The notes under the pieces were generated by a model that saw only the letters and a list, made by a program, of their open reading frames with translations, ran no database searches and was not told the DNA's origin. DNA of 64,000 nt. Origin: Verrucomicrobiota bacterium (GTDB taxonomy: Bacteria > Verrucomicrobiota > Verrucomicrobiia > Opitutales > UBA953). Below are positions 1-64,000 of this stretch, in pieces. Every line of letters starts with the position of its first letter. Position 1 is the first letter of the stretch. The translations under genes and the position numbers were made by a program. The stretch lies in contig BJHS01000009.1 of the NCBI GenBank assembly GCA_014193315.1, positions 1-64,000 on the forward strand, in the 5' to 3' direction.

Positions 1-2500
1 CCTCGACGACATGATCAAACAGGGCCTCCTCGTCGGCGTCGACCATTACACGGCCTGCAAGAACTACGTGAAGGCCGCCACGAAGGGTATCGTCAAGGTC
101 GCCTCCAAGATCGGCATCTCGACCATCCAGAGCTACCTCGGCGCCCAGATCTTCGAATGCGTCGGCCTCCAGCAGAAGGTCGTCGACAAGTACTTCACCG
201 GCACGGCCACGCGCATCGAAGGCGCGGACGTCGCCGCCGTCGCCGAAGAGACGCTGGAGCGCCATAACCTTGCGTTCCCAGAGCGCGTCGACACCCCCGC
301 CACCCTCGAAGTCGGCGGTGATTACCAGTGGCGCAACGAAGGCGAAGGCCACCTCTTCAGCCCGCAGGTCATCCACTCGCTGCAGAAGGCCGTCCGCACG
401 AACAACTACGACACCTTCAAGGTCTACTCGGGCCTGGTGAACAACCAGATGCAGCAGATCTTCACGCTGCGCGGCCTGCTCCAGTTCAAGACCCGGGCGC
501 CGGTCGACATCGGCGAAGTCGAATCCGTCGAGAACATCCTGAAGCGCTTCAAGACGGGGGCGATGAGCTACGGCTCCATCTCGTCCGAAGCCCACGAAGC
601 CCTCGCGATCGCGATGAACCGCATCGGCGGCAAGTCCAACACGGGCGAAGGCGGCGAAGACCCGGCGCGCTTCACCTGGACCAACGAGCAGGGCGACTCC
701 AAGAACTCGGCCATCAAGCAGGTCGCCTCGGGACGCTTCGGCGTCACGAGCCGCTACCTGACCAACGCCAAGGAAATCCAGATCAAGATGGCCCAGGGCG
801 CCAAGCCCGGCGAAGGTGGCCAGCTCCCCGGCGGCAAGGTCTACCCGCCCATCGCCAAGGTGCGTCACTCGACCCCGGGCGTCGGCCTCATCTCCCCGCC
901 CCCGCACCACGACATCTACTCGATCGAGGACCTTTCGGAACTCATCCATGACTTGAAGAACGCCAACCGCGCCGCGCGCGTCAGCGTGAAGCTCGTCTCG
1001 GAAGTCGGCGTGGGGACCATCGCCACCGGGGTCGCCAAGGCGCACGCGGACGTGGTCCTCATCTCGGGCTTCGACGGCGGCACGGGCGCCTCGCCCCAGA
1101 CCTCCATCAAGCATGCGGGCCTACCGTGGGAACTCGGCCTCGCCGAAACCCACCAGACCCTCGTCCTCAACAACCTCCGCTCCCGCATCGTCGTCGAAAC
1201 CGACGGTCAGCTGAAGACCGGCCGTGACGTCGTCATCGCCGCCCTCCTCGGCGCCGAAGAGTTCGGCTTCGCCACGGCCCCGCTGGTGACCCTCGGCTGC
1301 ATCATGATGCGCGTCTGCCACCTCAACACCTGCCCGGTCGGCGTCGCCACCCAGGACCCCGAGCTCCGCAAGAACTTCACCGGTCGGCCGGAGGACACCG
1401 TGAACTTCATGCGCTTCATCGCCCAGGAAGTCCGCGAGATCATGGCCCAGCTCGGCTTCCGCACGCTCAACGAGATGGTCGGCCGCACCGACGCCCTCGA
1501 AGCACGGCATGCCGTCGAACACTGGAAGGCCAAGGGCATCGACCTCTCCAAACTCCTCTACTCGCCGAAGGCCGGCCCCGAAGTGGGTCGCTTCTGCACC
1601 GAGCAGCAGGACCACGGGCTGGAAAAGGGCCTCGATCTCTCCGTCCTCCTCGCGAAGTGCCAGCGCGCCATCAACAAGGGCGAGAAGGTCCGCTACGAAG
1701 GCGAAATCAAGAACACCCATCGCGTCGTCGGGACGATCCTCGGCAACGAGATCACGAAAAAGCACCCCGACGGCCTGCCGGACGGCACCATCCACCTGAA
1801 GTTCAAGGGCAGCGCGGGCCAGTCCCTCGGTGCTTTCGTCCCAGCGGGCGTGACCATCGAGCTCGAAGGCGACGCCAATGACTATGTCGGCAAGGGCCTG
1901 AGCGGCGGCCGCGTCATCGTCTACCCTGACGCCAAGGCCACCTTCCCGGCCGAGGACAACATCATCCTCGGCAACGTCGCCCTCTACGGCGCGACCTCCG
2001 GCGAGGCTTTCTTCCGCGGCATGGCGGGCGAACGTTTCTGCGTCCGCAACTCGGGTGCGACCACCGTCGTCGAAGGCGTGGGTGACCACGGCTGCGAATA
2101 CATGACCGGCGGGCGTGTCGTCGTCCTCGGGACCACGGGCCGCAACTTCGCCGCGGGCATGTCCGGCGGCGTGGCCTACATCCTCGACGAGAAGGGCGAC
2201 TTCGCCACGCGCTGCAACAAGCAGATGGTCGGCCTGGAAAAGCCTGACGCCAACGATGCCGTGGAACTCCGCGGCCTTATCGAACGTCACGCCGAGCTCA
2301 CGGGTAGCCAGCAGGCGCAGAAACTACTCGCGAACTGGGACGCCTCCCTCGCCAAGTTCATCAAGGTGATGCCGAAGGACTACAAGCGAGTCCTCCAGGC
2401 CATCGCCACGGCGCAGGCCAAGGGTCTCAGCGGCGACGCCGCCCTCAACGAAGCCTTCGAGATCAACTCCCGCGATCTCGCCCGCGTCGGCGGCGGTTAA
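1..2500 (+). CDS. gltB: Glutamate synthase large subunit, C-terminal part (5' end outside window)
   Basis: The reading frame is already open at base 2, so the glutaminase domain and first half of the synthase lie upstream. What remains is the FMN/2-oxoglutarate-binding synthase barrel and the C-terminal GXGXG beta-helix. The 3Fe-4S ligands are visible as C-x5-C-x4-C, with cysteine codons at 1298, 1316 and 1331 (motif [13 protein letters not shown]). The GGR/GEAFFRG-rich repeats after about base 1850 fit the GXGXG domain. The enzyme makes two glutamates from glutamine and 2-oxoglutarate in the cytoplasm. gltD follows after 35 bp, so the two subunits are co-transcribed. About 830 of the usual ~1500 residues are present; the truncation comes from the window edge, not decay. 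Confidence 0.97.
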
Positions 2501-2535
2501 TCCCCACGCACCCACACCAAAGCACCTTCTGCACC

Positions 2536-4020
2536 ATGGGAAAACCAACCGGATTTGTCGAATTCCTGCGCGAACTCCCGCCTGATCGCGATGCCCGCAC
2601 CCGCATCGGCGACTGGAAGGAGATCCACCACCACCACTCCGACGAGAAGCTGCAGAAGCAGGGTGCTCGCTGCATGGATTGCGGCGTGCCGTTCTGCCAC
2701 ACGGGCAAAATCATCAGCGGGATGGCCAGCGGCTGCCCGATCAACAACCTGATTCCCGAGTGGAATGACCTCGTCTACAAGGGCCTCTGGCGCGAAGCGC
2801 TGGAACGCCTCCATAAGACCAATAACTTCCCAGAGTTCACCGGCCGCGTCTGCCCGGCCCCGTGCGAAGGTTCCTGCGTGCTCGGCATCAACAAGCCGGC
2901 CGTCACGATCAAGAACATCGAAGTCTCGATCATCGACAAAGGCTACGAGAACGGGTGGATCATCCCCCGCGCCCCGACCAAGCGCACCGGTAAAAAGGTC
3001 GCCGTCATCGGTTCCGGCCCCGCCGGCCTGTCCGCCGCCGCGCAGCTCAACTACGCCGGCCATAACGTCACCGTCTTCGAACGCTCCGACCGTCCGGGCG
3101 GCCTGCTGATGTACGGCATCCCCAACATGAAGCTCGACAAGAACGAAGTCGTGCTCCGCCGCATCTCGCTCCTCGAAGCCGAAGGCGTGACCTTCAAGTG
3201 TGGCGTCAACGTGGGTACCGACGTGACCCCGGAACAGCTCCGCAAGGACTTCGAGGCGGTCATTCTCTGCATCGGCGCCACCAAAGGCCGCGACCTCCCC
3301 CTCCCGGGCCGCGACGCCAAGGGCGTCCACCTCGCGATGGAATTCCTCCACGCCAACACCAAGAACCTCTTGGATGGCAAGTCGCCCGACGCGACCATCA
3401 GCGCTCTCGGCAAGGATGTCGTCATCATCGGCGGCGGCGACACCGGCACCGACTGCGTGGGCACTTCGCTCCGGCATGGCTGCAAGTCTGTCGTCCAGCT
3501 CGAGATCATGGCCAAGTCCCCGCTCACCCGTGCCAAGGACAACCCCTGGCCGGAATGGCCGAAGACCTACAAGGTGGACTACGGCCAGGAAGAAGCCGCG
3601 GCCAAGTATGGCTCTGACCCGCGCGTCTACCTCACCACCGCCACGAAGTTCGTCGCCGATGAGCAGGGCAACCTCAAGGAAGTCCACACCGTGGAAGTCG
3701 AGTGGAAGAAGGACGAGAAGGGCGTCTTCGGACCCCAGAAAATCGCAGGCACCGAGAAGATCCGCCCGGCGCAACTCGTCCTGCTCGCCATGGGCTTCAT
3801 GGGCCCGGAACAGCCCCTCCTCGAAACCTTCGGCGTCGAACGCGACGCCCGCTCCAACGTCAAGGCCGAGCACGAGAAGTACGTGACCAACCTCCCCGGC
3901 GTCTTCGCCGCCGGCGATTGCCGTCGTGGCCAGTCCCTCGTCGTCTGGGCCTTCAATGAAGGCCGTGGCGTCGCCCGCGAGTGCGACAAGTTCCTGATGG
4001 GCAAGACGGAGCTCCCGTAA
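2536..4020 (+). CDS. gltD: Glutamate synthase small subunit (beta), NADPH-dependent
   Basis: This 494-residue protein is the usual length for GltD. The N-terminal region carries the cysteine clusters for two 4Fe-4S centres ([32 protein letters not shown]). The FAD-binding loop GSGPAGL follows at about residue 160, an NADPH-binding loop GGGDTGTDC at about 300, and the C-terminal FAD motif [18 protein letters not shown] near the end. It passes electrons from NADPH to the gltB subunit. It lies 35 bp after gltB in the same direction and is followed by a strong terminator, so gltBD ends a transcription unit. Confidence 0.97.
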
Positions 4021-4041
4021 GCCTCACCACCATCGTCCATC

Positions 4042-4070
4042 GAAGCCCGACTCCATGAGTCGGGCTTCTT
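4042..4070 (+). terminator. Rho-independent terminator after gltD
   Basis: GAAGCCCGACTC (4042-4053) pairs perfectly with GAGTCGGGCTTC (4057-4068) around a CAT loop, giving a 12-bp stem followed by a short T-containing tail. It sits 22 bp after the gltD stop and would end the gltBD transcript. Confidence 0.85.
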
Positions 4071-4120
4071 GTTGCGATGATTCCCCTTGAGTAGACCCCG
4101 CGGCCTCCCACGGTGCAGCC

Positions 4121-5125
4121 ATGACCCCTGCCCCCTGGTTCAAGACGGCGCTCGCCCGCAGCCTGAAAGCAGGCTATGGTCGTGCCGACTTTCTGGCCGA
4201 CCTCGCGGCCGGACCGCTCGTGGGCGTAGTCGCCCTCCCCCTTTCCATCGGCCTAGCCATCGCTTCCGGGGTCAGCCCCGAACAAGGACTCTACACGGCC
4301 ATCATCGGCGGGGTGATCGTCTTGCTGCTGGGCGGCTCACGCACGCAGGTCGCCGGCCCGGCCGGCGCCTTCGTCGGCATCTGCTCCGCGGCGGTCATCA
4401 CCCATGGCTATGTCGGCCTCGCCCTGGCCACCCTGATGACCGGCGTGATGCTGCTAGCCTTGGCCGCCCCGCGTCTCGGCAAAACCATCGGCTACATCCC
4501 GTATCCGGTCGTCATCGGCTTCACGACGGGCATCGCCCTCATCATCGGAAGCACGCAGATTGATTCAGCCTTGGGCATCGCTGACCCCACGCCGGCGATT
4601 CCCGACTTCATCGGCCGCCTCAAGCATGCCTTCGTAGGTCTCCATGAGATCAAGGGCGGAAGCATCGCGGTCGCCGGGGGCACGCTCGGCATCATCATCG
4701 GCCTGCGGAAGCTATCCCTCCGAATCCCGGGCGCGCTGATCGCTGTCCTGCTCGGCACGATTATCGTGACGCTTCTCAGCGTGCCGGATTCCTCCGTCCA
4801 GACCATCGGCTCCAAGTTCAAGGAGATCAGCGCCAGCTTCCGCCTGACGGACTGGAGTAGTTCCCTGCCCGATCGCGCCGCCTAGCTGAGCAAGGCCTGA
4901 GAGGTGCTACCGCTTGCCTTCGGCATCGGTATCCTCGTGGGCATCGAGTCGCTCCTTTGCGCCGTGGTCGCCGACGGCATGACGGGGGACCGCCATGACT
5001 CCGACACCGAACTGGCCGCCCAAGGCGTCGCGAATCTGGCTTCGGCCTGCTTCATGGGCCTGCCCGTGACCGGCGTCATCGTTGACAGACAACTTAACCT
5101 CAAATACAAGAAAACCAATCTATGA
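4121..5125 (+). pseudogene. SulP-family anion transporter, interrupted and truncated
   Basis: The first 254 codons encode the N-terminal SulP membrane domain (repeated hydrophobic segments; motifs GLYTAIIGG and TQVAGPAGAFVGI). A TAG at 4883 and a TGA at 4898 interrupt the frame. The same frame then resumes at 4904 with the diagnostic SulP signature IESLLCAVVADGMTGDRHDS and AAQGVANLASACFMGLPVTG. After about base 5080 the SulP match ends abruptly in VDRQLNLKYKKTNL and a stop, with the last transmembrane helices and the STAS domain missing. Two in-frame stops plus loss of the 3' half indicate a dead gene. A fragment starting at GTG 4904 could still be translated but would be too short to transport. 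Confidence 0.85.
5082..5110 (+). promoter_or_regulatory. Putative sigma-70 promoter for the 64-residue ORF
   Basis: TTGACA at 5082-5087 is a perfect -35 box. It is followed after exactly 17 bp by TACAAG (5105-5110), a 4/6 match to TATAAT. The start codon of the next ORF is at 5122, implying a very short leader. The promoter lies exactly where SulP similarity ends and the sequence becomes less GC-rich. Confidence 0.5.
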
Positions 5126-5316
5126 GCAAAGGACGCACCACAGGAGACCGCCTTGACGGCGGCGAGAAGAATCCAGACCCCTCGAAGGTCAAGCAGGGGG
5201 AGCCAGAAATCCTCACGCCAGAACAGCAAGACAAGGTGATGGAGGCCACGCTTAATGGTCTCTCTGAAAAGAAGATTAAGGCGTTGATTTCCAAGATGTT
5301 GGAAGAGGGCGAGTGA
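5122..5316 (+). CDS. Small hydrophilic protein of unknown function (64 aa)
   Basis: The protein is highly charged. It begins MSKGRTTGDRLDGG and ends in a predicted helical segment (LSEKKIKALISKMLEEGE), with no signal peptide, cysteine cluster or membrane segment. Its ATG overlaps the TGA ending the SulP remnant (ATGA), and a consensus-like promoter lies just upstream. Codon use is less GC-biased than the neighbours (for example aat, aaa and att codons near the end), which suggests recent arrival. I do not recognise the family; it could be a spurious ORF, but promoter placement and composition favour a real gene. Confidence 0.5.
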   Translation: MSKGRTTGDRLDGGEKNPDPSKVKQGEPEILTPEQQDKVMEATLNGLSEKKIKALISKMLEEGE

Positions 5317-5614
5317 GCGTTGACATAACGCCACGGGCGTATGGCAAGAGGTCTGAATAGACCACGCTCAAGCGTGCAGGGCATCAGCGAACCAGGGGAA
5401 GTGAAGCCGATCGCGGCCTACGGCATCGATCAACTTTCCTGCCGCGGCGAAGCCGCCGGCCCTGGGCTGAGACTGAGCCGCCAAGGCGTCCGCTTCAAAG
5501 ACGGTACCGTTCGCCCTAGCTACGACTGGGACGCGCCGATGTGTGCGCCGGCGGCGGCGAAGTGAACGAGGGTCTGAGGTTGCCGACCTACGCGAGCGCA
5601 CCTAGGTTGCCGGC
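5317..5614 (+). other. Intergenic stretch with no convincing gene
   Basis: This 298-bp interval begins with a small inverted repeat (GCGTT-GACAT-AACGC, 5317-5331) that includes a second copy of CGTTGACA. A 74-codon open frame at 5341-5565 has no recognisable domain and a biased Arg/Pro/Gly composition. It may be a remnant of a gene lost together with the SulP 3' end. No RNA gene was identified. Confidence 0.4.
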
Positions 5615-6370
5615 GTGAGCACGCCCTCCCTCGAAAGCCTGAAATCCGTCGCCTTGGCCACCGCCATCGCCGCCGGCGACCTGCTCGCCAAGGGCGCCCA
5701 GATGAAGGTCAACGCCTCCACGGACGACGACGTGAAGATGCAGGCAGACGTCGACTCGGAACACCTGGTCCGCGACATGCTCAAGGCCACGGGCCTGCCG
5801 GTCATCGGCGAGGAACTCGGCGGCGACGCCTCCCTCTACCACGGCGACAGCCTCTACTGGGTCGTGGACCCGCTCGACGGCACCTACAACTACCTCCGCC
5901 GCCAGCCTTCGACCTGCGTGTCCCTCGGTCTGATGCGCGGGCCCGAGCCCGTGCTCGGCGTGATCCATGATTTCACCGCGAAGAAGACCCTCCTCGGCAT
6001 CCCCGGCGAAGGCACGTTCGTCAACGGTCGGGCCATCCGCCCCGGTTGGGTCGCCGACCTCAAGGACGCCTGCATCATGACGGGCTTCCCCGCCGCGGCG
6101 GATAAATCCGGTCCCGCGATGCAGCTCTTCGTCCAACAGGTCGGGCGCTACAAAAAGATTCGGATGATTGGTTCGGCCGCCCTCGCGCTGGCCTACGTCG
6201 GGGAGGGCATCGCGGACGCCTATTACGAATCCGGGACGAACCTGTGGGACGTCGCCGCCGGTCTGGCCATCATCAAGGCCTCCGGGGGGTACTACCGCCT
6301 GACCCCCACCGGTAAACGCCCCCTGAACTACGACCTCTGGGCGGCTGCCCGCGAGGAGTGGACCCGATAA
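5615..6370 (+). CDS. Inositol monophosphatase family protein
   Basis: The 251-residue protein starts at GTG 5615. The metal-binding motifs of the Mg2+-dependent, Li+-sensitive phosphatase fold are present: GEE at about residues 66-68, DPLDGT at 85-90, and a WDVAAG motif near residue 210. Family members dephosphorylate inositol phosphates, fructose bisphosphate, PAP or histidinol phosphate, and the sequence alone does not fix the substrate. The C-terminus, DLWAAAREEW, resembles the terminal helix of the family. It stands alone, with the SulP remnant upstream and a transglutaminase-like gene 42 bp downstream. Confidence 0.88.
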   Translation: MSTPSLESLKSVALATAIAAGDLLAKGAQMKVNASTDDDVKMQADVDSEHLVRDMLKATGLPVIGEELGGDASLYHGDSLYWVVDPLDGTYNYLRRQPSTCVSLGLMRGPEPVLGVIHDFTAKKTLLGIPGEGTFVNGRAIRPGWVADLKDACIMTGFPAAADKSGPAMQLFVQQVGRYKKIRMIGSAALALAYVGEGIADAYYESGTNLWDVAAGLAIIKASGGYYRLTPTGKRPLNYDLWAAAREEWTR

Positions 6371-6412
6371 AAGGGCTTTGCCGTGCCCGGGACGCAGGGT
6401 TAGGGTGACTTC

Positions 6413-7708
6413 ATGCCTGCCCCCCGCAAAGGCCTCCTAGCCGCCCTAGCGACGGCCGCCACGGCCATCCTGGCGGCCGCCCCGCTCCCATACCCCGCCC
6501 CGCCGTCCCCTCCGATGGCCTGCCCCGTCCCGGACGCCCGGCCACAGGTCGGCATCCTCACGTCCGTCGACCCAGCCTACAGGGGGACCGCTCGCTTGTT
6601 CGAAGCCCTGCAACGGCCCGAATGGAAGGCCTTGTTGAATGATGCCGACTCCGAAGTGGGGGGCTGCGCGGCGTTCCTGATCACCACGATGCCGCCGGCG
6701 GACTGGGCAAAGCTTTCGGTCTCCTTCGTCGGCGAGAATATCCGGGAAGCCTTGGCGGCCCGCCGGTCCCACGCCTGGTCGACCAACGTCCCCTGGCCTC
6801 TCTTCCTGAATGACGTCCTGCCCTACGCCTGCCTCGATGAGGCGCGCGACCCCTGGCGGGCCGATTTCCGGCGGCGGTTCGGGGCGATGGTCAAGCAGGC
6901 CAAGACCCGCGACGAAGCGGCGCGCATCGTCAACGCGCGTATTCAGGACGAGGTCGGCGTGAAGTATAGCCCCAAGCGCCGAGCCCCGAACCAAAGCCCG
7001 ACCGATTCGATGCGTCAAGGCATGGCCTCGTGCACGGGGCTTTCCATCCTGCTGTGCGACGCCTTCCGCGCCGTCGGCCTGCCCGCCCGCGTGGCCGGCG
7101 TACCCACTTGGACGACGATCAACGGCAACCACAACTGGGTCGAGGTTTGGCTGGGACCTGACGGGGCACCCAAGGCCGACTCCGCCATCAGCCCCCCCGA
7201 GGCCGCCGCTTGGGCCGCCGCTTGGCGCGTGACGGAGTATAACCCGGACCCAAAGGGTTGGGATCATGCTTGGTTTATGGATCGCGCCGCGGCCGCCGAC
7301 CCGGCCCGCCCGGAGACCCGTATCTACGCGACCTGCTGGTACCGGACCGACCTACTCTTCCCGATGGTCTGGAATCTCGGCGCGCGCGATGTCTTCGGCC
7401 TCGATCGCACCGCCGTCTACCACCAACTCGCCGGTGGCCACCGCCAACCGGTCGCCGCGGACCGCTGCCTGATCTCAGTCCGAGCCACCCGCGCCGGCAA
7501 GCGTGTCGCGGCCACCGTCGCCATCGTGCAGCCAGGCCAGCCGGACCGCACCGTGGTCACCCGCGGCGAGGACAAGGACCTGAACGACATCGCCCGCTTC
7601 GCGGTGCCCGCCAACGAAGGCCGCGTCGAACTGCGCGTCGGCGCCGTCACGGCCTTGGCCATTCCGGTCGGCGGCAAGGAAGTCGTGGTCGAGCTCGAAC
7701 TGCCTTAA
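6413..7708 (+). CDS. Secreted transglutaminase-like protein
   Basis: The protein has 431 residues. An N-terminal signal-like stretch (Lys/Arg then an Ala/Leu-rich core up to about residue 25) precedes a Pro-rich region. The transglutaminase/papain-like core is centred on Cys207 in ASCTGLSILLCDAFRAVGLP and His240 in NGNHNWVEVW. The segment GWDHAWF, about 45 residues later, could supply the third residue. The last ~110 residues look like a beta-rich accessory domain. Proteins of this type in Verrucomicrobiota and Planctomycetota are mostly uncharacterised; protease or amidase activity at the cell surface is the usual inference. Confidence 0.75.
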   Translation: MPAPRKGLLAALATAATAILAAAPLPYPAPPSPPMACPVPDARPQVGILTSVDPAYRGTARLFEALQRPEWKALLNDADSEVGGCAAFLITTMPPADWAKLSVSFVGENIREALAARRSHAWSTNVPWPLFLNDVLPYACLDEARDPWRADFRRRFGAMVKQAKTRDEAARIVNARIQDEVGVKYSPKRRAPNQSPTDSMRQGMASCTGLSILLCDAFRAVGLPARVAGVPTWTTINGNHNWVEVWLGPDGAPKADSAISPPEAAAWAAAWRVTEYNPDPKGWDHAWFMDRAAAADPARPETRIYATCWYRTDLLFPMVWNLGARDVFGLDRTAVYHQLAGGHRQPVAADRCLISVRATRAGKRVAATVAIVQPGQPDRTVVTRGEDKDLNDIARFAVPANEGRVELRVGAVTALAIPVGGKEVVVELELP

Positions 7709-7747
7709 AGCGTAGACAGCCCGAGGGGAATCCGTAGACGTAGGCGC

Positions 7748-8227
7748 GTGATCCTCTTCCTCGCCAACCCCCTGACCGCCGTGAAAGAAGCGGTCATCAA
7801 GCATGCCGCCGAGAACTACGCCGAGAAGATCCTCGGCCAGGACTACGGCTCGCCCGGATTCTGGGTCGCGCTGACGATGGCGCTGATCTACCTCCCCTTC
7901 CTTGGTCGCCTCGCCGCCGCTCATTTCTTCGGCAAGGATGGTACCCTCTTCGGCATCGGCCTCACCGGCATCTGTTCCGTCGCCCTCACTTTTGGCGCGA
8001 TCTGCATGGCCGACACCAGCCTCTCCGGCTTCATCCCCAAATCGGTCGAGATCCTCGTCATCTCCCTCTGCACCGGCACCGTCGTCCTCTTGGTCACCAG
8101 CGCCTCCGCCCAGGTGCTGAGCATGGGCTTCGGCCCGTCGCTCGGCCTGCAGCTGGTGTTCTGGAATATCGTCTTCCTCGCCCAGCTCGCGACGCGCTTC
8201 CTGATGGACTTCTGGAAGCACGTCTGA
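7748..8227 (+). CDS. Four-helix integral membrane protein, function unknown
   Basis: The 159-residue protein starts at GTG 7748. After an amphipathic N-terminus of about 35 residues there are four hydrophobic segments: FWVALTMALIYLPFLG, LFGIGLTGICSVALTFGAI, VEILVISLCTGTVVLLV and LQLVFWNIVFLAQLA. No catalytic motif or known family was recognised. It follows the transglutaminase-like gene by 39 bp and converges with ppc, so it probably ends that transcript. Confidence 0.65.
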   Translation: MILFLANPLTAVKEAVIKHAAENYAEKILGQDYGSPGFWVALTMALIYLPFLGRLAAAHFFGKDGTLFGIGLTGICSVALTFGAICMADTSLSGFIPKSVEILVISLCTGTVVLLVTSASAQVLSMGFGPSLGLQLVFWNIVFLAQLATRFLMDFWKHV

Positions 8228-8300
8228 GCCCACACCCCGTCTTTCGCCAGGGCGGCTTGCCCGCGGTGGCCTGGCGGCCTGCCGGCAAGGGTGACCGGGC

Positions 8301-11048
8301 TCAGCCCGTGGCCTGCAGGCCGGCGGCGATGGCGTTGAGCGAGAGTAGCATCTGCGGCAACAAGGCATCCGCTTCCTTGCGCTCGCCGGCGGCGACGTGC
8401 TTGCGCCAATCCTTGAGCAACGCGACTTGTTGCTCGTGCAGGAGGTCGATCGCCGACTCGCGCAAGGCGATCACTTTGCGCAGGCGGGGACGGCCTTCGG
8501 TGAGTTTGGAGCCGGAGAGCTCGTCGAGCATCTTGCGGGTCAGTGAATGCTCGGCGAGGACGCGCGTCAGGAATTGACGGCGGAGTTTCCGGTCGACGAC
8601 CATCCCGCCATAAAGTTTCATCATGCTCCGGTTGGCGGCGAGGACGCTGGTCGAGGCGTTCTTGAGCATGTAGCGCAGGGGCGGCCAATCGTCGTAATTC
8701 TTACGGATGACCTCGAAGCCCTTCGGGTCCTCCTCCTTCAGGCGGGCGAGCGCGGAGCCCACGCCATACCAGCCGGAGAGGTAGAAGCGGGCTTGGCTCC
8801 ACGCAAAGACCCAGGGAATCGCGCGCAGGTCCTCGAGCGAGGCCGCGCCGGTCCGGCGGGACGGGCGGGAACCGATGCGGCTGGCCTCGATGACGTCAAT
8901 CGGGGTGGCCTGGCGGAAGAACTCGATGAAGCGGGGCGTGCGGATCAGCGACTGGTAGGCCTCGCGGGAGAACTCGGCGAGGCGGTCCATCACCTTGGAT
9001 TGGGCCGTCTCACTGCGCACCGCCATGTCATGCAGCAACGTGTTCTGGGTGACCCCCGCCGTGAGCAACTCCAGGTTGTTCACCGCGGTGATGTGGTTCG
9101 CGTACTTCTGCGTGATGCTCTCGCCCTGCTCGGTCACGCGCATCTCGCCGTTGATCGACCCTTGCGGCAAGGCATCGATGAAGCGGTGCGTCGGGCCGGC
9201 GCCGCGGGAGATGGTGCCGCCGCGGCCGTGGAAGAAAACAATGCGCACGCCATGCTTCTGCCCCACTTCGGCCAAGTTCTGCTGGGCCCGGTAAAGATTC
9301 CAGAGCGAGGCGAGGATCCCGCCGTCCTTATTCGAGTCCGAATAGCCGATCATCACCTGCTGCGTCAGTCCATCGGTCACGCCGGCATCGCGGCGGGCCT
9401 CCAAGGTCCGCTTGGTCATCGGGTGCGACAAGAACGCATCGAGGATCCCCGTGCTTCGTTCCAGGTCGTCGATCGTCTCGAACAAAGGCACGACGGGCAG
9501 GAGGCAGTAAGGGTCGTCGGAGCCGCCCGCCGTCAGGCCCGCCTCCCGGGCGATGAGGTAGACGGAGAGAAGGTCGGAGACCGAACGAGTCATCGAGACG
9601 ATCAGCGAGCCGAGCCCCGCGGAGCCGTGCTTGCCGATATGCACCACGAGAGCGCGGTGACACGCCAGGACGGCGTCGGCCTCGGCCCCGATGCTCGCCT
9701 GCTCGCGCATGAACGGACGCGTTGAGCGCAGTTCGGAGTCGAGGAAGCCCAGTCGGCGGGATTCCTCCCACTGGGCGTAATGGTTGTCGTTCTGACCCGC
9801 GGCGGCCAGCAACTGACCGATGGCCTTGTCATGAAAAGCGCTGTTCTGGCGGATGTCCAAGCCGGCCATGTGGAAGCCGAAGACCCGCAGGAAACGAATC
9901 AATGGGTCGAGTTCGGCGCGGGCGATGCGACCGGCGCCCACCTCGATCAAGGTCTCGCGCAGGAACAGCAGGTCGGCGACCACCCCGTCGGGAGTGGCAT
10001 GCTGACCAGGGCCGAGTTCGCCTTCGACCGGCGGCAAGCGAAGGCAGACCAAGTTGACGTATTGACGCCAGGTCTCCCCGATATTGCGAGCGAGGGCGGC
10101 CGCACCGGCCTCGCCATGCGCCGCGGCATGCTTCTCGACCTGCTTGACGAAGACCGCCGGGGGGAGTTGGAGGTGATCGCCCAGCGACAGGCGTTGCCCT
10201 AGGGTGTCGAGGCGCTCCTGGCAGATGGCGATGGCGGTGGCCCGGAACAAGCTCAGGGCCCGGGTGGTGACCTCGGCCGTCACGAGCGGGTGACCGTCGC
10301 GGTCCCCGCCCACCCAGGTACCCAGGGCAACCAGCGGCAAGGCATCGGGGTGCTCGATCCGGGAGACTTCAAACCCGGCCTCTTCCCAAGCCTGCCGGAG
10401 ACGCAGGTCCATGCTGACAATCGCATCCGGAAAGACCTTGGACAGGAAATAGTTGATGTTGCGCAGCTCGGACTGGACGTCGGGCTTCTGCTGGTAGAAC
10501 TCGCCCGTGCGCCAAAGGCGTTCGAGCGCGACCTTGATCTCATCGCGGATCGCACGCTGCTCGGCCGCGGTCCACATGTTGTTCTCGCGGCGGACCAGGA
10601 GTTTGTAGATCTCGCGGTGGATCTCGAGGACGGTCGCGCGCTTGGCCTCGGTCGGGTGCGCGGTGAGCACCGGGTCGACGCGGATGCGCCCGAGCCGCTT
10701 GGCGATCTGCTTGTCGGTGATGTCGGCGGACCGGAGGGTCTGGAAGGCACGCCCCCAGGACCCGGGGTCGGAAGCCAGGCCGTGCTTATCCTCCCGCAAA
10801 CGCTTGGACTGCGCGGAAGCGTTCTCCTCCACCATGTTCAGGAGCTGGAAGGCGATCGAGTAAGCCTGCACACCGCGGTAAGAGAAGATTTGCACCCCGC
10901 GCAACTTGCGCTTGCCCATCCAAGGCAAGGTGCCGGCGAGATCCTTGTGGTCCAGCTGCTCGAGCACCTCGACGAAGCACCCCATCATGAAGTCGAGGTC
11001 CTTATCGACTTTCTTCAAGCCGCGGGCGAGGTCGTTGCTGATGGCCAT
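8301..11048 (-). CDS. ppc: Phosphoenolpyruvate carboxylase
   Basis: The protein is 915 residues from ATG 11048 (MAISNDLARGL). An in-frame upstream ATG at 11093 would add 15 residues and is less likely because it pushes into the divergent promoter region. The catalytic His131 lies in VLTAHPTEAKR. The signatures GYSDSNKDGGI and FFHGRGGTISRGAGP, which bind PEP and bicarbonate, are intact. The length and C-terminal end fit the bacterial enzyme. It makes oxaloacetate from PEP and bicarbonate, feeding the TCA cycle whose entry enzyme gltA is also in this window. It is divergent from the helicase gene with 95 bp between starts. Confidence 0.97.
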   Translation of the reverse strand: MAISNDLARGLKKVDKDLDFMMGCFVEVLEQLDHKDLAGTLPWMGKRKLRGVQIFSYRGVQAYSIAFQLLNMVEENASAQSKRLREDKHGLASDPGSWGRAFQTLRSADITDKQIAKRLGRIRVDPVLTAHPTEAKRATVLEIHREIYKLLVRRENNMWTAAEQRAIRDEIKVALERLWRTGEFYQQKPDVQSELRNINYFLSKVFPDAIVSMDLRLRQAWEEAGFEVSRIEHPDALPLVALGTWVGGDRDGHPLVTAEVTTRALSLFRATAIAICQERLDTLGQRLSLGDHLQLPPAVFVKQVEKHAAAHGEAGAAALARNIGETWRQYVNLVCLRLPPVEGELGPGQHATPDGVVADLLFLRETLIEVGAGRIARAELDPLIRFLRVFGFHMAGLDIRQNSAFHDKAIGQLLAAAGQNDNHYAQWEESRRLGFLDSELRSTRPFMREQASIGAEADAVLACHRALVVHIGKHGSAGLGSLIVSMTRSVSDLLSVYLIAREAGLTAGGSDDPYCLLPVVPLFETIDDLERSTGILDAFLSHPMTKRTLEARRDAGVTDGLTQQVMIGYSDSNKDGGILASLWNLYRAQQNLAEVGQKHGVRIVFFHGRGGTISRGAGPTHRFIDALPQGSINGEMRVTEQGESITQKYANHITAVNNLELLTAGVTQNTLLHDMAVRSETAQSKVMDRLAEFSREAYQSLIRTPRFIEFFRQATPIDVIEASRIGSRPSRRTGAASLEDLRAIPWVFAWSQARFYLSGWYGVGSALARLKEEDPKGFEVIRKNYDDWPPLRYMLKNASTSVLAANRSMMKLYGGMVVDRKLRRQFLTRVLAEHSLTRKMLDELSGSKLTEGRPRLRKVIALRESAIDLLHEQQVALLKDWRKHVAAGERKEADALLPQMLLSLNAIAAGLQATG

Positions 11049-11143
11049 GCGACGTGAGTCGTAGCACGGACCCCGGAAAACCCGCAACCGCAAACCCCGA
11101 CGGCTTGCGTTTAACGCCGGCGCCGCTTTGCTGGAAAGTCGCC

Positions 11144-13510
11144 ATGTCGGACCAACGGATCATCCTTCCCGACCTTTGGCAGCAGGCGGCGCTCCGGGCC
11201 CTTCGACAGGGCGAGGACGTCGTCGTGCAAGCGCCGACCGGGTCCGGCAAGACCTACGTCTTCGAACTACTCATCCGCCACGGCCACCGGGGCCAGGCCG
11301 TCTACACGGTCCCCACCCGGGCCTTAGCCAATGACAAGCTGGCGGAATGGCGAACCCAAGGCTGGAATGTCGGCATCGCGACGGGTGACGTGAGCGAGAA
11401 CCTCGACGCCCCCGTCGTGGTCGCCACCCTCGAAACCCAACGCCATCGCTTCCTAGAAGGGCGTCGGCCCGACCTGCTGGTCATCGATGAATACCAGATG
11501 CTGGCCGACGATCGTCGAGGGCCGGCGTACGAGACGGTCCTCGCCCTGGCCCCGCCCGAGACCCGCTTGCTCTTGTTGAGCGGAAGCGTGGCCAACCCGC
11601 AGGCCGTGGTCGAATGGCTCCGCCACCGGGGCCGAACGGTCACCCTGATCGAGGAGCACAAGCGCCCGGTCCCGCTGGAGGAGGTCGCCCTCGACACCTT
11701 GGAGGGGCGCGAGCCCGACGGCATCAAAGGTCATATCGCCCGGGCGGTCATCCGCGCCGTGCTGGCCGACCTCGGCCCAGTGCTCGTCTTCGCCCCGCGC
11801 CGACGGGCGGCCGAGCAAATCGCCCGGGAAATCGCCCACGGCCTTCCGCTCGGCAACGGCCCCACCCTGACCCCCGCCCAAAAGGCCTGCGCGGGCGAGG
11901 ACCTCTATCGGCTACTTCGTCAGGGCGTCGGCCTGCACCACAGTGGGCTGACCTATCAACAGCGCAACGAACTCATCGAGCCTTGGGCCAAGGCCGGCCG
12001 ACTCAACGTCGTCGTGGCGACCACGGGGCTGGCCGCCGGAATCAATTTCTCCCTGCGTTCAGTTCTGGTGACCGACCGCCGGTACGCCGCGGACCATACG
12101 GAACGCGAGATCCGCCCAGACGAGCTCCTCCAGATGTTCGGGCGGGCGGGACGGCGCGGGCTGGATGAACGCGGCTACGCCCTGTGGACCGGGTACTCCC
12201 CGCGACTGGGGGAAGCCCGCCCCTTGCAATTGCAACGCAGCGGCGGGCTCGATTGGCCCGCCTTCCTCTCGCTGATGAAGCACACGGCCCAGCCGCTCGC
12301 GGCGGCCGCCGGGTTGGCCCGGGCGTTATTCACCCGCGAACCGATCGACCTGGCCTTGGACCGCCTGGAAGCACCGGAGGCGGTGGCGCCGCCCCCTCCC
12401 CCCGGCACGCTCCGCCTGATTCACGAAATCCGCGGCCGCAACGGCATCTGGCAACGGGAACGCCCGCACAAGATGATCCCGCTTCCCCAGGCGCTGATCC
12501 GCGTCCAAGGAGTCTGGCATCCGGCGCTCAGCAAACCGGACTCCCTCCGCGCGATTCCCATCGGGACGCCCTGCAAACTTCCGCAACCCGATGGTTCCGT
12601 GCGCTACGGTCGGACCGCGCCCCTGGCCCGCTTCCCGCAATCCGGGGAACGCGACCAGCTCCAACCCTCGGAGTGGCTGCGCAAGGCCTTGCAACAGATC
12701 GAGGGCGGCCGTGCCCGCGACCGCACCTGGAAGTTGGAAACCTTGGAGAAGGCAATCTTCCCCCTTCTTCCCCGTCTGACGCAGGGCGGCGTCCCGCACG
12801 GCCCGCTGTTCATCGCCCAAGACACCGTGCAAGTCCGGCTGGATTATGCCCGCGCCGAAGTGAAGGCGATACCCGATGCCGATGACCAGTGGTTGATCAA
12901 CCCGGAGCGGCGGACCAGCGAGGTCGCCGACATCAACCTGCGCGAGGTGCTCGGGGGCGGCACCCTCCACACGGCGCGGGCCGGGCGGCTCTGGTTGAAA
13001 CTCGGACTGATCGACGGGCTCGGTCGGCCGACGACCCGGGGCGAGATCGCCTCCCTCTTCCAACATGGGGAAGGGCTCGCGGTCGCGGCGGCCCTCGAAG
13101 ACGCCACCTACGAGGCCGAAGCCCTCGCGTGGGACCTAGCCGAACTGCGCGCCGGCGAGCGCGTGTCAGCCTCGGCCCGCAGTTCCAGCCGGCTGGGCGC
13201 CTGCTGTCGCCTGACCTACCAATCACTGACCGCGCCGGACTACCTCCGGGAAGGCCTCCCTGCGGGGTTTGGCGAAGGATGTGCCGAGACGATGAAAACC
13301 TTCGCCCTGCACGGTAAACTGCCGGATGACGGCCACGATGGCCACGGCCCGGGGGCAGGCGACCTCGAGCGTGCCGTGCTCGAGTGGCGCAGTACTTTGC
13401 AATTGATCGCGCACGGCCCGAATCACCCCTCGCCTCGCTGGCAGGAGCTGAAACGGGCGGCCACGGGGGTGCTGGCGCAGATCGGCGGGCCCAGAAATAG
13501 CCCGCGCTAA
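11144..13510 (+). CDS. Ski2-like superfamily 2 DEAD/DEAH helicase
   Basis: The start is taken at ATG 11144 (788 residues), because codons before it overlap the ppc promoter region and the conserved Q-motif-like segment DLWQQAALRALRQGEDV follows directly. Walker A APTGSGKT lies at residues 30-37, the DExH-type box is DEYQ at 115-118, motif III is SGS, motif V is TTGLAAGINF, and motif VI QMFGRAGRRG is at about 330-339. AGINF plus QMFGRAGRRG is characteristic of the Ski2/Mtr4/Hel308 branch. The C-terminal ~400 residues show no recognised domain. Substrate (RNA or DNA) is unknown; an RNA-surveillance role is inference from eukaryotic relatives. Confidence 0.85.
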   Translation: MSDQRIILPDLWQQAALRALRQGEDVVVQAPTGSGKTYVFELLIRHGHRGQAVYTVPTRALANDKLAEWRTQGWNVGIATGDVSENLDAPVVVATLETQRHRFLEGRRPDLLVIDEYQMLADDRRGPAYETVLALAPPETRLLLLSGSVANPQAVVEWLRHRGRTVTLIEEHKRPVPLEEVALDTLEGREPDGIKGHIARAVIRAVLADLGPVLVFAPRRRAAEQIAREIAHGLPLGNGPTLTPAQKACAGEDLYRLLRQGVGLHHSGLTYQQRNELIEPWAKAGRLNVVVATTGLAAGINFSLRSVLVTDRRYAADHTEREIRPDELLQMFGRAGRRGLDERGYALWTGYSPRLGEARPLQLQRSGGLDWPAFLSLMKHTAQPLAAAAGLARALFTREPIDLALDRLEAPEAVAPPPPPGTLRLIHEIRGRNGIWQRERPHKMIPLPQALIRVQGVWHPALSKPDSLRAIPIGTPCKLPQPDGSVRYGRTAPLARFPQSGERDQLQPSEWLRKALQQIEGGRARDRTWKLETLEKAIFPLLPRLTQGGVPHGPLFIAQDTVQVRLDYARAEVKAIPDADDQWLINPERRTSEVADINLREVLGGGTLHTARAGRLWLKLGLIDGLGRPTTRGEIASLFQHGEGLAVAAALEDATYEAEALAWDLAELRAGERVSASARSSSRLGACCRLTYQSLTAPDYLREGLPAGFGEGCAETMKTFALHGKLPDDGHDGHGPGAGDLERAVLEWRSTLQLIAHGPNHPSPRWQELKRAATGVLAQIGGPRNSPR

Positions 13511-13519
13511 GGAAGTCCC

Positions 13520-14173
13520 TTACTTGCTGGCGATCACCTTGGCAGCCGCCTTGGCCATCTCCGCCGCCCCTTCGTTGTTCGGGTGCACGCGGTCGGGAAG
13601 CATCTCCGGATGCGCCTCCAGGGCGGCGTGCATGTCAATCACGTCGCACCCCAGTTCCTTCGCCAAGGCGTCGATGCGCGGGATCTCCTTCTGCACATTG
13701 GCTTCGTTGATGCCATAGTTGCCGGTACCCGGCACCGGCACTGGTCGGCAAAGGAAGACCTTCGGCTTCGTGGCAAGTTTCTGAAAGGACTTCACCAAGT
13801 CCTTGTAGTCGGCCTCGAAATCGCCCTCGTGCTTCCAGTTCTGCGGCTTGGTGTCATTCGTCCCCAGCATGATCACGACGACGTTCGGCGCGAACGTCAG
13901 GGCATCCTGGTAGCGCTTCTCCTTGGTGTAAGGAAAGTCGCCCTTCTTGAGGAGGGTGCGACCGCTCACACCGAAATTACCGACCTTGAACTTATCGCCC
14001 AGCAACGCCTGCAGCTGATCGGGGTAAGGCATGCCCTTACCCTTGGTCCCCGACCCCTGCGTGATGCTATCCCCCACGCAAGCCACCTTCGTGACGGTGA
14101 CGGTAGGGACATCGGCCGCGGAGACGACGAGCGTGATCAATGATGCGGCGGCGAGGGAGAGAAGACGGGGCAT
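13520..14173 (-). CDS. Secreted SGNH/GDSL-family esterase
   Basis: Starting at ATG 14173 gives 217 residues beginning with a signal peptide (MPRLLSLAAASLITLVVSAA). Block I is GDSITQGSG with the nucleophilic Ser, block III is GTNDTKP, and block V is DRVHPNNEGA with the catalytic Asp-His pair. The architecture matches carbohydrate esterases and lysophospholipase-like SGNH enzymes. Substrate is unknown; acetylated polysaccharide is likely given the other esterases in the window. The 3' end abuts the helicase gene tail-to-tail within 9 bp. Confidence 0.88.
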   Translation of the reverse strand: MPRLLSLAAASLITLVVSAADVPTVTVTKVACVGDSITQGSGTKGKGMPYPDQLQALLGDKFKVGNFGVSGRTLLKKGDFPYTKEKRYQDALTFAPNVVVIMLGTNDTKPQNWKHEGDFEADYKDLVKSFQKLATKPKVFLCRPVPVPGTGNYGINEANVQKEIPRIDALAKELGCDVIDMHAALEAHPEMLPDRVHPNNEGAAEMAKAAAKVIASK

Positions 14174-14174
14174 G

Positions 14175-14340
14175 GGGTTGGGGAAGGCAAGAAGGGCATA
14201 AGGGAAAGATGGGGGGATGGGAAGAAGGGAGTGGGAATGAAGGTTGGTTGGCCGTCCATCCACTCCCCACCTAATCCCCCATACCCACTCCCTACACCCT
14301 TCTCCCTAATACCCACTCCCGAATCCCTACTTCCCCCACC
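14175..14340. repeat. Intergenic purine/pyrimidine-arm short-repeat element (copy A)
   Basis: A G-rich left part (many gggaag/gggagtggg units, about 14175-14240) is followed by a C-rich right part built of degenerate CCCTAATA/CCCACT units (about 14255-14335), so the two arms could pair. The right arm contains ACTCCCGAATCCCTA (14315-14329), one mismatch from a 15-mer found again at 29311 and 61726. It lies between the SGNH gene start and rnpB. Confidence 0.7.
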
Positions 14341-14384
14341 ACTTTCCTTGCCCTACCCTCCCTTTTGCCCCAACCTACTTGGAC

Positions 14385-14755
14385 AGTCATACACGCGCAT
14401 TCGCACGGAGCAATCCGTGAGGAAAGTCCGGACATCACCGGGCAGGATTCCCGCCGCAAGTCGGGGCACGACGCAAGTCGTGACGGACAGTGCCACAGAG
14501 AATAAACCGCCTCCCCCGCAAGGACGGAGGTAAGGGTGAAAAGGTGGGGTAAGAGCCCACCGCTCCAAGGGTAACCGAGGAGGCAAGGCAAACCCAATCC
14601 GATGCAAGACGAACAGGGACCGTTCGAGGTCGCCCACCAAGGTCCCGGGTTGTCGCACCGCCGCAAGGCGGGTCCGCAAGGTCAGAGAAATGGATGCGCA
14701 AGGGGTCGGCGAGAGCCGCCCTGGACAGAATCCGGCTTACAGTGCATGGCTCAAA
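14385..14755 (+). ncRNA. rnpB: RNase P RNA (bacterial class A)
   Basis: The hallmark conserved elements appear in order: GAGGAAAGTCCGGAC (about 14420), ACAGAGAATAAACCGCC, GGTAAGGGTGAAAAGGTG, GGTAAGAGCCCACCG, and the 3' ACAGAATCCGGCTTAC (14726-14740). The terminal helix P1 can be drawn between AGTCATACAC (14385-14394) and GTGCATGGCT (14742-14751) with one A-C mismatch, which sets the ends to within a few bases. It is the catalytic RNA that trims 5' leaders of pre-tRNA. A strong hairpin follows at once. The length of about 370 nt is typical of class A. Confidence 0.93.
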
Positions 14756-14759
14756 AGAC

Positions 14760-14789
14760 GGAGGGTCGGACGGAAACGTCCGACCCTCC
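14760..14789 (+). terminator. Terminator hairpin between rnpB and gltA
   Basis: GGAGGGTCGGACG (14760-14772) pairs perfectly with CGTCCGACCCTCC (14777-14789) around a GAAA tetraloop. The 13-bp stem is symmetric enough to act on both convergent transcripts (rnpB and gltA), although it lacks a strong T tract on the plus strand. Confidence 0.75.
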
Positions 14790-14827
14790 CCCTTGGTGCC
14801 GCCGACCAATCTGGGTCGACGACGCAA

Positions 14828-16123
14828 TCAGCTACGCTGGGCGATACCGACGTACTTGCGTTCGGTGGAACCGACGTAGATCTGGCGCGGGCGATGGATC
14901 TTCTGCTTCGGGGTCTCGGCGATTTCCTTCCAGTGGGAAATCCAGCCGGGCATGCGGCCGATGGCGAAGATGACGGTGAACATCTCGGTCGGAATCCCGA
15001 TGGCCTTGAGGATGATGCCCGAGTAGAAGTCGACGTTCGGGTAGAGGTTGCGTTGCTTGAAGTACGGGTCGTTAAGCGCGGCTTCCTCGAGACGCATGGC
15101 GATGGCCAGGAGCGGGTCGTTGATGCCGAGGATCTTGAGGACCTTGTCGCACTGGGCCTTGATGATCTTGGCGCGCGGGTCGTAGTTCTTGTACACGCGG
15201 TGGCCGAATCCCATCAGGCGGACGCTCTTGGTCTTGGCGTCGGCGATGAAGCGGGAACCATCGTCGCCCGCTGCGTGGATTTCCTGGAGCATCTCGATCA
15301 CGGCCTGGTTGGCGCCGCCATGGAGGGGACCCCAGAGGGCGCAGACGCCGGCGGAGACGGACGGGAAGAGATTGGCGCCCCCGGAGGCCACCATGCGGAC
15401 CGTGGAGGTCGAGCAGTTCTGCTCATGGTCGGCGTGCAGGAGCAGGATCAAATCAAGCGCGCGGGCAACCTCGGGGTGCACCGCGTAATCGGCATTGGGC
15501 TGCGAGAAGAGCAGGTGCAGGAAGTTGGAGCAGTAATCGAGACCCGGCTTCGGGTAGACGGGAGGCTCACCTTCCTTGGAGCGGTGGGCCAGGGCCGCGA
15601 GGGTGCGGACCTTGGAGATGAGCACGGCGGCTGTCTCGTCGAACTTCGCGAGGTCATGCGCGCGCTCGTTGGTACCAAGTTCCGGGTAGTAGCAACCCAG
15701 GGTATTCAGCGTGGCGGAAAGCACGGCCATCGGGTGGGCGTTGCCCGGGAAGCCGCTCAGCGCGATGCGCAGGCCTTCATGGACTTGGGAGTTGTCAAGG
15801 ATGCGTGCCTTGAAGGCCGTCAACTGCGCCGCCGTCGGTAGCTCGCCGTAGATGAGCAAGTAAGCCGTCTCGATGAAATTGGACTTCTCGGCCAGATCCT
15901 CGATCGCGTAGCCACGGTAGCGCAGGATACCCTTCTCGCCGTCGATGAACGTGACCTTGGACTCACAGGCCCCGGTGTTGGCATAACCGTCATCGAAGGT
16001 GATGTACCCGGTCTCGTCACGCAGCTTGCGGACGTCGATGCCGCACTCCTGCTCGGAGCCGACGACGATAGGGAGGACGATTTCCTTGTCGTCCAGTTTC
16101 AGGGTGGCGGTTTGGGCGGTCAT
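14828..16123 (-). CDS. gltA: Citrate synthase
   Basis: The 431-residue length and sequence fit the type II (Gram-negative, hexameric) enzyme. It begins with the family's small beta-rich N-terminal domain. The active-site motif [19 protein letters not shown] and the catalytic [14 protein letters not shown] (His308) are intact. It condenses oxaloacetate and acetyl-CoA to citrate. It lies 34 bp downstream of hisH in the same direction and could share the his transcript, or have its own promoter in that short gap. Confidence 0.97.
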
Positions 16124-16157
16124 GGCGGGGGAGAGTCCGCCGGGCCGTCAAAGCACT

Positions 16158-16802
16158 TCAGCGGTCAGTCAAAGTCAGGAAATTGCGGTAGAGTTGCAAG
16201 CCTTTGACCTGACTTTTCTCGGGGTGGAACTGGGTGGCGAGCACCCTGCCCCGCCGGACCCCGCTGATAAAACGGCCCGCATAGTCCGTCTCACACCAGA
16301 CCAGCGCCGGGTCCGTCGCGACCACCCGATAACTATGGACGAAATAAAAGGGCTCCCCCCCGACCGCCAAGCCCGCGGTCAGTGTGCTGGACTCCTTGAA
16401 AATCGCCTCATTCCAACCCATGTGGGGGATCCGCAAACCCGGCTGGGAGGGGAAGCGCGTGACCACCCCCGGGAAGACCCCGAGGCCAGGGACATCGGCC
16501 TCCTCGGAGCGTTCGAATAAAACCTGAAGGCCCATGCAGACGCCGAGGAACGGTCGGTCGGTGGCAATCCACTCTTTGATGAACCCTTCGAAGTCGTTGC
16601 GCCGAATGCAAGCCATGCAATCGGCCATCGCACCCTGCCCTGGGAAGACGACGGCATCCGCCCCTTCGGCCGCCTGCGGGGACGACGCCAGGTAAGCATC
16701 CGCACCAGCGGCGACCATCGCCCGATTGACGCTGCGGAGATTACCCATCCCGTAGTCGATGACCGCGACCCGAGGACGACGCGAAGAACCGGCGGCTTCC
16801 AC
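16158..16802 (-). CDS. hisH: Imidazole glycerol phosphate synthase, glutaminase subunit
   Basis: The 214-residue protein starts at GTG 16802, two bases after the hisB stop codon, so it is translationally coupled. The N-terminal VAVIDYGMGNLRS is the class I amidotransferase opening of HisH. The catalytic Cys89 lies in GVCMGLQ, and the His-Glu pair is in ATQFHPEKSQ near the C-terminus. It supplies ammonia to HisF, which is not in this window. The gene order hisC-hisB-hisH is a partial histidine operon. Confidence 0.95.
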   Translation of the reverse strand: MEAAGSSRRPRVAVIDYGMGNLRSVNRAMVAAGADAYLASSPQAAEGADAVVFPGQGAMADCMACIRRNDFEGFIKEWIATDRPFLGVCMGLQVLFERSEEADVPGLGVFPGVVTRFPSQPGLRIPHMGWNEAIFKESSTLTAGLAVGGEPFYFVHSYRVVATDPALVWCETDYAGRFISGVRRGRVLATQFHPEKSQVKGLQLYRNFLTLTDR

Positions 16803-16804
16803 GT

Positions 16805-17407
16805 TCAGGCGAGCGTACCTTTGGTGCTCGGCACCCGACCTTCCTGGCGCGGGTCGATCTCGATGGCGACCCGCAGGGACCGGGCAAACGCCTTGAAGAG
16901 GGCCTCCGCGACGTGGTGCGGCTCCTCGCCGTACTCCAGCTTCAGGTGCAGGTTGCAGGCAAGCGCGTTGGCCAGCCCCTGGAAGAACTCCCGGACCAGG
17001 CAGATATTAAAATCGCGCACCATGTAATTGGAGACCTCGGCCTGGTAGACCAACATGGCCCGATTGCTGAGGTCGACGGCGCAACGTGCCAGCGTCTCGT
17101 CCATCGGCAAGAGGAAGAAACCGTAGCGGCGGATACCGGCCTTGTCCCCCAAGGCTTCCTTGATGGCCGTACCCAGCACGATGCCGACATCCTCCACCGT
17201 GTGGTGGAAATCCACGTCGGTGTCGCCCGTGGCTTGGACGGTCAGGTCGATGGAGGCATGCCGGGCAAGCAAAGTCAGCATGTGGTCGAAGAAAGGTACC
17301 CCCGTGGCGATCTCGGATGCGCCGGTACCGTCCAAGTTCACCGTGAGGGCGATCTTGGTCTCGGCCGTGTTACGGCGAATGGTAGCCTGGCGGACTCCGG
17401 CGGTCAT
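16805..17407 (-). CDS. hisB: Imidazoleglycerol-phosphate dehydratase
   Basis: The 200-residue protein is the monofunctional IGPD without a fused phosphatase domain. Metal-ligand motifs are present: [12 protein letters not shown] near residue 45, [13 protein letters not shown] near 70, and the matching second-half repeats. It performs the sixth step of histidine synthesis. It starts 38 bp after hisC and is followed by hisH with a 2-bp gap. Confidence 0.96.
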
Positions 17408-17444
17408 ACCCCAGAAATCCCCGCGGCGGGCCCGATTGTCAACC

Positions 17445-18539
17445 TCACCCTTCCGTCCAAGCCTTGGCCGCGGCGAGGAAGACCTCGGTTTCCGCCTCCG
17501 TGCCGACGCTGATGCGGAGCGACTTCTCCGTCAGCGGGTGGTGCGGGAAACGACGCACAAGGATCTTGCGGGCACGCAGGAACTCAAACGCGTGCTCGGC
17601 CGCGGCAGGCGAAGTTGGCCGACGCGGCGAGGCGGGGGCGGCGAGGAGGAAATTGCCCGACGACGGGATGACCGACCAACCCAGGCCGATGAGTTCGCGG
17701 GTGAGCCGGTCGCGCGTGGCGCGCACCTGACCTGAGGTCACGCGCAGCCACTCCGTGTCATCGAGCGCAGCGGCGGCGGCCACCTGGGCGAGGCGGTCGA
17801 GGTTGTAGCTGTCGCGGACGCGATGCAGGACCTCCGCCACGCCTGGAGGGCAAAGGGCGTAACCGGCGCGCAAGCCCGCGAGCGCGTGCCCCTTGGACAG
17901 CGTGCGGGTGACGACGACATTGGGCAGACGGCGCGCGAGGTCGACACAGTCGCCCTCGGCGAACGGGGCGTAGGCTTCATCGACGACCAGTAGGCCGGGG
18001 AACGCCCGGGCCAGCGCCTCGACTTCGGCGACGGGGAAAGCCACCCCGAGCGGCGCGTTGGGGTTGGTGAGAAAAAAGACCGCGGCGCCGCAGCCGGCGA
18101 CGGCCGCGAGGTCGAACGAGAGGTCGCGGGTGAACGGCACCTTGACCACGGCGGCCCCCTGCACCGCGGCCAGCACGGGGTAGAGCGAGTAGCTCGGGTC
18201 GAGCATCCCGATGGGGCGACCCGGGCCGGCGTAGGCGCGGATCAGCAGGTTGAGGGTGTCGTCGGAACCGTTGCCGGCCACGATACGCTCCGGCTTGAAA
18301 TCATGAAAGCGCGCGGCGGCCTCGCGTAACGGCGCGGCATCGGGCGAGGGGTAGAGTCGCAACAAAGCCCCGTCGTGCAAGAGAGCGACGCGCACCGCTT
18401 CCAGCGCCCGCAGACTCGGCGGGTAAGGGTTTTCGTTCGTGTTAAGCTTGATCCAGCCCCCACCCTGCGGTTGCTCGCCTGGGGTGTAGGCCGTCAGGGC
18501 TGCGACCTGCGGGTTGGGGGCGGGCATCCAGGAGGACAT
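17445..18539 (-). CDS. hisC: Histidinol-phosphate aminotransferase
   Basis: The 364-residue protein is a fold-type I PLP aminotransferase. [13 protein letters not shown] opens the domain; Asp in VVDEAYAPF and the Schiff-base Lys216 in [13 protein letters not shown] are present, and the C-terminal [11 protein letters not shown] supplies the Arg that binds substrate phosphate. Its ATG shares one base with the ptsI stop (TGATG on the minus strand), so translation of the two genes is coupled. The his context (hisB, hisH downstream) supports the assignment over other class II aminotransferases. Confidence 0.94.
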
Positions 18540-20287
18540 CAGCGGAACTTAAGTTTGGTGGCGACGAACGCCGCCAGGAGGGCGCGGGTGGCCGCGGCGT
18601 CCGGGGAAGACAGGGCGCGTTCCGCCAGCTCCCGCATCTCGGCGTGGGTGGAGTGACGAAGGAGGAAACGCACCTCCGGTAAGGCGGCGGGCGTCATGCT
18701 GAGTTCGTGCGCACCCAGACCGAGCAACAAGGGAGCCCAGGCGGGGTCGCCCCCGAGTTCGCCGCAGACCGCGACCGGGATGCGGGCGGTGCGGGCGGCG
18801 CCGAAGATCTGGGCCAACGTGCGGACCACCGCCAGGTGGCAAGGGTCGTACAGCGAGGCGACCCGGCGATTGCCGCGATCGACCGCAAGCAGGTACTGCA
18901 CGAGGTCATTCGTGCCCACACTGAAGAAGTCGCACTCCCGCGCGAGTTCCGGCGCGGCCAACGCGGCCGAAGGAATCTCGATCATCGCGCCGAGCCGAAT
19001 CGGCGCGACCGGACGCACGCCTTCACCCGCGAGCTCGGCTTCGACCTGCCGGAAGAACGCCTTGGCCTGACGCAGTTCCTCGACCCCGGAGATCATCGGG
19101 AACATCACGGAGACCGGCCCGAAGGTGGAGGCGCGGATGATCGCCCGCAACTGCGGCCGAAAAATCTCCGGGCGCTCCAGGCACATCCGGACGGCGCGAT
19201 AACCCATGAATGGGTTGGCCTCATCATTGAGGTCGCCCAGCCGTTTATCGCCGCCGATGTCGAGCGTCCGGAACGTGACCGGACGACCCTGGGCGAGCCG
19301 AACCACCTCGGCATATTCCTCGAACTGCTGCTGTTCGGAGGGCCAATCGTCGATCCGGAGATAAAGGTTCTCGGTGCGGTAAAGCCCGACGCCGCGGGCA
19401 TGGTAGCCCAACGCGTCTTCCATCTCCTCCGGCCCGCCGATATTGGCCAAAAGCGTGAAAACGGCGCCATCGGAAGTCGCCTCTGGCAGGGCGATCTCGC
19501 CCATCATGCGATCGCGGCGCGACCGCAGGGCCTGCTCCTTATCGAGGTAGGCGGCCAACGTCGCGGCGGAAGGATGGACGATGACCAAGCCCGCTTCGCC
19601 ATCCACCAGCACGACATCCCCATCGACCACCGCCTCCATCAAGCCCTTCACCCCCACCACCGCGGGAATATCGAGGGAGCGAGCCATGATCGCCGAGTGG
19701 CTGGTCCGACCGCCCTCCTCCGTGACAAAGGCGGCGACGCCACCTTCATGCAAACCGGCGGTCTCGGTCGGGGTGAGGTCGACGGCGAGGACGACCTGGC
19801 GGCCGACGATCGGTCCCAGCGCCGCGGGCGCCATCCCGAGCAGGTGATGCAGCACCCGCCCCGTCACATCGCGGATATCGGCGGCGCGTTCGCGCAGGAA
19901 GTCATCCTCCATCTGCGCAAAGATGTCGATGTAGCGCTGGGCGACGCCCTGGAAACAGAACTCGATATTGAAGCCGGACCGACGGACCTCCTTGGTGACC
20001 TCATCGATCAACGCGACATCCTCGAGCACCAGCAAGTGGGCATCGAAGATCGCCGCCTCCGACTCGTTGAGTTTGCGGGCGACGTCGTCACGCAGCCGGG
20101 CGATCTCCAGCCGGGTCGCGCTCAAAGCAGCGTCCAGCCGGGCCAGTTCCCCCTCCGGGTCGCCGACTTGGCGACAGGGCACCATCGTCTGGCCTTGGCG
20201 GAGCAGGTAGGCGGTCGCCCGGGCGACGCCAGGGGCGGCGGCGGTCCCGTTCAGCCGTATTTCGGCCCGATGGTCTGAGCCTTGCAT
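18539..20287 (-). CDS. ptsI: PTS enzyme I (phosphoenolpyruvate-protein phosphotransferase)
   Basis: The 582-residue protein has the N-terminal HPr-binding/phosphohistidine half, with His197 in GGRTSHSAIMARSL, and the C-terminal PEP-binding barrel (TENLYLR, FRTLDIGGDKRL, SVGTNDLVQYLLA). It takes phosphate from PEP and passes it to HPr. No HPr, EII or HPr kinase gene is nearby; instead it overlaps hisC. The opening residues MQGSDHRAEIRLNG extend slightly beyond the usual start. It may serve a regulatory (nitrogen-type or Hpr-kinase) phosphorelay rather than sugar import, which the sequence cannot decide. Confidence 0.93.
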   Translation of the reverse strand: MQGSDHRAEIRLNGTAAAPGVARATAYLLRQGQTMVPCRQVGDPEGELARLDAALSATRLEIARLRDDVARKLNESEAAIFDAHLLVLEDVALIDEVTKEVRRSGFNIEFCFQGVAQRYIDIFAQMEDDFLRERAADIRDVTGRVLHHLLGMAPAALGPIVGRQVVLAVDLTPTETAGLHEGGVAAFVTEEGGRTSHSAIMARSLDIPAVVGVKGLMEAVVDGDVVLVDGEAGLVIVHPSAATLAAYLDKEQALRSRRDRMMGEIALPEATSDGAVFTLLANIGGPEEMEDALGYHARGVGLYRTENLYLRIDDWPSEQQQFEEYAEVVRLAQGRPVTFRTLDIGGDKRLGDLNDEANPFMGYRAVRMCLERPEIFRPQLRAIIRASTFGPVSVMFPMISGVEELRQAKAFFRQVEAELAGEGVRPVAPIRLGAMIEIPSAALAAPELARECDFFSVGTNDLVQYLLAVDRGNRRVASLYDPCHLAVVRTLAQIFGAARTARIPVAVCGELGGDPAWAPLLLGLGAHELSMTPAALPEVRFLLRHSTHAEMRELAERALSSPDAAATRALLAAFVATKLKFR

Positions 20288-20342
20288 CCTATGGGTCAGA
20301 TGGAGCCACCGCAGGGCGGAAGCAAGGCAGGATTAGCCAAGC

Positions 20343-20870
20343 TCAAGCCGCGGTCGGCTCGATCGGTTCAATGGACTGCAGTAAGTCAGGCTGAGAGAGG
20401 TTCGGCATGACCATGTCATGGATTTCCCCCCTCGGCAAATCGAGGTCCGCCGGCAAATCGATGGTGACCGAAGCCACGCCACCGGGGGCCTCGACCGAGG
20501 TCGGCATCTCGCCAATCTCAGGCATGTCGTCCCCGGCGGAGGTCTCCGCGTAAAGGACGAGGCCGGAATACTCGGCGGGGATGCGGACCTGCAGTTCGAC
20601 GAAGACCAAGGCGAGCAGGCAAAGGTGGGCGAAGGAGCGGCCGGCACGCTGGGCGAAGGCGTGCAACCAGAGCATCGCCTGACGGGGCGAAGCCGTCTCC
20701 TGCTTGATCAGGTAGGCCATCTGGGCGCGATGCAAACGCAGGCGCGCCTGGAAGCGCTGGTGCATCTCCGGCGAAGACTTGATGGCATCGCGCAGACGGA
20801 CGACCTGCGCCCGGGAGGCCGACCCCTCAAGGTAAAGAACAATCAGGGACTCGAGCTCGGCGTTACTCAT
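20343..20870 (-). CDS. Probable anti-sigma factor, single membrane segment
   Basis: The 175-residue protein has an N-terminal helical region (SNAELESLIVLYLEGSAS, PEMHQRFQARLRLHR) like the sigma-binding domain of ECF anti-sigma factors. One hydrophobic segment (FAHLCLLALVFVEL, about residues 80-95) follows, then an acidic Pro-rich tail that would face the periplasm. The zinc-binding HxxxCxxC motif of ZAS anti-sigma factors is absent. Its ATG overlaps the sigma factor stop (ATGA), the classic arrangement for a sigma/anti-sigma pair. Function is inferred mainly from position. Confidence 0.7.
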   Translation of the reverse strand: MSNAELESLIVLYLEGSASRAQVVRLRDAIKSSPEMHQRFQARLRLHRAQMAYLIKQETASPRQAMLWLHAFAQRAGRSFAHLCLLALVFVELQVRIPAEYSGLVLYAETSAGDDMPEIGEMPTSVEAPGGVASVTIDLPADLDLPRGEIHDMVMPNLSQPDLLQSIEPIEPTAA

Positions 20871-21457
20871 GTGCGAAACTCATCCCCCATGAGGTCGCGC
20901 AAGGCCTCGCGGGCCCGATTAATCCGGCTTTTGACCGTCCCGATGGAGAGCCCGAGTTCCTCGGCGATTTCCTCGTAGGACATGTTCCGCACGTTGCGCA
21001 TGGTGAGAATACGAGCGTGTTCCGGCTTCAATTGTTCCATGCACTCGGCCACTTTATCGACGAATTCGTTCTGCTGGGCTTCCCGCCCCGGGCCTTGGCT
21101 GCCGTCGGACAGGATATCGTGCAAGGTCGCCCCCGGGTCATCCCCGAGGTCGGCGTCCAATGACATCGACTGGTCGCGCTTGCGCCGGCGCCAGTACCAG
21201 TAGCGGTTGCGGGCTAGATTGATCCCGATCTGATGGATCCAGGTCGAGAAAGTCGCCGTCCCGCGAAAGGAGGCCAAGACCCGGTGGGCCCGAATAAAGG
21301 TGTCCTGGGTGATTTCCTCCGCGTCTTGCCGATTGCGCAAGAGGGAGAACACTTTAGCAAAAATCCGCCCCTGGTAACGAAGCACGAGCTCGTTATACGC
21401 CGCAAGATCCCCGCCGCGGGCGCGGTCGAGGGCGGACTGGTCGGCTTCGGTCTCCAT
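20867..21457 (-). CDS. ECF RNA polymerase sigma factor
   Basis: The 196-residue protein has sigma region 2 (YNELVLRYQGRIFAKVFSLL, QDAEEITQDTFIRAHR, FSTWIHQIGINLARNRYW) and region 4 (LKPEHARILTMRNVRNMSYE, EELGLSIGTVKSRINRARE) joined by an acidic linker of about 45 residues, with no regions 1 or 3. This is the layout of extracytoplasmic-function sigma factors. It is co-translated with the membrane protein downstream. It is divergent from the GTPase-like gene cluster across a 113-bp gap, so it probably controls itself and perhaps that cluster. Confidence 0.93.
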   Translation of the reverse strand: METEADQSALDRARGGDLAAYNELVLRYQGRIFAKVFSLLRNRQDAEEITQDTFIRAHRVLASFRGTATFSTWIHQIGINLARNRYWYWRRRKRDQSMSLDADLGDDPGATLHDILSDGSQGPGREAQQNEFVDKVAECMEQLKPEHARILTMRNVRNMSYEEIAEELGLSIGTVKSRINRAREALRDLMGDEFRT

Positions 21458-21570
21458 GGTTTAGGGGTGGATTTCGGGTGGGAATACCAGACAATGGTGG
21501 TGACATCCCTGTAGGATTCAACTGCTGTCTGCAACCCTTTACCCGCCGCCCTGCCCGCCCTCCGGAGACC
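21458..21570. promoter_or_regulatory. Divergent promoter region, sigma factor / GTPase-like operon
   Basis: These 113 bp separate the two divergent starts (sigma ATG 21457, NTPase ATG 21571). Sequences such as GGAATA (21481-21486) and GTCTG/GTCTGC are compatible with ECF-type -35 and -10 elements, but no pair has convincing spacing. An autoregulated ECF promoter is expected here by position only. Confidence 0.35.
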
Positions 21571-23328
21571 ATGTTTTCCTCAACTAAGAAAAGCCCCACC
21601 TTCCGATGGGTCAATTGCCTGAATGGCGCCCGGGGGTCCGTGAATCAGTTGCCCTTCCACCTCCCCGCCGGCGCCCCGACGCCACAGGTCGAGATCCTCG
21701 CGGCCCCCGAAGGCCTCACCGTCTCCCCGTCGGGCGGGCGGTCCATCCTGCTTAACGGGGTCCCGACCACCCGCCCGGTGGTGATTTCCGACACCGTCAC
21801 CCTGCAACTCGACGACACCCTGCTCGTCCTCAACCCCTCCGAGGAGGACACCTTCGAGGAAGTCCGCACGGACGCTTGGATGCTTTTCGACGCAACCTCC
21901 GGCGAACTGCTTGGTGAATTCGCGCCGCAAGACCTCCTCGATCGGGCCACCGAGTTCGGGCGCGCCCCCGAACACCTCGCCTGTACCCCCAGCGGGCTCG
22001 AGGTCGGCTTCTCGCTCACGCTGGCCGCGCCGCTGCTTTCGCCGCGCGAAGAAGCCGCCGCCACCGCGAGCCGCCCGGTGCTCGCCGCCGAACAAAACCG
22101 CGGGACGCACCTCTGCCCCGTCTGCTGGACGCGGTTCGACGCCGGCGACGCCTTAAGCATCGCCGTCCATGAGGACCTGCGCGGCGACCCGATTCTCGGC
22201 TCCGACGCCCGGTTGCGCTTCCACCCCACCCGCTTCAACGACCATGGGCTCGCCCTCGACCCCATGGGGCTGGCCTGCACCGACATGGCCTGCCCGCATT
22301 GCCGGCGCCAGTTACCACCGGGGTACTTGGACATGCCCCACCGGATTCTTTCGCTGATCGGCGCGCCGAGTTCCGGCAAGTCCTACTACCTCGCGGTACT
22401 GACGCGGGAATTGCAGGAACGCCTGCCGAAGGACTTCGGCCTCGCCTTCAAGGATGGCGACCCGAGCGGCAACATGCTGCTCAACCAGATGCGCAACACG
22501 CTCTTCTCGGCCGCGACGCCGGAGGATGCCTTGCTGGGGAAAACCGCGCTCGAAGGCGCCACGTACGAAAAACTGCCGAGGCTCGGCCGCATGGTCTCCC
22601 TCCCCCGTCCTTTCATCTACGCCCTCAGCCGACCCGACGCGAAGAAGCAGGAGACTTCCCTCATCCTCTACGACAACGCCGGCGAGCATTTCGAGCCCGG
22701 CGTCGACATCCACGACTCCCCCGGCGCGATGCACGTCGCGACCTCCTCGGGACTCATCTTCCTTTTCGACCCGACCGCCAACGCCCGCTTCAAGGCCCGC
22801 CTTGTCGGCGTCGACGACCCGCAGCTCAGCCTGAAAGGGCGCATCGACCAGCAGGACAGCATCCTCGCCGAGATGGAGACGCGGATCAAACGCGTCATGG
22901 GCCTCGCCCACGACCAACGCATCGCCACCCCGCTCGCCTTCGTGGTCGGCAAGTGCGACACTTGGGAGAAGCTTCTGGATTCACCCCTCGAAACGGTCAT
23001 GCGGGACGGCACCCTCGACCTCGCGGCCATAGATTGCAACTCGGCGCGCGTCCGCCGCGTCCTCGTCGACCTCTGCCCCGGCTTGGTGGCATCCGCCGAG
23101 TCCCTCGCCGAGGAGATTCGCTACTTCGCCGCGACCTCCTTCGGCCATAACCCCGTGATCATCCAGCAGGGCCCCAACAAGGGGCGCATCGCCCCCGACC
23201 CGCAACGGCTGGCGCCCGCGCACGTCGAGGAACCAGTCTACTGGTTGCTCCACCGTGCCTCCCCCGAACTCCTGCCTTCCGCCGCCCCGCGGAAGCCAGC
23301 GCCGACCTCCGCCCCTCGCGGCGCCTGA
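21571..23328 (+). CDS. Zinc-ribbon GTPase-like (TRAFAC-type) NTPase
   Basis: The start at ATG 21571 (585 residues) is chosen because upstream codons fall in the promoter gap. Residues 1-150 form a beta-rich region vaguely like an FHA fold (ILLNGVPTTRPVVISDTVTL). Two Cys pairs (CPVC 182-185 and CPHC 241-244) make a split zinc ribbon. The P-loop GAPSSGKS is at 264-271, DNAGE at 368-372 matches a GTPase G3 (DxxG), and GKCD at 460-463 resembles G4 (NKxD). All three argue for a GTPase rather than an ATPase. It is separated from the GAP1-like gene by one base. I infer it is the motor or switch of a GTPase-associated system; the trigger is unknown. Confidence 0.75.
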   Translation: MFSSTKKSPTFRWVNCLNGARGSVNQLPFHLPAGAPTPQVEILAAPEGLTVSPSGGRSILLNGVPTTRPVVISDTVTLQLDDTLLVLNPSEEDTFEEVRTDAWMLFDATSGELLGEFAPQDLLDRATEFGRAPEHLACTPSGLEVGFSLTLAAPLLSPREEAAATASRPVLAAEQNRGTHLCPVCWTRFDAGDALSIAVHEDLRGDPILGSDARLRFHPTRFNDHGLALDPMGLACTDMACPHCRRQLPPGYLDMPHRILSLIGAPSSGKSYYLAVLTRELQERLPKDFGLAFKDGDPSGNMLLNQMRNTLFSAATPEDALLGKTALEGATYEKLPRLGRMVSLPRPFIYALSRPDAKKQETSLILYDNAGEHFEPGVDIHDSPGAMHVATSSGLIFLFDPTANARFKARLVGVDDPQLSLKGRIDQQDSILAEMETRIKRVMGLAHDQRIATPLAFVVGKCDTWEKLLDSPLETVMRDGTLDLAAIDCNSARVRRVLVDLCPGLVASAESLAEEIRYFAATSFGHNPVIIQQGPNKGRIAPDPQRLAPAHVEEPVYWLLHRASPELLPSAAPRKPAPTSAPRGA

Positions 23329-23329
23329 C

Positions 23330-25468
23330 ATGCCCCTGCAACTGATCTTCACCTCCGCGCGCCAAGGACTCGTCCCTGGCCGCTCCGGTTTCTGCACCCT
23401 CGCCCGCCATCGTGCCATGCCGGAACGGCTGGCGCAGCTGCTGGAAAGCCTCGGGACGCCGCATGAAGGCGCCGATGGGGCCACTTTCACCTTCCGTATC
23501 CTCGAAGCCGCCGGCCAGCATTGGTATGTGCTCTCCCGTTTCGTGGCCCGCGGTCTCGACTACACCCAGCGCGATAATCGCCTCGCGCATCACTTGGCGT
23601 TCTCCCAGGAGGAAGCCACGATCCTCCCACCGGCGGCGGCGCTCGCCTACCGCTGGGCAGGCTGGAAGGATGAGTGGACGGGCGACCCTCTCTGGCTGGA
23701 AGACGAAGCCAAGCCTTTGGCGCTCAAACCCGCCCCGGCGCTGACGCCGGCCGCGTCTTGGCGGCAGCTCACCGGCACGGGAGCCAAGGCCGCCTGGCTG
23801 GTGAATGCGAGCGGACCGGCGGACTGCGCCCTGCTCAATGGCCCTGAAACCGAAACCGTGCTGCGTCTCTTCGCCGAGTCCGCCGCGCTGCTCGGCAAGG
23901 CGGGATGGGCGGCGACCTTCACCACCAACGTCACCCTCACCGGCGACGATGGCTTTCGCTGGTGCATCGGCCTCGCCCCGGGGCACGCCGATATCGACCT
24001 GGCCAACGCCGCCAGTCAACCCGCCCCGACCGGCGAGCATGCCCGCCTAGCGGCGATGGGTGTCGGGCCGACGACCGCCGCCCAGCCCACCCCGACCGCG
24101 CCTAAAAAAACCCGCACGGAGAAAGCCGCCGATGATAAGGGCCCGTCCGTCGGCTTGATTCTCCTGGTCTCGGCCGCCCTGCTCCTCGCGGGCTTCCTCG
24201 GCTGGAAAGTCATGCAGGCGCCGTCGCCGCCGCCGCCTCCCGTGGTCACCACCCCGGTGGCTCCGCCCGTGGACACCGCCAAGGCCGATGAGATCATGAA
24301 GGCCAACCTTGCCCTCAAGGATATCGATGGTCTCATCGATCGCGAAGAATTCATCGACGCCGCGAAACTCTGGTTCGAGACGATCGCACTGTCCCCGGAC
24401 TTCGCCGCCCGTCATCGCACGCGGGTGGTCCCCCGCCTCACCGCTCGCTTCGCCGAGGTGACCGCGAGTCGCTTCATCCAGCGACTCGACAGCCTCCCCC
24501 CCGGCGGCGACGGCAAGGATGCCGCGGCCTTGGTGAATGAATTGCAAGAGGCCCTGCGGATCGGCGCCCAGCTGGAGGCCCCGCCGGACGAGGCCTGGAA
24601 ACAGCTCCAAGGCATCGCCAGCCGAGCCGCCCTCATCGCGTCGCTCGATGTCCGGCCGACCCTGCTCGTCACCGGCGCCTGGGAAACCGGCGACAATGGC
24701 CCCGCGGGGCCGTCCCAGTCTCACTTCACGCTTTCCAATGAAGCCGGCCTGCGCCTGACCAAATTCTTGGAGAACAGCGGGGTCAGGGCCAATAATTCGA
24801 TCGCGGTGCAGTTACGCCTCCTCCCACTCGTGAAACTCCATGCGCGCGAGCCCAAGGTTCGCCCGCTGATGGGCGAGATCCGCCGCGGGGGCCAGGGCCT
24901 CTGGGTCGAGGCTCGTGCCGAGCCCGGCCAACTGAATCGCCCCATCGTCATCGGGGTCGGTCCGCGGGCGAACGCCATCGACCTCGCCTTCCGCGACGGC
25001 GAAGCGCGGAATTTCCCGGAGACGAATCGGCTCATCGAATTGACCCTCCCGAACGGTGAACGACTGGCGTTGGCGCTCATCGCGAACCCCCGCGCCCTCC
25101 AACCCCTCGACCTCGGGCTGGGCGGCCTCCGCCAAGATGCCGACACGGGCGTGGTCCGGGCCGCGGCCTGGGCGGAGCAAGCCGTCCATGCCGTCGCCTG
25201 GGTCGGCGGCACCGCCGGCCTGTTCCCTTCCGGTCATGAATTCCCGGACCGCGACCTTCCCTCGCTCCGGGCCACCCGGTCCTCGCTCGACACCGACCTC
25301 ATCCGCCTCGAAAGCAAATCCGGCCCAGGCACGCCATCCTCCGCGATCCTGACGGAACGCCGACGCCTCTTCATCGCGGCCGACCTGATCCGGGCCGGCG
25401 CCCCTTGGAAGTTGACCATCGTCAGCCCGCGCGGCGAGGAACTCCCCACGCTCATCGAATTCCGCTGA
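23330..25468 (+). CDS. GAP1-N2-like membrane protein (GTPase-associated)
   Basis: The 712-residue protein starts at ATG 23330, one base after the NTPase stop. The N-terminal ~225 residues (LQLIFTSARQGLVPGRSGFC, a conserved DYTQRDNRLAHHLAF) resemble the N-terminal domain of GTPase-associated protein 1, type 2, which I recall from computational work on NTP-dependent conflict systems. A linker leads to one transmembrane helix (about 272-295, SVGLILLVSAALLLAGFLGW), then a Pro-rich segment and a ~390-residue C-terminal region with no recognised domain. With a cytoplasmic N-terminus the C-terminal part would be outside the cytoplasm. No homology search was possible, so the family match is from memory of its motifs. 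Confidence 0.68.
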   Translation: MPLQLIFTSARQGLVPGRSGFCTLARHRAMPERLAQLLESLGTPHEGADGATFTFRILEAAGQHWYVLSRFVARGLDYTQRDNRLAHHLAFSQEEATILPPAAALAYRWAGWKDEWTGDPLWLEDEAKPLALKPAPALTPAASWRQLTGTGAKAAWLVNASGPADCALLNGPETETVLRLFAESAALLGKAGWAATFTTNVTLTGDDGFRWCIGLAPGHADIDLANAASQPAPTGEHARLAAMGVGPTTAAQPTPTAPKKTRTEKAADDKGPSVGLILLVSAALLLAGFLGWKVMQAPSPPPPPVVTTPVAPPVDTAKADEIMKANLALKDIDGLIDREEFIDAAKLWFETIALSPDFAARHRTRVVPRLTARFAEVTASRFIQRLDSLPPGGDGKDAAALVNELQEALRIGAQLEAPPDEAWKQLQGIASRAALIASLDVRPTLLVTGAWETGDNGPAGPSQSHFTLSNEAGLRLTKFLENSGVRANNSIAVQLRLLPLVKLHAREPKVRPLMGEIRRGGQGLWVEARAEPGQLNRPIVIGVGPRANAIDLAFRDGEARNFPETNRLIELTLPNGERLALALIANPRALQPLDLGLGGLRQDADTGVVRAAAWAEQAVHAVAWVGGTAGLFPSGHEFPDRDLPSLRATRSSLDTDLIRLESKSGPGTPSSAILTERRRLFIAADLIRAGAPWKLTIVSPRGEELPTLIEFR

Positions 25469-25472
25469 CCGC

Positions 25473-28421
25473 ATGCAGCTTGACCGCCTCATCGCCCGCA
25501 TCCGCGGCCAACTCGAGCTCGGCAGCCCCGACCTCGAGGCCCGCTCGCTCGCCGGCGAATACGCCGCCCTCTGCCTCCGTGCCCGGGAACGGCTGGAACA
25601 ATGCGCGTCGCTCATCCGGGGCGGCCAGGAACACGCGGCGTTCCAGGTGGCGGAAACGGAGCCGGACCTGCTGGGGCTCTGCGCGCAACTCAGCTTCGCG
25701 GAGTCGGAACGCTGGCATGCGCTTTGCCGCGAACGCGGCCTGCCCACGGGCTTCCCCCTCGACGACCAGCACGTGATCGCCCTGGAAGGCCTCTACGGCA
25801 AGGAGATCGGCGAAAACCACCCGCTCTACCGGGATTACCGCGATGCGATGCGCACCCGGCAGGAAGACCGCGCGCTGACCATCCTCCGCTCCATCGTCCG
25901 CATCAACCCGGAGGACCCGAACGCCCGCTCCGAACTCAACCGACTCTCGACCAAGTTCCTCCGGGAGGCGGTCGGCAAGGTCGCCGCCTTCTTCGCCGGC
26001 GGCCGCCAGGAGGAAGCGGTCACGCTCATGAAGCGCATGGAGCTTTTCGGCGCCAGCGCCCTCACGGGGGAACCGCAATGGGACGCCGCGCTGCGCTCCC
26101 GGCGCGACTGGCTCCGGACCAAGGCCCACGAGCAGATCATCCATGCGGTCGAGGAGGCGGAAGCCGCCCGGGCTGGCGACCATTGGGAAAGCTGCGCCGC
26201 CGCCGTCGGGCGTGCCCGCTCACTGGAACGCGATCACCAGATCAACCTGGCGGACCCGTTGGCGCAACGCCTCGCGGTGCTCGAAGGATGGGCCGGGGAG
26301 CTCGCCGCCACCGCCGAAGCCGAAGCCGCCCTGCGGGCTTCGCTCGAGACCCTGACCGCCGAATGGCGCGAACTCCAGCAAGCCGCCGCGCGCGGCTCCT
26401 CGCCAGCCACCCTCATCGCCCGACTCGGTGCCTGGCTGGAGCGGGCGCTCCCCTTGGCCGATCGCCTGCCCGAGGGGCTGGTTCGCGATGCGCGGACCTT
26501 GCGCCAATTAACCCGGTCCCGCCTGAGCCGGCGCTATGCGCTGATGACGACCGGACTGGTCGTCGCCGTACTCGGCGCCGGTACCGTCGCCTTCCTCTGG
26601 TGGCGAGGCGAAGCGGCGGACCAGGAAGCCCGCGAACGGTTCGCGACCGCTGGCTTGGCCGTGGAGCGAGGCGACCCGGAGACCGCGACCCGCCTGCTCG
26701 ATGAGCTGCGTGCCCGCAGCCCGCAGCTCGTCGAGGAGCCCGCCCAACGTCAGGCGGAGGAAGCACTACGACAGTTGATCGCCACCCAACGCGAGGCGCT
26801 GCAACGACTGCAGGCCGAGGCCCGCTACCTCCGCACGCGCCAAGCGGAGGGCCTCACCCTCGCCGGGCTCGCGGACATCCGTAAGCGGACCGCCGCCTTC
26901 GCGGAAGAAGCCGGCAAGCTCGGCCCGGCAGGCCAAGCCACCTTGGGGAAGATCCTGCCCGAGGCCCCGAAGCTCCTCGCGGAAGCCGCCCGGCTTGAGG
27001 AGCAGGCCAACGCCGACTTGACCGCCGCCCGACGCCGCTTGCGCCAGGCGATTGGCGAGACCGAGAATATCGCGGACGCCGGCAAGTCCGTGACCGCGCT
27101 CGACCAACTGCGCAACTTACTTGACCAACTGAAGCTCGCCGGTCTCCCAAACCTCGACGAAGCCTACGCCGAAGCCGACCGCGCCGGCAGCCGACTCGAC
27201 GACGAGCGTAAGTCGCTCGGCGCCGCGAAGGCGCTCGAGACCACGGCCGACCTCAAATCCTACCTCGGCGCCCTCAAGGCCGCGACGGACGCCGCGCCCG
27301 AAAAATCCGACCTCCGCCTGCGCAGCCAGGTCGTCCTGGAGCGCGCGGAGACCTTACGCAACCTTCCCCGGGCCGCCTTGGCTCCCCGACTCGGCGCCAT
27401 GTGGGACGGCTGTGCGACCTCCGACCCGCTGGGCGTCTTCCAGCCGAAGGACCCGGCCGAAGGTGAGATCAAGATCCTCCGGCAGCTCGCGGATGAGGGC
27501 ATTTTACGCTCGTTGCGTAAATTCAGCGTGGTCGCCAACTCCGGCCAAGGGCTGCGCGTGGTCCGCTCCGTCTTCGTCGTGGGCGAGCTGAGCCAATCGC
27601 GCGCCTCCTTCGGCGATGGCATCGAGACCCGCGTCGAAGGCAAGGAACTGACCCGCGAAGGCGTGCTGGTCGATGCGGTCTGGAGCCGACGCGACTTCAC
27701 CAATGGGGTTAAATCCGGCGAGGAGCTGCAGGAGGGCCTGATCATTCCCGAGGTCGAGTACCTCCGCAACCTGGGACGGTTCCATGACCCGAAGACCGGC
27801 CAGTTGGCCGAGCCGCTCCTGCGTACGCTCGACCGCCTTCGGCGCGGCACCGCCCCCTACATCGAGGTGCGTGCCTACCAGTTGCAGGAACTCTTCCGGC
27901 TTGGCGCGCAACGACCCGAAGCCTGGGGCCTGCTCTACTCCCCGTCCGCCCAGCGCGACGCCGAGCAACTCCGTCGCATCACGGCCAACCGGATGGGGGC
28001 GTTCGACTTCCTTTATAAAGACAAGTGGGCCGAGGCCCAGACCGAGCTGAAAGTCTTCCTGCTCCCGCGGACCGGCCCTTCCTACGCGGACGAGGCGCGC
28101 TTCTGGCGCACCGTTCTCGGCACGCTGCGGGAGCGGGCGTTGATCTTCGCCGGCCACGTCGGCCGCGATGGCAAGGCCTCGCTCCGCGACCCGCTCAACA
28201 ACGTCGTGCTCTACGGCATCGACACGGAAGGCAAAGCCACCGTCCTTTTCCAGGTTAATGCGGAAGGCACGGCGGTGCGGGTCGCCGAAGCCGCCCCGTG
28301 GACCCCGCTGCTGCGCTTGCCCGGCACCGTCGCCGAAGCCGCGCAGGCCGCGGGCATTCCCGCCGGGCTCCAACCCCCGATCGGCGGCTGGGAAGCCTTG
28401 CTGCAAGGTCGCGACCTCTGA
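25473..28421 (+). CDS. Large membrane-anchored coiled-coil protein, function unknown
   Basis: The 982-residue protein begins 5 bp after the GAP1-like gene stop. Residues 1-350 are helical and TPR-like in character, with many Ala/Arg/Glu. One hydrophobic segment (about 356-377, MTTGLVVAVLGAGTVAFLWW) follows. After that comes a long predicted coiled coil (about 385-620, rich in Ala-Glu-Arg-Leu) and a C-terminal mixed alpha/beta domain. No catalytic motif was recognised. The topology mirrors its neighbour: soluble N-terminus, single helix, large C-terminal region. Its place in the operon suggests a structural or sensing partner of the NTPase. It is the largest gene of the cluster. Confidence 0.65.
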   Translation: MQLDRLIARIRGQLELGSPDLEARSLAGEYAALCLRARERLEQCASLIRGGQEHAAFQVAETEPDLLGLCAQLSFAESERWHALCRERGLPTGFPLDDQHVIALEGLYGKEIGENHPLYRDYRDAMRTRQEDRALTILRSIVRINPEDPNARSELNRLSTKFLREAVGKVAAFFAGGRQEEAVTLMKRMELFGASALTGEPQWDAALRSRRDWLRTKAHEQIIHAVEEAEAARAGDHWESCAAAVGRARSLERDHQINLADPLAQRLAVLEGWAGELAATAEAEAALRASLETLTAEWRELQQAAARGSSPATLIARLGAWLERALPLADRLPEGLVRDARTLRQLTRSRLSRRYALMTTGLVVAVLGAGTVAFLWWRGEAADQEARERFATAGLAVERGDPETATRLLDELRARSPQLVEEPAQRQAEEALRQLIATQREALQRLQAEARYLRTRQAEGLTLAGLADIRKRTAAFAEEAGKLGPAGQATLGKILPEAPKLLAEAARLEEQANADLTAARRRLRQAIGETENIADAGKSVTALDQLRNLLDQLKLAGLPNLDEAYAEADRAGSRLDDERKSLGAAKALETTADLKSYLGALKAATDAAPEKSDLRLRSQVVLERAETLRNLPRAALAPRLGAMWDGCATSDPLGVFQPKDPAEGEIKILRQLADEGILRSLRKFSVVANSGQGLRVVRSVFVVGELSQSRASFGDGIETRVEGKELTREGVLVDAVWSRRDFTNGVKSGEELQEGLIIPEVEYLRNLGRFHDPKTGQLAEPLLRTLDRLRRGTAPYIEVRAYQLQELFRLGAQRPEAWGLLYSPSAQRDAEQLRRITANRMGAFDFLYKDKWAEAQTELKVFLLPRTGPSYADEARFWRTVLGTLRERALIFAGHVGRDGKASLRDPLNNVVLYGIDTEGKATVLFQVNAEGTAVRVAEAAPWTPLLRLPGTVAEAAQAAGIPAGLQPPIGGWEALLQGRDL

Positions 28422-28424
28422 GCC

Positions 28425-29072
28425 ATGGCCGACCAAGCCACGTTCAAACTCCGATGGAAGGGCACCGTGACCGGCCCCTTCCCGCTCGCCCGTATCACCG
28501 ACATGCTGCGCACCGGCGAGATCAGCCTCTTGCACAACATCGAGGTCGACGGGAAATGGACCACGGTACGCGACTACTTCCGCTCCACCGGGCTGACGCG
28601 AGCGCACACCCCAGGGGCCGGCTTTGCCGCCCCGCTCTCACCCTACGCGATCGGCGACGAACCGCCGCCCCCACCCGGCGCCCCCGGCACGGATGCACAC
28701 CCCACCCCGCTCCGCCGCCGGCTCAGCCCGTCGGAAATCCTCGAGCGTTCGGTGCGCGAAGGCTACCTTTGGTGTGGTGCCACGTTCCTGCTTCCCCCGA
28801 TCTTCGCTCTGATGGTCTTCCCCATGTCCTGGCTCCAGAACCGACCGGTGAACGAGCTCCGCTCCTTCGACCTGGCGGCCGTCTTCATCCTCGCGACCCT
28901 CATCGGCAGTTTCCTGCCGTTGATCTTCGTCCGACGGATCGGCGCGACCCTTACCCAGGCGGGCCTCAAAGAGGAAGGCGAGGCGCAGACCAAATTAGCG
29001 GTAATCCTAGGCTTTTCCGGGGCGATTCTCTGGTTGGCGATGTGCGGGTGGTACCTCAGCCACCGCCTCTGA
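28425..29072 (+). CDS. GYF_2-domain membrane protein
   Basis: The 215-residue protein starts 3 bp after the preceding stop. Residues 1-55 match the bacterial GYF_2/DUF4339 domain (FKLRWKGTVTGPFPLARITD, then LHNIEVDGKWTTVRDYF), a peptide-binding module for proline-rich segments. A Pro-rich linker precedes three hydrophobic segments (CGATFLLPPIFALMVFPM, LAAVFILATLIGSFLPLIFV, KLAVILGFSGAILWLAM). Pro-rich stretches in the GAP1-like neighbour (after its membrane helix) are possible ligands, an inference. It ends the operon; the tRNA follows 58 bp later. Confidence 0.75.
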   Translation: MADQATFKLRWKGTVTGPFPLARITDMLRTGEISLLHNIEVDGKWTTVRDYFRSTGLTRAHTPGAGFAAPLSPYAIGDEPPPPPGAPGTDAHPTPLRRRLSPSEILERSVREGYLWCGATFLLPPIFALMVFPMSWLQNRPVNELRSFDLAAVFILATLIGSFLPLIFVRRIGATLTQAGLKEEGEAQTKLAVILGFSGAILWLAMCGWYLSHRL

Positions 29073-29084
29073 ACCTCAATCGGC

Positions 29085-29113
29085 TTGACGAAATCCGAGG
29101 GCTTCGCTCGACT
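29085..29113 (+). promoter_or_regulatory. Possible promoter of tRNA-Met
   Basis: TTGACG (29085-29090) and, after 17 bp, TCGACT (29108-29113) lie about 18 bp before the tRNA 5' end, the expected distance for a tRNA promoter. The -35 is good and the -10 weak. Confidence 0.35.
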
Positions 29114-29130
29114 CCGCCTCCTCGGTTTTC

Positions 29131-29207
29131 GGTAGCGTAGCTCAGTTGGTTAGAGCGAGGGACTCATAAGCCCTAGGTCGGCAGTTCGATCCTGCCCGCT
29201 ACCACCA
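29131..29207 (+). tRNA. tRNA-Met (anticodon CAT), CCA encoded
   Basis: The 7-bp acceptor stem GGTAGCG/CGCTACC is perfect. The D stem is GCTC/GAGC, the T arm GGCAG-TTCGATC-CTGCC, and the anticodon loop CTCATAA places CAT at 34-36. The discriminator A and CCA are encoded. The anticodon stem AGGGA/GCCCT has an A-G mismatch at the base pair next to the loop (31-39). The acceptor pairs fully from its first base, so it is not initiator tRNA; the similarity to elongator tRNA-Met favours Met over tRNA-Ile2 (lysidine-modified CAT), but the latter is not excluded. Confidence 0.92.
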
Positions 29208-29224
29208 CCGAGGATGTAAAAAAC

Positions 29225-29330
29225 CAAACTTAAGGGATAAGATTTTAAGCATTGGGTATTGGGATGACGGAAGAGCGAAGCCGCCGAAGTCAGCAAGGCC
29301 CCTAACACCTACTCCCTAATCCCTACCGGT
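29225..29330. repeat. Intergenic short-repeat element (copy B)
   Basis: A left part with GGGTATTGGG (about 29254) and a right part with CCTAACACCTAC (29301-29312) and ACTCCCTAATCCCTA (29311-29325) fill the gap between the tRNA and the rsfS stop. The 15-mer recurs exactly at 61726, and the 12-mer CCTAACACCTAC is present there as its reverse complement. Confidence 0.7.
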
Positions 29331-29332
29331 GG

Positions 29333-30016
29333 TCAGGCCTTCAGGATCGCGGCGACCGGGATGTCGAGTCCGTCTTTCCAGAGCGACTCCAGACCATAGC
29401 TGCGGCGAGTGTCTTCGCGGAAGAGATGGAAAACCACATCGAAGGCATCGACCACCGACCAGCCGCTGTCCTTGTGGGCCTCGCTGCGGGTCCGCGATCC
29501 GGCAGCCTCGACGACACGCTCGAGCTCCATCCGCAAGGCGCGCAGGTGCGGCTCGGAGTTGCCGGTAGCCACGACCAAAAAGTCCGCCACGGAAGAAAGC
29601 TGGCCCAGCTGGAGCACCCGGAGATCGGCCGCCTTCTTTTCATCCAAGGCTTTGACGGCGGCGACGAGGTGATTGGGCATCAACGGAAGTTGGAAAGCGG
29701 CCTGTGGGGCGACCGGCGCGATGTTCACTGAGCGACCCTTGGCCTTGAGGCCGACGGGCTTGGCGGCGAAGTGACGGACCGGGGCGGGCGGGGCAACCGG
29801 GCGGGGGGAGGGCTTCGCGACCTTCTTAGCGGGTTTGAAGGCGGCCTTCACCGGCTTGACCAGAACTTTAGCGACCTTGGCGGCGGCCTTGATGGTCTTG
29901 GCCGGAGCCTTGGTGACCTTCTTCACCTTGACCGCCTTGGCGAGCTTGGCGGGTTTAGCGGGTTTAGCGGGCTTAGCGGGCTTGGCAGCTGGCTTCTTTT
30001 TCTTGAGGGCGGACAT
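29333..30016 (-). CDS. rsfS: Ribosomal silencing factor RsfS with a histone-H1-like N-terminal extension
   Basis: The ATG at 30016 gives 227 residues; a TTG two codons upstream is less likely. The C-terminal ~115 residues form the RsfS/DUF143 domain (VADFLVVATGNSEPHLRAL, SGWSVVDAFDVVFHLF), which binds L14 and blocks subunit joining in starvation. The first ~105 residues are Lys/Ala/Pro/Val-rich, starting MSALKKKKPAAKPAKPAKPA, like a histone H1 tail, and are absent from typical ~110-residue RsfS. The gene starts 2 bp after nadD, the usual neighbour. The tail may bind rRNA or DNA; that is inference. Confidence 0.9.
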   Translation of the reverse strand: MSALKKKKPAAKPAKPAKPAKPAKLAKAVKVKKVTKAPAKTIKAAAKVAKVLVKPVKAAFKPAKKVAKPSPRPVAPPAPVRHFAAKPVGLKAKGRSVNIAPVAPQAAFQLPLMPNHLVAAVKALDEKKAADLRVLQLGQLSSVADFLVVATGNSEPHLRALRMELERVVEAAGSRTRSEAHKDSGWSVVDAFDVVFHLFREDTRRSYGLESLWKDGLDIPVAAILKA

Positions 30017-30018
30017 GG

Positions 30019-30606
30019 TCAATCTTGGTAAAGGGCGTGCTCTTCGATGTGGCGGCGCACGGCGGGGAGCAAGCCGTTTGTCGGCAAGCCTTGGCGAAGC
30101 GCCGCCCGTAGCTCAGTCGACGAGACGTCGAGCGGGGGTGCGACGAGGACGTGCAGTCGAACCAAGCCCCGCAAGCCCACCGGTGGCTCGACCGACAGCC
30201 CCTCTCGGGCCAAGACGGCAAAATCGACCAGGCGAGCCAGGTCGGCGATGTCTTTCCAGCGCTCGAGCCGACCCAACTGATCGGCCCCGAGGATCCAGAC
30301 GAGCCGCGCCGATGGGTGCTCTTGCCCCAACTCCCGGGCGGTATCGATCGACCAACTCGGCCCCGGGCGCAAGGTCTCGCGCGGGTCGACGACCGCCCAA
30401 GGGGCATCCGCGAAGGCGAGCTGCGTCATGGCCAGACGGTCGGCCACGGAGGCGCGCGGCGGACCGTCGCGCAAGGGAGCCTGGCCAGCCGGAATGACCC
30501 GTACCTGCGTGAGCGCGAGTTGCCTCCAAGCGGCGGTGGCCGCGGCCACATGGCCGGCATGAGGCGGGTCGAACGAGCCTCCAAGGATGCCGAGCAAGGC
30601 GGACAT
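30019..30606 (-). CDS. nadD: Nicotinate-nucleotide adenylyltransferase
   Basis: Starting at ATG 30606 gives 195 residues, with the nucleotidyltransferase loop GGSFDPPHAGH right at the N-terminus. The second signature (SSTELRAAL, the ISSTxIR-like motif) lies near residue 170. It makes deamido-NAD from nicotinate mononucleotide and ATP. Longer in-frame starts add 21 residues that overlap the divergent lpxI promoter and lack conservation features. nadD-rsfS is a common bacterial pair. It is divergent from lpxI with 74 bp between starts. Confidence 0.93.
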   Translation of the reverse strand: MSALLGILGGSFDPPHAGHVAAATAAWRQLALTQVRVIPAGQAPLRDGPPRASVADRLAMTQLAFADAPWAVVDPRETLRPGPSWSIDTARELGQEHPSARLVWILGADQLGRLERWKDIADLARLVDFAVLAREGLSVEPPVGLRGLVRLHVLVAPPLDVSSTELRAALRQGLPTNGLLPAVRRHIEEHALYQD

Positions 30607-30680
30607 GGGCTGATTACGCCGTCGCGCGCTGCCGGAGGCAACCCAAAGCAGGCTTGAGCCCGGCCCCATCCCCGGGAACG

Positions 30681-31544
30681 ATGCCGACCATGGCGCCTGC
30701 CTCGCGTTTCCTCCCCGCCGACTTCGACCCGGCCCGGCCCATCGCCGTCATCGCCGGCAAGGGACGCTACCCCGCCCTGCTCATCGAATGCGCCCAGGCG
30801 CGCGGCGCCCAGATCCGCCTCGTCGCGTTCGAGGAGGAGACCGATCCGGCACTCATCGCGACCTTCAAGCCCGCCCATCGCCGCGCCGTGCCAGTCGGCA
30901 AACTCGGCGGCCTGCTCGACGCCCTCGCCGAACTCAAGGTCGGCGGCGCGCTGATGGCCGGACAGGTCACGCCCCGGAAACTGTTTTCAGGGATGATCCC
31001 CGACCTGAAACTCGTCGCCCTGCTGGCCTCGCTCAGGGAGCGCAACGCGGAGACGATCTTTGGCGGCATCGCGGGGGAAATCGAGCGCACGGGGATCCGC
31101 ATGCTCGACGCGCGCGTGTTCCTCGATGACCATCTCGCAGCGGATGGCTGCCTCACCGGCTGGACCAGCGGGGTCGCCGCGGAGGAGCTCGCCTTCGGCG
31201 TCCGGATGGCCCGCGAGATGGCGCGCCTCGACGTCGGGCAAGCCGTGGTCACCGCCAAAGGCACCGTCATCGCCGTCGAGGCGTTCGAAGGCACCGACAA
31301 CATGCTCCAGCGCTGCGGCGCCACGGGCGGCAAGGAGATGCTCCTCACCAAGGCCGCGAAGCACGCCCAGGACTGGCGTTTCGACGTGCCCTGCTTCGGG
31401 CTCCAGACGCTTGAAAGCATGGTCGCCGGCGGCGTGAAGCGTGCGGCGCTCGAGACCGATGCGGTCATCCTCATCGACAAGCCGGCGGTGATCGCCCGCG
31501 CCAAGGAACTAGGCCTCACCTTGCTGGGCTTCCCGTCCGCGTGA
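30681..31544 (+). CDS. lpxI: UDP-2,3-diacylglucosamine pyrophosphatase, LpxI type
   Basis: The 287-residue protein (ATG 30681; another ATG at 30690) carries the DUF1009/LpxI layout: an N-terminal domain opening PIAVIAGKGRYPALL, the segment MAGQVTPRKLF, and a C-terminal catalytic domain with AVVTAKGTVIAVEAFEGTDN and TLESMVAGGVKRAALE. It hydrolyses UDP-2,3-diacylglucosamine to lipid X, replacing LpxH. Its presence implies lipid A and an outer membrane. lpxA and lpxB, common neighbours elsewhere, are not in the window. A small gene overlaps its end by GTGA. Confidence 0.92.
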   Translation: MPTMAPASRFLPADFDPARPIAVIAGKGRYPALLIECAQARGAQIRLVAFEEETDPALIATFKPAHRRAVPVGKLGGLLDALAELKVGGALMAGQVTPRKLFSGMIPDLKLVALLASLRERNAETIFGGIAGEIERTGIRMLDARVFLDDHLAADGCLTGWTSGVAAEELAFGVRMAREMARLDVGQAVVTAKGTVIAVEAFEGTDNMLQRCGATGGKEMLLTKAAKHAQDWRFDVPCFGLQTLESMVAGGVKRAALETDAVILIDKPAVIARAKELGLTLLGFPSA

Positions 31545-31870
31545 ACGCCCTTGACGCGCTCATCGCGGACTACGCCACCCGCCGCTTGGCCGGCGCCGGC
31601 AAGGTCACCGCCGTCGCCCTGGGCGCCGAGGACATCACCGCGACGGTCGAACTACTCGGCCAGCCCGACCCGGTGACCTTTCGCGCCGAAGGACTGCGCT
31701 GGGCGACGAACGGCGAGGATTTTCAGTTAAGTTTTGCCTCGGCTCACTGCACCTTGCCTTGGATGAATGCGCTCCTCCAGGCTTGGGCGACGAGCCAAGA
31801 CCGCAAGGTCAGCTTCCGCGATGACCTCAAATTCCTCCCACTCAAGCTGCGCTTGCGGCGGGCCGACTGA
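31541..31870 (+). CDS. Small protein translationally coupled to lpxI, unknown function
   Basis: The 109-residue protein starts at GTG 31541, overlapping the lpxI stop as GTGA. It is predicted alpha/beta with hydrophobic and charged strands (KVTAVALGAEDITATVELL, DPVTFRAEGLRWATN) and a basic tail (KLRLRRAD), with no signal peptide or cysteine motif. The tight coupling suggests it is real. I do not recognise the family. Confidence 0.6.
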   Translation: MNALDALIADYATRRLAGAGKVTAVALGAEDITATVELLGQPDPVTFRAEGLRWATNGEDFQLSFASAHCTLPWMNALLQAWATSQDRKVSFRDDLKFLPLKLRLRRAD

Positions 31871-31873
31871 GCT

Positions 31874-32137
31874 TCAACCGTCGAGGAAGTTCCAGGCCAG
31901 CGCGCTCTCCACGATGAGCCAAGCCAGGAGCAGGCCGCCACCGAGCAATAACCAACGGCGATACTCGATCCAGAAGCCGGGCTTATCGTCCGCCGGATCG
32001 ACCCCACCCCGCCCGGTAAGCATCAAGCGCAAGCGCATGTGCCAAGCCAAGCCCGTCTGAGCCGAAAGGTCGGTATGAAGGTACCCGCCATTACGGTAGT
32101 CCTTCTTGCGCAGGAGACTCAGGAACCGACGAAACAT
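31874..32137 (-). CDS. Small membrane protein, one C-terminal helix
   Basis: The 87-residue protein has a basic N-terminus (MFRRFLSLLRKKDYRNG) and a single hydrophobic segment near the C-terminus (WLLLGGGLLLAWLIVESALAW). It converges with the 31541 gene, 3 bp apart. No family was recognised; the topology suggests a tail-anchored cytoplasmic domain. Confidence 0.55.
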   Translation of the reverse strand: MFRRFLSLLRKKDYRNGGYLHTDLSAQTGLAWHMRLRLMLTGRGGVDPADDKPGFWIEYRRWLLLGGGLLLAWLIVESALAWNFLDG

Positions 32138-32201
32138 CCTGGGAGCCTACGACCATTTCCCGACGCTTTACAAGCGGAGCGTCACAGGGTAGCACCATAG
32201 C

Positions 32202-32969
32202 GTGAAGACCACCACCCGGTCCCTCCGTGCCCTCAAGGGCGTCCGCCCGGTCGTCTGCCTGACGGCTTACGACGCCCCCACGGCCCGGATTGCCGCGGAA
32301 GGCGGGGCCGACCTCCTGCTCGTCGGCGATTCGGTCGGCAACACGGTCCTCGGCCTGCCCGACACGGTCGGCGTGACCATGGACATGATGATCCACCACA
32401 CGGCGGCGGTGGCCCGCACCAAACCCGACGCCTTGATCGTCGGGGACCTGCCGTTCGCTTTAGCGCATGACAGTTTCTCCAAACTACTCGGCTACGCGCG
32501 ACGCTTCCTCCAGGAAGGCGGCGCCCAAGCGGTGAAGATCGAAGGCGGCGCCACCGTGGCTCCCGCCATCGCGAAACTCGTCGACGCCGGCATCCCCATC
32601 ATGGGGCACGTCGGCCTGCTCCCGCAACGCTTTCACGCCACGGGTTATCGGCGCCGCGGGCTGACCCCGCAAGACCAGGTCAAGTTACTCGCCGATGCCG
32701 TCGCCATCGCCGAGGCCGGCGCCTTCGCGCTGGTCGTCGAGTGCGTGGACGAGACCTTCATGCCGGCCATCACTGCCGCCGTTCGCATCCCGACCATCGG
32801 CATCGGCTCCGGCCGAGGTTGCGACGGTCAGATCCTCGTCCTCCACGACTTGCTCGGCCTCACCCCCGAACCGCCGTCTTTCGTGCGCCCGGAAGCCAAC
32901 CTCCATCGCGACGCCGTCGCGGCCGTCCGCCGCTGGGCGAAAAAAGTCCGTAACCCTTCCCGTCGATGA
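32202..32969 (+). CDS. panB: 3-methyl-2-oxobutanoate hydroxymethyltransferase (ketopantoate synthesis)
   Basis: The 255-residue protein begins at GTG 32202. The PanB barrel motifs are clear: VVCLTAYDAPTARIA, LLLVGDSVGNTVLG, the metal-binding Asp of GDLPF, MGHVGLLPQ, and the C-terminal VPTIGIGSG-type loop IPTIGIGSGRGCDGQIL. It transfers a methylene group from methylenetetrahydrofolate to 2-oxoisovalerate, the first step to pantothenate and CoA. The stop overlaps the gpsA start (ATGA). panC is not adjacent. Confidence 0.95.
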   Translation: MKTTTRSLRALKGVRPVVCLTAYDAPTARIAAEGGADLLLVGDSVGNTVLGLPDTVGVTMDMMIHHTAAVARTKPDALIVGDLPFALAHDSFSKLLGYARRFLQEGGAQAVKIEGGATVAPAIAKLVDAGIPIMGHVGLLPQRFHATGYRRRGLTPQDQVKLLADAVAIAEAGAFALVVECVDETFMPAITAAVRIPTIGIGSGRGCDGQILVLHDLLGLTPEPPSFVRPEANLHRDAVAAVRRWAKKVRNPSRR

Positions 32970-33967
32970 ACTGCGTGATCTTCGGAGCCGGAGCCTGGGG
33001 GACGGCGATGGCCATCCACCTCGCTCGCCAAGGCCAGACCGTCACCCTGGTACCCCGGCGGCTCGAGCATGCGCTGAGCCTGGCCAGTTCGCGAGAGAAC
33101 ACGGACTACCTCCCCGGGCATCGCCTCGATGAGTCCATCCAGATCGGCCTTGAGCCGGGCCCCGCGCTGATGGACGCGGACGTCATCTTCCTCGCCTGCC
33201 CGTCGAAAGGACTCCCCGACCTCTTGCGTCAGATCGGCCCGTCCGTGCGCGACTCCTCGGCCATCATGGCCGTTTCGCTCTGCAAGGGACTGGATCAAAC
33301 CACCCTCCTGCGCCCGACCGAACTGATGGCCCAAGCCTTCGGTGCCATCCCCGTGGCCACCCTCAGCGGGCCCAGCAACGCCGCCGAAGTCGCCCGGGGC
33401 CTTCCGACCGCCCTCGTCCTCGCCGCGGAACGCGACGACGAGACCCTCCGCACCGTGCAGGCGGCGGTGAGCGGTCCTACTTTACGCGCCTACACCTCCT
33501 CTGACCTCGCGGGCGTCGAGATCGGCGGCACGCTCAAGAACGTCTACGCGGTCGGTGCGGGTCTCTGCGATGGGCTGAAGCTTGGCGACAATGCCAAGGC
33601 AGCGGTGCTCTCCCGGGCGTTGCAGGAAATGATGCGCCTCGGCGTCGCGCTCGGCGGCCGTACGGAGACTTTCCTCGGGCTAGGCGGGGTCGGCGACCTC
33701 ATGGCGACGGCGCACGGAAGCTGGAGCCGCAATCGCACCTTGGGCGAGCAAATCGCCAAGGACCCGCAAGCGACGTTGGCCGCACTCGCCCACCGCCGCG
33801 AAGCCGTCGAAGGCCATCGCGCCACGGAGACGCTCACCCGTCTGGCCAAGCAACGCGGCGTCCAAGCCCCGATCCTTTTCTGCCTCCACGAGATTCTCTA
33901 CCATGGACTCGACCCGGCGGCCGGCGTGACGGCCTTGATGACCCGCGACCTGAAGCCCGAGGCATGA
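32966..33967 (+). CDS. gpsA: Glycerol-3-phosphate dehydrogenase [NAD(P)+]
   Basis: The 333-residue protein begins with the Rossmann loop FGAGAWGTAMAIHLA. It has LSGPSNAAEVARG and the catalytic-Lys segment GVEIGGTLKNVYAVGAG, followed by LGGVGDLMATAHG, all as in GpsA. It reduces dihydroxyacetone phosphate to sn-glycerol 3-phosphate for phospholipid synthesis. It is coupled by ATGA overlaps to panB upstream and to the SET gene downstream, so the three form one translation unit. Confidence 0.96.
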   Translation: MNCVIFGAGAWGTAMAIHLARQGQTVTLVPRRLEHALSLASSRENTDYLPGHRLDESIQIGLEPGPALMDADVIFLACPSKGLPDLLRQIGPSVRDSSAIMAVSLCKGLDQTTLLRPTELMAQAFGAIPVATLSGPSNAAEVARGLPTALVLAAERDDETLRTVQAAVSGPTLRAYTSSDLAGVEIGGTLKNVYAVGAGLCDGLKLGDNAKAAVLSRALQEMMRLGVALGGRTETFLGLGGVGDLMATAHGSWSRNRTLGEQIAKDPQATLAALAHRREAVEGHRATETLTRLAKQRGVQAPILFCLHEILYHGLDPAAGVTALMTRDLKPEA

Positions 33968-34428
33968 ACCCTGCCGGCGTCGAGTCACGCCCTTCCCCGA
34001 TTGCCGGCGACGGGCTCTTCACCCTCCGAGCCTTCACGCCGGGAGAACGCATCGTCCCTTACACCGGGCGGCGTTTAAACCAGCCCCCGGATCCAGGTCG
34101 TCCAGGTGCACCGACCTACACCTTGGAGATTCAACCCGGGTGCTGGGTCGACGGGGATGACCCCACCAACCCCGCCCGCCCCGCCAACCATTCCTGCCAA
34201 CCCAACGCCGAACTCGCCTACGACCCCGCGACCGACGTGGCCTGGCTGACCGCCCGACTCCCCTTGGCCGCTGGCACCGAAATCACCTTTGACTATGGGT
34301 TTACGGTGGCGGAGAGCCTCTTCCACCCTTGCCGCTGCGGTGCCCCGGATTGCGTCGGGAGAATCGTCGCCGCACCGCTCCGCGGCGCCTTTCGCCGGCA
34401 CCGGCGTTTTTCACGTCCAAGGGATTGA
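33964..34428 (+). CDS. SET-domain protein (putative lysine methyltransferase)
   Basis: The 154-residue protein is essentially a bare SET domain. GDGLFTLRAFTPGERIVPYT is the first strand region, ANHSCQPNAEL is the pseudoknot motif that binds S-adenosylmethionine, EITFDYGF carries the catalytic Tyr, and CRCGAPDCVGRI is a post-SET-like cysteine cluster that would close the active site with zinc. SET proteins in bacteria are uncommon but known. The ATG overlaps the gpsA stop (ATGA). The substrate is unknown; lysine-rich proteins such as the H1-like tail of RsfS in this window are possible targets. Confidence 0.85.
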   Translation: MNPAGVESRPSPIAGDGLFTLRAFTPGERIVPYTGRRLNQPPDPGRPGAPTYTLEIQPGCWVDGDDPTNPARPANHSCQPNAELAYDPATDVAWLTARLPLAAGTEITFDYGFTVAESLFHPCRCGAPDCVGRIVAAPLRGAFRRHRRFSRPRD

Positions 34429-34479
34429 CCCCCTGCCCGCCGAGGTTCAATTTCCGCTGGTTCACGCCCACCCCTTTCC

Positions 34480-35880
34480 ATGAAAAAAGTCGCCCTCACC
34501 GAACTCGACCCTCGCCTGCAAAAGCAGGTCACCGCCGCCGAGCAGCAGCTGAAGACCAACCCCCAGTATGCCATGGAAATCTTGAATGGGATCCTCGGGC
34601 GTAACCCGGGTTGCATCGAAGTCCGCCGCGGTCTGCGCCGGGCCCAGAAGGCCGTCTTCGGCACCAAGAAGGGACTCTTCGACGGCATAGTCGGCGGGCT
34701 GATGGCAGGCAAGGCCGCTAAGGCCGCGGAAGCCGACCCGGTGGCCGCGATTCTCGCCGCCGAGGAAGCCCTCGCCAAGAAGCCGACGGATGTCGTGGCC
34801 AACCGCACCATCGCCCTCGCCGCCATCAAACTGGAATTCTACGAACTGGCCGCCTTTGCCTACGAGGAACTGGCCGCCGCCGACCCCAAGAACGTCCAAC
34901 ACTTCATCGACCTGGCGAACACCTGGATCAACGGTCACGAGTACGACCAGGCCCTCGCCGCCGCCGACGCCGGCCTCAAGGCCTTTCCGGGCAATGGCGA
35001 CCTCCAGGAAGCGGTGCGCAAAGCCTCGGTCAACAAGACCATGAAGAAGGGCAATTGGGAGGACTCCAAGGGCGACTTCCAGTCTAAGCTCAAGGACAAG
35101 GATGAAGCCCTACGTCTGGAACAATCCACCCGCACCGTCACCGATGCCGGCACGGCCTTGGAACAGGCCGCCGCCTTGGCCGAAAAGATCCAAGCCCAGC
35201 CCGACAGCCTCGACCTCTACCGCGACATCGTCCGCCAGTTCATCGCGGCCAGCGACCTCGACTCCGCCATCGCGTGGCTCCAGCGCGGCCGACAGACGAC
35301 CCTCGGCCGGGCGGACTCCTCCTTGGAGCGCCAAGAGAGCGACCTGATCATCACCCGCTACGAGAAGAACTCCAAGAGCCTCCGGGATGCCGTGACCGCC
35401 GGCAACGCCGCGGCCCAAGCCAGCCTCGACGCCAATGAGAAGGAGCTTACCGAGTACCGCCTGCAGACCGCCGCCAGCCTAGTGGAGCGCTACCCTAATG
35501 ACTACTCCTTCCGCTTTGAGCTGGGCACGCTACTCCTGGAAGCCCGCCGCATCGAGGATGCCATCCAGCAACTGCAGTACGCCCAGCGCAACCCGAAGTA
35601 CCGCCAGCCGGCGTTGCTGACCCTCGGCCGTGCCTTCACCCTCGGCGGTAAGTTCGACCTCGCGGTCGAGCAGCTGACCTTGGCCAAGACCGAGATCATG
35701 ATCATGAATGAGCTTAAGAAGGAAGTGATCTACGAGCTCGGCACCGCCTACGACCTGATGGGCAAGGCCAAGGAAGCCGTCGACGAATACAAGATCATCT
35801 ACATGGCCGACTCCGGCTATCGCGACGTCGCCACGAAGATCAACGCGTTCTACGAGCGTCAAAAAGGCGCCAACGCCTAA
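34480..35880 (+). CDS. TPR-like repeat protein, cytoplasmic
   Basis: The 466-residue protein is almost entirely helical, with degenerate TPR units (for example [20 protein letters not shown]-like and [20 protein letters not shown]) and a Lys/Glu-rich middle (about 185-215). A Gly/Ala-rich hydrophobic stretch near residue 70-85 ([17 protein letters not shown]) is too short and charged to be a reliable membrane helix. No signal peptide is evident. It stands 51 bp after the SET gene and upstream of the PurA-like gene. The role is unknown, probably a protein-interaction scaffold. Confidence 0.75.
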
Positions 35881-35939
35881 GCCCCGCCCCGTTTTCCGCC
35901 CAGCGGCCGGCCTTGCCCGTCGCTCCCCCTTCCCTGTCC

Positions 35940-37487
35940 ATGGCCCTCACCACTTTCCGCAGCCACCTCATCGCCGACGTCGGCATCAGCATGGGGGATG
36001 AAGGCAAAGGCCGCCTGATTCCCGAGATCGTCCGCGAGCTCCAGCAACTCACCGGTCGCCGGGACGTCGTCGGGACGGTCCTGAAGGTCAACGGCGGCGC
36101 CAACTCCGGCCACACGGTGGCCGGCCTCAAACTTAACCTCCTGCCCGGCGGGGTGGCCGAACACGATGTCGCTTGCCTGGCGCTCGGCGCCGGCGTCGTG
36201 GCCGACCCGCGCAAGGCCCTGTGGGAAGCGTTGCCACTAGAGAAGATCGGCATCCCGGTCCTCTCCCGCTTACTCATCGACGAGCGTTGCATGGTCAGCG
36301 ACGTCTCCCACCGAATCTTGGACCTGGCGTGGGAAGACTACCGCATCCACGTCCTCGGCCACGAAGCTCGCGGCTCCACCGGACGGGGCATCACCCCGGC
36401 CTACGCCGATGAAGTCGGCCAGTTCCAGATCCACTACTCGGAGTTCCTGGGGGCGAAGCCCGAGTACGCGACGCGCCTTTCCGCCCGCCTCGACCGCGCC
36501 GCCGCGATCGTCCGCGATGTCTGCCAGCTCTCCCCGGAAAAGTGGGCCGGCCTCTTCGTCAAGCTCACCGAGGCCGAGCTCCGCGCCAACAAGGGCGCGA
36601 TCGACTCCGGCGTCTTCACCGCCGCCGAGTTCGACTTCACCCGCTTCGCCGGCCCGACGCCCTTCACCTTCGACCACGCCGCGGTGCTCGACTGCTACTG
36701 GCAGGCGGGCGGCGCCCTCGCCCACGCGATTGGCGACGTGCGCGAGCGCATCCTCGGCGACCTTGCCGCCGATCGCCGCATCATCGGCGAGTTCGGCCAA
36801 GCCTACTGGCTCGATAAGCGCGCGGGCTTCGCCCCGAACGTCACCGCCTCCCACACCTACACCCCCGAGTTCTTCCAGTCCGCCGGCATCCCGGTGCAGG
36901 CCATCCACACGGTCGGCTGCTGCAAGGCCTACGACACCAAGGTGGGTACCCACGTCTTTCTCACCAAGATGCCCGAGGAGCACCCGCTCCAGCGCGCCCT
37001 CGCAAAACTCGAGTTCGGCACGAGCACCGGCCGTCAGCGCATGGTCGGCTGGTCCGACCTGGTCGAGAAGGCCGACGCCCTGCGCTACGGCGGTTACGAT
37101 GACATCGTCCTGAACAAACTCGACGCGCTCTCGCCCCATGGCGAATGGCGCGGCGGCGACCTGCTCGTCTGCACGGGCTACCGCGATGGCTCCGGCCGGA
37201 CGATCCCAGGCGTGCCCCGCAACGACGCCGTCCGCCGGACGCTGCAACCCATCTACGCCACCCTGCCCGGCTGGACCGCCGACATCACGAAGGTCCGGGC
37301 CTACGCTCAACTGCCCGCCGAAGCCCGCCGCTACGTGGCCTTCACGATGGCCGAGATCGTCCGCTTGGCCGCGCGCGGCGGCTCCCTCCCCTCCCTGCCG
37401 AACCTTCGCTACATCGGCGTCGGCCCGGACCCCGACCAGATCATCTCCGACGTCCCCGCGACGGCCGAACTGATCCAACAAGCCTGA
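35940..37487 (+). CDS. purA: Adenylosuccinate synthetase-like enzyme, divergent and enlarged
   Basis: The start at ATG 35940 gives 515 residues against ~430 for usual PurA. The GTP/IMP motifs are present in modified form: MGDEGKGR (18-25, catalytic Asp20), GGANSGHT (52-59, catalytic His58) in place of GGx[39 protein letters not shown] (NKxD base recognition), and [10 protein letters not shown]. Insertions in the middle account for the extra length. It should ligate aspartate to IMP, the first committed AMP step, but substrate divergence is possible (the phage PurZ branch is a PurA relative). If no other purA exists in the genome it is the housekeeping enzyme. Confidence 0.8.
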
Positions 37488-37498
37488 GGCCGTGGCGC

Positions 37499-37819
37499 AT
37501 GGCTCCGCTTGAGCATACTTTCGCGCTGCCGCTGGGCGCCGTCGTCGATGAATCCAAGGTCGAGCCCGGCCAATCCGACATGCGGATGCTCGCCCGGCAG
37601 CTCGGTCGGTGGCTGGAACACAACCTGGACGTCGACCACAAAGGCACCGCCATCGAGTCCAATGACCTCGGGCCGATGCTTATCGTGGCCGGCATCCCGG
37701 AAGCGCAATGGCCCGTCATGCTGGCCCTGGCGCAGACGCAAGCGTGCGCGCTATTCCTCGTCCTGCCGAACGGCCAAGGCCAGCACTTCCTCAAGCCACT
37801 GGAGGTCCCGCCGGCCTGA
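37499..37819 (+). CDS. Small conserved-looking protein of unknown function
   Basis: The 106-residue protein starts at ATG 37499, 11 bp after the PurA-like stop. It has no signal peptide and reads as a compact alpha/beta domain (SDMRMLARQLGRWLEHNLDV, MLIVAGIPEAQWPVMLALAQ). It converges with the GYF/PH-like gene. No family was recognised. Confidence 0.55.
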   Translation: MAPLEHTFALPLGAVVDESKVEPGQSDMRMLARQLGRWLEHNLDVDHKGTAIESNDLGPMLIVAGIPEAQWPVMLALAQTQACALFLVLPNGQGQHFLKPLEVPPA

Positions 37820-37825
37820 GCCCGC

Positions 37826-39103
37826 TCAGGCCTTGGCCTCGCGGACCAACCGGCGCAGGATGGTCGCGACTTCATGCCCCCCGTCGGGGAAGCAGAAATA
37901 AATATCGGGGCCGGAGTCCCGGCTGATGGCGACAGCATTATTGAACTCGATCACATCCAGCACCTTGCCCAGTTTAAAATTAAAGTTCTTCAACGCGCCA
38001 TCGAAGATCACCCGCGACGATGTGAATAAGGCCGTACCGCTGTCGAGCTGGACCATCTGGTCCTCGGTTTCGCGCTGCACCTGATAGCTCCCGGACCGGA
38101 TGCGGACCCCGAAAAGGGAGCGGCTGGAACCCGCCAAACCGCCAAAGCTCCGGCGGACGGTGACCCGCTTGTTCTGCACCAGGTCGACGCGGCGCGACCA
38201 ATAGCAGACCTCGGCGCTACCCAGCACCAGTTCGGTCGCGACCGGGACCAAGGGACCGCGGGCGAGTCGCCAACTGCGTTCCCCTCGATCCAGCCGGGCG
38301 GCGAGGGGGGCGAAATCACGACTAAGGTCCTGCCCCATCGCCAGGGCTAGGGCGCGGATCGCGCGGGACTTCTCCGGGGCGAGGAACTCTTCCTCGCCTT
38401 CCTGCTCGAGCGCGGCCTCGGTCGCCTGCTCCAAGCGGGACTGCATAGCCGCATGGACCATGGTCACGACTTCCGCCGGGGGCAACGGAACCTGCTCCGA
38501 CAAAGCGGCGATATCCCGGGCCTGCTGATCGGGTCCCACCGGCCGAGCCAAGGCGGTCGCCAAACCATCCTTGAAATAAAACGTGAACGCCGCGCGATGG
38601 AGTTCCTGCGCCTTGGCGGCATCATAACCAAAACTGTGGGCGAGGTTGGCGAGGTTGATGCGCTCCTCGCCGGTGAAGACCCGATCCGACAGAACCTCCG
38701 CCACCATGGCTTGGTACCACGCCGCGAGTTCTTGCTCACAACGGGAAAGCACCCGGACGCCCGTCGCTTCCTCGATCTGGCGCAAGACCTCGGGGTCGAC
38801 CACGCAGGCCACGGAAGCGGCCGACAGGTGATCCCAGAAAAGGGCCAAGCCCTGGGTGCGATGTTGCCGACCAAAGACCCCGTCGAGCAGGCCAGCCTCC
38901 TCGATCAAGGGCCGCGGGAACGGCAGCCTTCGCTGGCTCGGGGCAAACTCCGCGAGCAGCCGCCAGGCCGCCATGCCCGGCAGCCAATAGTAGTCGGTCG
39001 GCCGGAACTCGCCAGCGGCCAGCCGCGCGGGCACCTCGGATGCGGCGCTGGTCGCGAACTCGACGCCCTCGCGGGCGAGGTGGACGGGGGCGTCGGTCGG
39101 CAT
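37826..39103 (-). CDS. GYF_2-domain protein with a PH-like C-terminal domain
   Basis: From ATG 39103 the protein is 425 residues; longer in-frame starts overlap the upstream HDAC gene. Residues 1-55 resemble GYF_2 (VHLAREGVEFATSAASEVPA, then YYWLPGMAAWRLL). The middle is helical, and the last ~130 residues are beta-rich (GSAEVCYWSRRVDLVQNKRV, then DSGTALFTSSRVIFDG), like bacterial PH or short C-terminal sorting domains. No membrane segment is evident. This is the second of three GYF_2-type proteins in the window. It is the last gene of the long minus-strand run. Confidence 0.65.
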   Translation of the reverse strand: MPTDAPVHLAREGVEFATSAASEVPARLAAGEFRPTDYYWLPGMAAWRLLAEFAPSQRRLPFPRPLIEEAGLLDGVFGRQHRTQGLALFWDHLSAASVACVVDPEVLRQIEEATGVRVLSRCEQELAAWYQAMVAEVLSDRVFTGEERINLANLAHSFGYDAAKAQELHRAAFTFYFKDGLATALARPVGPDQQARDIAALSEQVPLPPAEVVTMVHAAMQSRLEQATEAALEQEGEEEFLAPEKSRAIRALALAMGQDLSRDFAPLAARLDRGERSWRLARGPLVPVATELVLGSAEVCYWSRRVDLVQNKRVTVRRSFGGLAGSSRSLFGVRIRSGSYQVQRETEDQMVQLDSGTALFTSSRVIFDGALKNFNFKLGKVLDVIEFNNAVAISRDSGPDIYFCFPDGGHEVATILRRLVREAKA

Positions 39104-39152
39104 GGATAATCTCCTAAAAACAAGGCCCCGGACAGGCAAGGGCGAAGCCCGC

Positions 39153-40022
39153 TCAGGCCACCGCGCAGGCTCGCACCGTTTCGAGGTGAAGCTGGGCGAT
39201 CTGGGGCAAGGTGAGGCCGCTCCACGCATAGCCACCCGCGAGGGCGAAAGCGATGGGGACCTGCTGCCGCCGAGCCCAATCAAAAACCAAAGCCTCACGG
39301 CGGCGCACGACCTCCGTGGTCAGCCCCTTGATTCCCCCTGCATTCTCATGGACGTCCATGCCGGCGTTGTAGAGCAGGCACCGCACGCCTACGAGTGTCC
39401 GCAACGCCCGCTCGGTCGCCGCCAGGTAGTCCGTTGGGTCCCCGACAAGTTCAACGTGGTGCCGGGCCGGGCTGGTCGGCTGCCAGTCATCGTAATCATT
39501 CACGCTGACGTCCGCTAAGCGCACCTGCGGGTGCTCACCTAAGATGTCGAACGTGCCGCCGCCGAAATGCGCATCGAGGTCAAGGATACCGACCGAGGAC
39601 ACGTCCTCGAGGGCCCGGAGGGCACCCAAGGCGAGCCCGTTCAAGGTGCAAAAGCCTTGCCCGGAGTCGCGACGGGCATGGTGCAGCCCGCTGGAGAGGC
39701 TGCCCGACCGGCCGGCCCGGAGGGCCTCCGCCACCGCGGCGCGCATCCCCCCAGCGGAGGCAAGCAGGCTGGTACGCAAGGCCGCCGTGCGCGGGCCGGT
39801 CGCCAGCTGGCCTGGGGCCACGGCGAACACCTCCTTCAAGTAAGCCGGGGCGTGGATGGCCTTCAGTTCCTCCCGAGTGGCCGGGGCCGGGGGTACGAGC
39901 TCGACCCCAAGGGCCGGTTCGGCCGTGATCGCCGCGGCGACGTGCGCCGACTTTGTCACGGTCTCCAGCCCCGCCGCTAGGGCGTAGGATTTACTGAAGT
40001 AGATTCTTAAAGGCGAGCCCAT
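39153..40022 (-). CDS. Histone-deacetylase-family amidohydrolase
   Basis: The 289-residue protein has the arginase/deacetylase fold motifs in order: SGLHHARRDSGQGFCTLNG (tandem His), ILDLDAHFGGGT (zinc-binding Asp and His), NAGMDVHENAGG (zinc Asp), and a C-terminal ALAGGYAWSG loop (Gly-Gly-Tyr). All zinc and catalytic residues expected for an active enzyme are there. Bacterial members are acetoin-utilisation proteins, acetylpolyamine amidohydrolases or protein deacetylases, and the sequence alone cannot choose between them. It lies 49 bp upstream of the GYF/PH-like gene. Confidence 0.85.
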   Translation of the reverse strand: MGSPLRIYFSKSYALAAGLETVTKSAHVAAAITAEPALGVELVPPAPATREELKAIHAPAYLKEVFAVAPGQLATGPRTAALRTSLLASAGGMRAAVAEALRAGRSGSLSSGLHHARRDSGQGFCTLNGLALGALRALEDVSSVGILDLDAHFGGGTFDILGEHPQVRLADVSVNDYDDWQPTSPARHHVELVGDPTDYLAATERALRTLVGVRCLLYNAGMDVHENAGGIKGLTTEVVRRREALVFDWARRQQVPIAFALAGGYAWSGLTLPQIAQLHLETVRACAVA

Positions 40023-40075
40023 GCCGGGAGGCTGCCCGGGCGACCGGCGGAGTCAAACCGCCCCTCGGTCATACC

Positions 40076-40921
40076 CTACTTGCCCGGGGCGGGCGCGGCG
40101 AGCGCGCCCCGGAGCGCGGCGGCCACCTGGGCCCCGAGGAAAGCATAGCCCGCTGGATTGAAGTGCACGTCGCGCGGGTTCTGCAGCTCCGCCAGCCGCG
40201 GGGTGATGGCGGCAAAGAGGTCGTTGATGGCGATCTGGCGGCGCTGCATGACTTCCCGGGCGACGGCGTTCCGCGCGACGATCGCGGCGGCGGTCTGCTT
40301 CTGCGCCGGGTCGTCGGGGATCGGGGTCGTCGTGGCCCAGACGACCTTGGCGCCGGTCTGCTGCAACCGCTCCGCGATCTGCTCCAGCCGAGCCGCATAG
40401 TCCTCGAGGTGCGTGGCGCGGTCATGGATGCCGAAGTTGAAATGAATGATGTCCCACTTTCCTTCGCCCAGCCAAACCTCCAGGTTCTTGAGGCCGGCCG
40501 CGGTCGGTCCGCAATTGGCGGGAGCGCGGTGCACGTTCATCACGCCCGCGAGCGCCGCTCGGGTCGGCAGGGTGTAGCCTCGGGAGACCGAGTCGCCGAT
40601 CAGCAGGACGCGGGGGAGTTTGGGGTCGTCTTGCACGAAGTCCCAAGCGTTGGACTTGCCGGCGACCTTATCGCGCTTGTGCAGCGGGAGGTAGAAACTG
40701 CCTAACTGTTGCTGCAGCACGCGCTCCCAGGCCTGCTCCCCGGGGGTCAGGCCGGCCACCCACGCCACGTATTTCGCGTCCACGGCCGCATCCTGGGCGG
40801 CCTTCTTGACGGCGAGTTCCTTCGCGGCGGCTTCTTGGGCGTTCGTCGGCTCGGGCTTAGCCGGTTCGGTGGCACCGAACGCCAAGACGGCGGTCAGGCA
40901 AAGCAGCGGCAGGGGGCGCAT
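40076..40921 (-). CDS. Secreted SGNH-hydrolase-type esterase
   Basis: The 281-residue protein begins with a signal peptide (MRPLPLLCLTAVLAFGA). A Lys/Ala-rich helical segment (about 25-70) precedes the catalytic domain. Block I is LLIGDSVSRGYT, block III IHFNFGIHD, and block V DVHFNPAGY with the Asp-His pair. An Asn-containing FNFGIHD replaces the usual GxND. It is a carbohydrate esterase candidate, one of several in this co-directional run. Confidence 0.85.
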   Translation of the reverse strand: MRPLPLLCLTAVLAFGATEPAKPEPTNAQEAAAKELAVKKAAQDAAVDAKYVAWVAGLTPGEQAWERVLQQQLGSFYLPLHKRDKVAGKSNAWDFVQDDPKLPRVLLIGDSVSRGYTLPTRAALAGVMNVHRAPANCGPTAAGLKNLEVWLGEGKWDIIHFNFGIHDRATHLEDYAARLEQIAERLQQTGAKVVWATTTPIPDDPAQKQTAAAIVARNAVAREVMQRRQIAINDLFAAITPRLAELQNPRDVHFNPAGYAFLGAQVAAALRGALAAPAPGK

Positions 40922-40963
40922 GCGGAAATCCTTCCGGCGGCCGTTGGCGCCGCAAGCCAGGAC

Positions 40964-41689
40964 TCAGCCGAGGATCGCGCGTAATGTCTGGGTCAGCATC
41001 CGTCGCCGCCACGGCTCGGTCCGGGCCGCGGCGGCGAGCGAGACCGACTGCAACGCCGCGACCCCCTCGGGGCCGTTCGCGGCTTGCACGAAGGCGGCAT
41101 CCTCCGCCGCCCAGAGACAAGCGGTGGCTCCATCGATCTCGGGATGAAATTGGAGGCCGAGACTGCGACCGAGGCGGAACATCTGCACCGGGCAGACCGG
41201 CGTCGACGCGAGCAACGTCGCCCCGGCTGGCAAGGCGCAGGCATCCCCATGCCAATGCAGGACCTCCATCTCGACTGGCAAGCCCGCCACACACGCATCC
41301 GCCTCCGGAAAGACCTGCAACGCGCCCCACCCCACCTCGCGCAGGCGCTGACCGACCCCGTCCACCATCGGAGCGACCGGCGCCCCGGCGGCATGCGCGA
41401 GCAACTGAGCCCCGAGGCAGATGCCGAGGTTCGGCGCCCCCTGGGCCAGTCGTTCGTGCAAAAGCGCGGCCACGGGCTCCAGCCAAGGGTACTCCGGCCG
41501 GCCGAGGTCCGCGACCCCCATGGGCCCGCCCATGACGACGAGCAAGTCCTCCGGGCCGAGATCCCGCGGCCAAGCGTGCCCCGCATAGGCTTCCACGACC
41601 TGCACCGACCAACCCATGCCGGCCAAAAGCTCACCGACCAGAGCCGGCCCTTCGTGAGGGACGTTGATCAAGCAGACGGCGCGCGGCAT
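40964..41689 (-). CDS. Class I glutamine amidotransferase-like protein
   Basis: Starting at the ATG at 41689 (MPRAVCLINVPHEG) gives 241 residues. The catalytic Cys is in NLGICLGAQLLAHAAG, the His-Glu pair in GLQFHPEI, and LVVMGGPMGV and LHWHGD are typical of GMP-synthase-like stand-alone amidotransferases. Without a fused synthase it may degrade gamma-glutamyl compounds or partner a ligase elsewhere. The precise substrate is unknown. It lies between the SGNH and transglutaminase-like genes on the minus strand. Confidence 0.85.
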   Translation of the reverse strand: MPRAVCLINVPHEGPALVGELLAGMGWSVQVVEAYAGHAWPRDLGPEDLLVVMGGPMGVADLGRPEYPWLEPVAALLHERLAQGAPNLGICLGAQLLAHAAGAPVAPMVDGVGQRLREVGWGALQVFPEADACVAGLPVEMEVLHWHGDACALPAGATLLASTPVCPVQMFRLGRSLGLQFHPEIDGATACLWAAEDAAFVQAANGPEGVAALQSVSLAAAARTEPWRRRMLTQTLRAILG

Positions 41690-41736
41690 GCCACCATGAA
41701 GCAAATCACGTGCCAAGCCGCAAGCCCACCGCGGAA

Positions 41737-43365
41737 CTAGCGGGGACGGAACTCGAGCTGCTTCAAGGCCACCCCGCGCTGGGAAGGCACCGTGAGGCGC
41801 AAGACCTGCGGACCAGCGGCGAGTTCGATCTCCACGGCGGGCGTGTTCGCCCAAAGACCGCGGGAATTCGGGACGGCAATGGTTGCCAAACTCTTACCGT
41901 CCACGGCGAGCTCCATCCGTTGACCGGTGTTGGGGGTCGCCGCCATCAAGACTACCTGGTACTTACCGGACTGAGCGACCTCGACGGGGAACTCCGCCCA
42001 GGTATTCGCGGCGTTCTTCTCGAAGTACACTTGCCGACCTCCGCCGAAACTTTCGTGCACCCGGGCCCCGCCCAGTTTACTGAAACCAGCCGCCGAAAGG
42101 GTCATGATGCCGCGCCCGAGGCGACTCGGGGGCACCTTGGCCACCACCGGGGCCGCGGCCTTGGTCGGCGGTTCCTTCTCGGCTTCGGCGGCGTTATCCC
42201 CTTCGCCAAAAACAGGCTTGGCGCGGCGCAGCGCCTCCATCTGCGCGACGAGCAAGGCCTTCAGCGCGGTCCGCTGCTCGGGCGGGGCCGTACCGGCGAG
42301 GGCCGCCGCCAACCAGCGAAGCCGCTCGCAGCGCGTGAACTCCGCCGTGCGCGAACGCGCCGCCACCGCCTGCAGGAAGTCGGGGCCGGTCAGACCGTTG
42401 ATCCGGGATTTCTCCCAACCCGCGCCATAATCGACCTTCCAGATGTTGCCGGGCTGGGGCTGGGTCTCCGGGAACGCCGTCTTGAAAGCCACGCAGGCAT
42501 GCCCCGGTTGCGCGACCCCGACCGCGGGGATACCGAAAGCCTGACAAACCATCACGCCCCAGGAAGAGCGCGGGCCGCACTTACCGCCGCCATCGAGGAC
42601 ATCCATGTAATCCCCGTAAGGGTGCGGCGAGTTGCCGTACTTCACCTCGCTCACGGTCTTCACCACTTGTTCCTTGGTGCGCAAATCCGGACGCCAGGTA
42701 TTCACGGCCCGGCGGGTCCACGCGAGGTCCGCGTCGGAGGCCGGCGAAGAGACCACCTGCATGTACTCCCACACGGAATGCTGGGCGAAACTCGGGTAGA
42801 GTTCCTTCGCGACGTAGGCCTGCTTGAAGTGCAGGTAGCGCCCCAGCGGGTCGGCCGGCGGCACCTGTTGACCCGCGCCATGGTTACCGTCGCCCGGGGG
42901 TAGCAACGCGGTGGCCATGGCGAGCCGGAGCAGCATCCCTTGGTGGGACTGGCCATCCAGTTGCCAAAGGCGCGACCAGAGCGTCAGTGTCTCGACCTTG
43001 ATGGGTAGTTTGTCCTCGTCGCGCTGAGCCAACCCGAGCGGCGTGACCCCTTCGAGAAAGAGGTTCAAGGCTTCGGGCGCCTCCCATAACCAGGCGAGAA
43101 AAGCGGCCTGCTGGGCGTCTTGGCGGAACGCTTGCAGCGCCGGCGCCCCGACCTTGCGGATCAGTTGATGTCGGGCCAGCGCCAACGCGGAGCTGGCATC
43201 CGCATCGAACTTCCGGAGGTCACCAAGGTCCGTGAAGGCGAGGGGCGCGGCCCGGGCGGCCAGCGCGGCCTGCAAGTTTACCTGTTCCGCCACGAAGTCG
43301 GCGGGGAGGCCGGCCGCCGGGAGCGTGGCCACAAGGGCGAGGAGCGCAAACAGGGAGGACTTCAT
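41737..43365 (-). CDS. Secreted transglutaminase-like protein with C-terminal carbohydrate-binding-like domain
   Basis: The 542-residue protein has a signal peptide (MKSSLFALLALVATLPAAG). A helical region runs to about residue 240. The transglutaminase core follows: Cys263 in DGGGKCGPRSSWGVM and a His in VAQPGHACVAF, with an Asp in KVDYGAGWE completing a Cys-His-Asp triad. After a Pro/Ala linker, the last ~110 residues (RVHESFGGGRQVYFEKN, VEVAQSGKYQVVLMA) look like a beta-sandwich CBM6/35-type domain. It may act on peptides or glycans attached to polysaccharide. It starts 9 bp downstream of the serine dehydratase. Confidence 0.78.
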   Translation of the reverse strand: MKSSLFALLALVATLPAAGLPADFVAEQVNLQAALAARAAPLAFTDLGDLRKFDADASSALALARHQLIRKVGAPALQAFRQDAQQAAFLAWLWEAPEALNLFLEGVTPLGLAQRDEDKLPIKVETLTLWSRLWQLDGQSHQGMLLRLAMATALLPPGDGNHGAGQQVPPADPLGRYLHFKQAYVAKELYPSFAQHSVWEYMQVVSSPASDADLAWTRRAVNTWRPDLRTKEQVVKTVSEVKYGNSPHPYGDYMDVLDGGGKCGPRSSWGVMVCQAFGIPAVGVAQPGHACVAFKTAFPETQPQPGNIWKVDYGAGWEKSRINGLTGPDFLQAVAARSRTAEFTRCERLRWLAAALAGTAPPEQRTALKALLVAQMEALRRAKPVFGEGDNAAEAEKEPPTKAAAPVVAKVPPSRLGRGIMTLSAAGFSKLGGARVHESFGGGRQVYFEKNAANTWAEFPVEVAQSGKYQVVLMAATPNTGQRMELAVDGKSLATIAVPNSRGLWANTPAVEIELAAGPQVLRLTVPSQRGVALKQLEFRPR

Positions 43366-43374
43366 AAGGTGGGA

Positions 43375-44958
43375 TCAGCCGCAACCACAGCCACCTGACC
43401 CGCAAGACCGGGCGCCAGCGAGCCTTTTCTCGATTGCGAGCGAGGTGGGGGTGACGGACAGCCCGCCGAGGGCGGTGCAGCGATGCTCCCGAGGCATGCG
43501 CTCGGCGACGGCCTTGGCGGCGTCGACGACCTCATCAAATGGGATGACTTGATCGAACCCGGACAGCGCCATGTTCGCGCAGGCAAGCGCGTTGGAGGCG
43601 GCGAGGACGTTCTTGCCGAGGCACGGGGCCTCGACGCGATTGGCGATGGGGTCACAGATGAGCCCCAGCATGGCTTGCAACGCCAAGGAAGCGGCGGCGC
43701 AGGCTTGCTGCGGCGTCCCCCCCATCAAGTCGACCAACGCGGCGGCCCCCATCGCGGCGGCGGAACCACCCTCGGCCTGGCAACCGCCGACCTCGGCCGC
43801 AAAGGTCCAGCGCGTGGCGATGAAGGCGCCGATGACGCCACTCGCGAGCAAGGCCTTCGCCGTCGTGATCTCATCGAGCCCCCGCTCCTCCGCGACCGCG
43901 AGCACGACCCCGGGCAAGGCGGCGCAGGCGCCGGCGGTGGGCATCGCGACGATGACCCCCATGCTGCTCTTCACTTCCATGAGGGCGGTGACGTACAGAA
44001 TCGCACGATTCAAGGGACCCGCCGCGATCAAACGGTCGGCTTGCATCGCTTGTGCGAAAGCCGGGGACTGGCTGCCGAGCACGCGGTCGGCGTAGTTCGT
44101 GCCAGCCAGCCCTTGGGCGATGGATCGACGGAGGATCCGGACCAGCCCGACGGCGCGGTCGAGTACCTCCGCCTCCGTCAAGCCACCTCGTTCCCGCTCA
44201 TAACGCGCCGCCAGCCGCCAGAGCGGCTCGGTCGTCGCCTCGGGCGTCGCCAACATCTCGGCGCAGCTGCGAAAAGGCACGCGGCTGGCACGCACCGTCG
44301 GGACCGGCAGGACTTGCCCCAGATTCCAAGCACGCCCGATCCAGCCGGCCTGCCGCCAGGCCGCCAGTTTGGCCGCGGGGATAAAGCCCCGGCCGTGGAC
44401 CGCCAGCAGCGTGCGGCCGGCCTCCGCGAACAAAGCGCTAGCCTCATGGTCGACGCGGAGCACCTCCGTGCGCAAGTCATCGACCCCGGAGAGCACCTGC
44501 AGGAGCGTCACGTGACCATCACCATGAAGCGAGACCGCGATACCGTCAATCTCGACGACTTCCATCATGCCGCCACCTGTGGAAATCGCGCGCACGAAAT
44601 GGGTGCCCTGCGCATTGCGCAACGTCAGGCGGTAGGTATTCGGGTGCGGGTCGCCGACGTCGACGGTTTCGAAGCGGGCCAGGGCGCCCGTGGCCCGGAA
44701 GATCGCCAAGGAATCCGGCAGGCGCTCGTCATCGGCTTCCCACCCCATCAGCCCGCCGAACAGCCCCATGTCGGACCCCTGAGTGTCATGGGTCGTCGGC
44801 AAGGAACCGGCGCGATCGAACTCCAGCAAGACCTCGGCCACGTCGCCTCCCAGGAGGTCGCGAGCCAGCCGACCGATGCGTAAGGCGGCGGCGCAATGAG
44901 AACTGGACGGCCCACGCATGACGGGGCCAAGGACGTCGTTGAAAATGCTTACTTCCAT
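43375..44958 (-). CDS. L-serine dehydratase, iron-sulfur type (single chain)
   Basis: The 527-residue protein fuses the beta-like domain (N-terminal ~150, FNDVLGPVMRGPSSSHCAAA) and the alpha-like catalytic domain (after about 250, SSMGVIVAMPTAGACAALPG, GGCQAEGG, LICDPIANRVEAPCLGKN). The Cys residues in these motifs fit 4Fe-4S ligation, as in SdaA. It converts L-serine to pyruvate and ammonia. The C-terminus ends SCGSGGCGCG, a Cys/Gly tail I do not recognise from the family and which may carry an extra metal. It is preceded by a 93-bp gap. Confidence 0.93.
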   Translation of the reverse strand: MEVSIFNDVLGPVMRGPSSSHCAAALRIGRLARDLLGGDVAEVLLEFDRAGSLPTTHDTQGSDMGLFGGLMGWEADDERLPDSLAIFRATGALARFETVDVGDPHPNTYRLTLRNAQGTHFVRAISTGGGMMEVVEIDGIAVSLHGDGHVTLLQVLSGVDDLRTEVLRVDHEASALFAEAGRTLLAVHGRGFIPAAKLAAWRQAGWIGRAWNLGQVLPVPTVRASRVPFRSCAEMLATPEATTEPLWRLAARYERERGGLTEAEVLDRAVGLVRILRRSIAQGLAGTNYADRVLGSQSPAFAQAMQADRLIAAGPLNRAILYVTALMEVKSSMGVIVAMPTAGACAALPGVVLAVAEERGLDEITTAKALLASGVIGAFIATRWTFAAEVGGCQAEGGSAAAMGAAALVDLMGGTPQQACAAASLALQAMLGLICDPIANRVEAPCLGKNVLAASNALACANMALSGFDQVIPFDEVVDAAKAVAERMPREHRCTALGGLSVTPTSLAIEKRLAGARSCGSGGCGCG

Positions 44959-45051
44959 GCGCGGGGGGTCACGCCTCGCAGGCTGGCGGGCTTACCGACG
45001 GGGTCAAACCACGAACCATGGCTCCCGGCGGCGCAGGTTTCGCCCGCGAGC

Positions 45052-45909
45052 CTACTTGCCCACGCCGCTCAAAGGGTACTCCGTGACCACCTTCCAAGCG
45101 ATTGCCTGCAAGAGTTGGTTCAGATTCTCCGCTTCGGGCGACTTGGCTAACTGCCCTGGGACCGGCAAACCAACGGGGCTACGGCGGTAAAGGACCGCGA
45201 AATGGCAATAAGCGGCGAGAACCCGGATTTGCGGGCCCGGATGGCCGAGCGCATCGGTGAAGAGCTCATTCTGCGTCTTGATGCCGGGGGCGGCGCCTTG
45301 CATCACCTTGGCGCGCAAGGCCAGGACGGCCTCCCCGCAAGGCACCACCGCGATTTTGGCCGCGGGGATACTCGCGTTCAAGTCCCGCACATGATCCTCG
45401 ATCAGCTTGAAGTAAGGGTCGTTCTTCGCGCGTAACTGCCCGAGGGTAAACGCATCGCGGTCAATCGACTTAGGTTTCACCGGCTTGAGCCACAGCTCGG
45501 AATCGTCGAACGGCACCCAGTTTTGCTGCAGCGTGAAACGTAGCTTCGGGTTATGGGCCAAACCTAGTTTGACAAAGTTCTCGATACCGGGGTCCGGCAG
45601 GAACGTCGGCGCCATCGTGAAGAGGTTGGCCCGGCCAGCCTCGAGGACCGGCTTGGCCTTGTTCTTCTCGGCGGGCAGGTCCCAATGCTGGATGAGTTTC
45701 GAACCGCCGATCGAGGAAATCGCCAACTGCTCATGGCCTTGAATACCCGCAGCCTTGGCCATCTCAGCGACCAAGGGCGGCATCCAGACATGAAAACTAT
45801 GCCCCGCCGTCAGGACCTTAAGTCCCGCAGGCGGCGGCGAGGCCTCCGCGCCCCAGCCGGCAGCTGCGGCCGTGACCAGGAGAAGGAGCAGTGCGCGTAG
45901 GCGGAGCAT
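45052..45909 (-). CDS. Secreted SGNH/DUF4886-like protein
   Basis: Starting at ATG 45909 gives 285 residues with an Arg/Leu-rich signal peptide (MLRLRALLLLLVTAAAAGWG). The first strand carries AGHSFHVWMPPLVAEMA in place of the usual GDS/GNS block, with Ser retained as a possible nucleophile. Further blocks are weak, and the C-terminal His of SGNH enzymes could be in AYCHFAVLYRR. It may be a divergent esterase or a structural relative. It follows the sialate esterase gene by 14 bp, probably in one operon. Confidence 0.6.
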   Translation of the reverse strand: MLRLRALLLLLVTAAAAGWGAEASPPPAGLKVLTAGHSFHVWMPPLVAEMAKAAGIQGHEQLAISSIGGSKLIQHWDLPAEKNKAKPVLEAGRANLFTMAPTFLPDPGIENFVKLGLAHNPKLRFTLQQNWVPFDDSELWLKPVKPKSIDRDAFTLGQLRAKNDPYFKLIEDHVRDLNASIPAAKIAVVPCGEAVLALRAKVMQGAAPGIKTQNELFTDALGHPGPQIRVLAAYCHFAVLYRRSPVGLPVPGQLAKSPEAENLNQLLQAIAWKVVTEYPLSGVGK

Positions 45910-45923
45910 CGGAAGGCGCCCGC

Positions 45924-47345
45924 TTACTTGTCGCTGCGCCAAGGACCGGCCGGCAAGGCGTCGGCGCCGGCGGAGACGACGGAAACTTCCGGGAAGTTGG
46001 CCCACGCGTAGCGCGCGGCCTTGGGAGCGGTGACGCCAGCCGCGGCGACCGTGACTTGGGACCCCTCGGCCTTCGCCGTGGCATAGGCCCAGGTGCCGTC
46101 GGCCTTCTGGACCGCGAAACCCTTGCCTTCGCCCTTGAGCGAGACGGCGCGATCATAAGTGAGCACCCAAGCATCGCCCTTAAGCTCGGCTTTGGCGACG
46201 CGCGGGGCCTCGCCAACGGTGCGGGTCTTGTAGACGCGCTGGAGGGCCACCGTGGCCAGCCGATCGCCGACCTGAAACTTGTCCTTGGGGTGGATATCCT
46301 TCTCGTCGCCGAGGTCGATATTGACGGACATCATCGCGCCGGGGACGTGGTCGGCGATCCACTCCATGGATTCGCGGATGACCGGCCAGCCACCCTCCTC
46401 GACCGCGACGGGCTTCTTGGCCATGAAACGGGGCAACTGGACGATAATGAAGGGGAACTCGTGACCCCAAGCCTTGTGCCAGGACTTGATCATGTCACCC
46501 AGGATCCACTTGTAGGCGGCGGCCTGCCCGGCGTTGGATTCGCCTTGGTACCAGAGGGCGCCCTTGAAACTGTAGCCAATGAGGGGGTGCACCATGCCAT
46601 TCCAATTCATGTGCGGGCCGTTGGACCAGACCGTCTGGGTCTTGGGGTCGGTCTTGGCCTTGGCGACGCGCGCGGCGACGCCGGCGTCTTCCTTCTCCTG
46701 CCAGCCCTTGGCTTCCAGCTGGGCGTCATACATGCCGCGGGGGCCCCAAGCCTCGGCGCGCGTGCCGCCGATGGAGGTGACAATCAGGCCGACCGGCTGC
46801 TTGAGCTCGGCGCGGACGGTCGAAGCGAAGTAATAGGCGGCAGCGGAGAAGCCACCGACCGTGTCCGGGCCGGCGATTTTCCAAGAGCCCTTGACGTCCT
46901 CCACGGGCGCGGCGGCCGGGATGCGCTGCACGAAGAAGACGCGGATGCCGTTGTCGCGCGGACGGGCCGTGGTTTCCTTGGCGCCGAAAGAGCTGCCGAC
47001 CGTCATGTCCATGTTGGACTGACCGGAACCGACCCAGACCTCGCCGACAATGACATCCTTGGCGACATGCGACTCGGCCCCGGACTTGATCACGAGGTCC
47101 TTGCCTTCTTCCGAAGCCTGCAGGCCGGTAAGCGTCGTCTTGAACACGCCATCCGCCCCCGCCGTGGCGGTGGCCTTGGCGGCGCCGAAGACAACCTCGA
47201 CCGAGGCGCCAGGCTTGGCCTTACCATAGATATTAGCCTCCCCGGCCTGCAGGACACCATGGTCCGAGAAGACGGAAGAGAGCTTGAGGTCGCCTGCCTG
47301 GACAAGCGACGTGAGGAGGAGCAGGAGCGGGGTAAGGCGTAGCAT
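45924..47345 (-). CDS. Sialate O-acetylesterase-family protein
   Basis: The 473-residue protein has a short signal peptide (MLRLTPLLLLLTSLVQAG), an N-terminal beta-sandwich (LKLSSVFSDHGVLQAGEANI), and the catalytic block VWVGSGQSNMDMTVG. Further family features are GGTRAEAWGPR, WYQGESNAGQ and FIIVQLPRF. Family members remove O-acetyl groups from sialic acid or xylan-type glycans outside the cytoplasm. It is characteristic of carbohydrate-degrading Verrucomicrobiota and Planctomycetota. It is preceded by a 51-bp gap from the glycerophosphodiesterase gene. Confidence 0.93.
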   Translation of the reverse strand: MLRLTPLLLLLTSLVQAGDLKLSSVFSDHGVLQAGEANIYGKAKPGASVEVVFGAAKATATAGADGVFKTTLTGLQASEEGKDLVIKSGAESHVAKDVIVGEVWVGSGQSNMDMTVGSSFGAKETTARPRDNGIRVFFVQRIPAAAPVEDVKGSWKIAGPDTVGGFSAAAYYFASTVRAELKQPVGLIVTSIGGTRAEAWGPRGMYDAQLEAKGWQEKEDAGVAARVAKAKTDPKTQTVWSNGPHMNWNGMVHPLIGYSFKGALWYQGESNAGQAAAYKWILGDMIKSWHKAWGHEFPFIIVQLPRFMAKKPVAVEEGGWPVIRESMEWIADHVPGAMMSVNIDLGDEKDIHPKDKFQVGDRLATVALQRVYKTRTVGEAPRVAKAELKGDAWVLTYDRAVSLKGEGKGFAVQKADGTWAYATAKAEGSQVTVAAAGVTAPKAARYAWANFPEVSVVSAGADALPAGPWRSDK

Positions 47346-47396
47346 AACTCAGAGACAAAGGCCATGGGCCTTGGTTCCGAGCCGAAAATGGATTTA

Positions 47397-48338
47397 TCAG
47401 CGCCCCACGTCGGGAAAATCCGAAAAAAGGCCATCCACCTTGGCTTCCCAGGCCAAGAACCCGAAGAACTCGCGTGCGGAAGCGAACCCTTTCGGCAAGG
47501 CGTCGTTGCGTAAGGTGTAGGGATGGACCTGCAGGCCAGCGGCCTGAGCGCGGGCGACCAACCCGGTTAAGTTCCGCCCCTCGGCCACCGCGAAAAGCGG
47601 CGGGCCGATGCCATCGACGACCTTCGCGACCTCGCGGAGACCTTCCGTCGTATCCGTCCAGGGCGACTTCCCGCCGGTCAGGAAGATCAACCGACCTTTC
47701 CAGCCCAGTTCCCCGCGCAGCCGGCACAGTTCCTCCCACTCGAAGCACTGGATGAAGCAAGCGTCGGTCTTGGAGGCATAGCCATACTTCTCCAGCAAGA
47801 CCAACATGGCCTTGGAAATCTCGTGGCCTTCCTGGCGATGCCAGGCGGCGAGTTTCACCTCGGGATAGATGCCCACCCTCCGCCCCGTACTCCGATTAAG
47901 CCCTTGGATGAACTGCAGTTCCTCCTCGAAGGTATTGATCCGAAACTCCCCCACCCCGCCAGGAAAACGACCCGGGTAGACCGACTTACCCGTCTTGGGA
48001 TTGAAGCGTTCGACCACCCGGAGTTGCCGCAGTTCTCCCAAGGTGAAGTCGAGGGCGTAGAAACTCCCATTGGCGCGCTGTCGGCCCGGAAAGCGGACCG
48101 CCACGTCGGTGGTGCTGTCGAGAGTCACGTCATGCTGTACGATCGGCACGCCATCCTTCGACAGCACGACGTCCTGTTCGAGGTAGTCGGCCCCTTGGGC
48201 GTAAGCAAAGGCCTTGGCGGCCAGCGTGTGTTCGGGCAGGTAACCACTGGCGCCGCGGTGGGCGATGATGAGCGGCGACGGTTCGGCCGCGAAGAGCGGG
48301 CCGAAGGCGCAGCAGGCTAGCACGAGGAGTTTTCTCAT
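47397..48338 (-). CDS. Secreted glycerophosphodiester phosphodiesterase
   Basis: The ATG at 48338 gives 313 residues starting with a signal peptide (MRKLLVLACCAFGPLFAAEP); an upstream in-frame ATG lacks a secretion signal. The catalytic motifs IIAHRGASGYLPEHT and GADYLEQDVVLSKDGVPIVQ, followed by HDVTL, are intact, and the C-terminal DGLFSDFPD is typical of the GlpQ family. It hydrolyses glycerophosphodiesters to glycerol 3-phosphate plus alcohol in the periplasm. It belongs to the minus-strand run of secreted hydrolases. Confidence 0.92.
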   Translation of the reverse strand: MRKLLVLACCAFGPLFAAEPSPLIIAHRGASGYLPEHTLAAKAFAYAQGADYLEQDVVLSKDGVPIVQHDVTLDSTTDVAVRFPGRQRANGSFYALDFTLGELRQLRVVERFNPKTGKSVYPGRFPGGVGEFRINTFEEELQFIQGLNRSTGRRVGIYPEVKLAAWHRQEGHEISKAMLVLLEKYGYASKTDACFIQCFEWEELCRLRGELGWKGRLIFLTGGKSPWTDTTEGLREVAKVVDGIGPPLFAVAEGRNLTGLVARAQAAGLQVHPYTLRNDALPKGFASAREFFGFLAWEAKVDGLFSDFPDVGR

Positions 48339-48427
48339 AAGTCGGCAAGGGGGCTTGGGGCGCAGAGCGCGCCTGCTCGCCTTGATGCGACCGTGACCAA
48401 GCGCCACCACGCCGTCAACCCCCGCGC

Positions 48428-49207
48428 CTAATCGTAACGAGCGACGATAATGACCCTACCCTTACGACGGATCGCCGCCATTTCCCCAGGCCGGGACGGG
48501 TCCCAAGCAAACGCCTGCCCTTCCCCAGGGAACGGCAGGACCGTGGCCAAGGTGGCGACCCCGCCACCCGGCGGCAGGTCGAGCACGTACAGTTCCTGGG
48601 CATCGTGACCGGTGACCCCGACCCGTCCATCCGGCCCGCGGCCTCCACCCGAGCAGCTCATGCGACCGAACCTTGCCAGGACTTCGGGTGCAAAGGACCA
48701 CTCGGCCCCGGGGCGCCAGTCGCGGTCGTAGGCGACCAGCCGACTGCGCGCGACCTGACTGGTGGCGGCGTAATGAGCGAAACAGGCGAGCCAACCGCCC
48801 TCATAAGGCACCGCCCAAGTCAGGGAGCCTGGCGGATCGGCAAAGGCATGCCGGGCCACCGGCGTCAGCGTCGCGACATCAAAGACCTCGACCGAACTTT
48901 CATCGGGTTTGAAGGGAAAATTGGAATGGGCGCAATACAGCCGACCCGCAACGACCACACCGGCGTTGAGGTGGCGGATACCCGAGCCGGCGGGGGCGGC
49001 CCAACGAGCGACGAGGGCGCCATCTGTCTTCCGATACTTACCGAGGGCCGCGTCGCTGATCGCATAAAAGTGGTCGGCATCGACGGCGACCCCTTGATTG
49101 GCCTCCGCCGCGGGGAGGCGGCGCAACTCGACGAAGCAGGTCGGCGCCGGAGCGGAAGCGCAACCGGCGAACACCGCGGCCAGGCCGGCGAGCAGCACCG
49201 ACCTCAT
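48428..49207 (-). CDS. Lipoprotein with beta-propeller-like domain
   Basis: The 259-residue protein has a lipoprotein signal (LAAVFAGC, Cys16) followed by blades reminiscent of a propeller or quinoprotein (DADHFYAISDAALGKYRKTD, LTWAVPYEGGWLACFAHYAA). It would be anchored in the outer or inner membrane. Its start overlaps the end of the upstream SGNH gene by ATGA, so the two are translationally coupled. A substrate or ligand cannot be named. Confidence 0.68.
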   Translation of the reverse strand: MRSVLLAGLAAVFAGCASAPAPTCFVELRRLPAAEANQGVAVDADHFYAISDAALGKYRKTDGALVARWAAPAGSGIRHLNAGVVVAGRLYCAHSNFPFKPDESSVEVFDVATLTPVARHAFADPPGSLTWAVPYEGGWLACFAHYAATSQVARSRLVAYDRDWRPGAEWSFAPEVLARFGRMSCSGGGRGPDGRVGVTGHDAQELYVLDLPPGGGVATLATVLPFPGEGQAFAWDPSRPGEMAAIRRKGRVIIVARYD

Positions 49208-49983
49208 CGCGTCGCGACCGGGACGCGCGCGGCGAGGTCCAGCAAGCGGGCGGCCTCGACCTCCGTCGCCTTGCCATGGTAGGCGACCTGCAGGTCCTTC
49301 GGCTGGTAGATCACGCGATAGAAGACCAAGGCATTGAGGTAGGTGCCGGCGAACTCGGGATGGGAGTTGTCCTTCTGGTGCAGGCGTAGGGGCGGGGCGG
49401 TCAGGTCATTGAGTTCCCACGCATCCCCGGCGGGGACGACGGCGGTCGCTTGACACAGCTTCGCGGCCTCGGCGTACCCCTGGCGAATGCGGGCCTGCAT
49501 CTCCTTCGGGTCCTGACCGACCTCGGGGTTGAAGTCCTTGGCCGTCCAAAAATCAGGGTGACGCGCCCAGGTCTCGTAGAAGTAGATGCGGGCCTGCGGA
49601 CTCTTCGCGCGGACACGGGCGCAAAGCTGCTGGGCGCCGGCGAGGAAGCCGGCGCGAATCTTGGGATTCACCGCCGCCCGCGCCGCCTCCTGGCTATGCC
49701 CTTGCAGCACGACCACATCCCACGAGCCTTCGTCGATCGCGGCAAGGGACTTCGGCTGGACGGTGCAGTGCTGCAGCAACGTCTGCCCGCCGGGCGTGCT
49801 CGACTTGATGATCGGGGTGCCGGCGCCGGCGGACTTCAGGATTTCCCCGAAGACGACGGGGAGCTGATTCACTCCCGTGTAACTATTGCCGATGAACAGG
49901 ATCCGCTTCGGCGCCTCGGCGGCGAAGGCGCCGGCCACTGCACAGAGCGCCAGGCCAAGGGACCGCAAAAGACGCCAGGCCAC
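49204..49983 (-). CDS. Secreted SGNH/DUF4886-like hydrolase
   Basis: The 259-residue protein has a signal peptide (MAWRLLRSLGLALCAVAGAF). Block I is ILFIGNSYTGVNQLP (the GNS variant), the middle carries VVVLQGHSQEA, and a late His (DNSHPEFAGTYL) is suitably placed as the catalytic base. The architecture matches DUF4886/SGNH proteins found in polysaccharide-utilising bacteria. It ends overlapping the lipoprotein gene and begins 5 bp after the repeat protein gene. Confidence 0.78.
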   Translation of the reverse strand: MAWRLLRSLGLALCAVAGAFAAEAPKRILFIGNSYTGVNQLPVVFGEILKSAGAGTPIIKSSTPGGQTLLQHCTVQPKSLAAIDEGSWDVVVLQGHSQEAARAAVNPKIRAGFLAGAQQLCARVRAKSPQARIYFYETWARHPDFWTAKDFNPEVGQDPKEMQARIRQGYAEAAKLCQATAVVPAGDAWELNDLTAPPLRLHQKDNSHPEFAGTYLNALVFYRVIYQPKDLQVAYHGKATEVEAARLLDLAARVPVATR

Positions 49984-49988
49984 TGGGC

Positions 49989-50666
49989 TCAGCGGGCGGG
50001 CTGCTCACCGCGCAGGGTGCGCGGCTGCTCGCCACCATCATTGCCGCGGCGGTTCTGATTCGCCCCTTGCTCAGTCTGGGCCCGGTGCAATTTATCGAGA
50101 ATCGGCTCAAGGGAAGGGTCCACCTTGAGGGCCGCGGCTTCCGTCGCCTTACGTTCGTTCAGACGCGCTTCCTCAAGGGCCTTCTGCGCCTTCTGGGCAT
50201 GCTCGCGCGACTCCTTCACGGCAGCGTCCTGCCCGGCCTTCTCGACGGCCGCTTTGAGCTTGGCCTGCTCGTCCGGCGTCAGGGCGGCGAAGCCTCCGCG
50301 CTGAGCGTTCACCTGCCCTTCGCGGGGCTGTGCGTTGGCGCGTTCGGCATTCGGGCGCTCCACATTGGTCCGCGGAACGTTCGGGCGTTCGATGTTCGGG
50401 CGTTCGATGTTCGGGCGTTCGATGTTCGGGCCACGACCCGTCTGGGCCTGCCCCGACGGCTGCGGCAGCGGAACGAGCATGTACGCACCCGGGGGGAGGC
50501 CCTGCGGCAAGGGAATCACCACGGGCTGGCCGCCCTGCGGCTGGACTTCGGGGCGACGGTCGCCGCGCGGCTCGGCAACACGCTCCGGGCGGGGGGCCGA
50601 CGGCTGGTCGGCCGCCACGGCCAGTGAGGCGACGAGAAGGCAAGCGAGGGAGGCGGGGTACTTCAT
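49989..50666 (-). CDS. Secreted repeat protein with Asn-x-Glu-Arg-Pro repeats and helical C-terminus
   Basis: ATG 50666 gives 225 residues with a clear signal peptide (MKYPASLACLLVASLAVAAD). A Pro/Gln/Gly-rich region follows, then six five-residue units around NIERP (three exactly identical, encoded by 15-bp DNA repeats at 50341-50430). The C-terminal ~90 residues are Ala/Lys/Glu-rich and predicted helical (LTPDEQAKLKAAVEKAGQDA), ending in a basic tail (RTLRGEQPAR). Function unknown. It is the first gene of the minus-strand run and is divergent from the esterase gene. Confidence 0.7.
   Translation of the reverse strand: MKYPASLACLLVASLAVAADQPSAPRPERVAEPRGDRRPEVQPQGGQPVVIPLPQGLPPGAYMLVPLPQPSGQAQTGRGPNIERPNIERPNIERPNVPRTNVERPNAERANAQPREGQVNAQRGGFAALTPDEQAKLKAAVEKAGQDAAVKESREHAQKAQKALEEARLNERKATEAAALKVDPSLEPILDKLHRAQTEQGANQNRRGNDGGEQPRTLRGEQPAR
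50341..50430. repeat. 15-bp tandem repeat inside the NIERP protein gene
   Basis: CGTTCGATGTTCGGG is repeated perfectly at 50386, 50401 and 50416. Three degenerate 15-bp units (50341, 50356, 50371) precede it on the plus strand. Because the unit is a multiple of three, changes in copy number would lengthen or shorten the protein in steps of five residues without frameshift. Confidence 0.9.
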
Positions 50667-50770
50667 AGTATGAGTACAACAACCACCCGCCGAGAAAGTT
50701 GCAAGGCCGACCCGATCCGGCACCGGTTTCTCCGATTGTCCCGCCCGCGGCCTTCTGCCACGTTCCCACC

Positions 50771-52852
50771 ATGCCCCGCCTCGTCCTGCTCCTGCTTGCC
50801 GGCCTGCTGACATCACGCGCGGCTGATGTCCGTGACGGACCATTACAAGACCTGCACGGCTATTTTCCCCTGCGGACGGACGCGAGCCCCGAGGTTTTCC
50901 GGGCGATGCGCCTCGATGTCGCGGTCGCCCTCGGCCTGCACCCACTGCCGACGAAAGGGCCGCTCAACGCGGTGATCCATGGACGCATCGACCAAGTCGA
51001 CTACACCATCGATAAGGTCACCTTCGAGAGCGCCCCCGGCTTCTATGTGACGGGGAACCTTTACCGCCCGAAACACCCCACGGGGCGGATCCCGGCGGTG
51101 CTCTTCGCCCACGGCCACTGGAAGGATGCCCGCTTCATCAATCAAGCCCCGGACTACGTCCGCCAAGAGATCGCGACCGGCCAGGAAGTCTTTGTCGAGG
51201 GGGGCAAGAGCCGCTTCCAAGCGATGTGCGTGCAGCTCGCCCGCATGGGCTGCTTGGTCTGGCAGTGGGATAGCCTAAGCGACGCGGACTCCCTGCAATT
51301 CTCGGAGGCGGTGATTCATCGCTTCGCCAAGCAACGGCCCGAGATGAACCGCCCCGCGGACTGGGGGCTCTACAGCCCACAAGCGGAGGCGCACCTCCAA
51401 AGCGTGATGGGGCTGCAGACCTGGAACAACCTGCGCTCGCTCGACTTCGTGCTGAGCCTGCCCGAGGTCGACCCGACGCGCGTGGCCATCACCGGGGCGA
51501 GCGGGGGCGGGACCCAGACGATGATCCTCGCCGCGCTCGACGACCGGATCGCCCTTTCCTTCCCCGCCGTGATGGTCTCCACCGCGATGCAGGGGGGCTG
51601 CACCTGCGAGAACGCCTCCCTGCTGCGCGTCGGCCGGGGCAACATCGACTTCGCCGCGATGTTCGCGCCGAAGCCGCAAGGCCTGACGACAGCGAACGAC
51701 TGGACGAAGGAGATGTCGACCAAGGGCTTCCCGTCACTGCAAGCCTACTACGGACGACTGGGCGCCGGCGACCGCGTCATGCTGCATCGCGACGAGAAGT
51801 CTCCGCACAACTACAACCTCGCCGCCCGGACGGCCTTCTACGGCTGGCTCAACCACCACTTCCACCTCGGTCAGCCCGACCCCATCGTCGAATGCGACTA
51901 CCCCGTGCTGGGCAAGGCCGCCCTGACGGTCTGGGACGCCACCCACCCCGCGCCGCCCGCCGCGGATCCCGACTTTGAGCGGCGATTGCTCCGCTGGTTC
52001 CACACCGACGCGGAGGCCCAGCTCAAGGCCGGCTTCCGGGATGGCTTCAACCCCGAGGTCGCGGCCGGATGGCGCAGCCTACTGCGTGCTGAACCCGCCG
52101 CCACCGGCATTTTGGTCGAACCACTGACGCAGTGGCGGTCGACGCATTTCGAGATCAAGGGCACGCTCCGCAACGCCGCGGGCGAGGAAGTGGCAATCGA
52201 GTGGCTGCACCCGATCAAACCGCGCGGCGCGGCGGCGATCTGGCTGGATACCGCCGGCAAGGCCGGATTGCGCGACGCCGAACGGAAGCTCAAACCAGCC
52301 GTCCAGAAACTCCTCGATGCGGGCGTCACCGTGATCGGGGCCGACCTCTACCAGCAAGGCGGCGCCGGCCTCCGCCAGACGCGTAAGGTCAAGGAGCCCC
52401 GCGAGGCGGCCGCCTACACGTTTGGCTATAACGATTGTCTGGTGGTCCAGCGCGCCCATGACGTGCGGACAATCGTCGCATTCTTCCGCCAAGCCTCCTT
52501 CGGTGCAGGACTACCGACGCTCGGCGGCGGCCTGAAACTGGCCGCCTGGGGGCAGGCGGTGCCGAGCGCGGCGCTCGCGGCACTTGACCTCCGTTCGCTT
52601 CCCTTAGCCCTCGACACCGAAGGCTTCCGCTTCGGGTCGCTGACGGATTTCCGCCATCCCCTGTTCGCGCCCGGGGCCGCGAAATACCTCGATATGCCGG
52701 GCTTACTTTCCTGCCTGCCGCGCGACCAATCCCTCTGGCTCGCCGGCGAAGGCACCCACCCCGACTTGCCGATGGCACGGCCCAACCTCACGACCTTCGA
52801 AGGCACCCCCACTGAACGTGCTGACGCTGCCACGGACTGGTTACTCCGGTAA
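50771..52852 (+). CDS. Secreted alpha/beta hydrolase, acetylxylan-esterase-like
   Basis: The 693-residue protein begins with a signal peptide (MPRLVLLLLAGLLTSRAAD). The hydrolase domain has the nucleophile elbow GASGGG at 242-247 (Ser244), an upstream oxyanion region AVLFAHGHW, and a late His in DEKSPHNYN. A second half (about 430-693) looks like another, partly degenerate alpha/beta region and lacks an obvious nucleophile. It belongs to the large family of secreted esterases annotated as acetylxylan esterases in Verrucomicrobiota. It is divergent from the NIERP gene. Confidence 0.82.
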   Translation: MPRLVLLLLAGLLTSRAADVRDGPLQDLHGYFPLRTDASPEVFRAMRLDVAVALGLHPLPTKGPLNAVIHGRIDQVDYTIDKVTFESAPGFYVTGNLYRPKHPTGRIPAVLFAHGHWKDARFINQAPDYVRQEIATGQEVFVEGGKSRFQAMCVQLARMGCLVWQWDSLSDADSLQFSEAVIHRFAKQRPEMNRPADWGLYSPQAEAHLQSVMGLQTWNNLRSLDFVLSLPEVDPTRVAITGASGGGTQTMILAALDDRIALSFPAVMVSTAMQGGCTCENASLLRVGRGNIDFAAMFAPKPQGLTTANDWTKEMSTKGFPSLQAYYGRLGAGDRVMLHRDEKSPHNYNLAARTAFYGWLNHHFHLGQPDPIVECDYPVLGKAALTVWDATHPAPPAADPDFERRLLRWFHTDAEAQLKAGFRDGFNPEVAAGWRSLLRAEPAATGILVEPLTQWRSTHFEIKGTLRNAAGEEVAIEWLHPIKPRGAAAIWLDTAGKAGLRDAERKLKPAVQKLLDAGVTVIGADLYQQGGAGLRQTRKVKEPREAAAYTFGYNDCLVVQRAHDVRTIVAFFRQASFGAGLPTLGGGLKLAAWGQAVPSAALAALDLRSLPLALDTEGFRFGSLTDFRHPLFAPGAAKYLDMPGLLSCLPRDQSLWLAGEGTHPDLPMARPNLTTFEGTPTERADAATDWLLR

Positions 52853-52913
52853 AGGGTGCCGACCCCGCGCTTTCCCACTTTCCAGCCCCGACGCGGCCCA
52901 CCAGTCTCCCGCC

Positions 52914-53786
52914 ATGCCCACCTTCCCTCTCTCCGGCCTCGCCGACGAAGCGGCCGACGATATCGCCGGGCAGGTCGCCGCGCAACGGGCCTTGGGCTGG
53001 TCGGCGATCGAGCTGCGCCTCCTCGAGGGGCGGCAAATTTGCTCGGCGGCGGTTACCGACGATGAATTCGCCCGGGCGATGGACACGATCGAAAGCGCCG
53101 GCCTCCGGGTCAGCAGTTTCGGCTCGGCCATCGGCAACTGGAGCCGGCCGATCACCGGCGACTTCGCGACCGATCTCGCTGACCTGCGCGTGCTGATCCC
53201 CCGGATGCGCCGCGCGGGCACGCGACTGGTGCGCACGATGGGCTGGATGCAGGCGGGCGTCACGGACCACGCCTGGCGCGACGAAGGCCTGCGCCGCTAC
53301 CGCGAGATGGCGAAGCTGGCCGCGGACGGCGACATCGTCCTGCTTTTCGAGAACTGCGAGGGCTGGGCGGGGGCGACCCCGGCGAACGCCCGCGCCTTCC
53401 TCGAGGAACTCGCTCACCCCCACGTCCGCTACCTCTTCGACATTGGCAACACCGCGTCCTACGGGCAGGACACGCTGGAGTTCTACCGGGCGATTCGTCC
53501 GTACATCGCGTACGTGCACGTGAAAGATTGCCGCCGGGCGCCGGGCGGAGGTAAGAGCGACGCCTTCACCTACCCGGGCCAAGGGGATGCGCACGTGCCC
53601 GAAGTGCTGGCGGACCTGCTCGCGTCCGGCTACACCGCCGGCCTCACGATTGAACCGCACGTCGCCAAGATCGTGCACCTCGGGGCCGGGGCGGCGCAGG
53701 GCAGTCCGGCGGAGCGCTTTCACTCCTACGTCCGCTACGGACGCGAGCTGGAGCAACTACTGGCCAACCTGCCGAAATCGGCATAA
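52914..53786 (+). CDS. Sugar phosphate isomerase/epimerase-like TIM-barrel protein
   Basis: Starting at ATG 52914 gives 290 residues. The xylose-isomerase-like barrel is indicated by ISALADEA-like opening (LSGLADEAADDIAGQV), AIELRLLEG, LFENCEGW (metal-binding Glu), YLFDIGNTASYG (Asp), YVHVKDC (His) and LTIEPHV (Glu near the C-terminus). These four ligands form the divalent metal site. There is no signal peptide, so it acts in the cytoplasm, perhaps on a sugar or inositol released by the secreted enzymes nearby. It lies 61 bp after the esterase. Confidence 0.85.
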   Translation: MPTFPLSGLADEAADDIAGQVAAQRALGWSAIELRLLEGRQICSAAVTDDEFARAMDTIESAGLRVSSFGSAIGNWSRPITGDFATDLADLRVLIPRMRRAGTRLVRTMGWMQAGVTDHAWRDEGLRRYREMAKLAADGDIVLLFENCEGWAGATPANARAFLEELAHPHVRYLFDIGNTASYGQDTLEFYRAIRPYIAYVHVKDCRRAPGGGKSDAFTYPGQGDAHVPEVLADLLASGYTAGLTIEPHVAKIVHLGAGAAQGSPAERFHSYVRYGRELEQLLANLPKSA

Positions 53787-53813
53787 AAAGGCCCCCGGCA
53801 CGGACCGGAGGCC
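53785..53813 (-). terminator. Rho-independent terminator for the 53837 gene
   Basis: Reading the minus strand, GGCCTCCGG pairs with CCGGGGGCC around a six-base loop with one mismatch, followed by CTTTTTA. It lies 24 bp beyond the stop of the minus-strand LamG-like gene and touches the end of the TIM-barrel gene on the other strand. Confidence 0.65.
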
Positions 53814-53836
53814 AGGTCAAGCCCCGCGCGCAACCC

Positions 53837-54625
53837 TTACTTCGCAGGCTCGGCGTTCCAGACCCTGAGGTCGTCGAGGCAACCATCCTTGCCCGCCACG
53901 CCGAACTCGAGGCGCGACTTGGTCGCATGGGCGATTCCGGAGGACTTCAGGTAGGCGACTGGCTGGCCGTCAACGGTCATGCGCATTTCCTCGCCCACGG
54001 TCTCGACGACCACGGCGAGCCACTTGCCCTCGGCGAGGTCACCCTTCACCGGGAAAGTCGCCTGGCGACCGACGAGCAGCTTGGCGACCTCGGCCTTCTT
54101 CGCCGGGTCGGACTTCATGGCGTGGATGTCATTACGCATGTTGCCGTCCTTCTCGTCGATGATGGTCGCGGAGAAGGTCTTGTCCTTCGGGTTGAAGCGC
54201 AGCTGGGCGCGGCAGATATGACCATAGTGGCAACCGGTGTACTTGCGGTCGTCGAACTCGACGTCGATCATCGTGGCGCCGTCGAAGCGGACCTTGCACT
54301 CGACGATACTGTCCTTGGTCGGCACCTCGAGACCGTGCACCGCGGCGTGGGCGGTGACCGCCGGCTTGCCGTCGGCGGCCGGGATGGCCTTATCGCGGGT
54401 CTGGGTACCCTTCAGCACGCCTTGAGCCACGGCGAAGGTCGGCACGACCTTGACCCAGCGCTTATCAGACTCGGCACCTTCGAAGTTATCCTCGAAGAGG
54501 AGCTCCTTCTTCTTGGCGATCGCCGACTCCGCAGCGACCGGGAGCTTGGGCGCGGCGGGGGCGGCCTTGGGGGCGTCGGCGGCACAGAGGCCGGCGACCA
54601 GGAGGAGGGGAAGCAGGGAACGCAT
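53837..54625 (-). CDS. Secreted DUF1080/LamG-like protein
   Basis: The 262-residue protein starts with a signal peptide (MRSLLPLLLVAGLCAADA) and an Ala/Pro/Lys linker. The rest is a beta-rich jelly-roll of the concanavalin type (LLFEDNFEGAESDKRWVKV, HGLEVPTKDSIVECKVRF, KWLAVVVETVGEEMRMTVDG, DDLRVWNA). Members of this broad group (DUF1080 and relatives) bind or cleave carbohydrates. A catalytic residue cannot be assigned. It is monocistronic, with its own terminator. Confidence 0.7.
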   Translation of the reverse strand: MRSLLPLLLVAGLCAADAPKAAPAAPKLPVAAESAIAKKKELLFEDNFEGAESDKRWVKVVPTFAVAQGVLKGTQTRDKAIPAADGKPAVTAHAAVHGLEVPTKDSIVECKVRFDGATMIDVEFDDRKYTGCHYGHICRAQLRFNPKDKTFSATIIDEKDGNMRNDIHAMKSDPAKKAEVAKLLVGRQATFPVKGDLAEGKWLAVVVETVGEEMRMTVDGQPVAYLKSSGIAHATKSRLEFGVAGKDGCLDDLRVWNAEPAK

Positions 54626-54663
54626 GGGAGGAATCCTGCCTGCATAGCGGGAAATCCGGCTGA

Positions 54664-54835
54664 TGGGAAGCAGAGAGAACAGAGTATGGAGTTCAAAAGG
54701 AAACCCGATACCATCAAAGAGCGCGGCACACCTCTGTACTCTGTACTCTGTACTCTGTACTCTGTACTCTGTACTCTGTACTCTGTACTCTTTTCCTGTC
54801 CCTGTCCCTAGTCCTGACCCTAGCCCTTATTCAGC
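54664..54835. repeat. Intergenic repeat element with eight CTCTGTA heptamers (copy D)
   Basis: Eight exact tandem copies of CTCTGTA run from 54732 to 54787, followed by a CCCTGTCCCTAGTCCTGACC-like tract. Upstream, ACAGAGTATGGAG (about 54677) is complementary to the heptamers, so the region can fold back. It lies between the start of the DUF1080-like gene and the stop of the RhlE gene. The C-rich tail resembles the other intergenic elements in the window only loosely. Confidence 0.8.
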
Positions 54836-54838
54836 CAA

Positions 54839-56173
<1,335 letters not shown>

Positions 56174-56332
56174 TGCCTCAAAGTGAGTGGGTGAAATGAA
56201 AAGGGCGAGAATAATGGGCGTGGCTTCTTTAAGGCGGTTTTGCGGACTTTTCGCCCCGCCAAGCGAGCAAGATACCGAGGGCTCGCCTTGCCCTCCACCC
56301 TTCCCTCCTTTATGCTATGCGAACCCTTCCCC

Positions 56333-57931
56333 ATGACCCAAAAGAAAACCGAAGCCTGGAGCTCGAAAATCGGCGTCATCATGGCCGTGGCCGGCAGCGC
56401 CGTCGGCCTCGGCAACTTCTTGCGCTTCCCGGGCCTCGTGGCCGACCGCGAGACGGGCGGCGGCGCCTTCCTGATCGCCTACTTCATCTCGCTCCTGGTC
56501 GTGGGTCTGCCGATCTGCTGGGTCGAATGGACCCTCGGTCGTTTCGGCGGCACGCAAGGCTACAACTCCTCCCCGGGGATCTTCCATGCCATCATCCGTA
56601 AGCCCTGGGGCAAATACATCGGCCTCCTCGGGTTCATCATCCCCGTCGGCGTCTACTTCTATTATGTCGTCATCGAGTCGTGGTGCCTCGGCTACGCTTG
56701 GCACAGCTTCACGGGCGGCCTTGACCTCGGCAAGGACCCGACCACCTACGCGCGCTTCTTCAGCGCCTTCACCGGGCAGGCTGTCGACGGCTCGATTCTC
56801 GGCTTCCCCGGCCCCTTCCTCTTCTTTGTCGGCGTCTTCATCCTCAACTTCGTCATCATCTACCGCGGCCTCTCCAAGGGCATAGAGTTCATCTGCAACT
56901 GGGGCATGCCCCTCCTCATCGTCATCGCGCTGGCCCTGCTCGTCCGCGTCATGACCCTCGGCACCCCCGACCCGACAAAGCCCGAGCTCAGCGTCTGGAA
57001 TGGCCTCGGCTACATGTGGAACCCGCACGACATCGCCAAGGGTCTCTCCAATCCCGCCGTCTGGCTCAAGGCCGCCTCGCAGATCTTCTTCACCCTGTCG
57101 GTCGGCTTCGGCGTCATCATCACCTACGCGAGCTACCTCAAGAAGAAGGATGACGTGGTGCTCAGCGGGCTGACCGCGACGGCGGCCAACGAATTCTGCG
57201 AGGTCGGCCTAGGCGGCTTGATCACCGTTCCGGCCGCCTTTGCCTTCCTCGGCGCCTCGGCCGTCGCCGGCGGCACCTTCGCCCTCGGCTTCAACGTTCT
57301 CCCGCAGGTCTTCGCCGGCATGCCCTACGGCCACCTGTTTGGCGGCCTCTTCTTCACCCTGCTCTTCATCGCAGCCATCACCTCATCGCTCTCGATGCTG
57401 CAGCCGGGGATCGCCTTCCTCGAAGAAGGCCTGGGGCTCGACCGCCGGGGCTCGGTCGCGCTGCTCGGCCTCGTCACCGCCGTCGGTTGCACGCTGGTCG
57501 TCTGGTTCAGCGAAGGCCTCAAGGCCCTCGCGACCGTGGACTTCTGGATCGGCGACATCGGCATCTTCCTGCAGGGAACAATCTTGATCTACGTGTTCAA
57601 CTTGGTCTTCGGCACGGAACGCGGCTGGACCGAGGCCCACCATGGCGCGGACTTGCGCATCCCTCGGGTCTTCAAGTTCGTCATTCGCTGGGTGTCGCCG
57701 GCCTTCCTGACCGCCATTTTTGTGATGTTCGTTCTGAAGAATGTCGCGGGGTGGAACCTCTCCTTCACCAAGGCGGAGTTCCTGCCCACCGAGCCGATCC
57801 TGGACCTCGTCGGCGGCCCGGGTCACCCCGCGAGCGGCGTCGCCCGCCTGACGGTCTTCTTCCTTGTCCTCTTCGTCGGCTTCACGGCGCTGCTGATTCG
57901 CCGCGCCGGCCAACGCTGGAAAGCCCGCTAA
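56333..57931 (+). CDS. Sodium-dependent transporter, NSS (SNF) family
   Basis: Starting at ATG 56333 gives 532 residues. The Na+/substrate-binding signature VGLGNFLRFPGLV is at about residues 24-36 in helix 1, followed by GGGAFLIAYF in helix 2. About 12 hydrophobic segments are present, as in MhsT/TnaT-type amino acid symporters. It carries an amino acid with Na+ across the inner membrane; which one is not evident. The next gene encodes a 51-residue membrane peptide, an arrangement seen with the MetP/MetS pair of Corynebacterium. Confidence 0.92.
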   Translation: MTQKKTEAWSSKIGVIMAVAGSAVGLGNFLRFPGLVADRETGGGAFLIAYFISLLVVGLPICWVEWTLGRFGGTQGYNSSPGIFHAIIRKPWGKYIGLLGFIIPVGVYFYYVVIESWCLGYAWHSFTGGLDLGKDPTTYARFFSAFTGQAVDGSILGFPGPFLFFVGVFILNFVIIYRGLSKGIEFICNWGMPLLIVIALALLVRVMTLGTPDPTKPELSVWNGLGYMWNPHDIAKGLSNPAVWLKAASQIFFTLSVGFGVIITYASYLKKKDDVVLSGLTATAANEFCEVGLGGLITVPAAFAFLGASAVAGGTFALGFNVLPQVFAGMPYGHLFGGLFFTLLFIAAITSSLSMLQPGIAFLEEGLGLDRRGSVALLGLVTAVGCTLVVWFSEGLKALATVDFWIGDIGIFLQGTILIYVFNLVFGTERGWTEAHHGADLRIPRVFKFVIRWVSPAFLTAIFVMFVLKNVAGWNLSFTKAEFLPTEPILDLVGGPGHPASGVARLTVFFLVLFVGFTALLIRRAGQRWKAR

Positions 57932-57949
57932 CCCTCCGCCCTCAAGACC

Positions 57950-58105
57950 ATGACTACCGCTGGACTCCTCTTCATGCTCATCTCGGTGGGCGCCGTGACC
58001 GGACTCTTCGTCTGGTGCCTGATCAAGGTGCTCAGGGGCAAGAAAGACCCCGACCACCTCGCCCACGTCGAGCCGATCGAGACCAAGGACCTGGAAAAAC
58101 GCTGA
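57950..58105 (+). CDS. Small membrane partner of the NSS symporter (MetS-like)
   Basis: This 51-residue ORF begins 18 bp after the symporter stop. It reads MTTAGLLFMLISVGAVTGLF, then VWCLIKVLRGKK, then an acidic tail ending DLEKR. One N-terminal hydrophobic helix (about 5-27) followed by a charged tail is the form of the small subunits that accompany NSS transporters (MetS in Corynebacterium is the characterised case). The position, spacing and topology support a real gene; sequence identity to MetS was not testable. Confidence 0.75.
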   Translation: MTTAGLLFMLISVGAVTGLFVWCLIKVLRGKKDPDHLAHVEPIETKDLEKR

Positions 58106-58112
58106 GGCCGCC

Positions 58113-59732
58113 TCACTTCGCCGCCGCGGTCGGCGCCAACTCCTGACGGGTCGCGATCGGCACATACCCGATCTCCAACCCGCGGGGCGGCACCACCACT
58201 TGAGCGGGATCTAGGTCGGCGAGCTTGCCGACCGTCGGAGGCGCGAGGTAGTCGCGCTCCTTCGTCCAGGCGCGGTGGAGCTTCTCGACCTTGACCTGCA
58301 TGGCCTCGCGCTCGGCCTTGGTCAGTTCGGCGTTCAGCAAGGCCGGCTGGTCGGCGAAGCGATACCAGTAGTAGGTGACGACGCTGCCATCGCCCAGCAA
58401 TGCTTGAAACGGGCCGGCCTTGGGGCCCGGCGTCTTCCAAGTAGTCTGGGCGCCTTCCGGTGTGTCGTACGGCGATTGCGGCTTCTCCTTCGGACGGGGG
58501 AAAGTCCGCGCCTGCAAGCCAGTCTCCGCGGGAACTTCCGTCGGCTTCACGGGCAACCACTGGGTCTTCTTCGGGTCCTCATTGAGCCGGAAGTATTCGG
58601 GCAACATCACCTGCTTGCCCTGCGGGGAGGTCGAACGGACGACCATCTGGTCGTTCCACTTGTAGCCATAGGTCGTCGGCTCGGGCGAGAACGGCGTGCC
58701 GAAGGACTTCCAGTCGATGTTGGTCTTCTTCTCCTTCGGCGTGCCTTCGGCGTAAAGCCGCCAGGTCGAGCCACCGCCATTCTTGAAAGGCTGGAGGTAG
58801 GCACCCTTGGGGTTGATCGCGCCACTGACCGGGGCGCCACCCTCGAACCATGCCTTCACCCCGTCATACAAGGCCGAGCGGTCGTAGGACGTCAGTCGGT
58901 GCATGGTCACCGTGTAGCCCTCGGGCCCGACCGGGAAGACCGTCGGCGCCACCCGCGCGAACGTCTTGCCCGTCGCATCCTGAGCCACCGCGGCCGGGAC
59001 ATACTGCGTTTCCATCTGGAAAGCCTTGTTGGGGTCCGATGGGCGCGTGTCGAGGAGCTGTCCGGCATAGGCGGGATTCACCTCGACGGAGTGCGCCCAG
59101 AAATAGGGGGTGAAGAAGCAGACCGGCCCCTTGAAATTACCAGTATTCAAAAAGAGCGTCCAACAGTTGTCGCCCATCGGGGCCTTCGCCGTCGTGGTCT
59201 TGGCCTGCGCGAGCGGCAGCGGCAAGTAACCATACCCGAACAAACCGCCGTGCGTGCCCTGCTTCACGTTCAGGCCATCGATGGGGAAGAGCAGCCACGG
59301 GCTCAACTGCGCGACGCCGTACAAGCCTTGCGGTTTCTCCCAGTTGCCGCGGCCATGCGCGGGGCCGTTGGCGATGTCCTTGAAGTTCGCTCCCACGCCG
59401 CCCATGATGAACTTCGGCGTCTCGGTCGGGAAACGCGTGTCGCGCCACCAGCCCAGCCCGCCCTCGATGTCGGAGTAGAGATCTTTCGGTTTCTCGCCGT
59501 CGTGTTGCGCGAACATCCACGTGCCGAAGAGGCCCGTCTGAAATCGATGCCCCGGGTACTGCGTCAGCAAGGGCCAGGCCGCGGCGTAGACGGAGAAGCC
59601 CGCGTTGTACTTCGCGGGCACCCGGTCGACGGGTACGAGCATGTAGCCCGCCATCTCGGCCTTGCCGGGTTCGGCGGCGGGCAGGACCGCGGGAAGCAGG
59701 GCGGAGGCGAGGAGCAGGCAAGTCAGGGGCAT
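58113..59732 (-). CDS. Large secreted protein of unknown function
   Basis: The 539-residue protein starts with a signal peptide (MPLTCLLLASALLPAVLPAA). The sequence is rich in aromatic residues and Gly, beta-rich in character (GGLGWWRDTRFPTETPKFIM, NTGNFKGPVCFFTPYFWAHS, YLQPFKNGGGSTWRLYAEG), with no cysteine pattern or catalytic motif I recognise. The C-terminal ~60 residues are more helical and charged. It converges with the MetS-like gene, 7 bp apart. It may belong to a lineage-restricted family of surface or glycan-related proteins. Confidence 0.65.
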   Translation of the reverse strand: MPLTCLLLASALLPAVLPAAEPGKAEMAGYMLVPVDRVPAKYNAGFSVYAAAWPLLTQYPGHRFQTGLFGTWMFAQHDGEKPKDLYSDIEGGLGWWRDTRFPTETPKFIMGGVGANFKDIANGPAHGRGNWEKPQGLYGVAQLSPWLLFPIDGLNVKQGTHGGLFGYGYLPLPLAQAKTTTAKAPMGDNCWTLFLNTGNFKGPVCFFTPYFWAHSVEVNPAYAGQLLDTRPSDPNKAFQMETQYVPAAVAQDATGKTFARVAPTVFPVGPEGYTVTMHRLTSYDRSALYDGVKAWFEGGAPVSGAINPKGAYLQPFKNGGGSTWRLYAEGTPKEKKTNIDWKSFGTPFSPEPTTYGYKWNDQMVVRSTSPQGKQVMLPEYFRLNEDPKKTQWLPVKPTEVPAETGLQARTFPRPKEKPQSPYDTPEGAQTTWKTPGPKAGPFQALLGDGSVVTYYWYRFADQPALLNAELTKAEREAMQVKVEKLHRAWTKERDYLAPPTVGKLADLDPAQVVVPPRGLEIGYVPIATRQELAPTAAAK

Positions 59733-59848
59733 CCCCCACTCCTACCCGCTCGCCGTCGACGTGCTAACCCAAACTCGGTTCGGCCACCTTTTAATGGCGG
59801 ACCGCCCCGCTCCCGCCCTTATTTGTCCTTGTTTCAGGGGGGTATTTA

Positions 59849-59864
59849 GGGGTAACCATACCCC
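59849..59864 (+). promoter_or_regulatory. Short hairpin in the aspS leader
   Basis: GGGGTA (59849-59854) pairs with TACCCC (59859-59864) around an ACCA loop, 22 bp before the aspS start codon. Another GGGGTA just upstream could pair with the same partner. It could affect translation initiation; no known leader family (such as a T-box) is recognised. Confidence 0.3.
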
Positions 59865-59886
59865 TCGATTCCGTCGACCTGCCCCC

Positions 59887-61677
59887 ATGAACCGCACCCA
59901 CACCTGCAACGCCCTCCGCCCCGCCGACGCCGGCCAGACCGTGACCCTCGTGGGCTGGGTCGACACCAAGCGCGACCTCGGCGGCGTGACCTTCATCGAC
60001 CTCCGCGACCGCGAGGGCTTGACCCAGGTGGTCTTCAACCCCGGCGCCAACCAAGAGGTGGCCCAGCGACTGAAGACCGAGTCTGTAATCGAGATCACCG
60101 GCAAGGTCACCGCCCGCTCCCCTGAGACCGTCAACCCGAAGCTCGGCACCGGTGCCGTCGAGGTCGTGGCCGCCACGATTGAAGTCCACAATGTCTGCGC
60201 CGACCTACCGTTCCCGATGGACGACGACAAGGCCGACAAGGTGAACGAAGACCTCCGCCTCGAGTACCGCTTCCTCGACCTACGCCGCCCCCGCAACATC
60301 GGCCTGCTCAAACTCCGCGCCAAGGCCGCCCGCGCGATCCGCGCCGAGCTCGACGGCCAGGACTTCCTCGAGATTGAGACCCCGACCCTCTTCAAGAGCA
60401 CGCCCGAAGGCGCCCGCGAGTTCCTCGTGCCGAGCCGCACCAACCCGGGCGAGTTCTACGCCCTCACGCAGTCCCCGCAGCAGTACAAGCAGATGCTGAT
60501 GGTCGCCGGCGTCGAGCGCTACTACCAGATGGCCCGTTGCTACCGCGACGAGGACCTCCGCGCAGACCGCCAGCCGGAGTTCACGCAGGTCGACCTCGAG
60601 ATGTCCTTCATTGACCGCGAGGACATGTACAAGCTGATCGAGGGAATCCTCAAGCGCACCTGGAAGGAGACCCTCGGCGTCGACATCCCCACGCCCTTCC
60701 CGCGCATGTCCTACCAGGAGGCGATGGATCGCTTCGGCATCGACAAGCCCGACACCCGGTTCGCGATGGAGATCCACGACCTCACCGCGCGCTTCCAGAA
60801 CTCCGCTTTCAAGGTCTTCCACGGCGCCGCCAACACCCCGGGCTCCGTGGTGCGCGCGATCAACGCCAAGGGCCTCGCCGACCTCACCCAAGGCGAGCTG
60901 ACCAACCTTGAGACCATCGCCAAGAGCCAGGGCGCCAAGGGCCTGGCGTTCATCAAGGTCGAGGGCGGGGAATGGAAGTCGCCCATCACCAAGTTCTTCT
61001 CCGACGAGGAGAAGGCCGCGCTCAAAGCCACCCTCAAGATCGAGGATGGCGATATCATCTTCTTCGCCGCGGCCCCGTGGGAGCAGGCCTCCAACGTGCT
61101 TGGCCGCATCCGCCTCGAGTCCGCCGCGCTCCTCAAGGCCAAGGGCCGCCTCAGCCTCCCGACGGACCAGTACAACTTCCTCTGGGTCATCGAATTCCCC
61201 CTGATGCTCTGGGACGAGGAAGAGAAGCGCTACCTCTCCGCCCACCACCCCTTCACCGCACCGGTCAAGGAGGACGAACCGTTGCTCGCCACCGACCCCG
61301 CCAAGGTCCGCGGGCAGCACTACGACATCGTCCTTAACGGGGTCGAACTCGGCGGTGGCTCCATCCGGATCCATAACCCTGCCGTGCAGAAGCGCGTCTT
61401 CGAGGAAATCCTCAAAATCCCGCAGGACCTGGTGGAGAGCCGCTTTGGCTACATGCTCAAGGCCTTTGCCTACGGCGCCCCGCCCCACGGCGGCATCGCC
61501 CTGGGCTTCGACCGCGTCGTGGCCATGCTCGCCGGTCGCAGCTCGATCCGCGACATCCTCGCCTTCCCCAAGAACCAGAACGGGCGCGACCTCATGGCCG
61601 ACTGCCCGAGCCCCGTCAGCGCCAAGCAGTTGCGCGACCTGCGCATCCGCACGGTGGAAGAAGAGAAGAAGGCTTAA
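59887..61677 (+). CDS. aspS: Aspartyl-tRNA synthetase
   Basis: The ATG at 59887 gives 596 residues, normal for the bacterial type. It has the N-terminal anticodon-binding OB fold (TVTLVGWVDTKRDLGGVTFI), class II motif 2 (RCYRDEDLRADRQPEFTQVD), an inserted GAD domain in the middle (about 290-410), and motif 3 (GGIALGFDRVVAML). It charges tRNA-Asp, and possibly tRNA-Asn if the genome has GatCAB. Longer in-frame starts overlap the upstream gene and lack conservation. It is followed by an intergenic repeat element. Confidence 0.97.
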   Translation: MNRTHTCNALRPADAGQTVTLVGWVDTKRDLGGVTFIDLRDREGLTQVVFNPGANQEVAQRLKTESVIEITGKVTARSPETVNPKLGTGAVEVVAATIEVHNVCADLPFPMDDDKADKVNEDLRLEYRFLDLRRPRNIGLLKLRAKAARAIRAELDGQDFLEIETPTLFKSTPEGAREFLVPSRTNPGEFYALTQSPQQYKQMLMVAGVERYYQMARCYRDEDLRADRQPEFTQVDLEMSFIDREDMYKLIEGILKRTWKETLGVDIPTPFPRMSYQEAMDRFGIDKPDTRFAMEIHDLTARFQNSAFKVFHGAANTPGSVVRAINAKGLADLTQGELTNLETIAKSQGAKGLAFIKVEGGEWKSPITKFFSDEEKAALKATLKIEDGDIIFFAAAPWEQASNVLGRIRLESAALLKAKGRLSLPTDQYNFLWVIEFPLMLWDEEEKRYLSAHHPFTAPVKEDEPLLATDPAKVRGQHYDIVLNGVELGGGSIRIHNPAVQKRVFEEILKIPQDLVESRFGYMLKAFAYGAPPHGGIALGFDRVVAMLAGRSSIRDILAFPKNQNGRDLMADCPSPVSAKQLRDLRIRTVEEEKKA

Positions 61678-61759
61678 AGGGTAGGTGTTAGGTGAAGGGT
61701 GAAGGGTTACAGCCCTCCGCATCCGACTCCCTAATCCCTATTCCCTACTTAGCCCTCCC
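61678..61759. repeat. Intergenic short-repeat element (copy C)
   Basis: The left arm holds GTAGGTGTTAGG (61681-61692) and GAAGGGTGAAGGG-type units. The right arm holds ACTCCCTAATCCCTA (61726-61740) and further CCCTA units. The 15-mer is identical to that at 29311, and the left-arm 12-mer is the exact reverse complement of CCTAACACCTAC at 29301. It lies between the convergent ends of aspS and the GYF/zinc-ribbon gene, where it could also serve as a terminator structure. Confidence 0.75.
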
Positions 61760-62185
61760 CTACCACACTTCCTCATGGATCTGCTCGGAGTCGCAGCGGG
61801 GGCAGTGGTTGGTTTTGCCGAGACTGCGGCCTGCCGAATACGCGCCGCCAGCCCAAGGAGTCACACACCAATAGATGATCTCGAGCAGCGTGCTGCCGGG
61901 CTTGCGATCGACGGTCTCGTTGAACTTGGCGCTGCAACGTAGGCATTCGTAACGGTAATGCGTCTGCGGGTCGGGCTTGCTCGGCACCGGGGCGGGTAAC
62001 GGTACGGGCAACGTCGCCGGCGTGGGCGGATCGAAACTAGTCCCCACGAGAAGCCACCCCGCCATGCCCTTCTTCCAATAATGGTCCGTACGCTTGACCG
62101 TCCCCGCCCCGATGAGGACCGGAAGGTCCGCATCCGGGTAGCGACCGATGAGTTGGCCAGCACGGGCGATATGGACGAGGACCAT
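61760..62185 (-). CDS. GYF_2-like domain plus zinc-ribbon protein
   Basis: The 141-residue protein has an N-terminal GYF_2-like domain (HIARAGQLIGRYPDADLPVL, DHYWKKGMAGWLLVG), a Pro-rich linker, and a C-terminal zinc ribbon with two CxxC pairs (CLRC and CPRC). No membrane segment or signal peptide is evident. It is the third GYF_2-type protein of the window. The pairing of a GYF domain with a zinc ribbon is reminiscent of small regulatory or adaptor proteins. Function unknown. Confidence 0.65.
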   Translation of the reverse strand: MVLVHIARAGQLIGRYPDADLPVLIGAGTVKRTDHYWKKGMAGWLLVGTSFDPPTPATLPVPLPAPVPSKPDPQTHYRYECLRCSAKFNETVDRKPGSTLLEIIYWCVTPWAGGAYSAGRSLGKTNHCPRCDSEQIHEEVW

Positions 62186-62350
62186 GGGGACCCCTCAGGT
62201 CTAACCGCCCCGCCCCCGGGCGCAAGCGGGGGGCAGGGCTTTAAATTACAAGTTTAGCACAAAAATGGAGCCGGACGGTGACTAGGCGGGGGGAGACCAC
62301 ATTTTAGACGGGATTAAGCCTTGGTAGCGCTTATAAAGAAGTTTCTCCCT

Positions 62351-64000
62351 ATGCGCCCCCTGTCCCGACTGCTCCTCGCCGCCCTTTCCCTGCCGCTGCT
62401 GGCCGCGGACATCCCGACCACGGACGCGAAGATCACCCGCGTCACGGTCTACGCCGATCGGGCCGAGGTCGTCCGGCATTTCGCGACCACGCTGACCGCG
62501 GGCGAGCAAACCCTGCTCTTCGACCAATTGCCGGGCGACACGGACCTCTCTTCGGTGCGCGTCAATGGGCAAGGCAGTTTCACCCTCATCGATATCCGCG
62601 CGGAGAACGTCCAGACCTTGGAGGTCGCCGACGCCCAGGTGCGCCAGTTGGCCGCGGACTTGAAGACGGAACAGGTCAAACTCCAGGAAGTCGCCCAAGC
62701 CCAGACCCGCAACGCCCAGCGACGGGCCTCGCTCGACAAGGTGCTGGCGCGCCTGACCGCCGTGGGCAAGGAATCCGCCAACCCCGAACTCGACCCGACG
62801 AAATGGGCCGGCTATCTCACCTACCACGTCGAGGCGTTGGCCAAGTTGGACCAAGAGACCCTCCAACTGAAGGTGCGCGACGATGGCTTGCGCGCCGAAA
62901 TCAGCCGCCTAGAGCGCGACCTGAACCAGCTCAACGGCAACCGCTTCAAGTTCCGCAATGTGGCGCGCGTGAAAATCGAGGTGAAGACCCCCGGCCCGCA
63001 ACAGTTCGACCTTTCCTACGTGGTATCCGGCCCGAGCTGGGCGCCGCTCTATGATGTCCGCGCCGACACCGCCGCGAAGAACCTGACCGTCGTCTACCAG
63101 GCCAATGTCCGGCAACGCACCGGCGAAGATTGGAAAGGCGTCAGCCTCCGGCTCTCGACCGCGCAACCCGGCGTGGGCGGTCGCGAACCGGAGCTGAGCC
63201 CGTGGGCACTCTATAAAGCTGAGCCCGTCGTGCCCCTCGCCAGTCTCTCCGAACTCAAGGAGGAAGGCCAAGTCAGTGCCGGCAAGCCTAGCGCCAAGCA
63301 GTTCCGCGGGGATGCCGATGCCCGCCGGGGACGAGCGACCGGCACAGGCTCGCTCGCCACGGCCGAGGAAGTCGCCGCGGCGGCCCCGATGGCACCCGCG
63401 ATGGACGCCCTGACCACGACCGTCCAGACCGGCGGCACCGCCGCCTTGTTCAAGGTCGACCGCGCCTACGATATCCCCTCCGACCCCAAGTCCGTCAAGG
63501 TGGCGATCGCCCAGGAGACCTTCAGCGCCGCCTTCCGGCACAGCTGCGTCCCCAAGCTGTCCCCCAACGTCTACCTCAAGGCCAGCGCCGTCAACAAAAG
63601 CGACTACCCCTTCCTCGCTGGCCCGGTCGCGGTCTTCCTCGACGGGGCGTATGTCGCGGCCTCGACGATGGACCTCGTCCCGGCTGGGCAGGAGTTCAGC
63701 GCCTTCCTAGGCGTGGACCAATCCGTCAAGGTCGACCGCAAGGTGCTCGCTCGCCGCGAGGAAGTCACGGGCGTCTTCGGTAAGAAGACCCACCGCACGG
63801 TGCACGACCACGTCTTCAAAGTCACCAACGGGAAGCAGGCGGACATCGACCTGACCGTGGCTGACCAATTGCCGATGAGCAACCACGAGGAGATCAAGGT
63901 CGTCCTCGAGGAGCCGCGCTACGAAAAAGACACCGAGGCCCTCAAGCTCAACGAGCAGAAATTCCTCGAGTGGCGTCTCCGCCTCGGCGCCGGCGATAAA
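62351..64000 (+). CDS. Mucoidy inhibitor MuiA-family (DUF4139) protein, 3' end outside window
   Basis: The frame is open from ATG 62351 to the window end (550 codons, no stop). A signal peptide (MRPLSRLLLAALSLPLLAAD) is followed by the N-terminal DUF4140 region (DAKITRVTVYADRAEVVRHF), a coiled-coil segment (about 90-205, Gln/Leu/Glu/Lys rich), and the DUF4139 beta domain starting at FDLSYVVSGPSWAPLYDVRA. The family is named for suppressing mucoidy in one proteobacterium; the biochemical role is unknown. The protein should lie in the periplasm or outer membrane. The remaining C-terminal part is beyond the window. Confidence 0.88.
   Translation, partial: MRPLSRLLLAALSLPLLAADIPTTDAKITRVTVYADRAEVVRHFATTLTAGEQTLLFDQLPGDTDLSSVRVNGQGSFTLIDIRAENVQTLEVADAQVRQLAADLKTEQVKLQEVAQAQTRNAQRRASLDKVLARLTAVGKESANPELDPTKWAGYLTYHVEALAKLDQETLQLKVRDDGLRAEISRLERDLNQLNGNRFKFRNVARVKIEVKTPGPQQFDLSYVVSGPSWAPLYDVRADTAAKNLTVVYQANVRQRTGEDWKGVSLRLSTAQPGVGGREPELSPWALYKAEPVVPLASLSELKEEGQVSAGKPSAKQFRGDADARRGRATGTGSLATAEEVAAAAPMAPAMDALTTTVQTGGTAALFKVDRAYDIPSDPKSVKVAIAQETFSAAFRHSCVPKLSPNVYLKASAVNKSDYPFLAGPVAVFLDGAYVAASTMDLVPAGQEFSAFLGVDQSVKVDRKVLARREEVTGVFGKKTHRTVHDHVFKVTNGKQADIDLTVADQLPMSNHEEIKVVLEEPRYEKDTEALKLNEQKFLEWRLRLGAGDK

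Follow-up and report, generated by a model that had tools for sequence, protein, structure and literature searches.

A four-gene DO-GTPase-GAP1 membrane locus in Verrucomicrobiota and the stator genes linked to it in relatives

In the window, a stretch of 64,000 nucleotides from a Verrucomicrobiota bacterium (GCA_014193315.1, contig BJHS01000009.1), four adjacent genes, here called A to D, encode one of the GAP1-N2 DO-GTPase systems already described in the literature; this variant has a fixed large protein C and no detectable FNIII partner. The new content is twofold: the system is tightly linked to a PMF-type stator in relatives of the window, and the divergent ECF sigma factor gene is demoted to a neighbour. 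In our best explanation, to which we give about even confidence, A–D form a GTP-switched inner-membrane complex, supplying gate and transmission to an envelope machine that was proton-driven in its ancestral form and whose own stator is absent here.

The four genes and their products

The six open reading frames of the locus are intact, with the coordinates and spacings that an earlier sequence-only reading had given them. The features are as follows.

20343-20870, minus strand: anti-sigma-like gene (ANTI), with one predicted membrane helix (79-97) and no family match; a neighbour
20867-21457, minus strand: ECF sigma gene (SIG), judged a neighbour and no obligate part of the system
21458-21570, no strand: divergent gap between SIG and A, with the element TGACA-N11-TTCAAC (window copy 21501-21522), which is kept in many genus members
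21571-23328, plus strand: gene A, a 585-aa cytosolic DO-GTPase-type protein
22114..22302, plus strand: zinc-ribbon cysteines C182, C185, C241 and C244 of A, invariant alignment columns
22360..22383, plus strand: G1 motif GAPSSGKS of A (residue 264), invariant in the alignment
22672..22686, plus strand: G3 motif DNAGE of A (residue 368), with the glutamate in Walker B
22948..22959, plus strand: G4 motif GKCD of A (residue 460), invariant apart from its third residue
23330-25468, plus strand: gene B, a 712-aa GAP1-N2 protein with one membrane helix
25473-28421, plus strand: gene C, a 982-aa single-helix protein
28425-29072, plus strand: gene D, a 215-aa GYF-like protein with three membrane helices

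The ANTI and SIG genes overlap by 4 bp, A starts with the ATG at 21571, and the intergenic gaps A/B, B/C and C/D measure 1, 4 and 3 bp. A tRNA-Met gene lies directly 3′ of D (29131-29207).

We surveyed the neighbourhoods of the best 80 of 427 A relatives from a scan of species genomes, and further loci were taken from whole genomes. Among the non-genus Verrucomicrobiota loci with enough flanking sequence, B follows A on the same strand and in the same order in 54 of 60, and both B and C follow it in 46 of 60. D was detected in 29 of the non-genus loci of the phylum, a lower bound because D is short and divergent. The proposal that A–D belong together is thus upheld: the genes stay together in a kept order across Verrucomicrobiota, and the scattering named beforehand as evidence against the grouping did not occur. 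The exceptions to the A-B-C set are types having A and a short GAP1-N2 protein, and Puniceicoccales of the termite gut, in which A stands without detectable B, C or D (L069, L072, L076, L077). In one phylum-level group PilM-like (and PilO-like) genes come after A-B-C in place of the stator (L121:14368-16221, L122:14005-16612). Within the genus, the ANTI-SIG / A-B-C-D block is flanked by ptsI/hisC and rsfS/nadD/lpxI/panB; the four genes and their place are identical genus-wide, and a gene set varying between close relatives was not seen.

The GTPase motifs read in the zinc-ribbon protein A hold throughout its relatives. GAPxxGKS, DNAGE and GKxD are invariant in all 29 aligned sequences, with identity down to 42%; G4 differs between them at its third position (GK[CSY]D). 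The motifs are therefore no chance occurrence, and the loss of motifs in homologues that had been named as a counter-indication was not found. The CxxC/CxxC zinc ribbon is likewise invariant (29/29). DO-GTPase2 (PF19993) matches the window's A weakly (24.1 bits, below the cut-off of 27), and matches occur in 29 of the 29 aligned sequences. At the N-terminus, an FHA domain is recognised in two of the 29 (best E=7e-6), and the stretch that follows this FHA-like part looks GYF-like by eye. A phmmer search of A against solved structures gave no match.

B carries GAP1-N2 (PF20013; E=9.1e-17, 61.8 bits, cut-off 24), as do all 26 aligned B sequences (the window and 25 relatives). The sequence-only reading was right about the domain, whose absence from a Pfam search would have spoken against it, but not about its extent: the match spans residues 4-120 rather than 1-225. 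The single membrane helix that it assigned to B is predicted at residues 273-291. The structural model (pLDDT 85, pTM 0.60) places the GAP1-N2 part first, followed by the helix, a helical bundle, a beta-sandwich and an alpha/beta end, and the parts after the helix are predicted to lie outside. No GAP1-M or GAP1-C was matched by Pfam in B or its 25 relatives, a search that a divergent version might escape, and Pfam found no FNIII in A–D. The beta-sandwich weakly resembles Ig folds (Z 3.9). As fold candidates for B, STAT-type coiled coils (Z 7) and Ig-like sandwiches (Z <4) were set aside, since the tool rates such levels uninformative.

C agrees in prediction with its earlier description as a mostly coiled, single-helix protein of 982 residues, the helix lying at 357-375. 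In its model (pLDDT 85, pTM 0.47), a helical domain, the helix, a coiled arm and a mixed C-terminal domain follow one another; the helical N-domain is predicted inside, and the coiled arm and C-terminal domain outside. The topology calls for A–D use hydropathy and charge only, and the positive charges N-terminal of the helices in both B and C suggest an N-inside topology. C has no sequence match to the TolA/TonB families. The fold candidates separase and designed or 14-3-3-type helices (best Z 8.7 over 74 residues, rated uninformative by the tool) and a weak DHC_N2 match (E=0.011) were dismissed. In one relative (L159:3497-8197, minus strand), C is fused behind a trypsin-like domain, which is probably inactive because its GNSGGP-type motif reads GNEGGP.

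D had been called a GYF-domain membrane protein. Its membrane character stands, with three predicted helices, and the GYF assignment comes through relatives: GYF_2 is recognised in 6 of 22 aligned D sequences (best E=1.6e-4), but in the window's own D it is below detection. At D's place, one relative has a protein that combines a GYF-like part with an intramembrane protease domain of the PrsW type (L127:2-1165, minus strand). An NCBIfam search of A–D gave no match.

A channel and two ExbD-like partners in relatives

In phylum-level relatives, three small membrane proteins are encoded downstream of C or D. The first is a MotA/TolQ/ExbB protein (PF01618; 38-46 bits in the three relatives tested, above the cut-off of 22.9). 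Each of the other two has a single helix near its N-terminus, preceded by an invariant Asp, of the FQD type in 16 of 16 partner proteins (one reads VD) and of the LLLD type in 12 of 12. This Asp sits at the position of the ion-carrying Asp of ExbD, TolR and MotB. An operon with the channel and two ExbD-like proteins is present in 22 of the 60 loci; a scan of all loci gave 19 with the channel, and later loci added more.

The association is strict in one direction. At a threshold of E≤1e-100, this channel type occurs in 28 of 388 genomes of the phylum, and all 28 have A, while it occurs in none of the 315 genomes without a solid A (Fisher p=3e-23, with shared descent ignored). A and the channel lie within 12 kb of each other in 26 of 27 same-contig pairs, at a median of 6.8 kb. 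Conversely, 45 of the 73 A-bearing genomes are without the channel. A second, longer MotA/ExbB-type family (about 400-570 aa, about 120-240 bits) is found in many Verrucomicrobiota, also in those without A. The channel link in relatives suggests a machine that works across the cell envelope.

The nearest stator-bearing lineage belongs to the window's own order and has the full seven-gene operon (G037 and G440, overlap of the pieces verified). In the window's genus, none of the 33 loci with sequence after D carries the stator channel, and the window's genome is without this channel type and has four other MotA/ExbB proteins. In addition, no sigma-adjacent locus carries the stator. On a quick A tree, the sigma-adjacent state changes three times and the stator-bearing state eight times, with L127, L156 and L157 mislabelled because these loci end before their stator. 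Stator-bearing loci fall on either side of the midpoint root and also adjoin the window's clade. The simpler reading of this tree, whose deep forks are weak, is that the stator was lost in the window's lineage rather than gained elsewhere.

The sigma factor and the history of the locus

Does SIG control A–D? The sequence-only reading had supposed so, and the comparison leaves such control in the genus unsupported. SIG has ECF regions 2 and 4, and ANTI matches no protein family. SIG relatives occur in 63 of 69 Opitutales genomes at E≤1e-20 and number about 35 at E≤1e-45; only 8 of these 35 strong relatives are divergent neighbours of A. No A–D genes were found near the 11 SIG loci that lie away from A, and in all five of these with gene lists the gene next to SIG starts like ANTI. 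Among 13 sister-lineage gaps with the divergent layout, the ECF-type pattern TGAAAC-N16-CGTCTA faces SIG in eight and A in none (up to 2 mismatches allowed; shuffles averaged 0.27 and reached at most 2). At some SIG genes without A, weaker patterns of a similar kind also face the gene itself. Upstream of A, most of the 13 sister loci show by inspection a TTGC-type hexamer and, spaced as in sigma-70 promoters, a possible -10.

In the genus, the gap has TGACA-N11-TTCAAC in place of TGAAAC-N16-CGTCTA, and neither orientation of this element allowed a reading as a promoter. As a regulon motif it was rejected, being present in a single copy in the window's genome. A subgroup (e.g. L025-L037) has TATCTTTACA in its place. 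Since SIG mostly occurs without A or away from it, the ECF promoter of the sister lineages faces SIG and never A, and the gap element is single-copy, we treat SIG/ANTI as a neighbour and not as an obligate part.

The distribution of A argues against a core envelope function, as A is present in only 73-79 of 388 sampled genomes of the phylum, about a fifth. Within the genus, A or pieces of it were found in 35 of 37 genomes. One of the others (G011) was rejected as a true A-less member: its LpxI neighbour is missing too, and the gap is probably one of assembly. A different genus of this family (G228, G201) has lost full-length A, and neither a full A nor the SIG gene was found there. These two genomes encode, beside an rpe-like gene, a protein of 150-175 aa like the N-terminus of A (L114:7595-8062, L115:7731-8201).

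Median identities to the window, taken over at most 12 loci from the genus and its closest relatives, are 72% for A, 52% for B, 53.5% for C, 45% for D, 93% for SIG and 52% for ANTI; the housekeeping proteins HisC, PtsI, NadD and RsfS stand at 72%, 69.5%, 62.5% and 58.5%. Pairwise dN/dS is 0.12-0.26 for A–D and about 0.015 for SIG. The housekeeping-like identity of A and the dN/dS of A–D point to ordinary purifying selection and no arms race. SIG, at 93% against 45-72% for A–D, probably has other duties.

Mechanism, rival readings and known systems

How could A–D work? A, a DO-GTPase with a zinc ribbon, would lie in the cytosol, where the GAP1-N2 domain of B would read it; the other half of B would cross the membrane and probably sense or contact something periplasmic. 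In C, a helical domain in the cytosol would be tied to a long arm in the periplasm, and D may be an adaptor in the membrane that probably binds a partner peptide through its GYF-like domain. In many other lineages, the MotA/TolQ/ExbB channel and two ExbD-like partners complete the operon; there the stator would be gated by the GTP state, with C passing force or signal outward. Where the dedicated stator is missing, as in the window's lineage, A–D may monitor envelope integrity and act as a scaffold for it, or they may rely on one of the genome's four other MotA/ExbB proteins. The housekeeping-like rate of A, the dN/dS of A–D and the DO-GTPases of Psp membrane-stress operons favour an envelope role; the limited spread of A in the phylum, the 45 A-bearing genomes without the channel and the loss of full-length A elsewhere in the family weigh against this explanation. 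More tentatively, and with rather less than even confidence, we propose that the system is a new kind of envelope machine—a proton-driven stator gated by a GTPase/GAP1 pair, with two unlike ExbD-like subunits and a periplasmic arm of its own—that is widespread in Verrucomicrobiota, the window holding a stator-less derivative that keeps the GTP switch and the arm.

Three other readings deserve weight. That A–D form an immune system, detecting infection at the membrane and setting off a response as has been proposed for DO-GTPase-GAP1 systems generally, and working like Zorya where the stator is present, is unlikely, yet it keeps an appreciable share of our confidence. The main text of Kaur 2020 (PMC7159879) classes DO-GTPase-GAP1 systems as conflict systems, A is patchy across the phylum, and the relatives' channel weakly matches ZorA models (best E=1.4e-7). 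These matches, however, are limited to the shared channel domain; PADLOC gave no meaningful match for A–D, no nuclease or other toxic effector was recognised at the locus, and the gene set and its place are fixed in a genus where A evolves like housekeeping genes.

That SIG/ANTI turns on A–D under envelope stress draws on the divergent layout in the genus and in sister Opitutales, on the conserved gap element and on the PrsW domain of one D relative, PrsW-type proteases being known to cleave anti-sigma factors. Against this stand the SIG orthologues without A or away from it, the ECF promoter directed at SIG (8/13) and never at A (0/13), the single copy of the gap element and the far greater conservation of SIG, and we regard this reading as improbable. 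We give just as little credence to the idea that A–D lost their original role along with the stator and now serve an unrelated, lineage-specific task such as cell shape or division. The genus does lack the stator, B, C and D change faster than A, and some relatives are down to A alone or A with a short B; but all four genes are under purifying selection, the motifs are invariant, and C and D are retained as in stator-bearing relatives. A GTP-switched complex derived from a proton-driven machine remains our preferred reading.

In the literature searched, we found no demonstrated mechanism for DO-GTPase-GAP1 systems. The strict link to a PMF-type channel would give them a concrete physical output and ties them to the stators of Tol, Exb and Zorya. 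The window's locus, syntenic and vertically inherited, offers a natural stator-less comparison, and setting the sigma factor apart from A–D ends a tempting but weak regulatory story.

Among known systems, SigW/RpoE-like ECF sigma factors with membrane anti-sigma factors resemble SIG/ANTI in the ECF regions, the overlapping gene for a membrane partner and the TGAAAC-N16-CGTCTA pattern at sister SIG genes, but ANTI belongs to no known family and control of A–D is unsupported. With the Tol-Pal and Exb-Ton stators, the relatives share the channel signature and the Asp, and C, by analogy with TolA/TonB, would be the long periplasmic arm protein; the GTPase-GAP1 pair is an addition, and C does not match TolA/TonB. 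Zorya (ZorAB) likewise ties a MotA/ExbB-family channel and partners with an Asp at the membrane edge to other machinery, as the relatives do, but it differs from them in their two unlike ExbD-like partners and the GTPase and GAP1, and from the window in that no stator is present; PADLOC matched no ZorC/D or ZorE effector among A–D.

The closest kin are the GAP1-N2 DO-GTPase systems. The main text of Kaur 2020 (PMC7159879) reports them in verrucomicrobia and classes them as conflict systems, and it describes GAP1 fused to C-terminal membrane helices, planctomycete GYF proteins with trypsin or membrane-rich regions, and an FNIII-repeat partner as usual for the GAP1-N2 type. It gives high variability of components between close relatives as a general trend and no strict criterion. 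The trypsin fusion of L159 and the PrsW GYF-like protein of L127 fit its description. A later survey (PMC11237479) places DO-GTPases in gammaproteobacterial Psp membrane-stress operons. The arrangement is thus less new than the sequence-only reading supposed, since GAP1-N2 systems, membrane-helix GAP1 and membrane-rich GYF proteins are already in Kaur 2020 as far as its main text goes; the stator trio goes beyond it. ExbB, TolQ, MotA, proton and sigma factor are absent from that main text, and its figures or supplement may show a stator link. A–D share with these systems the TRAFAC-type zinc-ribbon DO-GTPase with the Walker B glutamate, all found in A, as well as the membrane-helix GAP1-N2 protein directly downstream (B) and the membrane GYF protein (D). 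They differ in that no FNIII protein, GAP1-M or GAP1-C was detected, and in having a constant large C, a fixed gene set and relatives with a MotA/ExbB-type stator.
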